DNA from: a virus | Virus record (IMG/VR): IMGVR_UViG_3300024259_000075 | Coordinates: 1 to 41,630 of that record | Strand: one strand, 5' to 3' | DNA length: 41,630 nt | Position numbers and translations under genes: made by a program | The notes under the pieces: model-generated | Seen by the model: only the letters and a program-made list of their open reading frames with translations | What the model was told of the DNA's origin: nothing | Databases searched by the model: none | In this document: positions 1-41,630 of the stretch, piece by piece | Numbering within the stretch: position 1 is the stretch's first letter | Layout: the number at the start of each line of letters is the position of its first letter

Positions 1-178
1 CTTTACAGGCAATTTTTGTGTCAGAAGAACCTAATAGGGGGCATATATGTCCACATGTGTTCACATTTTTGTTCACATTATACAAATTTATATATCTTTG
101 TCGTAATTCCTCATCGATCAAGGTTGAACAATCCATATATTTTGGATCATTTAATTTACAACGATCATAAGCCCACAT
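1..178 (-). CDS. Partial small cysteine-containing protein, second copy of a duplicated gene
   Basis: This frame is open from an ATG at 178 to the left edge, so its C-terminus is outside the window (59 codons visible). It matches the protein encoded at 264-428 from residue 13 onward (YDRCKL.DPKY.DCSTLIDEELRQ), but one base is missing near position 173. The N-terminal CxxC of the other copy is therefore out of frame, and the start shown is the first ATG after the break. Unlike the other copy, the frame continues past NVNTCGHIC into new sequence. It is either a functional shortened gene or a decaying duplicate. Function is unknown; the cysteines suggest metal binding. Confidence 0.4.
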   Translation of the reverse strand, partial: MWAYDRCKLNDPKYMDCSTLIDEELRQRYINLYNVNKNVNTCGHICPLLGSSDTKIACK

Positions 179-254
179 ATATTACATCTTCTTTTCGTTA
201 TCATTTTTTATCATTGTTTCATAACTTACTCTTACACTAGGGGGTATATATGTC

Positions 255-284
255 CACATGTGTTCACATGTGTTCACATGTGTT
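255..284. repeat. Three 10-bp tandem repeats, CACATGTGTT
   Basis: Three perfect consecutive copies of a 10-bp unit lie in the second half of the duplication; the equivalent place in the first copy has one unit. Ten is not a multiple of three, so each change in copy number shifts the reading frame of the minus-strand gene. In this copy the two extra units lead directly to the TGA at 264-266. Confidence 0.85.
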
Positions 285-428
285 CACATTTTTGTTCACA
301 TTATGCAAATTTATATATCTTTGTCGTAATTCCTCATCGATCAAGGTTGAACAATCTATATATTTTGGATCATGTAATTTACAACGATCATAAGCCACAC
401 ATATATCACATCTTCTTTTCGTTATCAT
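264..428 (-). CDS. Small cysteine-containing protein (54 aa)
   Basis: The ATG at 428 overlaps the stop of the preceding zinc-ribbon gene (ATGA), typical of translational coupling. The protein begins MITKRRCDICVAYDRCKL and has a CxxC pair at residues 7 and 10 and further cysteines at 16, 26 and 51, suggesting a small zinc-binding fold. The reading frame ends within the 10-bp repeat tract, which the neighbouring copy lacks, so the C-terminus is probably truncated relative to the ancestor. I recognise no family. Confidence 0.6.
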   Translation of the reverse strand: MITKRRCDICVAYDRCKLHDPKYIDCSTLIDEELRQRYINLHNVNKNVNTCEHM

Positions 429-544
429 TTTTTATCATTGTTCCATAACTTACTCTTACACTTAGGACATATAGATATTATATTTTTTCTTGGTATCCAT
501 TCATGATTGCATCGTTTGCATTTCAAGTGAGGTATTTTAAACAT
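425..544 (-). CDS. Zinc-ribbon protein (39 aa)
   Basis: The short protein has two CxxC knuckles, KCKRCNHEW near residues 9-12 and CPKC near residues 26-29, the classic layout of a small zinc ribbon. Such proteins are common in phages and are often assumed to bind nucleic acid or transcription complexes. A strong ribosome site (AAAGGAG at about 552-558) sits seven bases upstream of the ATG, and a good sigma-70 promoter lies just beyond it. The gene opens a tiny operon that continues into the duplicated genes at the left edge. Confidence 0.8.
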   Translation of the reverse strand: MFKIPHLKCKRCNHEWIPRKNIISICPKCKSKLWNNDKK

Positions 545-566
545 GATCAACTCCTTTCATATATAT

Positions 567-595
567 ATTATACATTACTTATGGGTAAACTTCAA
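567..595 (-). promoter_or_regulatory. Sigma-70-type promoter for the left-edge zinc-ribbon operon
   Basis: On the minus strand, TTGAAG (590-595) and a perfect TATAAT (567-572) are separated by 17 bases. The expected start near 560 gives a very short leader carrying the GAAAGGAG ribosome site. The spacer contains CATAAGTA just upstream of the -10, resembling the element in the promoter at 10058-10085. Confidence 0.65.
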
Positions 596-713
596 TAGTT
601 TTCTTCTTCTTTTTCCTAAATATATTATCAAAGTTCTTACGATATGTATCACGATCTTTTACCCTGGTATCATCATCACCTTTACCAGCCTTATCGTTCA
701 GAAAGCTGTTCAT
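579..713 (-). CDS. Small basic protein (44 aa), unknown function
   Basis: This frame starts at an ATG at 713 inside the end of the preceding gene and ends at TAA 579-581. The protein is charged, with Asp repeats in the first half and a run of five lysines (FRKKKKKT) in the second. Its upstream sequence has an AAGGAG-like site (GGAAGGAGATAGCAT). No family is recognised. Its stop lies inside the promoter for the next transcript. Confidence 0.6.
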   Translation of the reverse strand: MNSFLNDKAGKGDDDTRVKDRDTYRKNFDNIFRKKKKKTIEVYP

Positions 714-816
714 ATGCTATCTCCTTCCAGTGTTTTACTTCCTTTTCTAATCTATTAATCTCTGCTTTAAGATCAGCTATAGTCTTTTGACATACATTAC
801 ATATTTTATCTTTCAT
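691..816 (-). CDS. Small CxxC plus coiled-coil protein (41 aa)
   Basis: The ATG at 816 overlaps the stop of the 816-1001 gene (TAATG). The protein has a CNVC pair at residues 6-9 followed by a heptad-rich helix (IADLKAEINRLEKEVKHW), so it looks like a small zinc hook or coiled-coil dimer. Function is unknown. It belongs to the string of small overlapping genes at the end of the PrkA operon. Confidence 0.65.
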   Translation of the reverse strand: MKDKICNVCQKTIADLKAEINRLEKEVKHWKEIAYEQLSER

Positions 817-1001
817 TATTCCACCAATTTAGCATTAACATGTTGTATCATATATTCTTTAGCGAACTGTATAGCTTCATATTTATCATGAAATCTATAT
901 TGTTCACCATTATTAGCAGTGAATACAAATTTATCATATACGGCATCATAACTAATACATTCTTTTGAATACATCTTTGTCATTTTATACAATCTTTCCA
1001 T
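816..1001 (-). CDS. Hypothetical protein (61 aa)
   Basis: A small protein with a central stretch VYDKFVFTANNGEQYRFHDK and alternating hydrophobic residues, perhaps a small beta-alpha fold. Its start overlaps the end of the phosphoesterase gene by 17 bases. No family is recognised. Confidence 0.7.
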   Translation of the reverse strand: MERLYKMTKMYSKECISYDAVYDKFVFTANNGEQYRFHDKYEAIQFAKEYMIQHVNAKLVE

Positions 1002-1986
1002 TTATTATTCTTTTATTATCCACAACAAAACTATTATCATTTTCTCTAGTTACTATGGCAAAGCCGTGACTCCACTGGTTAATGGGCATATAATCAGGAT
1101 TCATATAGCATAAACAGCCGATACTCCAACACCCTATGAAGTGCTCATTTAATGTTTTTGAAGTATGTTGAGATACTCTATGAAAATGCCCACACATTGA
1201 AGTAGTTTGCGTTTTTAAATGTAAACCTCTTGCCGGATTAACTCCACCAGCTCCGCCGCCCGCAGTCTCATCACCGTGTAACACATTCAATTTACCTATT
1301 TTTATAATCCTCTTATTTTGAATCCAAGTTATTCCTAATTCATGCAAACCAAGCAATACCTCAATCCTAAATTCTTCTATACCAAAAAAATCAGGAGCTT
1401 TATCTAATAAATGATGTTGAAACCTCCTTTCATGATTACCTTCTTTATATATAATCTTAGTATTGGGAAAATTATTCTTTAATGCCATCAGAAAATGCTT
1501 TATTGCTTGCAGCTCGCTTCCAAAATCTCTAAACTCAGGGTCTTTATTAAAACGGCTTAATGCATAACAATCCCATATATCACCATTCAATACAATTGTA
1601 TCTAATTCAACATTATTGTTTTTTAGATAATTAAAACAAGCTGTTATTGCTATAGTATCGTGAAAAGGGATATGTACATCGCTAATAACTAATATTTTTT
1701 TACCAGCTATTATAAATGGCTTCCATGCCACATTCCATTCTTTAGGTAAACTATAAGGATTCTCTTTCGTAGGTTCTGGTAACTTAAAACGTCTATCAAC
1801 TAGTTTATCTCTATTTGCCTTGCCTATTCTGCCTTTATAATACCTTATAACAGATCTAACAGCTTCTTTATTTTTAAAATGCTTATGTTTATCTTTATAA
1901 ATTAATTTTGACAATGTATTTGACTTCATATCTGGATATTTCTCCAAATATTCCTTAATGATATTTGTGCTTATGTTTTTATTCAT
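985..1986 (-). CDS. Calcineurin-like metallophosphoesterase
   Basis: The metal-binding motifs of the calcineurin-like superfamily are all present in order: SDVH (residues 102-105), NGD (134-136), GNHE (183-186), a HGDE near residue 240 and GHFH further on. The enzyme probably uses two metal ions to hydrolyse a phosphoester; the substrate cannot be told and could be nucleic acid, a nucleotide or a phosphoprotein. The first 70 residues are basic and helical (KYPDMKSNTLSKLI) and may be a helix-turn-helix DNA-binding extension, as seen in other phage phosphoesterases. It lies at the end of the PrkA/SpoVR operon, two bases after the metalloprotease-like gene. Reversing phosphorylation by the upstream PrkA proteins is an attractive but untested role. 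Confidence 0.9.
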   Translation of the reverse strand: MNKNISTNIIKEYLEKYPDMKSNTLSKLIYKDKHKHFKNKEAVRSVIRYYKGRIGKANRDKLVDRRFKLPEPTKENPYSLPKEWNVAWKPFIIAGKKILVISDVHIPFHDTIAITACFNYLKNNNVELDTIVLNGDIWDCYALSRFNKDPEFRDFGSELQAIKHFLMALKNNFPNTKIIYKEGNHERRFQHHLLDKAPDFFGIEEFRIEVLLGLHELGITWIQNKRIIKIGKLNVLHGDETAGGGAGGVNPARGLHLKTQTTSMCGHFHRVSQHTSKTLNEHFIGCWSIGCLCYMNPDYMPINQWSHGFAIVTRENDNSFVVDNKRIINGKIV

Positions 1987-1987
1987 A

Positions 1988-2347
1988 TTAATACCCTGTA
2001 GTTACATTTAATAATTTAGCTATTTTAATTTCATTATATCTCGCTTCCGGCTCTAATGTTTTCCATCGGAATAGTGCTAAAAATGAATAACCAATTAAAC
2101 CATATCTTTTAAATTGTTTCATGTGCGTGTATTCATGTACTATAGTAGGTATCATTGCTTTTTTAACATGCTTATAACATGCAATATATATATTATGTGG
2201 TTTTGTTATTTTAAAATACCCTAATATACCTTTATCAGTATTGCATTTCTTATTATCATAATATAGATTAAAATTCCATTTATCTGGCATAACTTGCTGC
2301 CAAATCTTTTGATATTCAATTAATTCTTTACCTAATACCTCTTCCAT
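1988..2347 (-). CDS. HExxH zinc metalloprotease-like protein (119 aa)
   Basis: The protein has the zincin motif HEYTH at residues 71-75, preceded by a hydrophobic helix start (AMIPTIV), and a downstream LEPEA (98-102) that could supply the third zinc ligand as in gluzincins. At 119 residues it is a minimal zincin, resembling small phage proteins often annotated as SprT- or ImmA-like metallopeptidases. No signal peptide is visible, so it should act in the cytoplasm. Context, a second protease-like gene in the same operon as a ClpP homologue, suggests protein processing. Peptidase activity is inferred from the motif only. Confidence 0.75.
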   Translation of the reverse strand: MEEVLGKELIEYQKIWQQVMPDKWNFNLYYDNKKCNTDKGILGYFKITKPHNIYIACYKHVKKAMIPTIVHEYTHMKQFKRYGLIGYSFLALFRWKTLEPEARYNEIKIAKLLNVTTGY

Positions 2348-2474
2348 ATTTTAAACTCCTTTTTTTTTCTCTTATTTTCATTATATAATCAAATCTTAAT
2401 ACTGCCAATAATAAAGCACAATGTCCTTTTTCAGCATCCCAATTATCTTTATAATTATCTTCTATATTTTTCAT
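2328..2474 (-). CDS. Hypothetical protein (48 aa) between PrkA and the metalloprotease-like gene
   Basis: This small frame fills the gap between the two larger genes. It starts two bases after the PrkA stop and ends inside the first codons of the next gene, overlapping it by 20 bases. The protein has an acidic N-terminus and a hydrophobic middle (CALLLAVLRFDYIM) followed by a basic tail. No family is recognised. The tight spacing supports a real gene; the ribosome site (AGAAG) is only moderate. Confidence 0.55.
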   Translation of the reverse strand: MKNIEDNYKDNWDAEKGHCALLLAVLRFDYIMKIREKKRSLKYGRGIR

Positions 2475-2476
2475 AA

Positions 2477-4513
2477 TTACTTCTTAAGCTCTAAAAAATA
2501 TAATAATATCTTTTTTGCGGTTTTATTATTATATTCAAATTTATTAATTAGATTATCGATAGCAAATTTAATACGTTTTTGAATTGATTTATCAAATGTA
2601 CTAAATTTATCTGTATCATAGCATTTAAGAGCATTAATAAAAGAATCTTGATTTAATTCATCTATTGCATTTTTTTCCAAATTTCTTTTATAGAGATTAA
2701 AAAGCTTTTGAAATTGTTTACTTTTCTTAATATCTCCATGTACTGTTTTAGTCGTAAAAACATTTAATTGCTCCTTTCTAAATAGTTCAATATTAGTATC
2801 AATTACACTTGTTAGTTTTTTTTCTACTTTGATTAATTCGTTTTCCTTATTTTTAATTTTTTTCTTAGTAAAGACGCATTCGATATCTTTTTCATTGCCC
2901 TCCAATGTTAAACAAAATAAGTAATTTAATATATCGTTAACAATAATCCTTTCATTTGAAGAAAATAAACTTTGTTTTACCTCATTGGATATTATATAGT
3001 TATAATATTTCACTAAATCAACTATAGTAGTTAAAGTATAATTTAGATCATCAATATCCCAAAAAAATGTCTCAAATTTTTTAATATCGATAATATCATT
3101 ATTATCTTGACTACTCGTATAAATGAATTCATTCAATAAATTTAAAGCATATCTACCACTAATACCGGAAACACCATCATCAGATGACATTTTAATATTT
3201 TTAATAGCCTCATCTGTTAATTTCTTTTTGTCTTCCTCTTTTAACCATTCAGGTATTTTATCATTTAAAATATCAGTTTTTATAATTAGTCTATTATTAC
3301 CGCATTGCTCATAGCAATTAACAGGATTGATATAATTATCAAACTCTACTGTAGTTTTAGATGACATCCTAGAGATAGTAATCAATCTAGCATATAAAGC
3401 CAATATGTGAGGCATAAATTTATCATTTAATGAATCTTTATAATGATCTTGATAGATCTCTATTTCAGTTTTATAATTCATATTATAAGGTATTGATATA
3501 ATATTAATACGATCCATGAAAGATTCTTTTTCTTTGATCTCTTTTAAATCGTCTTCATTAGCAACAGCCATATAAACAACATTTAAATATTCTTCATTAT
3601 GATGTACTTTGTTTATTTCTTCTGTTACTAAATTATGGATGTTATTAAAATTATCTACATTACTACCTTTTAAATCCATTATTGCATAAATTCCATTATT
3701 AACAGATGCAAAATCAGAATAGATAATATCAATATTAATACCAGGGAAATATTTATATAATAATTCACTATTTTTTTTATCATTATAGTATTGCATTGAT
3801 TTATACTTATTAGGCATTACAATTGATAACCCATTGCTAATATGTCGGTCTAATTCATTTTTTTCTACATATATATTATTATATATCGATTTAATCGACC
3901 TATTTTTTAATTGATAATCATATATTTTTTTACATATATGGCAAGGTTCACTATGAATCATCCATTCATAACTTTTATTATGATACATATTCTCAATAAA
4001 TCTTTTAGAATTTATAGAACGTTCTAAAATTTCCATTCTATGTTCTTTAGGTAATATTGATACAGGATGACAATGATAAGGACATGTATAATATACATCT
4101 TCTTCTAATTTCCATGTAATCTGATACAATGCCCCTTCTTCTTTTTGATTGTAATTTTCTAAAGCATTATAAAAATTTTTAAGAAATGTACTTTTACCGC
4201 TGCCAGGTTTACCCTCAAAGATAGTTATTTTTTTTGAATTCTTTAATGAATAAATATCCTTCACAAATTTTTCAAAATCAATAAGAAATTTATAACTTGC
4301 AAAAAACTTCTTTTCTTGATTAAATTCAAACATTAAAGCCATATTTTCAGTTTTGTAATATTCTACCGCATCTAATAGAAATTTTCTAAAATCTCTAAAA
4401 TATTGTATAGGATAATCAAAAGCTTTTATTAAAAAATTCTCAAAAGTGATTTGATTCTTGTTTGTAGCTTTATAATTTGTAACAAAGTTATTGAAAAATT
4501 TTAAATTATTCAT
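2477..4513 (-). CDS. Divergent PrkA-type AAA+ protein (second copy)
   Basis: PrkA proteins combine an AAA+ ATPase with a C-terminal region likened to protein kinases, and work with YeaH/YhbH and SpoVR in bacterial starvation or sporulation responses. Visible here are a Walker A motif GKPGSGKS (residues 101-108), the PrkA-type segment GALYQITW (127-134) followed by CPYHCHP, a CHIC pair (191-194), a Walker B-like strand AIMDL (277-281) and the PrkA signature FMDRINIISIPY (332-343). SGISGRYALNLLNE near residue 450 corresponds to the conserved GLSxRF segment. The length (678 aa) is close to bacterial PrkA (about 640). The C-terminal third is lysine-rich and poorly recognisable, so kinase activity is doubtful. 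The start overlaps the SpoVR stop (TAATG). It is much more AT-rich than the copy at 7825-9867, suggesting a separate history rather than a recent duplication. Confidence 0.88.
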   Translation of the reverse strand: MNNLKFFNNFVTNYKATNKNQITFENFLIKAFDYPIQYFRDFRKFLLDAVEYYKTENMALMFEFNQEKKFFASYKFLIDFEKFVKDIYSLKNSKKITIFEGKPGSGKSTFLKNFYNALENYNQKEEGALYQITWKLEEDVYYTCPYHCHPVSILPKEHRMEILERSINSKRFIENMYHNKSYEWMIHSEPCHICKKIYDYQLKNRSIKSIYNNIYVEKNELDRHISNGLSIVMPNKYKSMQYYNDKKNSELLYKYFPGINIDIIYSDFASVNNGIYAIMDLKGSNVDNFNNIHNLVTEEINKVHHNEEYLNVVYMAVANEDDLKEIKEKESFMDRINIISIPYNMNYKTEIEIYQDHYKDSLNDKFMPHILALYARLITISRMSSKTTVEFDNYINPVNCYEQCGNNRLIIKTDILNDKIPEWLKEEDKKKLTDEAIKNIKMSSDDGVSGISGRYALNLLNEFIYTSSQDNNDIIDIKKFETFFWDIDDLNYTLTTIVDLVKYYNYIISNEVKQSLFSSNERIIVNDILNYLFCLTLEGNEKDIECVFTKKKIKNKENELIKVEKKLTSVIDTNIELFRKEQLNVFTTKTVHGDIKKSKQFQKLFNLYKRNLEKNAIDELNQDSFINALKCYDTDKFSTFDKSIQKRIKFAIDNLINKFEYNNKTAKKILLYFLELKK

Positions 4514-6036
4514 TATTTTTTTTCCTCTCTATAATACTTTGCAAACGTTTTATGGTCATCATCATAAAATTTTGTTTCCAATTCAATATTACTATCATTA
4601 CCCCATAACCATAATATATTTCTCAATACTTGTTGTACATATGGTTGATACAATTCTACACCTTCCCATTTATGTTTCAATTCTAATTTTTTATCATTAA
4701 CTTTTTTTATACACATTAACGGTGGATGTGTTAATGTATCCAATAGCATTTGCTTATAATCAGCAGCTTTTTTAGATTTAATATAATATTCTTTATATTG
4801 TCCATATTGTACTAATCTAGTTCCTATTACTGCTAGGTTGTATTCTTCTACGAAATCTTGAGTTATAAAAGAATTAATAAACATGGAGTCATTGCAATTT
4901 ATCATAATATCTCTTATATACTGCCATCCTGTATCTTTATGTTTATCATAATATTTACGATTTTCTTTATCTAATATACGGTCAAATTCTATACTATATT
5001 TACCTTTATTAGAATTGTTTTTTATATGTTCAAATAATCTCATTCCTATAGCATAAGGATTTAAACCTACTTTAGGTACTGATGTTACAAAAGAATTAAC
5101 TCTAGCATAATCAGTTTCAAATCCAACTATATGTGGATCAGCTCTAAATAATTCATCATGTATTAAGGAAGCCCAGCCCTCGTTCATTATTTTAGTACGT
5201 CTTTGTGGTTCAAAATATAAAGCAGTTTCTTTAACAATACTGATAACTGTTAACATCCATTCATTACCTTTTTTATTCAAAAATGGAGAATTATCCATTA
5301 ACCAACTTAATATATCAGGATCTGTATTTTTATAATTGTCTTTATAGTCTTCATACAAGGTAATAAAATCTGGAAAATTAGAAATAACTTCATTTTTAAA
5401 TTCAATATCTGTCATCTTGTTAAATTTATTTAGCCATTTTGTATACATTATTTCTGAATAATTGATTTCAGTTTGTATAAAAATATCAAAAAAGAAATCT
5501 GTGCAATTTTTAACTTTATGTTTTTGTTGATCATAATATGTTGGAAATAATATATTATCTAAGCTTCTAGAGAACTCTATTACATAATCAACCCATCTAC
5601 CATGTTTAATACGCAATTCATTAATTGTTCTTTTATTAGCTAGTGATTGACCAACAAAATCATCATTCCATGTTTTTTCATAAAATTTATTAGATCTGAA
5701 AAAATCTTGGTGTCCTAATACATGATATGCAATCATACAATTAAGCCAGTCTGGATTATCTTGAAGATAAAATGACATTCCAGGACGTGAATTAATAACA
5801 GTCTCATATGCTGAATGTGGATATACTTCATATTGTTTAATATCTGAGAATGTTCTAACATCATCTAACCAGAAATGATACATAGTGGGAATCATAACTT
5901 TACTGGATAATTCTGCAAAGTCTTTACCGCTTACAATATATTCCAATGTAGCACAATCTACATTAAGACCAAAATCTATTGCACGTTGTTTACAATCTTC
6001 AAATATTTGTTTGGTATGTTGATTAATTAATTGCAT
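4513..6036 (-). CDS. SpoVR family protein
   Basis: The family signature is clear: YETVINSRPGMSFYLQDN (residues 77-94) followed by MIAYHVLGHQDFF (101-113), with histidines 105 and 109. SpoVR is required for spore cortex formation in Bacillus, and its enterobacterial homologue YcgB belongs to the stationary-phase regulon. Its biochemistry is unresolved, but it co-occurs with PrkA and YeaH/YhbH. The length of 507 aa matches the family. I chose the ATG at 6036 rather than an upstream one at 6066 because GGAGG sits seven bases before it and it overlaps the TAA of the VWA gene. Translational coupling to both neighbours argues for defined stoichiometry in one complex or pathway. Confidence 0.93.
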   Translation of the reverse strand: MQLINQHTKQIFEDCKQRAIDFGLNVDCATLEYIVSGKDFAELSSKVMIPTMYHFWLDDVRTFSDIKQYEVYPHSAYETVINSRPGMSFYLQDNPDWLNCMIAYHVLGHQDFFRSNKFYEKTWNDDFVGQSLANKRTINELRIKHGRWVDYVIEFSRSLDNILFPTYYDQQKHKVKNCTDFFFDIFIQTEINYSEIMYTKWLNKFNKMTDIEFKNEVISNFPDFITLYEDYKDNYKNTDPDILSWLMDNSPFLNKKGNEWMLTVISIVKETALYFEPQRRTKIMNEGWASLIHDELFRADPHIVGFETDYARVNSFVTSVPKVGLNPYAIGMRLFEHIKNNSNKGKYSIEFDRILDKENRKYYDKHKDTGWQYIRDIMINCNDSMFINSFITQDFVEEYNLAVIGTRLVQYGQYKEYYIKSKKAADYKQMLLDTLTHPPLMCIKKVNDKKLELKHKWEGVELYQPYVQQVLRNILWLWGNDSNIELETKFYDDDHKTFAKYYREEKK

Positions 6037-7223
6037 TACACCACCTCCAATAAATCTTTGATACATTCAATTAATTCATTATCCTGCGCATCTTCGAATA
6101 ATTCTGTTAATATTAAATTGTTTGGATTATTATTAGCCTTGTAATTATCTAAAAAATTAAGATATTCAGGGATTAATTTACTATACCTACTTGTTGACTG
6201 TACACAAGTAAACCCCATCCTGTTAGAATATCTTAGCATTTCAGTGATTGAATCTACTTTTTCAACTTCATCTGTATTACTCCAATCATCACCATCACTA
6301 CCCATAAATACATATATATTCTTATCTTTTTCTAAACTTTCATTATACACTATTTCATTAACTAACTTCACAGCACTTGTAACTTCTGTACCACCGGCAA
6401 CTTGTTTGCGATAATATGTCGTAAAATTGTTAACTTCTATAGCTTCTGTATCGTGTAAAATAAAGCGAGTTTCTACATTACCTTTGTAAGCATACATAAG
6501 CCAAAAATATAATAAAGAATGTAAAGTTACTACTATTTCTGTTCTTTTACCGTACATAGAGCCTGAATAATCTCTAATAAAAAACACGACTGCTTCGTTT
6601 TCATAATCAGCCTCACGACTTAAACAACGATATTGAAATGATCGTGGATCAATTAATAAATCTTTCATATTAAATTTATTTTTGTGATCTATTTTACCTA
6701 ATCCAATATTTGTTTTTATTATATTTTTCATAGTACGTTTTTTGTCAAGGATTTGACCTGTACCTTTATTACTATCTGTCAAATCATACTTGAATTTTAT
6801 TAAAGAACGCTTTTTCCCTTTGTCTTGTAGTTCCGGTAATTCAAATTTTTCTGTTAAATATTTACCTATATTATACGCATTTTCGGATTCTTCACCATGA
6901 TCACCTTCACCTTCACCACCTTGACCATCTTGTCCTTCACCTTCACCTTCTTGATCTACTGGCACATGTCCTAATATATCCCCTTCTTCACTATTTGAAT
7001 CTGCTGTTCCACCTTCTTCCCCTTCTTCTTCATTTTTTGGATTATTATAATGATAAAATTTTTCTTCTTCCACGGATGGTACAATAATAGGTGCAATACC
7101 TGGCTTAATAATTTGACCTAATTTAATTTTTTTAGAAAATCCATCATCTTCACGCTGTTGATCTCGTTCCATGAGTTCTTCAAGAGTTCTTAAGCGTTTA
7201 CTAGGTTGTAATATATCACTCAT
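6036..7223 (-). CDS. YeaH/YhbH-type von Willebrand factor A protein (DUF444)
   Basis: The C-terminal half is a VWA domain with a MIDAS metal site: DYSGSM (residues 218-223), the conserved threonine in GGTEVTSA (277-284) and SDGDDW (309-314), all characteristic of the YeaH/YhbH family encoded next to PrkA in bacteria. VWA proteins typically partner AAA+ ATPases by presenting substrates, as in the MoxR/VWA and chelatase systems. Residues 62-113 form a Glu/Gly-rich acidic linker. The bacterial family also has this kind of loose N-terminal region. At 395 aa it is slightly shorter than E. coli YeaH (about 427). It lies four bases after the ClpP-like gene and overlaps SpoVR by one base, so it is the link between the ATPase and the other partners. 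Confidence 0.93.
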   Translation of the reverse strand: MSDILQPSKRLRTLEELMERDQQREDDGFSKKIKLGQIIKPGIAPIIVPSVEEEKFYHYNNPKNEEEGEEGGTADSNSEEGDILGHVPVDQEGEGEGQDGQGGEGEGDHGEESENAYNIGKYLTEKFELPELQDKGKKRSLIKFKYDLTDSNKGTGQILDKKRTMKNIIKTNIGLGKIDHKNKFNMKDLLIDPRSFQYRCLSREADYENEAVVFFIRDYSGSMYGKRTEIVVTLHSLLYFWLMYAYKGNVETRFILHDTEAIEVNNFTTYYRKQVAGGTEVTSAVKLVNEIVYNESLEKDKNIYVFMGSDGDDWSNTDEVEKVDSITEMLRYSNRMGFTCVQSTSRYSKLIPEYLNFLDNYKANNNPNNLILTELFEDAQDNELIECIKDLLEVV

Positions 7224-7227
7224 ATAA

Positions 7228-7794
7228 TTACTCCTTAGTTTTTGATTTTTTTTCTAATGCTTCCATTTTCTTAGCTCTACTTTCTAGACGGCTAATAACC
7301 TCATCTGAATCCATCCACATATCTTTACCATTTATGACTTCTGTTATTTCTTGTGAAGTTAAGAAAAATCTATAATGCTTTCTATATAATTTTTTATAAT
7401 GACGATCTAAAAAATCTATATGAGCTTTCATTTCATGACCTTTGCCATATGTACCACTAGAAACAAAATGTATCATAAATTCACTATCAGGATAAATTTC
7501 TATTTCATGCCCTGCAAGTAAAATAAAAGTTGCCATACTTGCTGCCATTCCATTTAATATTGATATTACTTTCCCTTTGCAAGATATCATTTCATTAATT
7601 AGTTGTACTCCTGTAACACAATAACCACCACTACAATTAATATGAATGTTAATAACATCATTCGGTGTTGCTGTTCTAAGAGTTGTAAAAATATCTATAA
7701 AATCTTCTGGTTCACCAATGTGAAAAGGTAAATATATATTAATCTCTTGAACATTATGTGTTTTAATATTTACTTGATTATTTTCTGTTTCCAT
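7228..7794 (-). CDS. ClpP-like serine peptidase
   Basis: The Clp peptidase fold is recognisable from the N-terminal INIYLPF and the strand INIHINCSGGYCVTG (residues 48-62), which contains the oxyanion GG. The catalytic serine is in NGMAASMATF (Ser86) and the histidine in FMIH (His109). Asp158 in GKDMWMDSDE aligns plausibly with the ClpP aspartate, so the triad looks intact. The length (188 aa) is close to bacterial ClpP (about 195-205), but the usual YGLID ending is missing. Phage ClpP homologues usually sit with the capsid genes as prohead proteases. This one lies between a PrkA ATPase and its VWA partner, 30 bases after the former, suggesting that it serves as the peptidase of this AAA+ system. 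Confidence 0.9.
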   Translation of the reverse strand: METENNQVNIKTHNVQEINIYLPFHIGEPEDFIDIFTTLRTATPNDVINIHINCSGGYCVTGVQLINEMISCKGKVISILNGMAASMATFILLAGHEIEIYPDSEFMIHFVSSGTYGKGHEMKAHIDFLDRHYKKLYRKHYRFFLTSQEITEVINGKDMWMDSDEVISRLESRAKKMEALEKKSKTKE

Positions 7795-7824
7795 AATTAT
7801 ATCTTTCTTTTTTATTATTATATT

Positions 7825-9867
7825 TTACTCGTCATCTTCTGGTGCGCAAAAATATTCAATTGTTCTCTCTGCGCAAACTTTACAATAGCCTAATTTATCT
7901 ATCATAGTTTTAAGTATACGATTATATAATTCTTTGTTTTCGTCATTTGTGCGATTTGCTAAAGCTCCTACCAATGACTCCGCTCCAGCAATATCAGATT
8001 TTAAACGTACTTCTGTAATAGCTTTAACTAGAGTGTGATTATCCATAAAGTCATATTCTGGATCAGTTAAAATCTTTCTTCCGTATATGCGCCTTATCGT
8101 AGTTCTAAAGCTTTCTTTTTGTTCTTGCGTTTTTAACCCCATACGTTCTTCAACATTATTGATATATTTTTCATCAATTTTAATTGCTTTCACTTCACCT
8201 GTGATCTGGTCTTTATATCTCCACATTTTATCGGCTGCCATATCTTCTTCTGAAATAGCTATAATATTATTAACATATTTATTAACCTCTGATTTTATAG
8301 CCTGTGGATCATCTAAGAATGCATTGAATAGTGATGTTTTAATATTCTCGCGATATAACATTTTCGCGATGTTAATATCTTCGAGATATTTGGTTTTTAA
8401 TTTTGCATCTTTAATATAATCTAATACAATCTGTTTCAAGGCAGTAAAAGAATCATGAGCGAACATACAGCATCCATCTTGCGTGTCTGATTTTTCTAAT
8501 AGCAACTGTATTGCGCGCCCAAGATTCCTATGGCCAATTCCGCGCTGGCCAAAACGCTTCGTCACATCTGTTTCTTCCTGGAGGTCGTCTATTAATTCTG
8601 TTAATGTTTTAATACCTTTATCTCCGGCAATCTCGCCTGCTGCCAATTTGCGCGTTTCTAATGGTGTTAATTTTTTCGACGCGGGCAGACGAGAAAGAAC
8701 AACGGCATTTGATATTGCATAGTTTAAATTAGGATCGATATGTAATGCCTTACCATCTACCGTTGTTTTTTTATTACCGATTGAATATTCTGTTAATTCC
8801 TGTTGCAATTTGTAATTGGTATTATGGCCGTGATATGCAATTCTACAACGGTCAACAATTGGCGCTTCTTCCTCTGAGCCGACAAAGCGATTAAATTCCG
8901 CGTTATTAGATGTAGCTATAATTAAAGTATCTAAAGGCCATTTAAAACCATCTATTTCAATTGTTCTATTTTGTATGACGCCAAGATATACCTGAACAAG
9001 GTCTTTTTTGTTTTTAAATAATTCATCTGAAAAATGTATACCGCATGAGCCAACACGTGCAAGCGCGCCAATTCTTAAATCAATACGGTATGGGTTATTG
9101 GTATCTGTAAGATTCATTAAACGCTGTATTGATTCTTCGCCGAGTAGATCTTTTGCGGAAGATGTTATTTTGTCTCTAGCGGAATATTTACCTGTTACAG
9201 TTCCCATTGTAGATGATATGCGAATCGGTTTGATATCGATATGATTTTTAACCACTTCATCTATATTACCATAATATTCTTTAAGATCATCTAAAATATA
9301 TTCTGAACATGCACCTAATGGTCGGTAATTGCAATACATATTATCAATTTCTTTATTCGTGAATTTATATTTTTTAAGATGTTTAATAACATTTTCTTTT
9401 TCAAATAAATTCATCAATAACAGCATTGGATCTTCAAATGTTTGCGATTCAATAAAATCTAAATTACCATATAAATTTAACTCTTTCAGATTGGTAAATC
9501 GAAAAGTATATTTGCGATTTGGCTCTTGTGATAAAAACTGGCGATACTTTTCACAGAGATATTCTACAAAAAACGTTTTACCGTTACCGGGTTCGCCAAC
9601 TAATACATAAGCCATTTCTTTTGATGATCCACCTTCTGCTGCATCTTTAACAAATGATACAAAAGAATTAATTTCATCATATAAGCCTATAAGGTGATAT
9701 TTATCTTCGCGAAATATAGAATAGTCGTAAATCGTTTTTCCATTAACTTTGACTTTTTTAAATGCATCTTTCCGATCTAGAATCATACGACTAACAGCTT
9801 GAAAGACATTTTCAAATTGCCTTGTACCTTTTTTTAATTCCTGTAGATGTTTTTTAAAAATTTCCAT
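7825..9867 (-). CDS. PrkA-type AAA+ ATPase / putative serine kinase (first copy)
   Basis: This is the more canonical PrkA of the two. The PrkA-specific start GLYDEINSFVSFVKDAAEG (residues 61-79) precedes a Walker A GEPGNGKT (91-98). Later come RPLGACSEYILDDL, the RIDLRIGALARVGSCGIHFSDE core and the sensor-like IIATSNNAEFNRF, followed by VDRCRIAYH. The C-terminal part (MWRYKDQITGE... and FRTTIRRIYGR) matches the bacterial PrkA C-terminal domain compared with kinases. Length is 680 aa versus about 640 in E. coli YeaG. It has an excellent ribosome site (AGGAGG five bases before ATG) and starts the PrkA-ClpP-VWA-SpoVR-PrkA series. Codons are richer in GC (GCG, CGC) than in the genes downstream. 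Confidence 0.93.
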   Translation of the reverse strand: MEIFKKHLQELKKGTRQFENVFQAVSRMILDRKDAFKKVKVNGKTIYDYSIFREDKYHLIGLYDEINSFVSFVKDAAEGGSSKEMAYVLVGEPGNGKTFFVEYLCEKYRQFLSQEPNRKYTFRFTNLKELNLYGNLDFIESQTFEDPMLLLMNLFEKENVIKHLKKYKFTNKEIDNMYCNYRPLGACSEYILDDLKEYYGNIDEVVKNHIDIKPIRISSTMGTVTGKYSARDKITSSAKDLLGEESIQRLMNLTDTNNPYRIDLRIGALARVGSCGIHFSDELFKNKKDLVQVYLGVIQNRTIEIDGFKWPLDTLIIATSNNAEFNRFVGSEEEAPIVDRCRIAYHGHNTNYKLQQELTEYSIGNKKTTVDGKALHIDPNLNYAISNAVVLSRLPASKKLTPLETRKLAAGEIAGDKGIKTLTELIDDLQEETDVTKRFGQRGIGHRNLGRAIQLLLEKSDTQDGCCMFAHDSFTALKQIVLDYIKDAKLKTKYLEDINIAKMLYRENIKTSLFNAFLDDPQAIKSEVNKYVNNIIAISEEDMAADKMWRYKDQITGEVKAIKIDEKYINNVEERMGLKTQEQKESFRTTIRRIYGRKILTDPEYDFMDNHTLVKAITEVRLKSDIAGAESLVGALANRTNDENKELYNRILKTMIDKLGYCKVCAERTIEYFCAPEDDE

Positions 9868-9883
9868 TATAACCTCCTATTTT

Positions 9884-10027
9884 TTATTTTATATAATATG
9901 TTTTACTTATTACGATAGTAGTTAAATTTATGAATTCTTTTGCGGCCATTCTATTTTTAATTTTTTCAAAAGAATTTTTTGTGAGTTTTAAATTGCAAGC
10001 TTGAACATCATTGTTGTAGGTTTTCAT
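9884..10027 (-). CDS. Hypothetical protein (47 aa), first gene of the PrkA operon
   Basis: This small frame begins with MKTYNNDVQACNLKLTKNSF and ends 16 bases before the PrkA start. It has a ribosome site (AAGGA) nine bases upstream and a strong promoter 30 bases beyond, so it would be the first translated gene of the transcript. No family is recognised; the composition is basic and helical. It could be a leader or regulatory peptide for the operon. Confidence 0.6.
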   Translation of the reverse strand: MKTYNNDVQACNLKLTKNSFEKIKNRMAAKEFINLTTIVISKTYYIK

Positions 10028-10057
10028 AATATCGATCCTTTTTTCTTTCTATTATTA

Positions 10058-10085
10058 ATTATACTACTTATAAGTAAGTTTTCAA
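10058..10085 (-). promoter_or_regulatory. Sigma-70 promoter with palindromic operator for the PrkA operon
   Basis: On the minus strand TTGAAA (10080-10085) and TATAAT (10058-10063) are 16 bases apart. The spacer holds a perfect 12-bp palindrome, TACTTATAAGTA (10065-10076). A repressor bound there would directly block RNA polymerase. This is the nearest promoter to the PrkA/ClpP/SpoVR genes and probably drives them. Confidence 0.75.
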
Positions 10086-10099
10086 GTGCTAGTTTGTTT

Positions 10100-10471
10100 T
10101 TATTTACATTTTTCTTTTTGTTTTTGAATTGCACTATCAAACCATTTCATTTTCTCATTATGTTTTATAACGTTTGCTTTTTGTTTTTTAATTACATTGT
10201 CAAACCATTTCATTTTCTCATTATGTTTTTGTATAGCATTTTCTTTTTGTTCTTCTAATTGCCTAATATAAATTGTTCTTTTTGCTTCTTGTTCTTCTTG
10301 TTCTTCTTTCTTTGCCTGTTCTATCATTAATCTATATTTGCGATTTTTGACAGAGGCCGTAAAAGCTGCGACTCTCTGCGAATTAGACCAATGGAATTGT
10401 TGTCCTGGATTTAACTCCAAAAACAAGTTTTCTATTTCCTCTTTAGTTGCTGTGAAATCTGATGCCTTCAT
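10100..10471 (-). CDS. Coiled-coil protein with an internal duplicated segment (123 aa)
   Basis: The first 50 residues look like a compact domain (TATKEEIENLFLELNPGQQF). The rest is a long charged helix rich in Glu, Lys and Gln. Two copies of HNEKMKWFD followed by a similar lysine-rich tail occur near residues 83 and 103, visible in the DNA as repeats around 10140 and 10203. No family is recognised. A perfect TTGACA promoter lies upstream, so it is expressed early or constitutively, ahead of the PrkA operon. Confidence 0.75.
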   Translation of the reverse strand: MKASDFTATKEEIENLFLELNPGQQFHWSNSQRVAAFTASVKNRKYRLMIEQAKKEEQEEQEAKRTIYIRQLEEQKENAIQKHNEKMKWFDNVIKKQKANVIKHNEKMKWFDSAIQKQKEKCK

Positions 10472-10512
10472 TTCTACTCCTTTTGTTTTTTGTTGTCTAT
10501 TGATCTACTTAC

Positions 10513-10541
10513 ACTATACCATACCAGGGGGAGTATGTCAA
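10513..10541 (-). promoter_or_regulatory. Sigma-70 promoter, TTGACA-17-TATAGT
   Basis: On the minus strand TTGACA (10536-10541) and TATAGT (10513-10518) are separated by 17 bases, close to consensus. It would drive the coiled-coil gene at 10100-10471 and possibly read on into the PrkA operon, since no terminator is seen between them. Confidence 0.8.
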
Positions 10542-10544
10542 TAC

Positions 10545-10840
10545 TTATTATTAAAAAAACATCATTTATTTTCATAATTAACTTTTTTGCATTTTTTTTG
10601 CCTTATACATATTATCCACTTATACAAATTTTTCCTATAAAGGCTAATAGGTATAATAATATTAGTATATATATAAGGTAGTATAGGGGTATATATATAT
10701 AATAATAACTATTACAATAGAATAGTTAATATTAATTGTATAACTGTATAATGAAAGGTTTTTAGCCTCAAAAACGCTATACATTTCCATTTTATTTTTT
10801 GTATTACTATACAGTTTTTTTTGTATAATGCTGTCTTAAC
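10545..10840. other. AT-rich non-coding region, possible replication origin
   Basis: No convincing gene was found here. TTATCCACT at 10612-10620 matches the bacterial DnaA box at eight of nine positions. Next comes a run of TA-rich sequence (10650-10720), then repeats: TGTATAATG at 10745-10753 and 10822-10830, and a 9-bp inverted pair AACTGTATA (10742-10750) and TATACAGTT (10808-10816). The location between the terminator of the replication genes and a strong promoter, plus easily melted DNA, would fit an origin or a complex control region. This is inference. Confidence 0.35.
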
Positions 10841-10864
10841 AAAAAAAAAGACTCTAAAGAGTCT
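10841..10864 (-). terminator. Rho-independent terminator of the replication operon
   Basis: Transcribed leftward, AGACTC-TTTA-GAGTCT (10849-10864) forms a hairpin followed by nine Us (10841-10849). It sits about 28 bases after the primase-helicase stop and ends the operon that starts near 18.4 kb. Confidence 0.85.
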
Positions 10865-10891
10865 CTTTTAAAATTATTTTTTATCTATTTA

Positions 10892-13234
10892 TTATAGAGT
10901 TTTTCTTATAAGTTCTTTATCTACTAAGTCTATAGTGTTAAGAGAAATACTAAGATTATGGTCATTGTGTAAAAAAATGTATAGTGAATTAGCATTATTT
11001 CCGCACCATACCAAGCCCCTTTTATTTTTGTATGATGCCTTTTCTGTTGCCAATTTTGTTATTAAACCAGTCTTAATATAATTATTAATCATCTGTATTG
11101 ATGCCTTAAAATCAAGACCATTGCGCAATATATATTTTCGCGCGGCTGTCGTAATCCACACTAATTCATCATCCGCAAATCTCATATTATTCACAGCCTC
11201 TTCAAATACTTCTTCGATTTCTGCGGCGCGTTCAACTTCATAATCTGATTTACTGCGCGCTATTTTTGTATGGCCTAATACATTATTATATTGTTGTGAA
11301 TCTGCGCAAAAAGCCGATAGTATTTTTTTATCAAAATCGCCAAAGCGAGAGACTTCATTATCCAGTTTATTGGCTTGCAGAATATCGATAATATCCGCGA
11401 TAATATTCAAACGGTATTCATTAATATATTGCGTGATATCCGTTAACCAATCCGCGGAGTATTTTGGTTTACCGATGTAAATAAAGTAACAACGTTCCGC
11501 AATATCTTTTTCAACGGTGGCCGAATTAGCCGTCAAAACATATGTGAATCTATTTAATATTGTTAATTCTCCCTGACCGTAGGCTGGACGCCCTGTGACA
11601 AAATCAGTTGTAATTAATTCAGCTAATTCCGGGCTTGTAAATTCTCCGGTTATATTATCAAAGCAGATGATTTTCTTTTTCGATGCTCCTGTAGATAATA
11701 ATCGTTTATTAACCTCATCAATATTATTTTTCAATGAATTCACATTAACATTAATACAGCCGCTTGACGCCATATCTTTATGATTACCATATAATTTTGC
11801 GATCATATGCGGAATAGTTGTTTTACCGCTACCTTGTCCTGCCACTGAATCTATAATCCAACCTGGACGCGGCACACCATATTCATAATATATTGGCGCG
11901 GCAAATAAAGTTTGCAATAAGACTTTATCTTCAACTGTATTAGGATTAAAATAGTTAATTAATTTATTAAAATGTTCATGCTTTTGCGTAGCTTCCGGCA
12001 TGATTACTGGCGCGTAAAAAACATTCTCACGTTTTGGATAATCCGGCAAATATGATATTGATTCAAATGCTTTCGCATTCTTCTTTATGTATTGTAAAAA
12101 CTCGCTTTTTGTAACTTTACCATCGCCTTCATTCTGCCAAACAACAGGCTGATTTGTTTTTTCACCTATCCATGCAAACAAACTTGCGACATCGCGAATA
12201 TAATATATTTCTTGTTTTGCGCGATCCCAATCAAATAATATATCATTAACGATATAAGGATATCCCAAAAGACGTTTGGAAAATTCTTTATATATTTCGT
12301 TGATAGTTAATGGCATTTTGATATTGCGTGCGTTCCCTCGCGCATCAATAGATTCGGTAATAATATAATTTGATAATGCTGTTTTATTTTCATTGCGTGC
12401 AATTTGAATTACTTCTTTTGGTGCTACCCATTTATTTGTTTTTTTGCAAATCGCGACTAATTTTTCAACCGTACCGCCATCGCGAAAGAACTCTACCGCG
12501 TCACCTTTTTGTTTATCGCTAATAGGTTCTAGTATTTTAATAGCTTTTGCGGAGTGTGCGAGCAACCGCGCGATTTCTATTGCATGTTCACGTCCGGACT
12601 TGTCGTTATCCGGTATAATTACTACATTTTTATCAAGAAAATATTTCGCATAATAATCTTTAAGATTGCCCGCACCGAGTGCAAAAGTAGTAGCAGCAAG
12701 ATTTTGTGTCATTAACGCTTCCGCTGCCTTTTCACCTTCACATATAAAGATAGATTCTGTTTTCTCAAACACTGGTAAATTATAGGGAACTAATTCGGTA
12801 TTATGTAAGCCGAAATGCCATTTACCTTTTTCCATGCGCGCTTGCATAAAATCTTTAGGCTCATAGCGGATTGTTTTATGTATTGGATTACCGTCTTTAT
12901 CTGTGTATATATATTCGTGTTCTATTGGTTTATGTGTATCATCTGTTTTTTGAAGCTCAACAGCTTTTAAATTAAATTTTTCACCGATCCATTCTGATGC
13001 TTCTAATAGATCGCACCCTTGAACCTTTTGAACTAATTGTAATACGTTACCGCCTTTTTTACTATCGCCATGATCACAAAATGTTTTATCAGTATACGCC
13101 ACTGACTTACTATTTGTACCACCGCGCCATGTCGCTGCGCTGCGCTTATCCGTGATTTTAATACCAAGGGAATTGGCAACATCAAGGATATTTACGCATT
13201 GACATATATCATTGAAATTATAAAATTTTCTCAT
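10892..13234 (-). CDS. TOPRIM primase - helicase fusion
   Basis: The N-terminus carries a CHC2-like zinc region (CDHGDSKKGGNVLQLVQ, residues 53-69) that recognises DNA during priming. A TOPRIM domain follows, with the catalytic glutamate in CEGEKAAEA (165-173) and the metal-binding DNDKSG (209-214). The C-terminal half is a helicase-like NTPase with Walker A GQGSGKT (466-472), Walker B IICFDN (522-527) and a sensor-like VLTANS. At 780 aa it is a full primase-helicase of the type that replaces separate DnaG and DnaB in many phages. It would unwind and prime the phage fork. No DNA polymerase gene is in this window, so that function is encoded elsewhere or taken from the host. It is the last gene of the replication operon. 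Confidence 0.9.
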   Translation of the reverse strand: MRKFYNFNDICQCVNILDVANSLGIKITDKRSAATWRGGTNSKSVAYTDKTFCDHGDSKKGGNVLQLVQKVQGCDLLEASEWIGEKFNLKAVELQKTDDTHKPIEHEYIYTDKDGNPIHKTIRYEPKDFMQARMEKGKWHFGLHNTELVPYNLPVFEKTESIFICEGEKAAEALMTQNLAATTFALGAGNLKDYYAKYFLDKNVVIIPDNDKSGREHAIEIARLLAHSAKAIKILEPISDKQKGDAVEFFRDGGTVEKLVAICKKTNKWVAPKEVIQIARNENKTALSNYIITESIDARGNARNIKMPLTINEIYKEFSKRLLGYPYIVNDILFDWDRAKQEIYYIRDVASLFAWIGEKTNQPVVWQNEGDGKVTKSEFLQYIKKNAKAFESISYLPDYPKRENVFYAPVIMPEATQKHEHFNKLINYFNPNTVEDKVLLQTLFAAPIYYEYGVPRPGWIIDSVAGQGSGKTTIPHMIAKLYGNHKDMASSGCINVNVNSLKNNIDEVNKRLLSTGASKKKIICFDNITGEFTSPELAELITTDFVTGRPAYGQGELTILNRFTYVLTANSATVEKDIAERCYFIYIGKPKYSADWLTDITQYINEYRLNIIADIIDILQANKLDNEVSRFGDFDKKILSAFCADSQQYNNVLGHTKIARSKSDYEVERAAEIEEVFEEAVNNMRFADDELVWITTAARKYILRNGLDFKASIQMINNYIKTGLITKLATEKASYKNKRGLVWCGNNANSLYIFLHNDHNLSISLNTIDLVDKELIRKTL

Positions 13235-13250
13235 AATATCCTTTGTTTTT

Positions 13251-13406
13251 CTATTTTTTAAAATCTTTTTTCTTAAAATTTTTAGGCAGTTCCGGAAAAT
13301 TTGCTATTCCATATGGATCATAACAAAAAGAGTTGTATTTACATTTACAACACCATTGCATTAATTTACAGCATTTTTTTATTTTTTTAGCTTTTTTCCA
13401 CTTCAT
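13251..13406 (-). CDS. Small cysteine-rich basic protein (51 aa)
   Basis: I place the start at 13406, where ATG overlaps the stop of the ERCC4 nuclease gene (ATGA) and GGAG lies ten bases upstream. The protein is very basic at its N-terminus (MKWKKAKKIKKCCKL). It has a cluster of six cysteines (CCKLMQWCCKCKYNSFC), probably a small zinc site. It may bind nucleic acid, in keeping with its place between two DNA-metabolism genes. No family is recognised. Confidence 0.65.
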   Translation of the reverse strand: MKWKKAKKIKKCCKLMQWCCKCKYNSFCYDPYGIANFPELPKNFKKKDFKK

Positions 13407-13861
13407 AATTCTAATTCTCCTGCAAACATAACGCATTGTTTATAGAACTTGTGCAATAATTGATAGCACTCCTGCGCGGCTAATTTGGCATTCCCTGCAT
13501 AAATAAATTCTATATTATATTTTACGCGCCATGAGTTTATACTACCGATTACTTGCGCAGGTTTTAAACTGCTGCGCCATTTGCCGTTTTGGATTTGCTG
13601 TCTAGTTCCTTCAATAATTACCGCGCTATAGCGATACCCGCGTAATCTTAAGAGTTCTCTAATAAAACGATCGCGCGAGCTGCCACAACAACCAATCATA
13701 TCCGGCAGTGATTTTCTTTCAATGGTTATATAGCTCTCTAATCCTTTTAATGAATAATCGCCAGCGTCTAATTTAGTAGGCAATGTAGGATGAGAATCGA
13801 ATACCCACGGTGTTTGTTCGCGAGTATCGATTAAAATAGGATGTTTAAATAAATCAAACAT
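13403..13861 (-). CDS. ERCC4/XPF-type nuclease
   Basis: The ERCC4 nuclease core is visible: LIDTREQTPW (residues 10-19), LDAGDYSL (31-38) and IERKSLPDM (47-55), which supply the D, GD and ERKxxxD metal-binding residues of this endonuclease fold. It is followed by RDRFIRELLRL. XPF-type nucleases cut branched DNA. In phages this short form (152 aa) occurs with RecT-like recombinases and SSB, as here, and probably resolves or trims recombination and replication intermediates. There is no helix-hairpin-helix domain, as is usual for phage versions. Confidence 0.88.
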   Translation of the reverse strand: MFDLFKHPILIDTREQTPWVFDSHPTLPTKLDAGDYSLKGLESYITIERKSLPDMIGCCGSSRDRFIRELLRLRGYRYSAVIIEGTRQQIQNGKWRSSLKPAQVIGSINSWRVKYNIEFIYAGNAKLAAQECYQLLHKFYKQCVMFAGELEL

Positions 13862-13866
13862 TTATA

Positions 13867-14409
13867 TTAAAATGGTATATCAGTTGATTTTGCCGCGCCA
13901 CTTGTTTTCGGTGCAGGTTGAGTCCCAAATGCTTTCGACTTAGATTTTTGTTTTTTGGTCATAATATCAGTATATAACCCATCAAATGCATCATTAATAT
14001 TCATGTCATTAAGTGATACGAGATTAGATATTGCATTGAGCCATTTAGATTTTAATACTGTTTTTTCTTCACCTTGTTTGTTAATATATTCTTCCCATTG
14101 TACATCAATTGATGCATATAATCCATCTTCTGCATTAATAGTATTCATGATATTGCCTGGCATGCCACCTTCAACACCAATTTTTTCGAGTGTTTGAATA
14201 CTTGATTCTGTAACTGTCAACCCAGCCATTTTACCCGATGCAATTACTTTGGATGTAAAGTATAATGTATGATCAATATAAAAACCATCTTCCGTTTCAC
14301 ATCTTAATAATAATGTAAATGCTTTGGGATCTTCCGGTTTTTCTAAAGCCTTATACATACAATTCGTAATTTTTACAATAAATTTTCCTTCGTTTTCAAG
14401 TTTCTGCAT
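13867..14409 (-). CDS. Single-stranded DNA-binding-like protein (DUF669-like)
   Basis: The protein has a beta-rich N-terminal 130 residues (KFIVKITNC, TLLLRCETEDGFYIDHTLYF) followed by a flexible low-complexity tail rich in Ser, Lys and Ala. It ends in DIPF, the acidic/hydrophobic tip by which SSBs recruit partner proteins. Its position between the PD-(D/E)XK nuclease and the ERCC4 nuclease supports an SSB role in replication and annealing. The assignment to the DUF669 group is from general resemblance only. Confidence 0.7.
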   Translation of the reverse strand: MQKLENEGKFIVKITNCMYKALEKPEDPKAFTLLLRCETEDGFYIDHTLYFTSKVIASGKMAGLTVTESSIQTLEKIGVEGGMPGNIMNTINAEDGLYASIDVQWEEYINKQGEEKTVLKSKWLNAISNLVSLNDMNINDAFDGLYTDIMTKKQKSKSKAFGTQPAPKTSGAAKSTDIPF

Positions 14410-14420
14410 ATTATATATCC

Positions 14421-15488
14421 TTATTCTTGTGTTAAATAATAGTTATCGCTTTTTTTAGTAATACATTCCTTCGTTATTTCTTTGAAATGTTCTTTAGCTT
14501 GTTTGAGTGTAACCTTTGTGCCTTCCTTTTCTGCGTTAGCTTTAATTGTTCGAGAGTAAAAATTTTCAATTTGTGAGATAGATACTTTACAACTATTTAA
14601 AAAATCTTCAATACTCATATATTCTTGTATGATATCATATAATTCTTGTATTTTGTTACATTCTCTACCGCCTGATCTTAATTTCAATTTTAACCCATCA
14701 ATAATATCTCCTTGTTGTAATCTTAATTTTAATGTATTTTCAAGATTTGAACCGATTTGTTTTAAAATAATCCATTTATCATAATTACTTTTAAGTGCTT
14801 CTGTAGATAATTCACTTGTATGTTCAATATTAGCTAATGCTGTACCATCAGTATCATACGCGCATTTAAGTGCTGGACATACATGATGTTCTTTTGCTAA
14901 ACAATATTTACATTGTGATTCACCTGGATTTAAAATCATTGTATCATCATTACAAGTATTAATTATTAATTTTATTTCATCTAATATAGTTTGCTTTTCT
15001 GATAATTGAAAAGTGTACGAGTCATAAAAATTAATCCTCGGTTGTACGAAATGAAAACATACTGGCTTATTATAACGTTGCATAAGTCCTAAAGAATATG
15101 TTTTAGCTTGCATATTATATTGCACTTTGTCAACTTTAATATATCCTGCTTTGTAATCAAACGCGTAAACTAATTTTTCAGTCTCATAAACTACATCAGC
15201 AGTACCTTCTGTCAATACTTGAAAGTCTTCAATGATAGATATTTTTTGTTCTTTAATAGCTTTTTCAAATGGAATAAATGATGCTACATATTCCCTCATT
15301 GCCTCTGCGCATGGTAATTGCGTTGGGTTTAATTTTGAAAAATCATCATGTTCCAGTGCATCGTGGATTTCTGTGCCATCTGTTGCAACTTCGCTTGATG
15401 TTTGTTCTAAGTTGCGCGAGAGTTTAAAAGATCCAGGACATAATTTTAAGCGTTTTAAGCTTGACGGTGAAAATGGATGGTGACTCAT
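14421..15488 (-). CDS. PD-(D/E)XK nuclease, RecB/Cas4-like (DUF2800-like)
   Basis: The start SPSSLKRLKLCPGSFKLS (residues 7-24) and the nuclease core EGTADVV ... VYAFDYKAGYIKVD, with the D-YK motif, identify the RecB-like nuclease family. A conserved cysteine near the N-terminus (C17) and the cluster CKYCLAKEHHVCPALK near residue 205 resemble the four cysteines that hold an iron-sulphur cluster in Cas4 and AddB. The enzyme probably resects DNA ends to feed the RecT-like annealase encoded immediately upstream, with which it overlaps by four bases. At 355 aa it is of normal size for the phage group. Confidence 0.85.
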   Translation of the reverse strand: MSHHPFSPSSLKRLKLCPGSFKLSRNLEQTSSEVATDGTEIHDALEHDDFSKLNPTQLPCAEAMREYVASFIPFEKAIKEQKISIIEDFQVLTEGTADVVYETEKLVYAFDYKAGYIKVDKVQYNMQAKTYSLGLMQRYNKPVCFHFVQPRINFYDSYTFQLSEKQTILDEIKLIINTCNDDTMILNPGESQCKYCLAKEHHVCPALKCAYDTDGTALANIEHTSELSTEALKSNYDKWIILKQIGSNLENTLKLRLQQGDIIDGLKLKLRSGGRECNKIQELYDIIQEYMSIEDFLNSCKVSISQIENFYSRTIKANAEKEGTKVTLKQAKEHFKEITKECITKKSDNYYLTQE

Positions 15489-16294
15489 TTCGCCCCCTTA
15501 TTAATATATTTCTCAATGGCCGATTGAAACGCTTCCCATTTATCAACAATGGTTTTCTTTTGTTCCTCGTTTAATTCATTAATCTCATCTTTGATCCAAT
15601 TAATCGATTTGAGATATTGTTTTAAATCATCACTATTAATTAGTTGTATTTTACCGTCAAAATCAGATAGATTAGTGATAATTGGTGTTTCGTCTATAAC
15701 TTCCGCGTCTTTAATTTCTTCGGCAACTTCAACTTGTTCTTTTTTGACTGGCTCAATAACAACCTTATTAATTAGTTTTTCTTTCGGCTTAACATCTTCA
15801 ATACTTTCTTCGATTTCATCATTATCATGTAATAAGCCTGTTGATACCGGATATATCGCGCGTAATGCAGATGATATACATCTTGCTCTAAGCATAAGTT
15901 TGGGATATTTTTTCCAATTATCGCGTAATGTAAGTCCAGCATTTTTTGCTTCTTCTATTGTAAAAGATTCTGTTATATTACTTTCGTTTGGTGCTATGAA
16001 TTCAGCTTTTGCTATTTTACCGTTTGTTTCTATCCAGTTAACTTTGCCACCAGCATTAATAAAATCTTCTAGCATTGCCTGTGATTTTTTACTAGGCTTG
16101 CCGTTGATTAAGTCATAGCGCATTGTTGCTTTTAGCGGATCGCATTTTTCAGACTTACATAGTAGCATAAGAGTCATAATTTTAGCTGGAGAATCGTAAG
16201 CAGGAAATAATCCGCTAGCTGATATTATCTCGCTTGCCTCTTTCATTTCATTGAAGTTAAGAAAATTGTTATCGTTTTTTATTATTTCGTTCAT
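15485..16294 (-). CDS. RecT-like single-strand annealing protein
   Basis: The protein contains the block MRYDLINGKPSKKSQAMLED, GGKVNWIE, FTIEEAKNAGL, then NWKKYPKLMLRARCISSALR, which I recognise from phage proteins of the RecT type. These anneal complementary strands and promote recombination with a partner exonuclease, here the RecB-like gene downstream. The last 90 residues are acidic and probably flexible. I chose the ATG at 16294 because AAGGAG lies four bases before it. An upstream TTG would add 18 residues but has no ribosome site and lies in a likely operator. Confidence 0.8.
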   Translation of the reverse strand: MNEIIKNDNNFLNFNEMKEASEIISASGLFPAYDSPAKIMTLMLLCKSEKCDPLKATMRYDLINGKPSKKSQAMLEDFINAGGKVNWIETNGKIAKAEFIAPNESNITESFTIEEAKNAGLTLRDNWKKYPKLMLRARCISSALRAIYPVSTGLLHDNDEIEESIEDVKPKEKLINKVVIEPVKKEQVEVAEEIKDAEVIDETPIITNLSDFDGKIQLINSDDLKQYLKSINWIKDEINELNEEQKKTIVDKWEAFQSAIEKYINKGAK

Positions 16295-16302
16295 ATTACT
16301 CC

Positions 16303-16330
16303 TTGATATTTTTGTATTTTGTGGTATAAT
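16303..16330 (+). promoter_or_regulatory. Plus-strand sigma-70 promoter, TTGATA-16-TATAAT
   Basis: TTGATA (16303-16308) and a perfect TATAAT (16325-16330) are 16 bases apart on the plus strand, opposite to all neighbouring genes. The predicted start is near 16337, inside a palindrome, and a plus-strand terminator follows 35 bases later. Confidence 0.6.
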
Positions 16331-16335
16331 ATTAA

Positions 16336-16354
16336 TATAAGTTTTCAACTTATA
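16336..16354. promoter_or_regulatory. Perfect inverted repeat, candidate operator
   Basis: TATAAGTT-TTC-AACTTATA is a perfect 8-bp inverted repeat with a 3-base centre. It lies just downstream of the plus-strand promoter and upstream of the RecT-like gene. The half-site ACTTATA recurs at two other early promoters (10065-10076 and 18417-18423). The XRE regulator encoded at 16495-16656 is a plausible ligand. Confidence 0.55.
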
Positions 16355-16400
16355 TCTTTTCTTTTTTTTAAACCTGTTATTTTAAATAGCAGGTTTTTTT
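16337..16400 (+). ncRNA. Candidate small RNA of about 64 nt
   Basis: A plus-strand promoter and a plus-strand terminator bracket a stretch too short to encode a protein. The predicted RNA would start with a hairpin formed by the inverted repeat at 16336-16354, followed by a U-rich single strand and a terminator hairpin. It is antisense to the region just upstream of the RecT-like gene and to the end of a tiny frame at 16382-16495. Ends are predicted from the signals, not known. Confidence 0.45.
16370..16400 (+). terminator. Rho-independent terminator on the plus strand
   Basis: AAACCTG (16370-16376) pairs with CAGGTTT (16390-16396), extended by an A/T stem, and is followed by seven Ts ending at 16400. 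The T-run is on the plus strand only; the minus-strand reading has no U-tract, so it cannot be the terminator of the leftward operon. Confidence 0.75.
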
Positions 16401-16495
16401 ATTGTCTTATTAATTATTAATAATTTAAAATTATCTTTAATTTGTTTCTGGCGTTTTTTAAATAAGTTCATTTTGTTAATTTTATATAATTGCAT
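16382..16495 (-). CDS. Possible tiny basic protein (37 aa)
   Basis: An ATG at 16495 overlaps the stop of the XRE regulator gene (TAATG), and the frame reads MQLYKINKMNLFKKRQKQIK before ending inside the plus-strand terminator hairpin. The overlap resembles real gene junctions nearby, but the composition is simply Lys/Ile/Asn-rich, as any AT-rich frame would be. It may not be a gene. Confidence 0.3.
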   Translation of the reverse strand: MQLYKINKMNLFKKRQKQIKDNFKLLIINKTIKKPAI

Positions 16496-16656
16496 TATAA
16501 ATTCCCTTCTATAATCTTATATAATGTTTTAACGTATCCAGTTGGCTTTCTTCCTTGCTCCCAGTGTTGTAGAGAACTTAATTTAAACTTGTACTTTTTG
16601 GCAAACTCTACTTGTGTTAAACCTGTTTTTAAACGAATTTTTTTGTAATAATTCAT
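16495..16656 (-). CDS. Small XRE-family helix-turn-helix regulator (53 aa)
   Basis: The protein reads as a single helix-turn-helix: LKTGLTQVEFAKKYKF, then SSLQHWEQGRKPTG, the recognition-helix pattern of XRE/Cro-like regulators that use SxxxxWExGxxxP. At 53 residues it is only the DNA-binding domain. A strong ribosome site (AAAGGAG) precedes the ATG. It lies 140 bases from the inverted repeat at 16336-16354 and upstream of the recombination genes, so it may regulate the early operon. Similar short regulators also occur as antitoxins, but no toxin gene is adjacent. Confidence 0.8.
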   Translation of the reverse strand: MNYYKKIRLKTGLTQVEFAKKYKFKLSSLQHWEQGRKPTGYVKTLYKIIEGNL

Positions 16657-16669
16657 CTTACTCCTTTCT

Positions 16670-17218
16670 TTAATTTAAATAGTTTTTTACAATTGCATCA
16701 GCTAATATTAATAATTCGTTTACGCTTCCATTATTATCAAATTCAATGTCTACTTTGAAATTTTTAATTTGCTTTTCTGATTTGATTTTTTTTAATCCAT
16801 TATTCCTATTTAGTTTTATTATTACCGCGTTAGCTTTTTTTAAATGATCTATTTCATTTTGAAATCTGACATCACTTATAATGTAATGTCTATCAAAATT
16901 AGTTATATTATTAATTAAATACTCAACAAATACATCAGGATTTATTGTTCTAAGTTCCTGGCCTACTTTAATCCAAATATCTCGAGGAGACATTTTATAT
17001 TTTGGTATTTCTATTTCTTTATCAATTGGATTATATTCATAGTAATCCATATTTTTAATTAATGGAAACATTTCCTGGCATAATGATTTTAATTTAGCAG
17101 CAAATGATTTTATTTCAATTATATGTCTTCTTGTAGAAATTAGATTATTTGAATATTGTATATAATTAGCCAGTGTGTTTTTGCCTGTTTGCCGTTCGCC
17201 TGTTATACCTATAATCAT
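16670..17218 (-). CDS. Deoxynucleoside monophosphate kinase
   Basis: The P-loop GITGERQTGKNTLA (residues 4-17) and the later block SPRDIWIKVGQELR followed by ISDVRFQNE match the dNMP kinases of T4 gp1 type. These convert dNMPs from host DNA breakdown and synthesis into dNDPs for phage DNA. Its 182 aa are somewhat shorter than T4 gp1 (about 240) but normal for smaller phage homologues. The gene overlaps the HAD phosphatase gene by four bases. Confidence 0.88.
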   Translation of the reverse strand: MIIGITGERQTGKNTLANYIQYSNNLISTRRHIIEIKSFAAKLKSLCQEMFPLIKNMDYYEYNPIDKEIEIPKYKMSPRDIWIKVGQELRTINPDVFVEYLINNITNFDRHYIISDVRFQNEIDHLKKANAVIIKLNRNNGLKKIKSEKQIKNFKVDIEFDNNGSVNELLILADAIVKNYLN

Positions 17219-17685
17219 TTGTTGTTTCCTTTTTTTAATCTAACTTGAAAAGATGTAATACCTAATTCATTATACATAATACAATTATCGCGTCTGTCAT
17301 CTAATGCAACTATAATATTATATTTAGGTAATATATTATTAATTAGAATATCTCGCTTTACTTCGTGATCAGGTCTATCATCGCCATCTGTGCGATAAAA
17401 ATATTTAGGCGGGAAATACCTCCGGAAATTAAAAAACGTATTGATCCATTTTTCAGTTTCTAAACTTGATTTTTCATTTCTCGCGCTTAAAAAAATAATG
17501 CGATATTTAGATGTAAATAAATCAACTAAATGCAATGAGAAATCAGTAGGACTAAAAGTTGAAATATAATCTATGAACCAGCTATAATCCGCATTTGCTA
17601 TTTCATCTTTATATTTTTTGAATAGTTTCTTTTCTGGTGTTTGTGAAATAGTTTTATCTATATCTAATAAAATTGCATCTAGCAT
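17215..17685 (-). CDS. HAD-family phosphatase, polynucleotide 3'-phosphatase-like
   Basis: HAD motifs appear in order: LLDIDKT (residues 6-12, the catalytic DxD), FLSAR (66-70), a lysine in the HEVKRD region and ALDDRRDN with its acidic pair. The insert YFYRTDGDDRPDHEVKRD resembles the phosphatase half of phage polynucleotide kinase (PseT), where DDR and H/K residues line the site. No kinase domain is attached. It may repair 3'-phosphate ends or dephosphorylate nucleotides alongside the dNMP kinase downstream. Confidence 0.82.
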   Translation of the reverse strand: MLDAILLDIDKTISQTPEKKLFKKYKDEIANADYSWFIDYISTFSPTDFSLHLVDLFTSKYRIIFLSARNEKSSLETEKWINTFFNFRRYFPPKYFYRTDGDDRPDHEVKRDILINNILPKYNIIVALDDRRDNCIMYNELGITSFQVRLKKGNNK

Positions 17686-17686
17686 A

Positions 17687-18091
17687 TTATACTCCTTTCT
17701 TTTCTAAATAACCTAATTTTAATATAGTATAGCTAACTAAAGTAATTACTAAGGCTAATGCATAGCGTTGAACTGATATTAACATACATATTGATAGAAG
17801 TAAATATAAACATACAGCTGTAGTTAATCCGGTTATACTATCTTTTGTTTTTACTATTAATCCAGCTCCTAAAAAACTTAATGAAGCTAAACAATATGAA
17901 TATAAGCGAGCTGGGTTTAAACCATCGTGCATTAATATTAGTTCTTGATTTACTATAAAAACAGATGTAAATGCTAGACATAATAAAATACTGGATCTTA
18001 TCCCTAATCCTTTATGATTAACTTCTCGCTCATATCCTATTAAGAAGCTACAAAGTAAAGTTAAAATGTATTTTATTATTAGTATTTTCAT
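17687..18091 (-). CDS. MgtC/SapB-like membrane protein
   Basis: The sequence shows the MgtC/SapB transmembrane domain: LIGYEREVNHKGLGIRSSIL (residues 17-36), SFLGAGLIVK (72-81) and SITGLTTAVCLYL (84-96), with about four hydrophobic helices. MgtC proteins act in magnesium limitation and intracellular survival and modulate the bacterial ATP synthase. This one has 134 residues and lacks the C-terminal cytoplasmic domain of full MgtC. It starts at an ATGA overlap with the preceding small gene. Such a protein is unusual in a phage; it might alter host membrane energetics or ion balance during infection. Confidence 0.85.
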   Translation of the reverse strand: MKILIIKYILTLLCSFLIGYEREVNHKGLGIRSSILLCLAFTSVFIVNQELILMHDGLNPARLYSYCLASLSFLGAGLIVKTKDSITGLTTAVCLYLLLSICMLISVQRYALALVITLVSYTILKLGYLEKKGV

Positions 18092-18234
18092 AGGTATTTT
18101 TTTATTTCCTGTAATTGTTTTTCTAATAAATTAATTCTATCCAGTAAATCAATATTAAGATTTTCTTTTTGAATTAACGCTTTAATGGCTTTTTTATAAC
18201 CTTTAATAAGATTTCTTTTATATTTCATTTTCAT
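18088..18234 (-). CDS. Small coiled-coil protein (48 aa)
   Basis: The protein starts MKMKYKRNLIKGYKKAIKA and continues as a leucine-rich heptad helix (LLDRINLLEKQLQEIKKYL). The start has an AAAGGAA ribosome site and the stop overlaps the MgtC-like start (ATGA). No family is recognised. Confidence 0.65.
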   Translation of the reverse strand: MKMKYKRNLIKGYKKAIKALIQKENLNIDLLDRINLLEKQLQEIKKYL

Positions 18235-18236
18235 AA

Positions 18237-18392
18237 TTATTTCCTTTCGCTTACTGTATTAACTACCAAATCAAGCAATAAATTATCAATATCATCTAAG
18301 TTTTTACATGATTGACAATTGTCACATTTTTTACTGTGTGGGAAATACTTACATCTTAAAGCATCTTGTGTAGATTGTTTATTAGTTTTCAT
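18237..18392 (-). CDS. Small cysteine-motif protein (51 aa), first gene of the early operon
   Basis: The protein has C14, then CDNCQSC (C23, C26, C29), likely a zinc or iron-sulphur site, followed by an acidic helix DDIDNLLLDLVVNTVSE. It is the first gene after the TTGACA promoter at 18.44 kb and has a ribosome site (GAAAGGAAAAAGG). Its function is unknown; early small zinc proteins in phages often target host transcription. Confidence 0.65.
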   Translation of the reverse strand: MKTNKQSTQDALRCKYFPHSKKCDNCQSCKNLDDIDNLLLDLVVNTVSERK

Positions 18393-18422
18393 TTTTTTAC
18401 CTTTTTCCTTTCTTTTACTTAT

Positions 18423-18451
18423 AGTATATACCCTAATAGGCTAGTTGTCAA
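18423..18451 (-). promoter_or_regulatory. Sigma-70 promoter of the early/replication operon
   Basis: On the minus strand a perfect TTGACA (18446-18451) and TATACT (18423-18428) are 17 bases apart. The sequence right after the -10 is TATAAGT (18417-18423), the half-site found at the 10.06 kb promoter and in the inverted repeat at 16.34 kb. The 5.5 kb downstream is one uninterrupted leftward gene array down to the terminator at 10.85 kb. Confidence 0.8.
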
Positions 18452-18491
18452 TGCTAAAAATCACTTTTTTTTATATTTTTTTAAACTTTTT

Positions 18492-18695
18492 TTAGATTCC
18501 CATATTTAATATGCGCACATCAAAGACTCTTTCCTTGTTTGACCACTGAATAAAGCCGCTTTGATCTGAATGTATTATAGTTTTTTCTATAACATTTCCT
18601 TTTTGATCATATTTTTCTATGGTGGATATTGATTTATTTGATCTGCATGAAGTTATTAATAATATTAATATTATTAATAAAAGTATATTTCGCAT
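18492..18695 (-). CDS. Small lipoprotein, candidate outer-membrane spanin
   Basis: The N-terminus MRNILLLIILILLITSC is a type II signal peptide with lipobox ITSC, so the mature protein of about 51 residues is lipid-anchored at Cys17. The rest is polar (SNKSISTIEKYDQKGNVIEK). It sits at the end of the late genes, next to a membrane/coiled-coil protein, the place where phages of Gram-negative hosts encode o-spanins that fuse the membranes at lysis. There is no proline-rich linker as in lambda Rz1, so the role is tentative. Confidence 0.65.
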   Translation of the reverse strand: MRNILLLIILILLITSCRSNKSISTIEKYDQKGNVIEKTIIHSDQSGFIQWSNKERVFDVRILNMGI

Positions 18696-18703
18696 TATTA
18701 CAC

Positions 18704-19105
18704 CTAAATTTTAGTTATATTTTTTCTATAAAATTGAACTTGCTTTTGATCGTGACTATTCCAAACATACCAGCCAAAACTTTTAACAGCTGACCATATG
18801 ATATTGCGCTTGAACCATCCGCATCCATATTCTTGCATCAATTCTAAGAATATCCAATCGCAAGTTTTGCGGTCGAATAATTCTGTCAAGTATAAAATAT
18901 CATGAACGAATGCTGCGCGCGCGTAACTTCCTGTAAACGGACTACCTACAAGAGTCCAGAAGATGCGCGGGATGCTTGCTCCATCAAAAATAAAAGGAGG
19001 TTTAACAATATATGAGCCATATTTATCAAGACACATATCTAAAGGAAATATTAATTTATATTCTCTATCATTAACCTGCTGTATTATTGGGGATGGTACA
19101 ATCAT
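18704..19105 (-). CDS. DUF1353 family protein
   Basis: The motif block FIFDGASIPRIFWTLVGSP (residues 38-56) followed by YARAAFVHDILYL and a D/H pair identifies DUF1353, a phage family of unknown activity with conserved Asp and His residues suggestive of a metal site. DUF1353 genes usually lie with late tail or lysis genes, as here, between the two putative spanin-like genes. No endolysin domain is seen nearby, so a part in cell-wall degradation is possible but unproven. Confidence 0.85.
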   Translation of the reverse strand: MIVPSPIIQQVNDREYKLIFPLDMCLDKYGSYIVKPPFIFDGASIPRIFWTLVGSPFTGSYARAAFVHDILYLTELFDRKTCDWIFLELMQEYGCGWFKRNIIWSAVKSFGWYVWNSHDQKQVQFYRKNITKI

Positions 19106-19106
19106 T

Positions 19107-19433
19107 TTATAACGCTCCTGGATATATTTTAATTAGCATTCTGTCTAATTGTTTAATTATATGCTCTTGATTATTTTTTATTCTAGTTAAATCAATTTTT
19201 AATTGATGGTCTTTATCTTCATTGTTTTCAAGTTCTTTTTCTAAAGTATTTATTTTATTTGATATTATTGTAACGTTTGCTTTTTGTTGTACCATATCTT
19301 TAGCGAACGATACACAACCCAAAATTAAAGAACTTAATAATAGTACAATTATAGATCCTATAATATTAATAATAATACCTTGTTTTGCTCTTGGTAATTT
19401 ATGTTTCATTTTATAATCGTTCTCCATAATCAC
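19107..19433 (-). CDS. Membrane-anchored coiled-coil protein, candidate inner-membrane spanin
   Basis: A basic N-terminus is followed by a hydrophobic segment (residues 19-40, IIINIIGSIIVLLLSSLILGC) and then by a long coiled coil (ISNKINTLEKELENNEDKDH...). This is the layout of an i-spanin; ILGC at the end of the segment could alternatively be a lipobox. The start is uncertain: the frame opens at a GTG at 19433 with in-frame ATGs at 19427 and 19409. It lies two genes before the lipoprotein, making a possible two-component spanin. Confidence 0.6.
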   Translation of the reverse strand: MIMENDYKMKHKLPRAKQGIIINIIGSIIVLLLSSLILGCVSFAKDMVQQKANVTIISNKINTLEKELENNEDKDHQLKIDLTRIKNNQEHIIKQLDRMLIKIYPGAL

Positions 19434-19519
19434 ATTGTGTGTCTGTTGGAATATTATATAAATATTCTACTTGTTTTATAGGTGTAAAATATAAATATAA
19501 TATAAATATAATATGCATA

Positions 19520-20266
19520 CTAGCCTGTATAAAATGAACCTGTTGCAGTATTATATAATGCTGTTATTGCAGCATCGCTCAAACCAGTATTCCAAAAATA
19601 TAATTCATCTACAATTCCATCTAGGTATTCCATATTTCCGCCACCGTTATCTGTACCTATTCTATATTCTCCAGTTGGACTCGCAACAATTGATCCATCA
19701 TAGGCATTATTTGCACCTATTGCACTGCCATTAACAAACAATCTAAAATTAGTTCCGTCTGCTCTTAATGTCAACATATATTGAGTTGCATTTGTTAATG
19801 TTTGCGTTACAACTTGACTTTCAGTTCCGCCATCTGTGTATAAGTAAGCTTGCATTTCAGGAGTACCACTATTGTTTTTGTAGTACATCTGAACGTTAGG
19901 GCTGGTAATTCCAGAATATATTAACTGTTGATATTTTCCTGATGATGGTTGTGATTCTGGCTTGAACCACATATTATAAGTCATTTGTGCGGTTGGTTTT
20001 AAATCAGCAGGAATAGATGCTAAGGATAAATATTGACTTGAACTTTGTTCAAAATCTGCGCCATATCCATATATACCCCCTGCAACATTAGTAACGGCAT
20101 TATTATTAGTAAATGTATTAGCACCTACTGAATCAACTAATAATGCACCGTTATCAAAACGCCAAACAGCTTTTAAGTTTGAATCGTATGGATTTAATGT
20201 TGCATTTTCAGCCGTCCACGTTGTACCGCCACGAAAAGCTTTTCTTCTATTAAGATAATAAGTCAT
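19520..20266 (-). CDS. LamG-like lectin-fold tail protein
   Basis: From residue 30 the sequence is a concanavalin/LamG-like jelly roll: LKAVWRFDNGALLVDSVG, YGADFEQSSSQYLSL, MTYNMWFKP and the closing DGIVDELYFWNTGLSD. Such domains bind carbohydrates at the tips of phage tails and probably recognise the host surface. A short N-terminal stretch (YYLNRRKAFRGG) could anchor it to the virion. It is the last of the tail-fibre genes. Confidence 0.8.
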   Translation of the reverse strand: MTYYLNRRKAFRGGTTWTAENATLNPYDSNLKAVWRFDNGALLVDSVGANTFTNNNAVTNVAGGIYGYGADFEQSSSQYLSLASIPADLKPTAQMTYNMWFKPESQPSSGKYQQLIYSGITSPNVQMYYKNNSGTPEMQAYLYTDGGTESQVVTQTLTNATQYMLTLRADGTNFRLFVNGSAIGANNAYDGSIVASPTGEYRIGTDNGGGNMEYLDGIVDELYFWNTGLSDAAITALYNTATGSFYTG

Positions 20267-20277
20267 TTATATTACTC

Positions 20278-20796
20278 CTACCATATAGCTGTTGCTGTTG
20301 ATAACTCTTTATATTGAATAGATACACCTAGTAGCCATGCATCTTCTGTCATATCGTCTGTACCATCAGTATTTCTGTATACCTCAAAAGCAGTTAATTC
20401 ACCTAATGCCGGAGTTCCTGCGATTGTTAATGCAGGAGTTGCCGGAGATATTTGTAAATCAGTTCCGTTATTTGCCAAAAGCGTATCACTAATAACAACG
20501 GGTGTTCCGAGCGCGGTATCTATTGCATCACTATCTGCAAGTGCTCCGGCTTTTATCGCCCATTCGACAGTGTCATTTGCAGTCGAACTAGTTGCAGAAC
20601 TCCAATAAAATTTTGCTTTGATAGTTCCTAGATCCCATTCGTCTGGCATATTCATTTTGAATTGTACTCTTTCTTCTGTTGCTCCGCCGTCAAATGCGAA
20701 GTAATCAAACTCTATATCATTTGTTCCGTATTCATTAGTTCCGGTAGCCGCGCCGTTAGTTGTACAGCTTACCATTGCGCCAGCATCGATATACAT
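20278..20796 (-). repeat. Duplicated C-terminal fibre module, copy A
   Basis: The final 172 codons of this gene match the final 172 codons of the gene ending at 23174 (copy B, 23174-23692) at both protein and DNA level. Both open with the DAGAM motif and close with STATAIW or ATATAIW. The DNA identity suggests a recent copy or ongoing exchange. Confidence 0.88.
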
Positions 20797-22734
20797 TGAT
20801 CTATAAACACCGTCTGTTGCTGTTATACTTTCGCAAGTTATATCTCTAAGGTTTAAATCGCCGTTTTCATCCCATTTATAAGTTGTATTAGAAGATACTT
20901 TTAACGTTGTCGGAACAGGATTAACAGCAATATTGTTTCTTGTTCTTGTCGCTCTGATAAAATATTTTGTTAAACTGTTTACTGTTGTAGTTGCCCAATC
21001 CGCAGGCGGTTCAATTCGCCATGATCCATTCTGTATAAAACCGTTTGTATCATCTTGAATACCAGGTAATGTAACCCAAGCACCGTTCCAATATTGAAAA
21101 TTAAATCTTAAATTTTGAATAGATGAAGTTGCGAGTATAACTTGCACTTCGTTAAATTCTGCAGCATCACCGATATAAAGGATATCGTTATCTCCTGTTA
21201 ATATATCCGCACCGCCAAATCCGCCAGTTACATCGTGATATGTTGTTAAACTTAGATCATACCATTGTGCTACATCTTCTGTAAATACACTTATTCTCTG
21301 ATCTATTGGAATTACGCCTGCACCTGTTCCAATTGCGCATACTTCAGTCAAACCAGTACCGCCTACTGCAACATCCATTACATGATAATCGCCGCCTGTT
21401 GATCCTGTTGTTTGCACTATTACATCAATTGATTGATCATTAATCCCTGCAACTAATGCGGTAGCATCAGCATTTATATGAAGTTCGTCTGTAATATCTA
21501 CATTCTGAACATGAAGTTCGCCTGCGGATTCTGTATGACAATATGAAAGCGTTCCTGCTCCTCTTTTTTCTACCGATGTAGAAATCTTATCAAAGCTTGA
21601 AATTACTTCATCGCCTGACGCAATATTAGTAAAATAATCTAATCCAAAACTATCAATATTAACTACGTTACCAGTTGAATAAATAACACCTGCATTGCTT
21701 GTCGAATCTATTACTATAAAATTAGCGGTATTTGCAAGAGTTGAAGAATTTTTCATGTCAATATGACAAATCTCTATTTCTCTTGTATTGGCAATACCTA
21801 CTGCTGTTGTATTTAAAAATGTAAACGTTCCTGTATGGCTTGCATTTGCCGCTGCCATTGTAGTATCAATTCTGCGAATATTAAGATATGTTGTTGTTCC
21901 AACTTCTTTTATATAAGTAAAATTATCATCAGTATCGGATATAGTAACATTTGATCTAATTATACCATGAATTTCTGTAGTATGTGTACCGCTTAAATTT
22001 AAGAATATATGTTCTTTCGCGCCTGTACTTGCAGTTGCAGACATTGTATAAGTTAAATTACAATCGTCAAGATATAGAGTGCCGCCGCTTTGATTAATTA
22101 CAGTTGCTCCAATATCCTGAGTTGAAGAACTTAAAACCCAGGAGCAATTTTTAAATCTATGTTTGCCGTTTGTCATTAAAACCATACTTTGTGCATCTGT
22201 TGTTGGTGCAAGCATCATACTGATATTTTCAATACTACTTGTTGAACTATCAGTATCAAATGTAACTAATGGCGCGGAATTAGTTCCATTTATAATTGTA
22301 TTACTTGGATTTCCCAAGCCAATTAATGAAACCCAGTCTTCCATAACAACATCTTCGGTATAAACTCCGGGATAAATTAAAATTGAATATCTTTTTCCTG
22401 TTGCATTATCGCTAATAGAATTTATAGCACCTTGAATAGTTGTGAAATCGCCACCACTAACTTTTGAAACTGTAACAATCTGAGTTGGTACTACATCGCC
22501 AGTATTTGTTCCGCTTGTATTTCCGATAACTGTTGCCTGTGCATCAGTAACATAATTCTTATCCGTTGCTTCTGTAAAATTTGTATTCGTAAATGCTGGA
22601 GTTGCTCCGTTTGTAACGTCCTGATTTATATAACTATGATCTGTTCCGTCTGAACTTCTATGTGTTGTATTAGCATCAACGGCAGCGGCACTTATTGTAC
22701 TTTCAAATATTCCTGAGTCGTTATAAATACCCAT
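20278..22734 (-). CDS. Tail spike/fibre with beta-helix region
   Basis: Residues 85-330 resemble the right-handed beta-helix of pectin-esterase/pectate-lyase-like spikes: GGDFTTIQGAINSI, ILIYPGVYTEDVVMEDWVSLIGLG, then repeated short strands (KHRFKNCSW, GTLYLDDCNL). The middle is another beta-rich part, and the last 172 residues are nearly the same as the end of the 23174-24820 protein, so this is an exchangeable tip. The protein (818 aa) probably binds or degrades surface polysaccharide. No catalytic residues could be identified. Confidence 0.8.
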   Translation of the reverse strand: MGIYNDSGIFESTISAAAVDANTTHRSSDGTDHSYINQDVTNGATPAFTNTNFTEATDKNYVTDAQATVIGNTSGTNTGDVVPTQIVTVSKVSGGDFTTIQGAINSISDNATGKRYSILIYPGVYTEDVVMEDWVSLIGLGNPSNTIINGTNSAPLVTFDTDSSTSSIENISMMLAPTTDAQSMVLMTNGKHRFKNCSWVLSSSTQDIGATVINQSGGTLYLDDCNLTYTMSATASTGAKEHIFLNLSGTHTTEIHGIIRSNVTISDTDDNFTYIKEVGTTTYLNIRRIDTTMAAANASHTGTFTFLNTTAVGIANTREIEICHIDMKNSSTLANTANFIVIDSTSNAGVIYSTGNVVNIDSFGLDYFTNIASGDEVISSFDKISTSVEKRGAGTLSYCHTESAGELHVQNVDITDELHINADATALVAGINDQSIDVIVQTTGSTGGDYHVMDVAVGGTGLTEVCAIGTGAGVIPIDQRISVFTEDVAQWYDLSLTTYHDVTGGFGGADILTGDNDILYIGDAAEFNEVQVILATSSIQNLRFNFQYWNGAWVTLPGIQDDTNGFIQNGSWRIEPPADWATTTVNSLTKYFIRATRTRNNIAVNPVPTTLKVSSNTTYKWDENGDLNLRDITCESITATDGVYRSMYIDAGAMVSCTTNGAATGTNEYGTNDIEFDYFAFDGGATEERVQFKMNMPDEWDLGTIKAKFYWSSATSSTANDTVEWAIKAGALADSDAIDTALGTPVVISDTLLANNGTDLQISPATPALTIAGTPALGELTAFEVYRNTDGTDDMTEDAWLLGVSIQYKELSTATAIW

Positions 22735-22737
22735 TAT

Positions 22738-23148
22738 TTAACCCTCCATATAGATTGCGACGTTTGCCTCGGCTGTATATGAAGCATCTGTATTCTCAAT
22801 TGATTTCAAACGAATAAAAGCATATCCCAAAAGATTAAGTTTAAAACTTGCTGTAGTATCATTGATAACGCTTGTTCCACTTAAAGTTATAGTCTTTGTC
22901 GGTAGATCATACCAATTTGAAGAACCGCTTCCACGATCTGCATCTGGTGAATGCTGCAATGTAAATATTAAATTTCCTGTTGCGCTTGCATTACCGCCTT
23001 TTACATAAAAGAAAACTGTTCCGTTTTTGCGTTCTTTTGTATTAATTTCAACCGCTGTAAATTCAGCACCTTGTGTTGATGTACTTGCAGCTGTAACAGT
23101 TTCATCAGTTGCGATTAATGCTTGTGTGCTTCCAATATCCATTGCCAT
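22738..23148 (-). CDS. Small beta-rich virion protein (136 aa)
   Basis: The sequence alternates beta strands (GTVFFYVKGGNASATGNLIFTLQHS, ASFKLNLLGYAFIRLKSIE) typical of a small jelly-roll in tail or capsid accessory proteins. It sits between two fibre genes and so is likely a virion component. No family is recognised. Confidence 0.7.
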   Translation of the reverse strand: MAMDIGSTQALIATDETVTAASTSTQGAEFTAVEINTKERKNGTVFFYVKGGNASATGNLIFTLQHSPDADRGSGSSNWYDLPTKTITLSGTSVINDTTASFKLNLLGYAFIRLKSIENTDASYTAEANVAIYMEG

Positions 23149-23173
23149 AATTCAATCCTTTATTTTTATTATT

Positions 23174-23692
23174 TTACCAAATTGCTGTTGCTGTTGCTAA
23201 TTTCTTATATTGAATAGATACACCTAGTAGCCATGCATCTTCTGTCATATCGTCCGTACCGTCCGTATTTCTATATATTTCGAATGTTATAAGTTCACCT
23301 AATGCCGGAGTTCCAGCTATTGTTAATGCAGGTGTTGCCGGAGATATTTGTAAATCAGTACCATTGTTTGCAAGAAGTGCATCGCTTATTACTTGCGGTG
23401 TTCCAAGCGCGGTATCAATTGCATCTGAATCAGCTAATGCTCCGGCTTTAATTCCCCATTCGACTGTATCACCAGCGGTTGAACTTGTCGCACTCGACCA
23501 ATAGAATTTTACTTTTATTGTTCCTAAATCCCATCCATCTGGTAAAGCTAATTTAAACTGTATTCTTTCTTCTGTTGCCCCGCCATCAAAAGCGAAATAA
23601 TCCCACTCAATATCATTAGTCGCATATTCATTTGTTCCTGTTGCCGCACCGTTAGTTGTGCACGGTGTCATTGCTCCAGCATCTACATATAT
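23174..23692 (-). repeat. Duplicated C-terminal fibre module, copy B
   Basis: Partner of the module at 20278-20796; the two encode very similar 172-residue ends. Conserved blocks include FDGGATEER, KFYWSSATSSTA and ISPATPALTIAGTPALGEL. Confidence 0.88.
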
Positions 23693-24820
23693 TGTATCAT
23701 AATCAGCTTTTAATCCATCAACATATGCTTTAATTGATTGTTGTGAAGCAATACCAGTTGCACTATCACTACCCATTGCATCTTCATCTAAAAAAGCATG
23801 ACCGTCCGCAAGAGTTTTTGAATCCGCGCCGTTCCAATTCGGGATATATAAATCTGTATTGGTACCAGGAGAGATTGTATCACCAGAACCCGCTGGTGTA
23901 TCCCATAATGGATCTGCCGCAGCACCTTGTGTTTTTAGAAATTTCCCGCTTGTACCTGGTGCAAGTCTTGAAAATCCTCCACTTGTATTACGAAAATAAA
24001 CATCGCCATGTGCATCTGATGTTACATTAATTATTGGACTTGTTAAAGTTTTATTTGATAATGCCTGTGAATCAGTTAACCCTACTATATCACTTGCTGG
24101 AATAGTCTGTCCATCTACAATATCGCCGTCTGCATTCCATTGTGCACATTTCCCATTTGTGCCTGCTGTACCAGTTATTATTGAAGTATCTGAACCGCTT
24201 AATGTTTTAGCGTCAAGTAAATTCAATTCTGCTGCTGTTGAAGTAACTTGAGTTTCAGCTCCGGTTGCTCCTATATGAAGTTCAGTTACCTTAGAAACTC
24301 CAGTATTAATATTAGCATCAGCTACTACTGCTTTACTAGCAACTTGAGTTCCGGCTGTTGCTCCATCTAATACATCAACTTCTGCAACAGTTAAAGCTGA
24401 TGTAGATTGTGCTATATAACTAGTAGCTAAGCCGCTATCAGGAATCGTTAATACTGTTGCTTGTCCATGTGCTGCATTAGTTATTGTAACATTAGTATCA
24501 CCTGTATTATCAGTTGCTGATAAAATCAACTTACCTTTGCTTGCGGTTGTAGGAAATATATCAACCGTTCCAGCTGTTCCTGATACTCCTGCATCAATAT
24601 TAACTGCATCAAGATTTCTAAAATCTCCTATATCTTTATTGGAATCTACTATAACGTTTTTACTTGCAGTAACAACTCCAGGTGTACCACCTCCAATTGC
24701 TTCAAGCTCGGTAGTTGTTATTGTACTGCTAGTAAGTACTTTATTTGCATCTGTTGTTAAAACTCTACTTGCAGTCAAACCAGTTATTGAAACATCATAA
24801 TTTATTTGTTTTTCGCTCAT
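23174..24820 (-). CDS. Tail fibre with AELNLLD repeats
   Basis: After a short start (MSEKQINYDVSITGLTASRV) the protein has fibre-type segments such as ASKNVIVDSNKDIGDFRNL and a repeat unit ending TSTAAELNLLD, the same unit found four times in the head decoration protein at 34389-35993. The C-terminal 172 residues are the shared tip module. I chose the ATG at 24820 (GGAG nine bases upstream; TAATG overlap with the preceding gene) over one at 24835. It probably trimerises as a long fibre for host binding. Confidence 0.82.
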   Translation of the reverse strand: MSEKQINYDVSITGLTASRVLTTDANKVLTSSTITTTELEAIGGGTPGVVTASKNVIVDSNKDIGDFRNLDAVNIDAGVSGTAGTVDIFPTTASKGKLILSATDNTGDTNVTITNAAHGQATVLTIPDSGLATSYIAQSTSALTVAEVDVLDGATAGTQVASKAVVADANINTGVSKVTELHIGATGAETQVTSTAAELNLLDAKTLSGSDTSIITGTAGTNGKCAQWNADGDIVDGQTIPASDIVGLTDSQALSNKTLTSPIINVTSDAHGDVYFRNTSGGFSRLAPGTSGKFLKTQGAAADPLWDTPAGSGDTISPGTNTDLYIPNWNGADSKTLADGHAFLDEDAMGSDSATGIASQQSIKAYVDGLKADYDTIYVDAGAMTPCTTNGAATGTNEYATNDIEWDYFAFDGGATEERIQFKLALPDGWDLGTIKVKFYWSSATSSTAGDTVEWGIKAGALADSDAIDTALGTPQVISDALLANNGTDLQISPATPALTIAGTPALGELITFEIYRNTDGTDDMTEDAWLLGVSIQYKKLATATAIW

Positions 24821-26394
24821 TAGCTTATACTCCATTTATTTTGTAGATATGCTATAATATTGGCTGTATCTACGCTTGACAAAGATGTATTGAATAATAT
24901 TATCTCACCAATCAATCCGTCCCAATAAGATCCTGGAGAAGCGTCAGTATTTAATGCACCAATATATTCAACTTCTGTATTTGAAACTTCGGCAGCCTGT
25001 GCTCCTGCATATTCCACTGTACCGTCAAGCGCAAGATTTACATTAGATCCGTTGTATTTTAGCATCCCGATATAAGCTGTTCCGTCTGTTGCAATTGTTG
25101 TTGTTCCAAGTATAGTTGTTATATCATCTGTACTAACTCCGCCTGCAAGTTTATCTGTTGCTGTTTCAATTCCGAGAAATGAATCGTCTGCACTTTCTAT
25201 TGATCCCATTAATACTCTGTCATCCAGAGACTCACAAGTAAAAACTATAAATACTGTTTTATCCGCACTAGGTGGAATAGTTGTAATTAGATATTGTGAG
25301 TCATCAGCTTCAAAATCAATAGCCGCTAAACTGTTAATTTGATTAGTTTTATAATGCGGTTTTTTACTCGCTGTTGATTGTGTAGCACTATAAACACCAG
25401 TTACATCAATCCAAGTTGTAACATCATCATTATTATTTAAATCTGTAATTTGTGAGGCATCCCACCACGCAATTAACCCACTTATTTCAGTTGGCAAGAA
25501 AGTATAATTAGAATCAGCTGTATAATTAGTTATTCCCCACATCATTGTGCAGTTAACGCCAACACTTGCTGCGGTAATAATTAATCTCATACTACTATTG
25601 CTTATATCAGCTGTATATGTTAATGTACTAATCATTGTTCCGCCCATATCATCCTGTTCAATATAAGCAGTAGCAATAGTACCATCATGAGTAATATATC
25701 CAGTAATACGATTATAATTACTAGAACTATCCTGTATAACACCTTCAATAGAAATACTACGATAAAAAACTGTTGACCCTAAATTAATGTTATTCGCGCT
25801 ATCATCAGTAATAGTTACTTGTGATGTTTTTACTTTTTTTTCAAAAATTGTATCGGATTGCGATTTTGTATAATAATTATCAATGGTACCAGATGGTATA
25901 CCGCCTGAAACATCAACTAATTTATTGCGCAATATAAAAGGAAATTGAATAATTAATTGTGGTGTTATAGTACCTGAATTAAACGCGCATAATTCAGCAT
26001 ATACGCCTGTTCTGATTTCTTTTTCTGTACCTATATCACTTTCAAAAGCTGATGTATTTGCATCTGCTAGAAATTGAATTTCAACGTATGTTGTACTACC
26101 TACTACAACTTCTTGAACTGTGAATGTGGTCGTTGTAGATTGTGCATATACAACTGGTGTAGTATCTTGATCCCAATCATTATCTATGCCAAATTCCCAC
26201 GATTCATAACCACTAAAGTCTGATAATGCATAAGGTGTACCATCTGCTTGCAATGGTCTAATCTTAATTTGTGGATTTTCGGTATAATATATTACTGGAT
26301 ATTTAGGAGATAGCAAAAGATTATTATCTTTATCAGTTAAATAACTTTCAGATGCTTCAACTCTGACATATGTAATAATATCTCTTGTTGCCAT
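24820..26394 (-). CDS. Tail protein with C-terminal LamG-like domain
   Basis: The first 170 residues resemble a baseplate- or tail-attached domain (IITYVRVEASESYLTD...), followed by the fibre-type linker IDNYYTKSQSDTIFEKK. From residue 300 the sequence LIAWWDASQITDLNNNDDVTTW, FEADDSQYLI and the closing IGEIILFNTSLSS is a LamG/concanavalin-like lectin domain. It is likely a receptor-binding protein, the third of its kind in this region. The start is at an ATG after the end of the 26404-26943 gene. Confidence 0.8.
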   Translation of the reverse strand: MATRDIITYVRVEASESYLTDKDNNLLLSPKYPVIYYTENPQIKIRPLQADGTPYALSDFSGYESWEFGIDNDWDQDTTPVVYAQSTTTTFTVQEVVVGSTTYVEIQFLADANTSAFESDIGTEKEIRTGVYAELCAFNSGTITPQLIIQFPFILRNKLVDVSGGIPSGTIDNYYTKSQSDTIFEKKVKTSQVTITDDSANNINLGSTVFYRSISIEGVIQDSSSNYNRITGYITHDGTIATAYIEQDDMGGTMISTLTYTADISNSSMRLIITAASVGVNCTMMWGITNYTADSNYTFLPTEISGLIAWWDASQITDLNNNDDVTTWIDVTGVYSATQSTASKKPHYKTNQINSLAAIDFEADDSQYLITTIPPSADKTVFIVFTCESLDDRVLMGSIESADDSFLGIETATDKLAGGVSTDDITTILGTTTIATDGTAYIGMLKYNGSNVNLALDGTVEYAGAQAAEVSNTEVEYIGALNTDASPGSYWDGLIGEIILFNTSLSSVDTANIIAYLQNKWSIS

Positions 26395-26403
26395 TTTTAA
26401 TCC

Positions 26404-26943
26404 TTATTTTAAAAATTGTATTAAATCAATTTTAGCGTTTTTATTTTCAATTAATTTTCTTTTTTCAATTCTTATTGCTTTTGATAAATCTTTATTTATT
26501 TCTATGCATTCCATTTCTGCGTGTCCTAATTCACCTATAGCTAACCAATAATCTTCACTATATAATTTATCATCTTTTTTATATTGTATCAACCAGATAA
26601 CTGCTTTTGCTATATGTTCTTTTGTACAATCTAAACATTGTCTTACAATAGGTTTTGGTATTTGAAAAATAGTGTCTAATGGAATTATATTTTTATTCTC
26701 AATATTAGTAAGTTGAGTTATAAAATCCTTAGATGTTGCAGATATTAAAGGTTTTAAATTTCTATTTTTACCGCCCAACATACATATAGCAGATAATACG
26801 CGCAGATTTTCTTTATATCTTAAATCACAACATATATTATTTTTTAAATATAATTTTAACTCTGGATATATTTTTTCAATAATATCATTATATGTATGTA
26901 ATATTTTTATTTTATTTTTATCTATCAATTTTGTAAATATCAT
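26404..26943 (-). CDS. Hypothetical protein with CxxC-H motif (179 aa)
   Basis: I place the start at 26943, with AAGG six bases upstream; an upstream start at 26967 would overlap the preceding gene. The protein contains CLDCTKEHIAKAVIWL followed by a helix with GELGHAEMECIEI. This CxxCxxxHxxxA pattern looks like a metal-binding helical bundle that I associate with phage structural-region proteins of unknown function. It is the only clearly helical protein among the beta-rich fibre genes and could be an assembly factor. Confidence 0.65.
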   Translation of the reverse strand: MIFTKLIDKNKIKILHTYNDIIEKIYPELKLYLKNNICCDLRYKENLRVLSAICMLGGKNRNLKPLISATSKDFITQLTNIENKNIIPLDTIFQIPKPIVRQCLDCTKEHIAKAVIWLIQYKKDDKLYSEDYWLAIGELGHAEMECIEINKDLSKAIRIEKRKLIENKNAKIDLIQFLK

Positions 26944-26951
26944 AATATACC

Positions 26952-28472
26952 TTATAATTCTTCCCATGTAACTGAAACAGTATTTCCATCATAGCCACCA
27001 TTATTATCTAATTCTCCTAATCCTCCGTCTGGATGCATCGAAAGTTCATACCATGCCCAAGTCGTTGCATCAGGCCAGCTACTATAATTAAAATATACAG
27101 TAAATTGATTACTAACTAGACTTTGAGAAACATGAGCACCGCCAGCTGACCATTCAAAATTATTGCTATACTGTTCATCACTTAAATATTTTATATATGT
27201 ACCAGCAAAACTACCATCTGTTATTGTTATAGTACATTTCCAATCTTGTACTGACACTGGTGGATCTTCACCAGGGCTAGTTTCGCAACATGCATATATT
27301 GTTAATTTCCATCCTGTTGTCCCTAAAGATTCAATTTTATAGGCTTCACCTGCTTCTAATTCTTTAGAACCACAAGCTCCATTATCAAAATTTTGTCCTA
27401 TACATACAGCATCTAAAGAACTTAATAACTCTGTTTTAGCTTGGAATGCGCTATTCCAATCTGCATATTCATATTCTATTTGAGTATCATAACAATTTTC
27501 GCCATTTAAACAATCAGACCCTACAGATTCTTCATCAGCAGAAACAGCACCACAACAACCAATATAAACCTCTGCGAACCAATCTGTACCATTATAAGAA
27601 GTTGTAGGCTGTACAATCCAAGGATCGCCGCAAGATGTTCCCGTCATACCACTAATATTACCACATTCTGTATCAGCATCTAAACCATCCACTAATGCTT
27701 GAACTTCTGCATAAGATGAACCAGTAAGTTTTAATCTTCCTCCGGTAACACAATTACGACCACCAGTACAAGATGTAATAGCTGCATAACGTGTATCTGC
27801 AGCCATATCATCCAATCTGCGTTGGTTAGAACTTGAATTATATCCAGAACCATCACCGGAACCTTCTGCATCTGCATCTGCTAAAGCTGCTAAATCTTCA
27901 TCTAATGCATCTAATAATCCAGCTAATATAAAACCATTAATTTGTCCGTGTGCTTGTTGAATTATATTAGTAATAATGCTATTAGAATATTCTATTTCAA
28001 CAATTAAATTAAAAAATGTACCAGCTTCATATGTTAATTTTGAAGTCGTTTTATATAAAATAGGAGTATCTACAAAACCAGCAGTAGTAACAGTACCTTC
28101 ATCATCTGTTATTGGTGATTCGTATGTAGTATATAAATATATATATGATGTATCGGTAATAGTAAATTCTTCTTCACTAATATTAAATAATTGATTATTA
28201 ATTATTGTTTGACCTTCTGCAATAGTAACTTTTTGAGTCGCTCCACTACTTGTATTAGTCGCTAAAAAATAACCTTCGTAGCTTTCACTATTATCAATAT
28301 TTTCATTATCTCCACCGATATAGGAAATAGTAGTACCACCAGAACTGCGCGTAACTTTAATTGTCTTACCATCACCTACGATATGATTTTCTCGTATTGC
28401 ATTTGAAATCAGATTAATATCTTTTGCTGCTAACATTTCTCCGCGATTAAATTTTTTTGGTAAATTTGCCAT
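26952..28472 (-). CDS. Large tail protein with cysteine-rich middle
   Basis: The N-terminus FNRGEMLAAKDINLISNAI resembles an attachment domain of phage tail proteins, followed by beta-rich sequence. From about residue 235 to 400 there are many cysteines, some paired (GCCGAV, ACCETS) and some in short motifs (CTGGRNC, DCLNGENC). This region may be a set of small disulphide- or metal-stabilised units. The C-terminus looks like a beta-sandwich. Probably a tail-tip protein exposed to the medium. Exact homology is not recognised. Confidence 0.7.
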   Translation of the reverse strand: MANLPKKFNRGEMLAAKDINLISNAIRENHIVGDGKTIKVTRSSGGTTISYIGGDNENIDNSESYEGYFLATNTSSGATQKVTIAEGQTIINNQLFNISEEEFTITDTSYIYLYTTYESPITDDEGTVTTAGFVDTPILYKTTSKLTYEAGTFFNLIVEIEYSNSIITNIIQQAHGQINGFILAGLLDALDEDLAALADADAEGSGDGSGYNSSSNQRRLDDMAADTRYAAITSCTGGRNCVTGGRLKLTGSSYAEVQALVDGLDADTECGNISGMTGTSCGDPWIVQPTTSYNGTDWFAEVYIGCCGAVSADEESVGSDCLNGENCYDTQIEYEYADWNSAFQAKTELLSSLDAVCIGQNFDNGACGSKELEAGEAYKIESLGTTGWKLTIYACCETSPGEDPPVSVQDWKCTITITDGSFAGTYIKYLSDEQYSNNFEWSAGGAHVSQSLVSNQFTVYFNYSSWPDATTWAWYELSMHPDGGLGELDNNGGYDGNTVSVTWEEL

Positions 28473-28474
28473 AA

Positions 28475-29251
28475 TTAACTATATAAATCTGTATCCCATA
28501 TATTTGGATCATGTTGATATTCCTTTTCGACAATCCACATTCTATCCTCAAAATAAATATTAGTGGACACAACGAGCCAAGTACCGCCAATAATTCCAAA
28601 TTTATTACTTGGTGTTCCTATTGATCCAGCAGATGATGCAGCACTATTCGCGCTTGATTGTTTTTTATAAGATGTTCTTTCTTGCGCTATAGGAGCCGGA
28701 ATAAAATAACTTTCGCGTCCTGGCTTTATTTTATCTTCTATTTTATAGTATATTTTACCAGGATTAATTTTACTCCATAAATATGTTGCGCCGTCTGCAT
28801 CTGTTCTATCAGTTGCCGCAGACCACCATCCTGGAGTTGACGCGCCGGAAGTTTTTGCATATAAATCATAATTCCATTTAGTCTTATAACCGCTTGCGTT
28901 TTCAATCGGTGCTTCGATAGTTCCGATTGTCATAGTATTAACTTGTTCTGCTTCTTGACGTCCAAACGATAAACCGCTACCACTTGCTACCTCTTTAGGT
29001 CGATATATTAAACCTATCCGCGCGCGTTCGCCACCATGCATTGATACTATAGTATGATGACTTAAAATTAAATCATTATATTTATTAGTGCCTATTAATG
29101 TTGAGTTAGGATAACTGGAGCGTTGTTCTGGTAAACCCGCCCATACATTCTCCCATGTTGCAAAATAAGTATGAGTGATTGTTGCACCAGAACTATCTTC
29201 TGCTATTTGCGGTGATCCATGTTCCTCTGTCCAATTGCCGAATAAACTCAT
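28475..29251 (-). CDS. Minor tail / tail-tip protein (258 aa)
   Basis: It lies immediately downstream of the tape measure gene, where siphophages encode distal tail or tail-tip proteins. The sequence is beta-rich with Ser/Ala-rich segment SSANSAASSAGSIGTP near residue 200 and aromatic patches (YFATWENVWAGL). No family is recognised, so the role rests on position. Confidence 0.6.
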   Translation of the reverse strand: MSLFGNWTEEHGSPQIAEDSSGATITHTYFATWENVWAGLPEQRSSYPNSTLIGTNKYNDLILSHHTIVSMHGGERARIGLIYRPKEVASGSGLSFGRQEAEQVNTMTIGTIEAPIENASGYKTKWNYDLYAKTSGASTPGWWSAATDRTDADGATYLWSKINPGKIYYKIEDKIKPGRESYFIPAPIAQERTSYKKQSSANSAASSAGSIGTPSNKFGIIGGTWLVVSTNIYFEDRMWIVEKEYQHDPNIWDTDLYS

Positions 29252-29252
29252 A

Positions 29253-30404
29253 TTATTGCAAAGCTCCTACCTGGTCTAATTTACGTTCAATTTCTCTTAC
29301 ACTGACATTAAATTGTTTTTCAAAACCTTTAATAGCTTTTTCTACTTGATCATCTCCTTTATTATAATTTAATTGTGCCATTAACTCCCGTGGTAATGTT
29401 TTGGCTGCATCCATTTTTGCTCTATTTAACATTATACCTTTTATTGCAGCTGGATCAGCAGGAATAGATAATACTTCACCAGACATTTTATTAACTTTAT
29501 CAACTGCTCCTTGTCCTAATAGTGCTCTAAAAGGCTGGTCTATAATATCTTCTAAAAAAGTTTTATTAACTAATTTACCTGTTGCCCCTATTTTTTTACT
29601 AATTCCTGCACTTTTTTTAATGTCAGATATTGCACCCATAACGCCTAACATTTTATCAATAATTAATTGCAATGGCGGTAATAAATATTTTCCTATTGAT
29701 ACGCCAATTAGCTTTATATTTCCTATTAATGTTGACATTTTGCCATTAAAAGACTCACTTTGCTTTTCCATCAAGTTAAAAAACATTCCACCGTTGCCAG
29801 ACATATTCTCAAAAGCTTTTAATAAATGTTCAAAATGGATTTTGCCACTACTTGCCATATTTCTAATTTCAGATTCAGCAACTCCAAACATTTTAGCAAA
29901 TTCGGAAATAATAGGTATTCCTGCTTCTGTTAATTGGTTTAAATCCTCTGTCATAACGCGTCCAGCGGTTTTAGCTTTACCAAATATAAGAGCTAATTCG
30001 TTAAAATCTTTGCCTGTACCAGATGCAATATCACCAACAATACGCAATGTATGTTTTAACTGATTTTGCTTTATTCCAAATGCCAATAAAGCTTTTCCAG
30101 CTTTTAATACTTGATCCGGATCAAAAGGTGTAACCGTTGAAAATTCTAATAACTCACTCATGACATTTTTTGCTTTTTCAGCACTTCCGGTAAAACTTTC
30201 AAATGCAATTTCTGTTTGCTCCATATTTCCAGCTAATTTAACAGCTTGAATGGCTAATACACCTAAAAAACCACCTGCAATTGTTGTTTTCATGCCACGG
30301 AAAGAAGTATTTAAACCCTTTACTTTCTTTTTTGCAGAGTTAATCCCTTTATTAAAATCAGCAGCATTAGCTGTTATTTTAGCTTGTAATTCTGCTTTGG
30401 GCAT
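29253..30404 (-). CDS. Short tape measure protein
   Basis: The tape-measure core domain is recognisable: a basic coiled start (FNKGINSAKKKVKGLNTSF), a glycine-rich hydrophobic segment (GGFLGVLAIQAVKLAG) and MEQTEIAFESFTGSAEKAK, with FSTVTPFDPDQVLKAGKALLAFG and the LNQLTEAGIPIISEFAKMFG helix pair. Full-length tape measures are usually 700-1500 residues and set tail length at about 0.15 nm per residue. At 383 residues this would specify a tail of only about 55-60 nm. It follows the frameshifted chaperone gene, as expected. Confidence 0.87.
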   Translation of the reverse strand: MPKAELQAKITANAADFNKGINSAKKKVKGLNTSFRGMKTTIAGGFLGVLAIQAVKLAGNMEQTEIAFESFTGSAEKAKNVMSELLEFSTVTPFDPDQVLKAGKALLAFGIKQNQLKHTLRIVGDIASGTGKDFNELALIFGKAKTAGRVMTEDLNQLTEAGIPIISEFAKMFGVAESEIRNMASSGKIHFEHLLKAFENMSGNGGMFFNLMEKQSESFNGKMSTLIGNIKLIGVSIGKYLLPPLQLIIDKMLGVMGAISDIKKSAGISKKIGATGKLVNKTFLEDIIDQPFRALLGQGAVDKVNKMSGEVLSIPADPAAIKGIMLNRAKMDAAKTLPRELMAQLNYNKGDDQVEKAIKGFEKQFNVSVREIERKLDQVGALQ

Positions 30405-30407
30405 ATT

Positions 30408-30626
30408 CTAAATCCTTATTTTTTCTTCGCGTTTTTGTTTTAAAATTTCAGCATAATTTTTAGGTTTCTCAATTCCTTTTACTCCGTTTTGCTTTAAGTA
30501 TTCTATAATATAAAAAGCAATCATTGCAAAAGATATGCGCCATTTTATTTCAAAATCAGTTAAATTTGATGTTTTTTGAACTTGATTTACTATGAACGCT
30601 ATCCATTCTGCGTCAAAATTTCTTTT
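30408..30626 (-). CDS. Frameshift extension of the tail assembly chaperone (gpT-like)
   Basis: This frame has no start codon of its own and is open from the A10 run to a TAG at 30408-30410. A -1 shift at the A10 run in 30599-31105 joins it to that gene, giving 71 extra residues (RNFDAEWIAFIVNQ...). It fills the otherwise empty 194 bases before the tape measure gene. The arrangement is that of lambda gpG/gpGT: the extended protein helps load the tail tube around the tape measure. The shift efficiency is unknown. Confidence 0.8.
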   Translation of the reverse strand, partial: KRNFDAEWIAFIVNQVQKTSNLTDFEIKWRISFAMIAFYIIEYLKQNGVKGIEKPKNYAEILKQKREEKIRI

Positions 30627-31105
30627 TTTTTTGCTTGGGATTGTTCCTTTTTTTCAGGCAACATATTAAAAGCATTATAACAAGTATTTATGTAATCTTG
30701 AATTAGTAATATTGTTTCTAAAGTATTAAAAATACCTAAAGATTCAGCAAATTTATAAACATTATTTGAAAATTTATTATAATTTAAGCTATTTAAATAT
30801 TCTTTAAAAAAATCTGCGTTTTTTTCAGCTATTTTTTCAAACCTTATAATGTCGAATAATTCATTTACAGCTTGTTCTCTATATTTTAATATATATAATG
30901 CTTCATTTATATGTCTTAATTTTATATCTTCAACTTTAGAAAAACCAACTACAAAGGGGCTTTCTACCATTTCTAATAAAGATAAAACCGCTGTTGTAGG
31001 TGGTGGAATTGTAATATTATTAATAACAACATTGCCACCTAAACAATTTAATGTTTCACAATCTAAATCTTTATGAGTTTGTAATTCTTGTAATTTATTT
31101 TTCAT
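30599..31105 (-). CDS. Tail assembly chaperone (gpG-like), with a -1 frameshift site
   Basis: A 168-residue helical protein directly upstream of the tape measure gene. Near its end the coding strand has ten As in the context GCA AAA AAA AAA GAA (about 30623-30632). This is a slippery run at which a -1 shift enters the open frame at 30408-30626. Product with and without the shift would be about 239 and 168 residues. This is the usual organisation of tail chaperones in siphophages and myophages. Sequence similarity itself is not recognisable. Confidence 0.8.
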   Translation of the reverse strand: MKNKLQELQTHKDLDCETLNCLGGNVVINNITIPPPTTAVLSLLEMVESPFVVGFSKVEDIKLRHINEALYILKYREQAVNELFDIIRFEKIAEKNADFFKEYLNSLNYNKFSNNVYKFAESLGIFNTLETILLIQDYINTCYNAFNMLPEKKEQSQAKKKEILTQNG

Positions 31106-31109
31106 GATA

Positions 31110-31457
31110 TTATGAGTTTGTTGGTATTCCTACTGCTGTGTAACGTTTCATTGTGATACTTGCGCGTGTATATTCTGTATTACTTTCAGTTTCTTCAACT
31201 GACATTACAGTATATTTATCTGTTGCGCCTACTGTAATAGTAGCTCCGATAACTGGCAATGATGTTGTTGTATCATAAACATATTCACATGTTACTTCTG
31301 TTACTTCATTAAAAATTGTCTGTGCTGCTACATCGCCAGCTGCATTTTGTGCTGTTGCTTCATCTGATGAGTAGCTCGTGCTAAAATTCTGTAAAAATCC
31401 ATATGTTCCTTCCGCAATATTTGTTGCGCCTACTGCTCCAAATTGATATGTTGCCAT
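31110..31457 (-). CDS. Probable tail tube protein (115 aa)
   Basis: The position between tail-terminator-like and chaperone genes is that of the major tail protein. The sequence is beta-rich (VTEVTCEYVYD, ATITVGATDKYTVMSVEE, YTRASITMKRY), suitable for the tube fold, but at 115 residues it is smaller than most tube proteins. A ribosome site (AAGGAG) precedes it. The assignment is positional. Confidence 0.55.
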   Translation of the reverse strand: MATYQFGAVGATNIAEGTYGFLQNFSTSYSSDEATAQNAAGDVAAQTIFNEVTEVTCEYVYDTTTSLPVIGATITVGATDKYTVMSVEETESNTEYTRASITMKRYTAVGIPTNS

Positions 31458-31478
31458 AAATCATTCTCCTTTAGGTGT

Positions 31479-31916
31479 TTATGCTTGTATATGACATTGG
31501 AAATTAATAATAAAAGCTTGATATGCTTCATCATCTTCTAAAAACTCTTCGCCTGATTCTAATAATGTAATACCGTTTACTGTCAAACTTGCAGCTGTAC
31601 CTAATGTGGCATTTGTGGCATTTTGCAAGGTATATAAACAGGCTTGGTATAAATCTGTTAAATCAGTTAAATCTTTATCATTTGCGGAATAAGTTACCGC
31701 GTGAATTTCACAATCAGCCATATATAATGTACTGTTTGGAAACTCATTAACAACTGGACGGATATGTATAACTACTTGGTTTTGTACTCCGCGCGTAACA
31801 CTTGCATCATGCCAATTTTTAACGGTTATTGACTGCGCGGTAATATATGCATTAGCTGTTAATAAGGTATTCCAGCCTGTTTCCAGTTTTTCTTCCAATT
31901 GTAACTGTCCTGCCAT
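31479..31916 (-). CDS. Tail terminator-like / head-tail connector protein (145 aa)
   Basis: An alpha/beta protein with repeated beta strands (NQVVIHIRPVVNEF, CEIHAVTY) and a helix DLTDLYQACLYTLQN, in the position where siphophages encode the tail terminator or minor tail gpU/gp17-like proteins. It starts right at the end of the upstream basic protein gene. No family is recognised with certainty. Confidence 0.6.
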   Translation of the reverse strand: MAGQLQLEEKLETGWNTLLTANAYITAQSITVKNWHDASVTRGVQNQVVIHIRPVVNEFPNSTLYMADCEIHAVTYSANDKDLTDLTDLYQACLYTLQNATNATLGTAASLTVNGITLLESGEEFLEDDEAYQAFIINFQCHIQA

Positions 31917-32527
31917 TATCTAAAACTACGCTCCAGTTTTCTTTTTAATTTACGTTCCATATCGCCAATTAATCTACGCGCAGTTTTACGCAATGATAAC
32001 CCAACTATATTTTTACCAATCTTTCGAATATAATCAATGTTGTTACCTATAATTATATAAGGATTGCGCGTGCTCCTTGATTTATTAATAACCAAACTTG
32101 TTTTGCGTGCTACTGCTGATAACCCAGATTTATTTGTTCCCGGTACTACTGCGGTTTTACCAAGTTTACCTTTTGCGCCCCACCATCCAGCTTTTGCTGC
32201 TCCACTATAACTAATCTTCTTTTTCGCATTGCGCGAGGTGTCTGATTTTGCATATAAAAAATGTTTCTTATTATTGCGCCATGCTTCGATCTTCCATATA
32301 TAACCACGCTTTTGAAACATCATACTTTTGCGTGATATTCTTTTATACTTTCTTTTTAATTTTGATTTAGGTGTCATTTTAGTAGCAGACTGTATAAACC
32401 ATAACGCACTTTTTTTTAATAACCCAGGTACAGCTTTTTTGCGCACATTTGATACGTGTTTGAGCGCATTATTAAATTCACGCTGACTTGCTTTAGTAAA
32501 AGCTATTTCGGGTTTTATGCTTGCCAT
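31916..32527 (-). CDS. HK97 gp10-like neck/tail completion protein
   Basis: The start FTKASQREFNNALKHVSNVRKKAVPGLLKKSALWFIQSATKMTP is typical of the gp10-like head-closure and minor tail proteins, with the conserved helix followed by the AxxxTP element. It is strongly basic (many KR pairs near residues 55-75 and at the end) and is somewhat long for the family (203 residues). It lies between the head-tail joining and terminator-like genes. Confidence 0.7.
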   Translation of the reverse strand: MASIKPEIAFTKASQREFNNALKHVSNVRKKAVPGLLKKSALWFIQSATKMTPKSKLKRKYKRISRKSMMFQKRGYIWKIEAWRNNKKHFLYAKSDTSRNAKKKISYSGAAKAGWWGAKGKLGKTAVVPGTNKSGLSAVARKTSLVINKSRSTRNPYIIIGNNIDYIRKIGKNIVGLSLRKTARRLIGDMERKLKRKLERSFR

Positions 32528-32533
32528 TATTTA

Positions 32534-32854
32534 TTAACCATAATTGTTAAATTCACTACCTAGATGTAATTCGATTTTTTGATCTGCTGAATCTATATCT
32601 TTATCAAGTATAATATAATCTACACTATTAATAGTAACTAGTGTTTTGATAGCTGGCTCACTACTTAAAGCAGTTAGATTTAAAATCACTGAAAAATCAT
32701 ATTCATTGCCAAATCCATAATCAGTATATAATTGTTCTTTTGTCATTCTTGTTTTTGTGCCGGTATAAGAAGTGCCACCGATAGTAACGGTAATCGGTAA
32801 GTCGCTAATAATATAATCTAAATCATCACTTAGTATATCTAAATCTAAAGCCAT
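32534..32854 (-). CDS. Head-tail joining protein (106 aa)
   Basis: A small beta-rich protein (PITVTIGGTSYTGTKTR, DFSVILNLTAL, VTINSVDYIILDKD) in the head-closure position after the major capsid gene. It starts MALDLD, and no Shine-Dalgarno sequence is visible at the ATG; the preceding 70 bases are the repeated late-promoter-like element. Family not certain. Confidence 0.65.
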   Translation of the reverse strand: MALDLDILSDDLDYIISDLPITVTIGGTSYTGTKTRMTKEQLYTDYGFGNEYDFSVILNLTALSSEPAIKTLVTINSVDYIILDKDIDSADQKIELHLGSEFNNYG

Positions 32855-32893
32855 AATACAACATATTGTAAAAAGTTTATTATTCTATTAATT

Positions 32894-32922
32894 AATATAC
32901 TGCATATAGTATACAATAACAA
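32894..32922 (-). promoter_or_regulatory. Late-type promoter-like element, copy 2
   Basis: On the minus strand TTGTTA (32917-32922) and TATATT (32894-32899) are 17 bases apart, followed by AATTAATAGAAT. The surrounding 80 bases are closely similar to those at 38925-38953, although the genes next to them differ. It lies between the terminator after the major capsid gene and the head-tail joining gene, so it would restart transcription of the tail genes. Confidence 0.6.
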
Positions 32923-32940
32923 TTATTTTTATTATTTAAA

Positions 32941-32972
32941 CAAAAAAAAGGCGCAATATAAAACTGCGCCTT
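32941..32972 (-). terminator. Rho-independent terminator after the major capsid gene
   Basis: Transcribed leftward, AAGGCGCA (32965-32972) and TGCGCCTT (32948-32955) form a GC-rich 8-bp stem followed by eight Us. It starts 24 bases after the capsid stop and would limit expression of downstream tail genes relative to capsid. Confidence 0.92.
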
Positions 32973-32996
32973 GGGCTGCTCTAGGCAGGGAGGTTA

Positions 32997-33941
32997 TTAT
33001 GCTGAGACATTAGAGAAAAGATATCCAGCAGCGTAATTGAATACTTTTTCATCGATATACTGTCTACATCTAATTATATTAGATCTAACAGCTTCATCAC
33101 GATAAGATTCAATTAATACATTAGATGAAGTATCCTGTGTCCATAAAAATGAACGTCCAAGCTGCATACTTGAGCTTAATATTGGAGACTGTGAACGAAC
33201 ATACAATAATGCATATTCATCATCCCAAATATTTGCTGATGCATTCTGTGCGGCTGAATAGAATATATTATCAATACCTAAAATTCTTGCAGCATCAACT
33301 GATGTAGGTACAACTTTATCCATATTAGAACCATCACCACCACCGCGCATACCTTTAAACTCAGTTGTCTGTACAATATTTCTGAATACTTTTTCAGAAC
33401 ATGCTAAACATAATTCGCCGTCTAATACTCCGCCAACGTTCTGTTTAATAGTTAAAATAGTATCCTGAATGTCAGTGTAAGGTGTACCAGCGGCATTACT
33501 CCATTCTGTACTTACACTAGCAGTATAACCAGAAAAATTTGAAGCATTGAATAATAAAGCTGCTGCTCTTACTTCCTGCGCTCTGCGCAATCTGAATTCA
33601 TTAATCTGTGTTGCTGCTAATTCAGCATCAAAATAAATACCCATGCGTTTTGCTTCGCCATCATCAATCGGTTCTTCAAAACCATATTCTTCACATGTAT
33701 AATTATCTGTTTCTATTTCTGACTGCTGTCTATTATATCCACTTCCTGGAGCTCTTTTACCAGCTGTAGACTGATCAGTTAAATTTTCAATTGGGAGTTT
33801 ACCAAAACTTCCACTTTGAAACTGTGTTCCGGCTATTGGAAGAATATCTGTTGCCATAAACTGACGATCCAGTCCATTACCATACTCTCTTACTGCGTCC
33901 ATTAGATCCATTCTAATTGTTGCTGAACTTGATACTTGCAT
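32997..33941 (-). CDS. Major capsid protein (HK97-fold family)
   Basis: This 314-residue protein has the traits of a major capsid subunit: MDLMDAVREYGNGLDRQFMATDILPI at the N-terminus, EVRAAALLFNASNFSG in the middle, a C-terminal AARILGIDNIFYSAAQ strand-helix region and the final ESYRDEAVRSNIIRCRQYIDEKVFNYAAGYLF. It follows the two decoration-protein genes and is followed at once by a strong terminator, as expected for the most abundant virion protein. I cannot say which capsid subfamily. There is no obvious N-terminal scaffold to cleave. Confidence 0.85.
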   Translation of the reverse strand: MQVSSSATIRMDLMDAVREYGNGLDRQFMATDILPIAGTQFQSGSFGKLPIENLTDQSTAGKRAPGSGYNRQQSEIETDNYTCEEYGFEEPIDDGEAKRMGIYFDAELAATQINEFRLRRAQEVRAAALLFNASNFSGYTASVSTEWSNAAGTPYTDIQDTILTIKQNVGGVLDGELCLACSEKVFRNIVQTTEFKGMRGGGDGSNMDKVVPTSVDAARILGIDNIFYSAAQNASANIWDDEYALLYVRSQSPILSSSMQLGRSFLWTQDTSSNVLIESYRDEAVRSNIIRCRQYIDEKVFNYAAGYLFSNVSA

Positions 33942-33967
33942 ATTATAATTCCTTTATATTATATTTT

Positions 33968-34327
33968 TTATACTTTTGTTACTACTACTTCAATCATAAC
34001 TCCTGAGCCTGTTCCAGCTTCTATAGCATATCCTAATGCTAACGTACCATCATCACTTATTTTACCATCATTTTCGATAGTAACAATACCAGCTGCGGTT
34101 ACATCTGCGGAACTTTCAATTACGAATGTTCCACCGTCATTAAATAACTTAACTTCAACTGCTTCGCCGTTTGCAGCTGCACCAATTGTAACTCCTATTG
34201 CTTCTACCACTTCTTCATCATCTGCAAACATTACTGTTTGTGCAGCTGACAATTTAACAACTCTATTAGCAGGTAATGCTTCACCAGCTGTAAAAGTTTT
34301 GTGTTTGTCTGTGTAACTATTAGGCAT
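33968..34327 (-). CDS. Capsid decoration-like protein (119 aa)
   Basis: The protein begins MPNSYTDKHKTFTAGEALPANRVVKL and matches the first 117 residues of the larger protein encoded at 34389-35993. It is a small beta-rich domain of the DUF2190/decoration type. I place the start at 34327, where AGGAG lies nine bases upstream and the paralogue starts identically; an upstream ATG at 34336 would be too close to that site. It probably stabilises the capsid surface, as a simple version of the fibre-bearing paralogue. Confidence 0.78.
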   Translation of the reverse strand: MPNSYTDKHKTFTAGEALPANRVVKLSAAQTVMFADDEEVVEAIGVTIGAAANGEAVEVKLFNDGGTFVIESSADVTAAGIVTIENDGKISDDGTLALGYAIEAGTGSGVMIEVVVTKV

Positions 34328-34388
34328 TATTCTCATTCTCCTATTGTTTTTTTTACCATCTGGTATGTTTTATTAAACTCTGTTAATA

Positions 34389-35993
34389 TTAAATTGATTG
34401 TACATATTCTAAGAAAAGCATCATTGAACCTTGATCAAGTGCTGTATCTGTTGCATTAATTGCAACTGTAATAGTGACATTTCTGGCTGCAGATGTTTTA
34501 ACAAATGTAGCGGGATCATCACCTTGTGGAATTGCATCATGTAAGCCAGCATCCCAAATATTAGAACCATTATTAATGGCCAATGCTGATATAATATCAT
34601 TCGCACCTTCAACACTGATTGCTATAGTGGAACTATCATCACCATCGCCTCCAAAAGTAACAGCAACATCATACCATGCTCTTGTTATAATACAATTATC
34701 GGGGATAGTCACACTTGAATCCCAAGCACCAGAACCACTTTGATCTGAATATAAAAACGGAATTGTAACAAGTTTTTTAAGACTTACACCTTTAGCAGCA
34801 GGTGCAACAAAACCATCAACAAGATTTAATTCAGCTCCAGTTGCTGTAACCTGAGTTTCAGCTCCAGTTGCTCCTATATGAAGTTCAGTTACTTTAGATA
34901 TCCCTGTATTAACATTTGCATCAGCTACGACTGCTTTTGAAGCAGCCTGAGTACCAGGAGTAACATCACAATAATTTAATTCAGCTCCTGTTGAAGTAAC
35001 CTGAGTTTCAGCTCCAGTTGCTCCTATATGAAGTTCAGTTACTTTAGAAACTCCAGTATTGATATTAGCATCAGCTATAACTGCTACACTAGCAACTTGT
35101 GTTCCGGCTGTTGCTCCATCTAAAAGATTAAGCTCTGCAGCTGTTGAAGTAACCTGAGTTTCAGCTCCAGTTGCTCCTATATGAAGTTCAGTTACTTTAG
35201 AAACTCCAGTATTAATATTAGCATCAGCTATAACTGCTACACTAGCAACTTGAGTTCCGGCTGTTGCTCCATCTAAAAGATTAAGCTCTGCAGCTGTTGA
35301 AGTAACCTGAGTTTCAGCTCCAGTTGCTCCTATATGAAGTTCAGTTACCTTAGAAACTCCTGTATTGATATTAGCATCAGCTATAACTGCTTTGCTTGCA
35401 ACCTGTGTTCCTGCTGTAGCTCCATCAAGAAAATTTAATTCTGTCGGTGTAACACCAGAAGATTCTAATTTTTTAGCAGCACTTGATAAAACAACTGTTG
35501 TTGCAGTTAAATCTGAAGATGTTAAACCTGCACACGAAATATCATTAAATCCTGCAATATCTTTACTAGCATCTACAATAACAGCTTTACTTGCTAAAAC
35601 TGTACCAGGTGTAATCCCCTGTATTAAACTATTATCACTTGCACTGGTTAATACAAACTCTGTTAATACTGCTGCACCACTAGCTGCTTCTAAAGCTTCT
35701 CCAATAATATCTCCAGATGCTGTATCATCAATTTTGCCATCATTAGCAGTATAAAGACTTGCGCCTGCTGTGATTGCGCCTGCTGATTCAACTAAAAAAG
35801 TACCACTATCATTAGAAAGTTTAATTGTTGCAGGTGATCCACTTGCTGTATAAGCAATAGTTTGACCAACAAAGTCTTCTCCTGCGTCTGCATAAACAAG
35901 TTCTTGTGAAGCGTCAAGCCTGACAAGTCTGTTTGGTTCAAGTGCTTCTCCTGAAACAATTGTCTTGTGTTTGTCTGTGTAACTATTAGGCAT
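34389..35993 (-). CDS. Decoration protein fused to fibre-like repeats (head fibre)
   Basis: Residues 1-117 are the same decoration-type domain as the 33968-34327 protein. A linker (GTVLASKAVIVDASKDIAGFND) leads to four near-identical 51-residue repeats (about 194-397) with the signature AELNLLDGATAGTQVAS, then a beta-sandwich end (IAISVEGANDI... MMLFLEYVQS). Repeats of this AELNLLDG type occur in phage tail fibres. Here they are attached to a capsid-binding domain, so the protein most likely projects fibres from the head and binds surfaces or glycans. It lies between the protease/scaffold and capsid genes. Confidence 0.78.
   Translation of the reverse strand: MPNSYTDKHKTIVSGEALEPNRLVRLDASQELVYADAGEDFVGQTIAYTASGSPATIKLSNDSGTFLVESAGAITAGASLYTANDGKIDDTASGDIIGEALEAASGAAVLTEFVLTSASDNSLIQGITPGTVLASKAVIVDASKDIAGFNDISCAGLTSSDLTATTVVLSSAAKKLESSGVTPTELNFLDGATAGTQVASKAVIADANINTGVSKVTELHIGATGAETQVTSTAAELNLLDGATAGTQVASVAVIADANINTGVSKVTELHIGATGAETQVTSTAAELNLLDGATAGTQVASVAVIADANINTGVSKVTELHIGATGAETQVTSTGAELNYCDVTPGTQAASKAVVADANVNTGISKVTELHIGATGAETQVTATGAELNLVDGFVAPAAKGVSLKKLVTIPFLYSDQSGSGAWDSSVTIPDNCIITRAWYDVAVTFGGDGDDSSTIAISVEGANDIISALAINNGSNIWDAGLHDAIPQGDDPATFVKTSAARNVTITVAINATDTALDQGSMMLFLEYVQSI
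34803..35414 (-). repeat. Four tandem coding repeats of 153 bp
   Basis: The minus strand encodes four consecutive 51-residue units, the first three almost identical and the last more divergent. Inside each, the DNA of TELHIGATGAETQVTS is nearly invariant. One more copy of this unit is found in the tail fibre gene around 24207-24365. Confidence 0.88.
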
Positions 35994-36020
35994 TATTCAA
36001 TTCTCCTATTTTTTTTCAAA

Positions 36021-37208
36021 TTATTTATTAATTAAATCAGAATGTTCTTTATGTGCTTTTCTCCAAGCATCAGAAGCTGATAATCCATCTTTTTTATAAT
36101 TTTCAACAATAACATTAATATCTTGTTCTACTTCTTCTTCTTCACTAAAAGTTATAGCATCTGCTGTTTCAGTTTTTAATTTTTTATTTTCTTCTTCTAA
36201 TTGTGTGTTTTTTATTTTCAATATTTCTATTTCCGATTTACCATAATGTTCACATGCAAATTCAAAACTATTTTCTAAAGCAAAAGCTTTAAAACTTTCA
36301 ATTGCTTCTTGCGCAACATCTTTTTCAATGACATCAAGTTCTACCTTGATTTTTTCTTGCCCTTCTGTAAGTTCTTCTAATACTTCTTCTGTAATATTAG
36401 TTTCTAACTGTTCAACTTCTTCTTGAATAGCTTCAAGCTCTTCTTTTTCTTCAACCTCTTCTAACACTTCATTTTTAACATCTTCTGACATTATGAATGC
36501 TCCATTTTTAATTTTTAAATATTTATTATATTTGTCCATAAATTTATCTATTATATCAGGATTATTTTCCACTAAATTAAATACATGTGGATGTAAATCT
36601 AAAAACTCTGTCACTTGTCCAGCAAAAGTGGCTTGATTAAATGCACTAAATAAACCATTTTCATTCGCTGCCGGATTATCAACTAAATCACTTGCTAATA
36701 ATTTATCTAATTCTATGAATACTTTTTCCTCTCCATTTAATCCTTCAAAAATCTTTTTACCTTCTTTATCGCGCTGATATACTTTACCGCGTTCAAAAAC
36801 TATTGACATACCAAACATATCTGCTTCATTTTCAGCTAGATTTAAAACGTAATCATATAAGTTGCCGTGAGGAGTTTCTTTAGCAGAATTACTAAGAAAT
36901 AGATCAGCTTTTGCCTGATCACCAACACGCCTAAAATTTTTAACGCGACCAAGAAATGTACCAAGTGCAGTACTTGACATATTCGGATGTCCAAAACGAA
37001 CTTTTAAACCTTGTTTTTTTTCATTACCTTGCAATACTACATTATCAATAAACTCATCATCTAAAAAGACACCGTGTCCTTTAGCCTCCCCTTTACTGTT
37101 TACTGAAACGCCTTCGATAATACCTTTCTTGCGATTAACGCTCAATGGCTTCCCAAACATGAAAGAAGACATCAACCATTTATCTTCATTCTTCGCTAGA
37201 TTCAACAT
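36021..37208 (-). CDS. Prohead protease/scaffold-like fusion protein
   Basis: Residues 20-190 contain an alpha/beta domain (GIIEGVSVNSKGEAKGHGVF, VRFGHPNMSSTALGTFLGRVKNF) in the place where many phages encode a prohead maturation protease. Residues 235-360 are a strongly acidic coiled coil (EVLEEVEEKEELEAIQEEVEQ) typical of a scaffold. So the protein is probably a protease-scaffold fusion that lines and matures the procapsid. Conserved catalytic residues cannot be named with confidence (His of GHP and a Ser are candidates). It starts inside the end of the portal gene, with GGGA six bases upstream. Confidence 0.68.
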   Translation of the reverse strand: MLNLAKNEDKWLMSSFMFGKPLSVNRKKGIIEGVSVNSKGEAKGHGVFLDDEFIDNVVLQGNEKKQGLKVRFGHPNMSSTALGTFLGRVKNFRRVGDQAKADLFLSNSAKETPHGNLYDYVLNLAENEADMFGMSIVFERGKVYQRDKEGKKIFEGLNGEEKVFIELDKLLASDLVDNPAANENGLFSAFNQATFAGQVTEFLDLHPHVFNLVENNPDIIDKFMDKYNKYLKIKNGAFIMSEDVKNEVLEEVEEKEELEAIQEEVEQLETNITEEVLEELTEGQEKIKVELDVIEKDVAQEAIESFKAFALENSFEFACEHYGKSEIEILKIKNTQLEEENKKLKTETADAITFSEEEEVEQDINVIVENYKKDGLSASDAWRKAHKEHSDLINK

Positions 37209-38631
37209 TTGATTCCCTTTCTTGTATACTGGATTGCCCTGGAGCTCCAGATGTGATTATTATATCATTTGCTTTTATATAGTCATCTTCTTCTTTGCGC
37301 TGTTCCATTAACTCGTACCAATCTAAACCACGTTTTTTCGCTTCAAGTTGTCTACTTGATAAACCTACATCAATACGTTTAGCAGCAGCATCTATTTCTT
37401 TTAATTCTTCAAGCCACGGTTGTCCACTCGCGCGCCAGTTATATTTAATTTCATTAGCGTTACTAAATCCTTTTAATAAACCTTTATCAATCCATTCTTG
37501 GTGCTTCCAATCAGCAACCATATTTAATGCTTCTTGATTCGCTTCCTTTTTACTTTTTGCGCTTAATTCATATTCAACACGATCTTGTTTCATAGATGAA
37601 AAATTAGCACCTGATGAATTATAAAATGTATACGGAATATCAAGCGCAAGCATACCGATTCTAATCATTAATTCAGTATATTCTTTAAATTCTGTACTCG
37701 GTGTTTTACTTTCTATTGTATCTATTTTATCACCAGGCTCTAATTCTAATTTTAAACCATATTTTAAATCAAACTGATAACCATTTTCTTGCGTGTCACT
37801 TGTTGGTGTAGTTCCTGTTACAGAATCATAATTATAGAAACCATCACCTTCGCTACTTACAGTATCAGACATTATAGCAACACCAAACATAGCATGAATC
37901 TTAGCTTTAATTAATGCATATTCAGTAGCTTCATATAAATCCTGAAAAATATTTAATGCTGATGCCAGTGGTGATATTCCGCGCGTTTGGTTAAAACGAC
38001 TGAAATAGCCATCGAAGATTAAATTATCATATGTAATAAATTTCTCAAAAAGCTTAGTTCCATTATCTAAAGTAGTAATAGAATATTTATCAACAGCTCC
38101 ATATTGATCTAAAATCAAGCCATGATCGTTTATTTTTTCTATTTTTGTTTTATCAGTTGGTTTTTTTCTATCAGGCTTTGCTATACGCGCGCCCTCTATG
38201 CCCTGCAATTTACCATTATTAACTTTATATAAACCACAATCACCATCAATAACTTTTCCAGCCTCAAACATTCTTATTATTCTATTAAGCGAATGTCTGC
38301 GCGCTATATCACAATTAGTTTTTTTACTATATTCACGCCATAGATTTTCAAGGATTTTATCTTTCCGAGCATTACCAGTCATAGCATGAAATGTAAATTG
38401 GCTAACATAATCAAGATGTTTTCTGTACATCCATGATACTAAAGCTATATTACGAACTTGGTCTTTTGATGTTGCTATTAATTTCTGACGGTCATATTTT
38501 CCAAGCTCATCGTCTTCACTTTTAATAGCTACGCGCGGCGCGCGTCTGGCTGCTTTACGTTGAGTCGCATCATATCCCAATTTCATAACCTTACCATATT
38601 GATCTAATAAAGCTAATTTATTTTTTATCAT
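37186..38631 (-). CDS. Lambda-type portal protein
   Basis: The sequence is a phage portal of the lambda gpB group: an N-terminal RKAARRAP, then VSWMYRKHLDYVSQFTF, FEAGKVIDGDCGLYKV, FDGYFSRFNQTRGISPLASALN and the helix QDLYEATEYALIKAKIHAMFG. It forms the dodecameric DNA channel of the head. Length (481 aa) is usual. It starts with an ATGA overlap with the small gene before it and overlaps the protease/scaffold gene by 23 bases, giving tight coupling of packaging and head genes. Confidence 0.88.
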   Translation of the reverse strand: MIKNKLALLDQYGKVMKLGYDATQRKAARRAPRVAIKSEDDELGKYDRQKLIATSKDQVRNIALVSWMYRKHLDYVSQFTFHAMTGNARKDKILENLWREYSKKTNCDIARRHSLNRIIRMFEAGKVIDGDCGLYKVNNGKLQGIEGARIAKPDRKKPTDKTKIEKINDHGLILDQYGAVDKYSITTLDNGTKLFEKFITYDNLIFDGYFSRFNQTRGISPLASALNIFQDLYEATEYALIKAKIHAMFGVAIMSDTVSSEGDGFYNYDSVTGTTPTSDTQENGYQFDLKYGLKLELEPGDKIDTIESKTPSTEFKEYTELMIRIGMLALDIPYTFYNSSGANFSSMKQDRVEYELSAKSKKEANQEALNMVADWKHQEWIDKGLLKGFSNANEIKYNWRASGQPWLEELKEIDAAAKRIDVGLSSRQLEAKKRGLDWYELMEQRKEEDDYIKANDIIITSGAPGQSSIQERESNVESSEE

Positions 38632-38879
38632 GTTAAGTCACTCGTATTTACGATTTGATCATTTTCCCGTATATCCATATTAGCCTGACTTACGCGCGGT
38701 CTATTCTTCCGCGTCTCACGATTATATCGCGCGAGTAATATTTCTTCTCTTTCTGTTAATGCCTGTAAGTTTGCTCTTGTCACACTACGCCCATCTAAAC
38801 TATAAGATTGATTATTTAAAACGGCTGTGATAGCATCTTGCACTTCTTCAATTTGTGCTAAAGTAGTTTTTAACGCCAT
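38628..38879 (-). CDS. gpW-like head-completion protein (83 aa)
   Basis: A short helical protein between terminase and portal genes, the position of lambda gpW. It has the typical pattern of two helices and a turn: AQIEEVQDAITAVLNNQSYSLDGRSVTRANLQALTEREEILLARY, including the conserved xSYSxxGRSVTRAxL element. It plugs the portal after packaging. The start has no strong ribosome site; GGTG lies before eight Ts. Confidence 0.82.
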   Translation of the reverse strand: MALKTTLAQIEEVQDAITAVLNNQSYSLDGRSVTRANLQALTEREEILLARYNRETRKNRPRVSQANMDIRENDQIVNTSDLT

Positions 38880-38924
38880 AAAAAAAACACCATATATTGT
38901 ATTTACAATAGAATTCTATTATTT

Positions 38925-38953
38925 AATATACAATACATAGTGCTATATAACAA
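38925..38953 (-). promoter_or_regulatory. Late-type promoter-like element, copy 1
   Basis: On the minus strand TTGTTA (38948-38953) and TATATT (38925-38930) are 17 bases apart, followed by AAATAATAGAAT. Roughly 80 bases are shared with the element at 32894-32922. It precedes the gpW-like, portal and capsid genes. Confidence 0.6.
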
Positions 38954-38964
38954 TTATTTTTTTA

Positions 38965-39210
38965 TTATTTTTCAATTTTTTCTATAAAAAAACCCTCGCA
39001 AAATGGACAAATTGAATATTCTTTTATATATTTTAATCTATCTTTCACTTTATATATTTTTGTTTCTTTGCCACATACTTTACAAAGCTTTTTTGTACGC
39101 GTAGATAATATATCCGCTGGATTTTCTATTTTTTTATCTGTCTCTATAATTGTAGTATTATTTTCTTGATTCTTTTTTTTCGGACGTCCTCTTCTCTTTA
39201 CTTCTGCCAT
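38965..39210 (-). CDS. AT-hook and zinc-ribbon protein (81 aa)
   Basis: I place the start at 39210 (MAEVKRRGRPKKKN), one base after the stop of the preceding gene; an upstream ATG at 39228 is inside that gene. The N-terminus holds an AT-hook core RGRPKKK, which binds the minor groove of AT-rich DNA. The C-terminus has a zinc ribbon with CKVC and CPFC knuckles. Its position between terminase and portal suggests a role in packaging or late-gene control, and the AT-rich genome would suit an AT-hook. Confidence 0.72.
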   Translation of the reverse strand: MAEVKRRGRPKKKNQENNTTIIETDKKIENPADILSTRTKKLCKVCGKETKIYKVKDRLKYIKEYSICPFCEGFFIEKIEK

Positions 39211-39211
39211 A

Positions 39212-39373
39212 TTATAACCCCGCTTCATTCATTGCTCTATCGCATTCATAATCTTCATCATAATCTATTTCTAAATAAAAATCATCATTATCATCATCAT
39301 CATCATCATCATCAATAAAATTATCATTCTCCCAGTATTCAGGTGGAAGAGTTTTCCAATTGTCATAACTCAT
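39212..39373 (-). CDS. Small very acidic protein (53 aa)
   Basis: The gene follows terminase with a TTAGGAG ribosome site. The protein contains eight Asp residues in a row (residues 21-28) from a GAT run, then more acidic residues (DYDEDYECD). Such acidic proteins can mimic DNA or bind basic partners; the next gene's AT-hook protein is a possible one. No family is recognised. Confidence 0.65.
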   Translation of the reverse strand: MSYDNWKTLPPEYWENDNFIDDDDDDDDNDDFYLEIDYDEDYECDRAMNEAGL

Positions 39374-39384
39374 AATAATAACTC

Positions 39385-41583
39385 CTAATTATAACTCACT
39401 TTACCTTTATGTTTCTTAGCTATATTTTGACGTTTTCTTATTTGTTTATTCCTTTCCAAATTACCGCAAATCACACTTGACCCTGCAACCTGTGATGCAA
39501 CATATGCAATAACGCCAGCATCTAATAAGTCATTTTTATAACCTACGCGCAAATCCCATGTATAATAATCATGTACATCACCGCGCACGAACTCTGTTAA
39601 TATTTCCGAACAAATATGTTCGGCTAATTTCTTGTGCTGTTTTTTCTCCTTTCCATAAATCGATATACTACCCGGTGCACCCGGTGCGCTTAAAAAAGCC
39701 TTTTGATATCTCATGCGCCATATATCTGAATTATGCACAATTACTTGGCCATCATCCATATTAACAAATTTTGTTTTAAACCAGTTTTCACCAATCTTGC
39801 CTATAGTGCGCGTAGGATTATATCCTTTATTATATCTTCCGCGCGAACACATAACAGGAACAGGCATACTCATATTCAATTGTCTGCATACATTAAATAC
39901 TACTTTCATCCATGTACCACCGCAGTCAACTAATATGCCATCAATATTTTTTTGTCCTCCTTTCTGTATAAAACGTTTAATATTTACTAACTCATCTATT
40001 AATTGATATACACCTTGATATATCGCTTGTGCTTCCGTGGTTCCGCTCGTTTTTTTAGAATCGAATAAATAATCGTTATCATGTCCTGGGTATTTACCAT
40101 AATCAACTATATAACCAGTACCGTCATTAGTACTAGCTATGACCTGATAATGCAACCCAATATAGTTAATATCAATACCAACTGTAAGAAAATTGCAATT
40201 ATCAGGGACAATGTATCTATCATAACTATTCAACCTCTTTAATACTATTTCTTCATTAACTTCATATATACTTTGAACGCGTGAAACTGGATCATTCTGA
40301 AATTCTGCATAAAATGCTTCTTCGCCACGCTCGATTAATAAATTTTCAATATGCTGCAGCGCGCTTATTTCGGTAGGATATTTACGTTCATCCCATGCAA
40401 CTATAGCTCCAGCATCCATTGCCACGCGATTGGATATATAAAATTGATTTGCTTTAGCGCCTTGATCGCCGTCTAAAATACCCTCATTGCGCAAGTCGGC
40501 ATATTCGCGCCATAATGTTTTTTGCGTGTCAGGGAATTTATAAATTAATTTGGCTGTTTCGCCCTGCCACTGTGGATTCTTCTGATGATCTAACAAGCGC
40601 GCAGATAAGTCATTGCGATGGATGATGGTGCAAAGCATAAAACCAGCAATCTGCTTTTTATGTCCTGCAAGACCAAGCACCGCGCTATTTATTAAAGATT
40701 CACGTTTATCACATTGTGAAGGACTTACTGCGCTCTCATCAGTCTGACAATCATCTAACAGCGCGAGGTCTGGACGCATGACTTCGCCATCCGTTTTCTT
40801 ATGTTTCATGCCGCGCAAGTTTCCGGTCAATCCGCGACATTCTAAGATTGTACCACTTGCTGCGCTGCCCCCAATTGTAGGAAATACAATCTTATCTGTT
40901 TTGTAATCTATAAATGTGCGAACACCTCCACCGTAGGTCTGCCCCTTACAGCGCAAGCTAATACCTTCTAATTTTTGAAATGGATAACATACTTCTGGAA
41001 AATCTTCGCACAAGAGATCATTTGTCTCTAATTCAATTTTTATACTAGCCAGTAAATCCTGCGCGGCAATCGCGCTTGATCCAATCAATACAGGATATTT
41101 ACGATAACCATATAATGTTGCCCAAATTGTCGCGCCCTCAATCACACTAGTCTTACCGCTACCACGCGGCATCGCAATTGAAAATAAACCACCGGATAAA
41201 ATACACTTTTCAATCTTGCGTATTACTGTAATATGATCTTTGCTCCATTCAAGTATATATGTTTCTTCCATATACGTTTTTAAAAAACATGCCAAATCTT
41301 GGGAACAACGCGCGCGCCGTTCAGGATCTTTAACAGGGGGGATGTTTCCAATATCTTTTGTTTCCGCATATTTCGCTTTGATCAATGCATTACGTTTATC
41401 GCGATTGTAAGAATCTTTATTTTCTTTATCCGCGTAAAATATCTGCCACGCGTTACCTTTTTTGGAAACTTTCATTTTTCCCAAATTAGGAATCTCAATA
41501 ATACCATCCACATTTTTACGACAATATTCAGTAAGACGGTGTGTCGTTAATTTACAAGTTCTAGCTGCTTCTTGAACATTCAC
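39385..41583 (-). CDS. Terminase large subunit (packaging ATPase-nuclease)
   Basis: The ATPase has Walker A SIAMPRGSGKTSVIE (residues 136-150) and Walker B DLALLDDCQ, followed by the coupling motif around LCTIIH. The C-terminal nuclease has three acidic positions: GIDINYIG, ILVDCGGTWM and the KNDLLDAGVIAYVAS end. It drives DNA into the prohead and cuts the concatemer. At 732 residues it is long for a terminase; the extra 100 or so N-terminal residues include a probable helix-turn-helix (VQEAARTCKLTTHRLTEYCR). The start is a GTG at 41583 with AAAGGG seven bases upstream; an in-frame stop lies just before it. Confidence 0.92.
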   Translation of the reverse strand: MNVQEAARTCKLTTHRLTEYCRKNVDGIIEIPNLGKMKVSKKGNAWQIFYADKENKDSYNRDKRNALIKAKYAETKDIGNIPPVKDPERRARCSQDLACFLKTYMEETYILEWSKDHITVIRKIEKCILSGGLFSIAMPRGSGKTSVIEGATIWATLYGYRKYPVLIGSSAIAAQDLLASIKIELETNDLLCEDFPEVCYPFQKLEGISLRCKGQTYGGGVRTFIDYKTDKIVFPTIGGSAASGTILECRGLTGNLRGMKHKKTDGEVMRPDLALLDDCQTDESAVSPSQCDKRESLINSAVLGLAGHKKQIAGFMLCTIIHRNDLSARLLDHQKNPQWQGETAKLIYKFPDTQKTLWREYADLRNEGILDGDQGAKANQFYISNRVAMDAGAIVAWDERKYPTEISALQHIENLLIERGEEAFYAEFQNDPVSRVQSIYEVNEEIVLKRLNSYDRYIVPDNCNFLTVGIDINYIGLHYQVIASTNDGTGYIVDYGKYPGHDNDYLFDSKKTSGTTEAQAIYQGVYQLIDELVNIKRFIQKGGQKNIDGILVDCGGTWMKVVFNVCRQLNMSMPVPVMCSRGRYNKGYNPTRTIGKIGENWFKTKFVNMDDGQVIVHNSDIWRMRYQKAFLSAPGAPGSISIYGKEKKQHKKLAEHICSEILTEFVRGDVHDYYTWDLRVGYKNDLLDAGVIAYVASQVAGSSVICGNLERNKQIRKRQNIAKKHKGKVSYN

Positions 41584-41586
41584 TAT

Positions 41587-41630
41587 TTAACCCTTTGGAA
41601 GATATTTAAAAATTTTCATTTCCTCGCGAC
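41587..41630 (-). CDS. C-terminal fragment of an upstream gene
   Basis: This open frame enters at the right edge and ends REEMKIFKYLPKG at a TAA three bases before the terminase start codon. It is probably the end of the gene before terminase, perhaps the small terminase subunit, which is otherwise absent here. Only 14 codons are visible. Confidence 0.4.
   Translation of the reverse strand, partial: REEMKIFKYLPKG

Follow-up and report, generated by a model that had tools for sequence, protein, structure and literature searches.

Which cellular system has a phage acquired when it carries PrkA, YeaH/YhbH and SpoVR genes in a single block, and what could such a system do during infection? This question is raised by IMG/VR virus record IMGVR_UViG_3300024259_000075, of which positions 1 to 41,630, referred to here as the window, were analyzed. 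A preliminary description, made from the sequence alone, had noted a complete PrkA-YeaH/YhbH-SpoVR stress system carried by a phage.

Composition and setting of the block

Five open reading frames occupy positions 2477-9867, all uninterrupted and on the minus strand, with neighbours that overlap or are separated by 4-30 bases. These genes and those flanking them are as follows.

7825..9867, minus strand: PrkA1, AAA+ ATPase of a distinct PrkA subfamily (Pfam PF06798, PF08298; motif table)
7228..7794, minus strand: ClpP-like serine peptidase, 188 aa, between PrkA1 and VWA (Pfam CLP_protease; phrog_1827)
6036..7223, minus strand: DUF444 (YeaH/YhbH-type) VWA protein with complete MIDAS (Pfam DUF444; NCBIfam NF003712)
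4513..6066, minus strand: SpoVR family protein (Pfam SpoVR; conserved residues)
2477..4513, minus strand: PrkA2, PrkA-family paralogue (Pfam PrkA C-terminal; identity to bacterial and L100 PrkA2)
1988..2347, minus strand: 119-aa protein with HEYTH zincin-like motif, directly downstream of PrkA2, candidate block member (sequence)
985..1986, minus strand: phage-type metallophosphoesterase, downstream flank (phrog_221, 2.5e-41)
10892..13234, minus strand: phage primase (Toprim), upstream flank (phrog_239, 3.8e-22)

The assignment of the five genes to their families was borne out, with Pfam scores above the curated cut-offs, and profile searches placed the PrkA, DUF444 and SpoVR proteins each in their own family. 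The 119-aa HEYTH protein matched no Pfam family. Phage genes were identified on both sides of the block, as had been proposed, with a primase, an ERCC4-like nuclease, an exonuclease and RecT upstream. The primase has a counterpart in the sister phage L092 (435 bits to L277:6663-8984). Terminase, portal, major head and tape-measure genes lie further away on the window, with the major head gene about 23 kb from the block, which sits among replication genes.

PrkA1 scored 113.3 bits against the PrkA C-terminal family and 47.5 against AAA_PrkA (cut-off 25 for each). It keeps the full AAA+ site, comprising Walker A GEPGNGKT from residue 91, Walker B HFSDE at 278-282, sensor 1 ATSN at 318-321 and the arginine finger DRC at 339-341, and lacks the CPxH/CxxC insert motif seen in other PrkAs. 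PrkA2 matched the PrkA C-terminal family at 98.8 bits (cut-off 25); its AAA part had no Pfam AAA_PrkA match, and residues 90-384 aligned to the solved PrkA 9xip (E=3e-12). This protein carries a Walker A motif (GKPGSGKST), CPYH...CHIC and a DRI arginine finger, with Met-Asp where the Walker B of PrkA1 has Asp-Glu; the same replacement is found in all aligned bacterial relatives, and the Walker-B glutamate is thus absent from PrkA2 in every relative aligned. The earlier statement that all Walker residues are intact is therefore correct for PrkA1 and wrong for PrkA2. A mixed PrkA alignment yielded no stretch conserved enough for use as a search query.

The VWA protein scored 118.7 bits against DUF444 (Pfam cut-off 27) and 455.5 against NF003712 (NCBIfam cut-off 421), and its MIDAS (DxSxS-T-D) is intact, as had been claimed, with D218, S220, S222, T279 and D310 present and invariant in 10 proteins. 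SpoVR scored 171.5 bits against PF04293 (cut-off 27), while its SpoVR_C domain score of 19.7 was below the cut-off of 27.6. Residues H115, H119 and E296, in the HxxGH and NEG motifs, are invariant in 38 aligned proteins and could hold a metal. Two AlphaFold2 models of SpoVR (pLDDT 71 and 79) had no PDB match at E <= 0.001. The ClpP-like protein matched CLP_protease at 65.4 bits and phrog_1827, a phage-type family, at 2e-57; the supposition that its Clp residues are intact agrees with a Ser-His-Asp triad placed by motif at Ser86, His109 and Asp158. Its score against the head maturation protease model NF045542 was 85.1, below the cut-off of 120.

A four-gene bacterial operon and its relatives in phages

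The block is a bacterial operon of its own kind, PrkA1-VWA-SpoVR-PrkA2, in a phage-borne copy to which a ClpP-like gene has been added. The order PrkA1-VWA-SpoVR-PrkA2 is common to 11 dereplicated cellular loci, and the window matches it in gene order and in both PrkA subfamilies, with the ClpP-like gene as an extra. Bearers of the operon include some Desulfobacterota (Geobacter, Geomonas, Desulfohalobiaceae), Bacteroidota and Stygiobacter (L180-L191, L199), and it was found in 5 of 296 genomes in the Bacteroidota-phylum sample and in 16 of 247 in the Desulfobacterota-phylum sample. Exactly two PrkA genes were present in each of 11 checked cellular genomes, which indicates that the four-gene operon is the native PrkA system there. 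In the VWA tree, a branch with support 100 separates the window, the unrelated myophage L100 and all four-gene operons (13 rows) from the rest; the four-gene operon proteins thus share descent apart from the canonical trio.

Identity between the window and the bacterial operons is 56-65% for PrkA1, 45-49% for VWA, 42-47% for SpoVR and 28-31% for PrkA2 (27-31% when the PrkA2 of L100 is included). PrkA1 scored 839-1008 bits against the four-gene subtype, whereas canonical phage PrkAs reached at most about 91 bits. Unlike the window, the bacterial operons are chromosomal, have no ClpP-like gene nearby and encode a longer PrkA2 (752-775 aa, against 678 aa in the window). Our literature search found neither a name nor a study for the bacterial PrkA1-DUF444-SpoVR-PrkA2 operon, and no biochemical work on the two-PrkA subtype or on PrkA-VWA-SpoVR sets of phages.

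The equation of the block with the E. coli (yeaG-yeaH, ycgB) and Bacillus (prkA, yhbH, spoVR) trio does not hold. The canonical trio has the same three families with one PrkA, whereas the window has two PrkA genes and belongs to a different subtype, with equivalog scores far under the cut-offs (116.4 of 468 for YhbH TIGR02877; 88.8 of 679 for SpoVR PRK11767/NF008737). By its description, a haloarchaeal cluster resembles the window in having two PrkAs, one DUF444 and one SpoVR, but its PrkA genes are adjacent, while those of the window lie at the two ends (PMC3102087).

The view that phages offered no precedent for all three families also had to be abandoned. PrkA, VWA and SpoVR occur together in the isolated Thermus phages phiYS40, phiLo, MN1 and Lalka8, and the set recurs in uncultured huge phages as well as dozens of IMG/VR contigs; additionally, the jumbo phage RsoM2USA has been annotated with SpoVR and PrkA (PMC8504454). 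The Thermus phages, TMA included, share the three families with the window but have one PrkA of the canonical subfamily, the order VWA-SpoVR-PrkA and 15-25% identity. A proposed second PrkA in phiYS40, YSP_058, failed to align to the family, and lambdoid contigs with yeaH at the contig edge (L065-L091) were set aside as host DNA at prophage borders. The expectation that selection keeps such genes is upheld for phage copies in general, with median pairwise dN/dS of 0.058-0.071 for the PrkA, VWA and SpoVR genes of other phages indicating strong purifying selection. As a separate observation, inteins occur at the most conserved sites of phage PrkA, VWA and SpoVR proteins.

The four-gene subtype was present in only one other IMG/VR contig, L100, in the same order and with no ClpP-like gene in the locus examined. 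A single phage ancestor for the window and L100 operons was rejected (AU test p=0.0046), a value to be read with caution given the very long window branch. Scanning IMG/VR with either SpoVR or PrkA1 as a single query returned no close relatives. The block is accessory in the phage, being absent from the sister phage L092, where the corresponding interval contains methylase and HNH genes.

Proposed protein remodelling and its alternatives

Our main reading, to which we assign a probability of about 0.5, is that the block was taken from a bacterium and would serve as an accessory AAA+/VWA protein-remodelling machine, combined with a phage peptidase. PrkA has been assigned to the AAA+ proteins, forms ATP-dependent oligomers and was placed in clade III, not in the MoxR clade (PMC13001217). 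AAA+/VWA pairs such as NorQ/NorD and CbbQ/CbbO remodel a partner enzyme (PMC9976466). As in the MoxR pairs (RavA-ViaA, NorQ-NorD, CbbQ-CbbO) and Mg-chelatase, where an AAA+ motor gene stands beside the gene of a MIDAS protein, the window has both genes in one operon, with the ClpP-like gene between PrkA1 and VWA. The MoxR pairs and Mg-chelatase have no SpoVR counterpart, however, and PrkA, as a clade III protein, is not a MoxR protein; the analogy is thus functional and not by descent, and the window may work like these systems without being a member of them.

Such a machine would be ATP-driven, with PrkA1 as the ATP-hydrolysing ring subunit and PrkA2, which has Walker A and no Walker-B glutamate, as a nucleotide-binding partner or regulatory subunit. 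Mg-chelatase pairs an active and an inactive AAA+ subunit, BchI and BchD, and PrkA1 and PrkA2 may combine in a similar way; we infer both this complex and the inactivity of PrkA2 from sequence. The VWA protein would bind its target through the MIDAS, SpoVR would be a client or effector of the machine, and unfolded products of the machine may go to the ClpP-like protein for degradation. Most likely the phage would use the block to add to, or override, the copy of its host, so that proteome and metabolism stay workable while it infects a cell that is starved or growing slowly.

It is possible, though doubtful, that the phage copy instead mimics a stress or dormancy regulator, holding or releasing the starved state through signalling by phosphorylation. 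In nitrogen-starved E. coli, the subpopulation that becomes metabolically inactive fails to form in yeaG mutants, whose recovery phenotype is shared by yeaH mutants (PMC4664914); B. anthracis needs prkA to sporulate and under osmotic stress (PMC13001217), and among sporulation-related genes in viromes of an oxygen minimum zone, spoVR was reported to be the most abundant (PMC8940887). The serine protein kinase activity of PrkA itself is disputed, however: for YeaG, the AAA+ part and the kinase-like part were both reported to be needed (PMC4664914), whereas in vitro assays of purified B. anthracis PrkA detected no kinase activity and only negligible protease activity (PMC13001217). Moreover, no sporulation or starvation gene adjoins the block, and its subtype relatives are in Desulfobacterota and Bacteroidota, not among endospore formers. 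The earlier suggestion that the block may act in starvation or dormancy, or compete with the host's complex, is a possibility. That host DNA was misassembled onto a phage contig, or that the block is a useless passenger gained recently, is very improbable: the closest relatives are chromosomal and the window genome has no available close relative, but block GC3 (0.14-0.24) fits the rest of the phage (0.11-0.33), a phage-type ClpP gene lies inside, the same operon is on an unrelated phage, and all frames have stayed open, with their active-site residues, over a long divergence. A known anti-phage defence system was also rejected, PADLOC giving only mad8 over the P-loop (E 0.009, 13.6 bits).

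The peptidase bears on two further alternatives. Of 48 dereplicated viral groups, 21 have a ClpP-like gene no more than 3 kb from the trio, against none of 46 cellular groups, the latter a set rich in Planctomycetota (Fisher 6e-8). In representative viral loci, all 19 ClpP-like genes were within 3 kb of the trio, with none in the remaining 356 kb; three different arrangements occur across phages, and the dN/dS of the phage ClpP-like genes is 0.065. Recruitment of the peptidase by phages is the best reading of this pattern. These observations, with the AAA+ pore loop that PrkA has by model (PMC13001217), would also fit a phage-built protease in which a PrkA ring unfolds proteins and feeds them to the peptidase, VWA and SpoVR choose the substrates, and host or defence proteins are destroyed as by ClpXP. 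A nearby ClpP is missing from the majority of viral trio groups, however, the locus examined in L100 also lacks one, the Planctomycetota-rich comparison weakens the contrast, and the negligible protease activity of B. anthracis PrkA alone argues the other way; we consider this reading rather unlikely. Equally tentative is the broader proposal that several phage lineages joined PrkA-VWA-SpoVR to the peptidase as a new AAA+ protease or remodelling complex, with a heteromeric PrkA1/PrkA2 motor in the window. Phage ClpP-like proteins are often head proteases, the Lalka8 trio lies between head genes and TerL, and a GroEL-like gene adjoins the trio in some phages, all of which would suit a head maturation protease assisted by AAA+/VWA assembly chaperones. 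Such a role is improbable given the block's distance from the head genes, its sub-threshold NF045542 score, its cellular origin, and the sister phage, which has homologous portal and head genes and no ClpP-like ORF in its partial contig.

What is unusual in the window is the rare two-PrkA subtype, not the presence of the trio in a phage. That a phage has this rare version, and with it a peptidase gene not kept at these loci in bacteria, suggests repeated adoption of the PrkA-VWA-SpoVR cellular machine by phages. The two-PrkA subtype suggests a motor built of an active and an inactive subunit, and the recurrent ClpP-like neighbour in phages, absent at the bacterial loci examined, points to protein unfolding or degradation as a possible activity. 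Altogether, phage PrkA, YeaH/YhbH and SpoVR offer small natural systems for finding the biochemical job of these conserved stress proteins.

The five-gene block and its phage surroundings

The preliminary description had placed a five-gene PrkA-type block in this phage, and the observation was confirmed as a whole; all five open reading frames are intact on the minus strand of the window:

7825-9867, minus strand, PrkA1
7228-7794, minus strand, ClpP-like peptidase
6036-7223, minus strand, VWA protein (DUF444, YeaH/YhbH type)
4513-6066, minus strand, SpoVR
2477-4513, minus strand, PrkA2

Profile searches assigned the five proteins to the claimed Pfam families with scores above the curated cut-offs; the AAA part of PrkA2 was missed by Pfam, and its residues 90-384 align to the solved PrkA 9xip. 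The block is also flanked by phage genes on both sides, as had been proposed, with a primase, an ERCC4-like nuclease, an exonuclease and RecT on one flank and a phage-type metallophosphoesterase on the other, beyond which lie terminase, portal, major head and tape-measure genes. A chimeric assembly is disfavored because the GC3 of the block (0.14-0.24) fits that of the phage genes (0.11-0.33). The window is the whole virus record (41,630 bases), in which a search for a terminal repeat found none. Directly 3' of PrkA2, a 119-aa protein (1988-2347) without a Pfam family carries a zincin-like HEYTH motif, and at 16670-17685 a deoxynucleoside monophosphate kinase adjoins a polynucleotide-kinase-phosphatase-type phosphatase domain.

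Conserved motifs and a proposed remodelling machine

PrkA1 carries Walker A (GEPGNGKT), Walker B (HFxDE), sensor 1 and an arginine finger, all invariant within its subfamily. PrkA2 keeps Walker A and the CPxx...CxxC motif, with Met-Asp replacing Asp-Glu in all aligned relatives. On this basis we infer that PrkA1 would be an active motor subunit and PrkA2 a hydrolysis-impaired partner. The MIDAS of the VWA protein is complete, and SpoVR residues His115, His119 and Glu296, invariant across 38 aligned proteins, could bind metal; comparison of the SpoVR model with solved structures returned none similar. In the NorQ/NorD and CbbQ/CbbO AAA+/VWA pairs, a partner enzyme is remodelled or activated (PMC9976466). 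The B. anthracis PrkA has been assigned to the AAA+ proteins, oligomerizes with ATP, and showed negligible protease and no kinase activity (PMC13001217), and E. coli YeaG and YeaH act jointly in nitrogen starvation (PMC4664914). The best fit to all parts would be a remodelling machine working with SpoVR.

A two-PrkA operon in bacteria and phages

Using PrkA2 as the query against bacterial genomes, a distinct PrkA1-VWA-SpoVR-PrkA2 operon was found in Geobacter, Geomonas, a Desulfohalobiaceae bacterium, several Bacteroidota and Stygiobacter. Gene order is identical in the window, except that the latter adds the ClpP-like gene between PrkA1 and VWA; identities to the bacterial proteins are 56-65% (PrkA1), 45-49% (VWA), 42-47% (SpoVR) and 28-31% (PrkA2). 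In the VWA tree, a branch with support of 100 separates the window, an unrelated myophage (L100) and all four-gene operons from the remaining rows. The operon is the native PrkA system of the 11 cellular genomes checked, since each holds exactly two PrkA genes. It occurred in 5/296 genomes of a Bacteroidota-phylum sample and 16/247 of a Desulfobacterota-phylum sample. In haloarchaea, too, a pair of PrkA genes reportedly occurs together with DUF444 and SpoVR (PMC3102087). An alternative layout of a two-PrkA system, with two adjacent PrkA genes in opposite directions, was seen in a Desulfobacterota-phylum sample genome (L271:2-3552).

Besides the window, PrkA1 was found in only one IMG/VR contig, the 56-kb L100, which has a tail sheath, a baseplate and a major head protein that differs from the window's, and which shares only the four block genes with the window. 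The L100 PrkA1 lies inside a Bacteroidota clade (100/100) and that of the window outside it; a joint clade was rejected (p-AU 0.0046), although the great length of the window branch calls for caution. Apparently, phages captured this subtype twice. The window's terminase, portal, major head protein, primase and RecT all have counterparts in a sister phage (L092), which has no PrkA and in which methylase and HNH genes stand between primase and terminase; the block is therefore accessory. The interval of the sister phage that corresponds to the block (L277:13104-15263) encodes HNH-AP2, a transposase-like HTH protein and an N6/N4 methylase.

The trio and the ClpP-like peptidase across phages

The preliminary description was only partly right in seeing a complete stress system new to phages: the trio (PrkA, VWA and SpoVR) is uncharacterized there but is already established phage cargo. 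Contrary to the claim of no precedent, complete sets are present, by annotation or profile, in the isolated Thermus phages phiYS40 (YSP_056, 057, 059), phiLo, MN1 and Lalka8, and also in the huge uncultured phages LR756511, LR745206 and LR756504. SpoVR and PrkA were reported in jumbo phage RsoM2USA (PMC8504454). In a study of an oxygen minimum zone, no other sporulation-related viral gene was as abundant as spoVR (PMC8940887). A DUF444 alignment scan of IMG/VR gave 285 contigs, and most of the 80 loci kept have the three genes close together. Median dN/dS in these phages (PrkA 0.061, VWA 0.071, SpoVR 0.058, ClpP-like 0.065) shows strong constraint, and the VWA tree has 3 viral/cellular changes over 92 rows, few enough to indicate long-standing phage lineages rather than stray host DNA. 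Host DNA at a prophage border does account for yeaH at the edges of lambdoid prophage contigs in IMG/VR (L065-L091, around 547-1056), which start within the gene, and for yeaG-yeaH at the start of the Enterobacter phage LAU1 record in GenBank.

Inteins interrupt the best-conserved motifs of some phage genes: the invariant NEG motif in SpoVR and, in PrkA, a site just ahead of the Walker B region. In many canonical trio phages, PrkA is preceded by a run of three small conserved genes, one for a zinc-ribbon protein and two without an assigned function. In phages with VWA-SpoVR-PrkA order (L016, L022, L024, L036, L088), a conserved gene adjoins PrkA, its L022 copy being GroEL-like (phrog_5725, 2e-16); several phages of this order have a helicase and a NUDIX-like gene upstream.

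Intein-bearing SpoVR or PrkA genes (Pfam confirmation for L048 only) and small conserved genes ahead of PrkA
L048:11028-13862, intein-bearing
L031:11008-13833, intein-bearing
L042:11171-13969, intein-bearing
L008:11500-13407, intein-bearing
L054:6492-9743, intein-bearing
L048:7273-7623, small gene
L049:6972-7286, small gene
L075:5609-6187, small gene

Among the best 80 loci kept by similarity searches, with a cellular set rich in Planctomycetota, the trio has a ClpP-like gene within 3 kb in 21/48 viral and 0/46 cellular dereplicated groups (Fisher P 6e-8). The 19 ClpP-like genes of the representative viral loci were all within this distance, with none in the other 356 kb; none was seen at the L100 locus. 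The window protein scored below the cut-off of the head-maturation model. The gene stands after SpoVR, before VWA or between PrkA1 and VWA, and these varied arrangements suggest repeated recruitment by phages. What is new is the phage capture, apparently twice, of a two-PrkA bacterial subtype, together with the phage-specific association of the trio with a ClpP-like peptidase.
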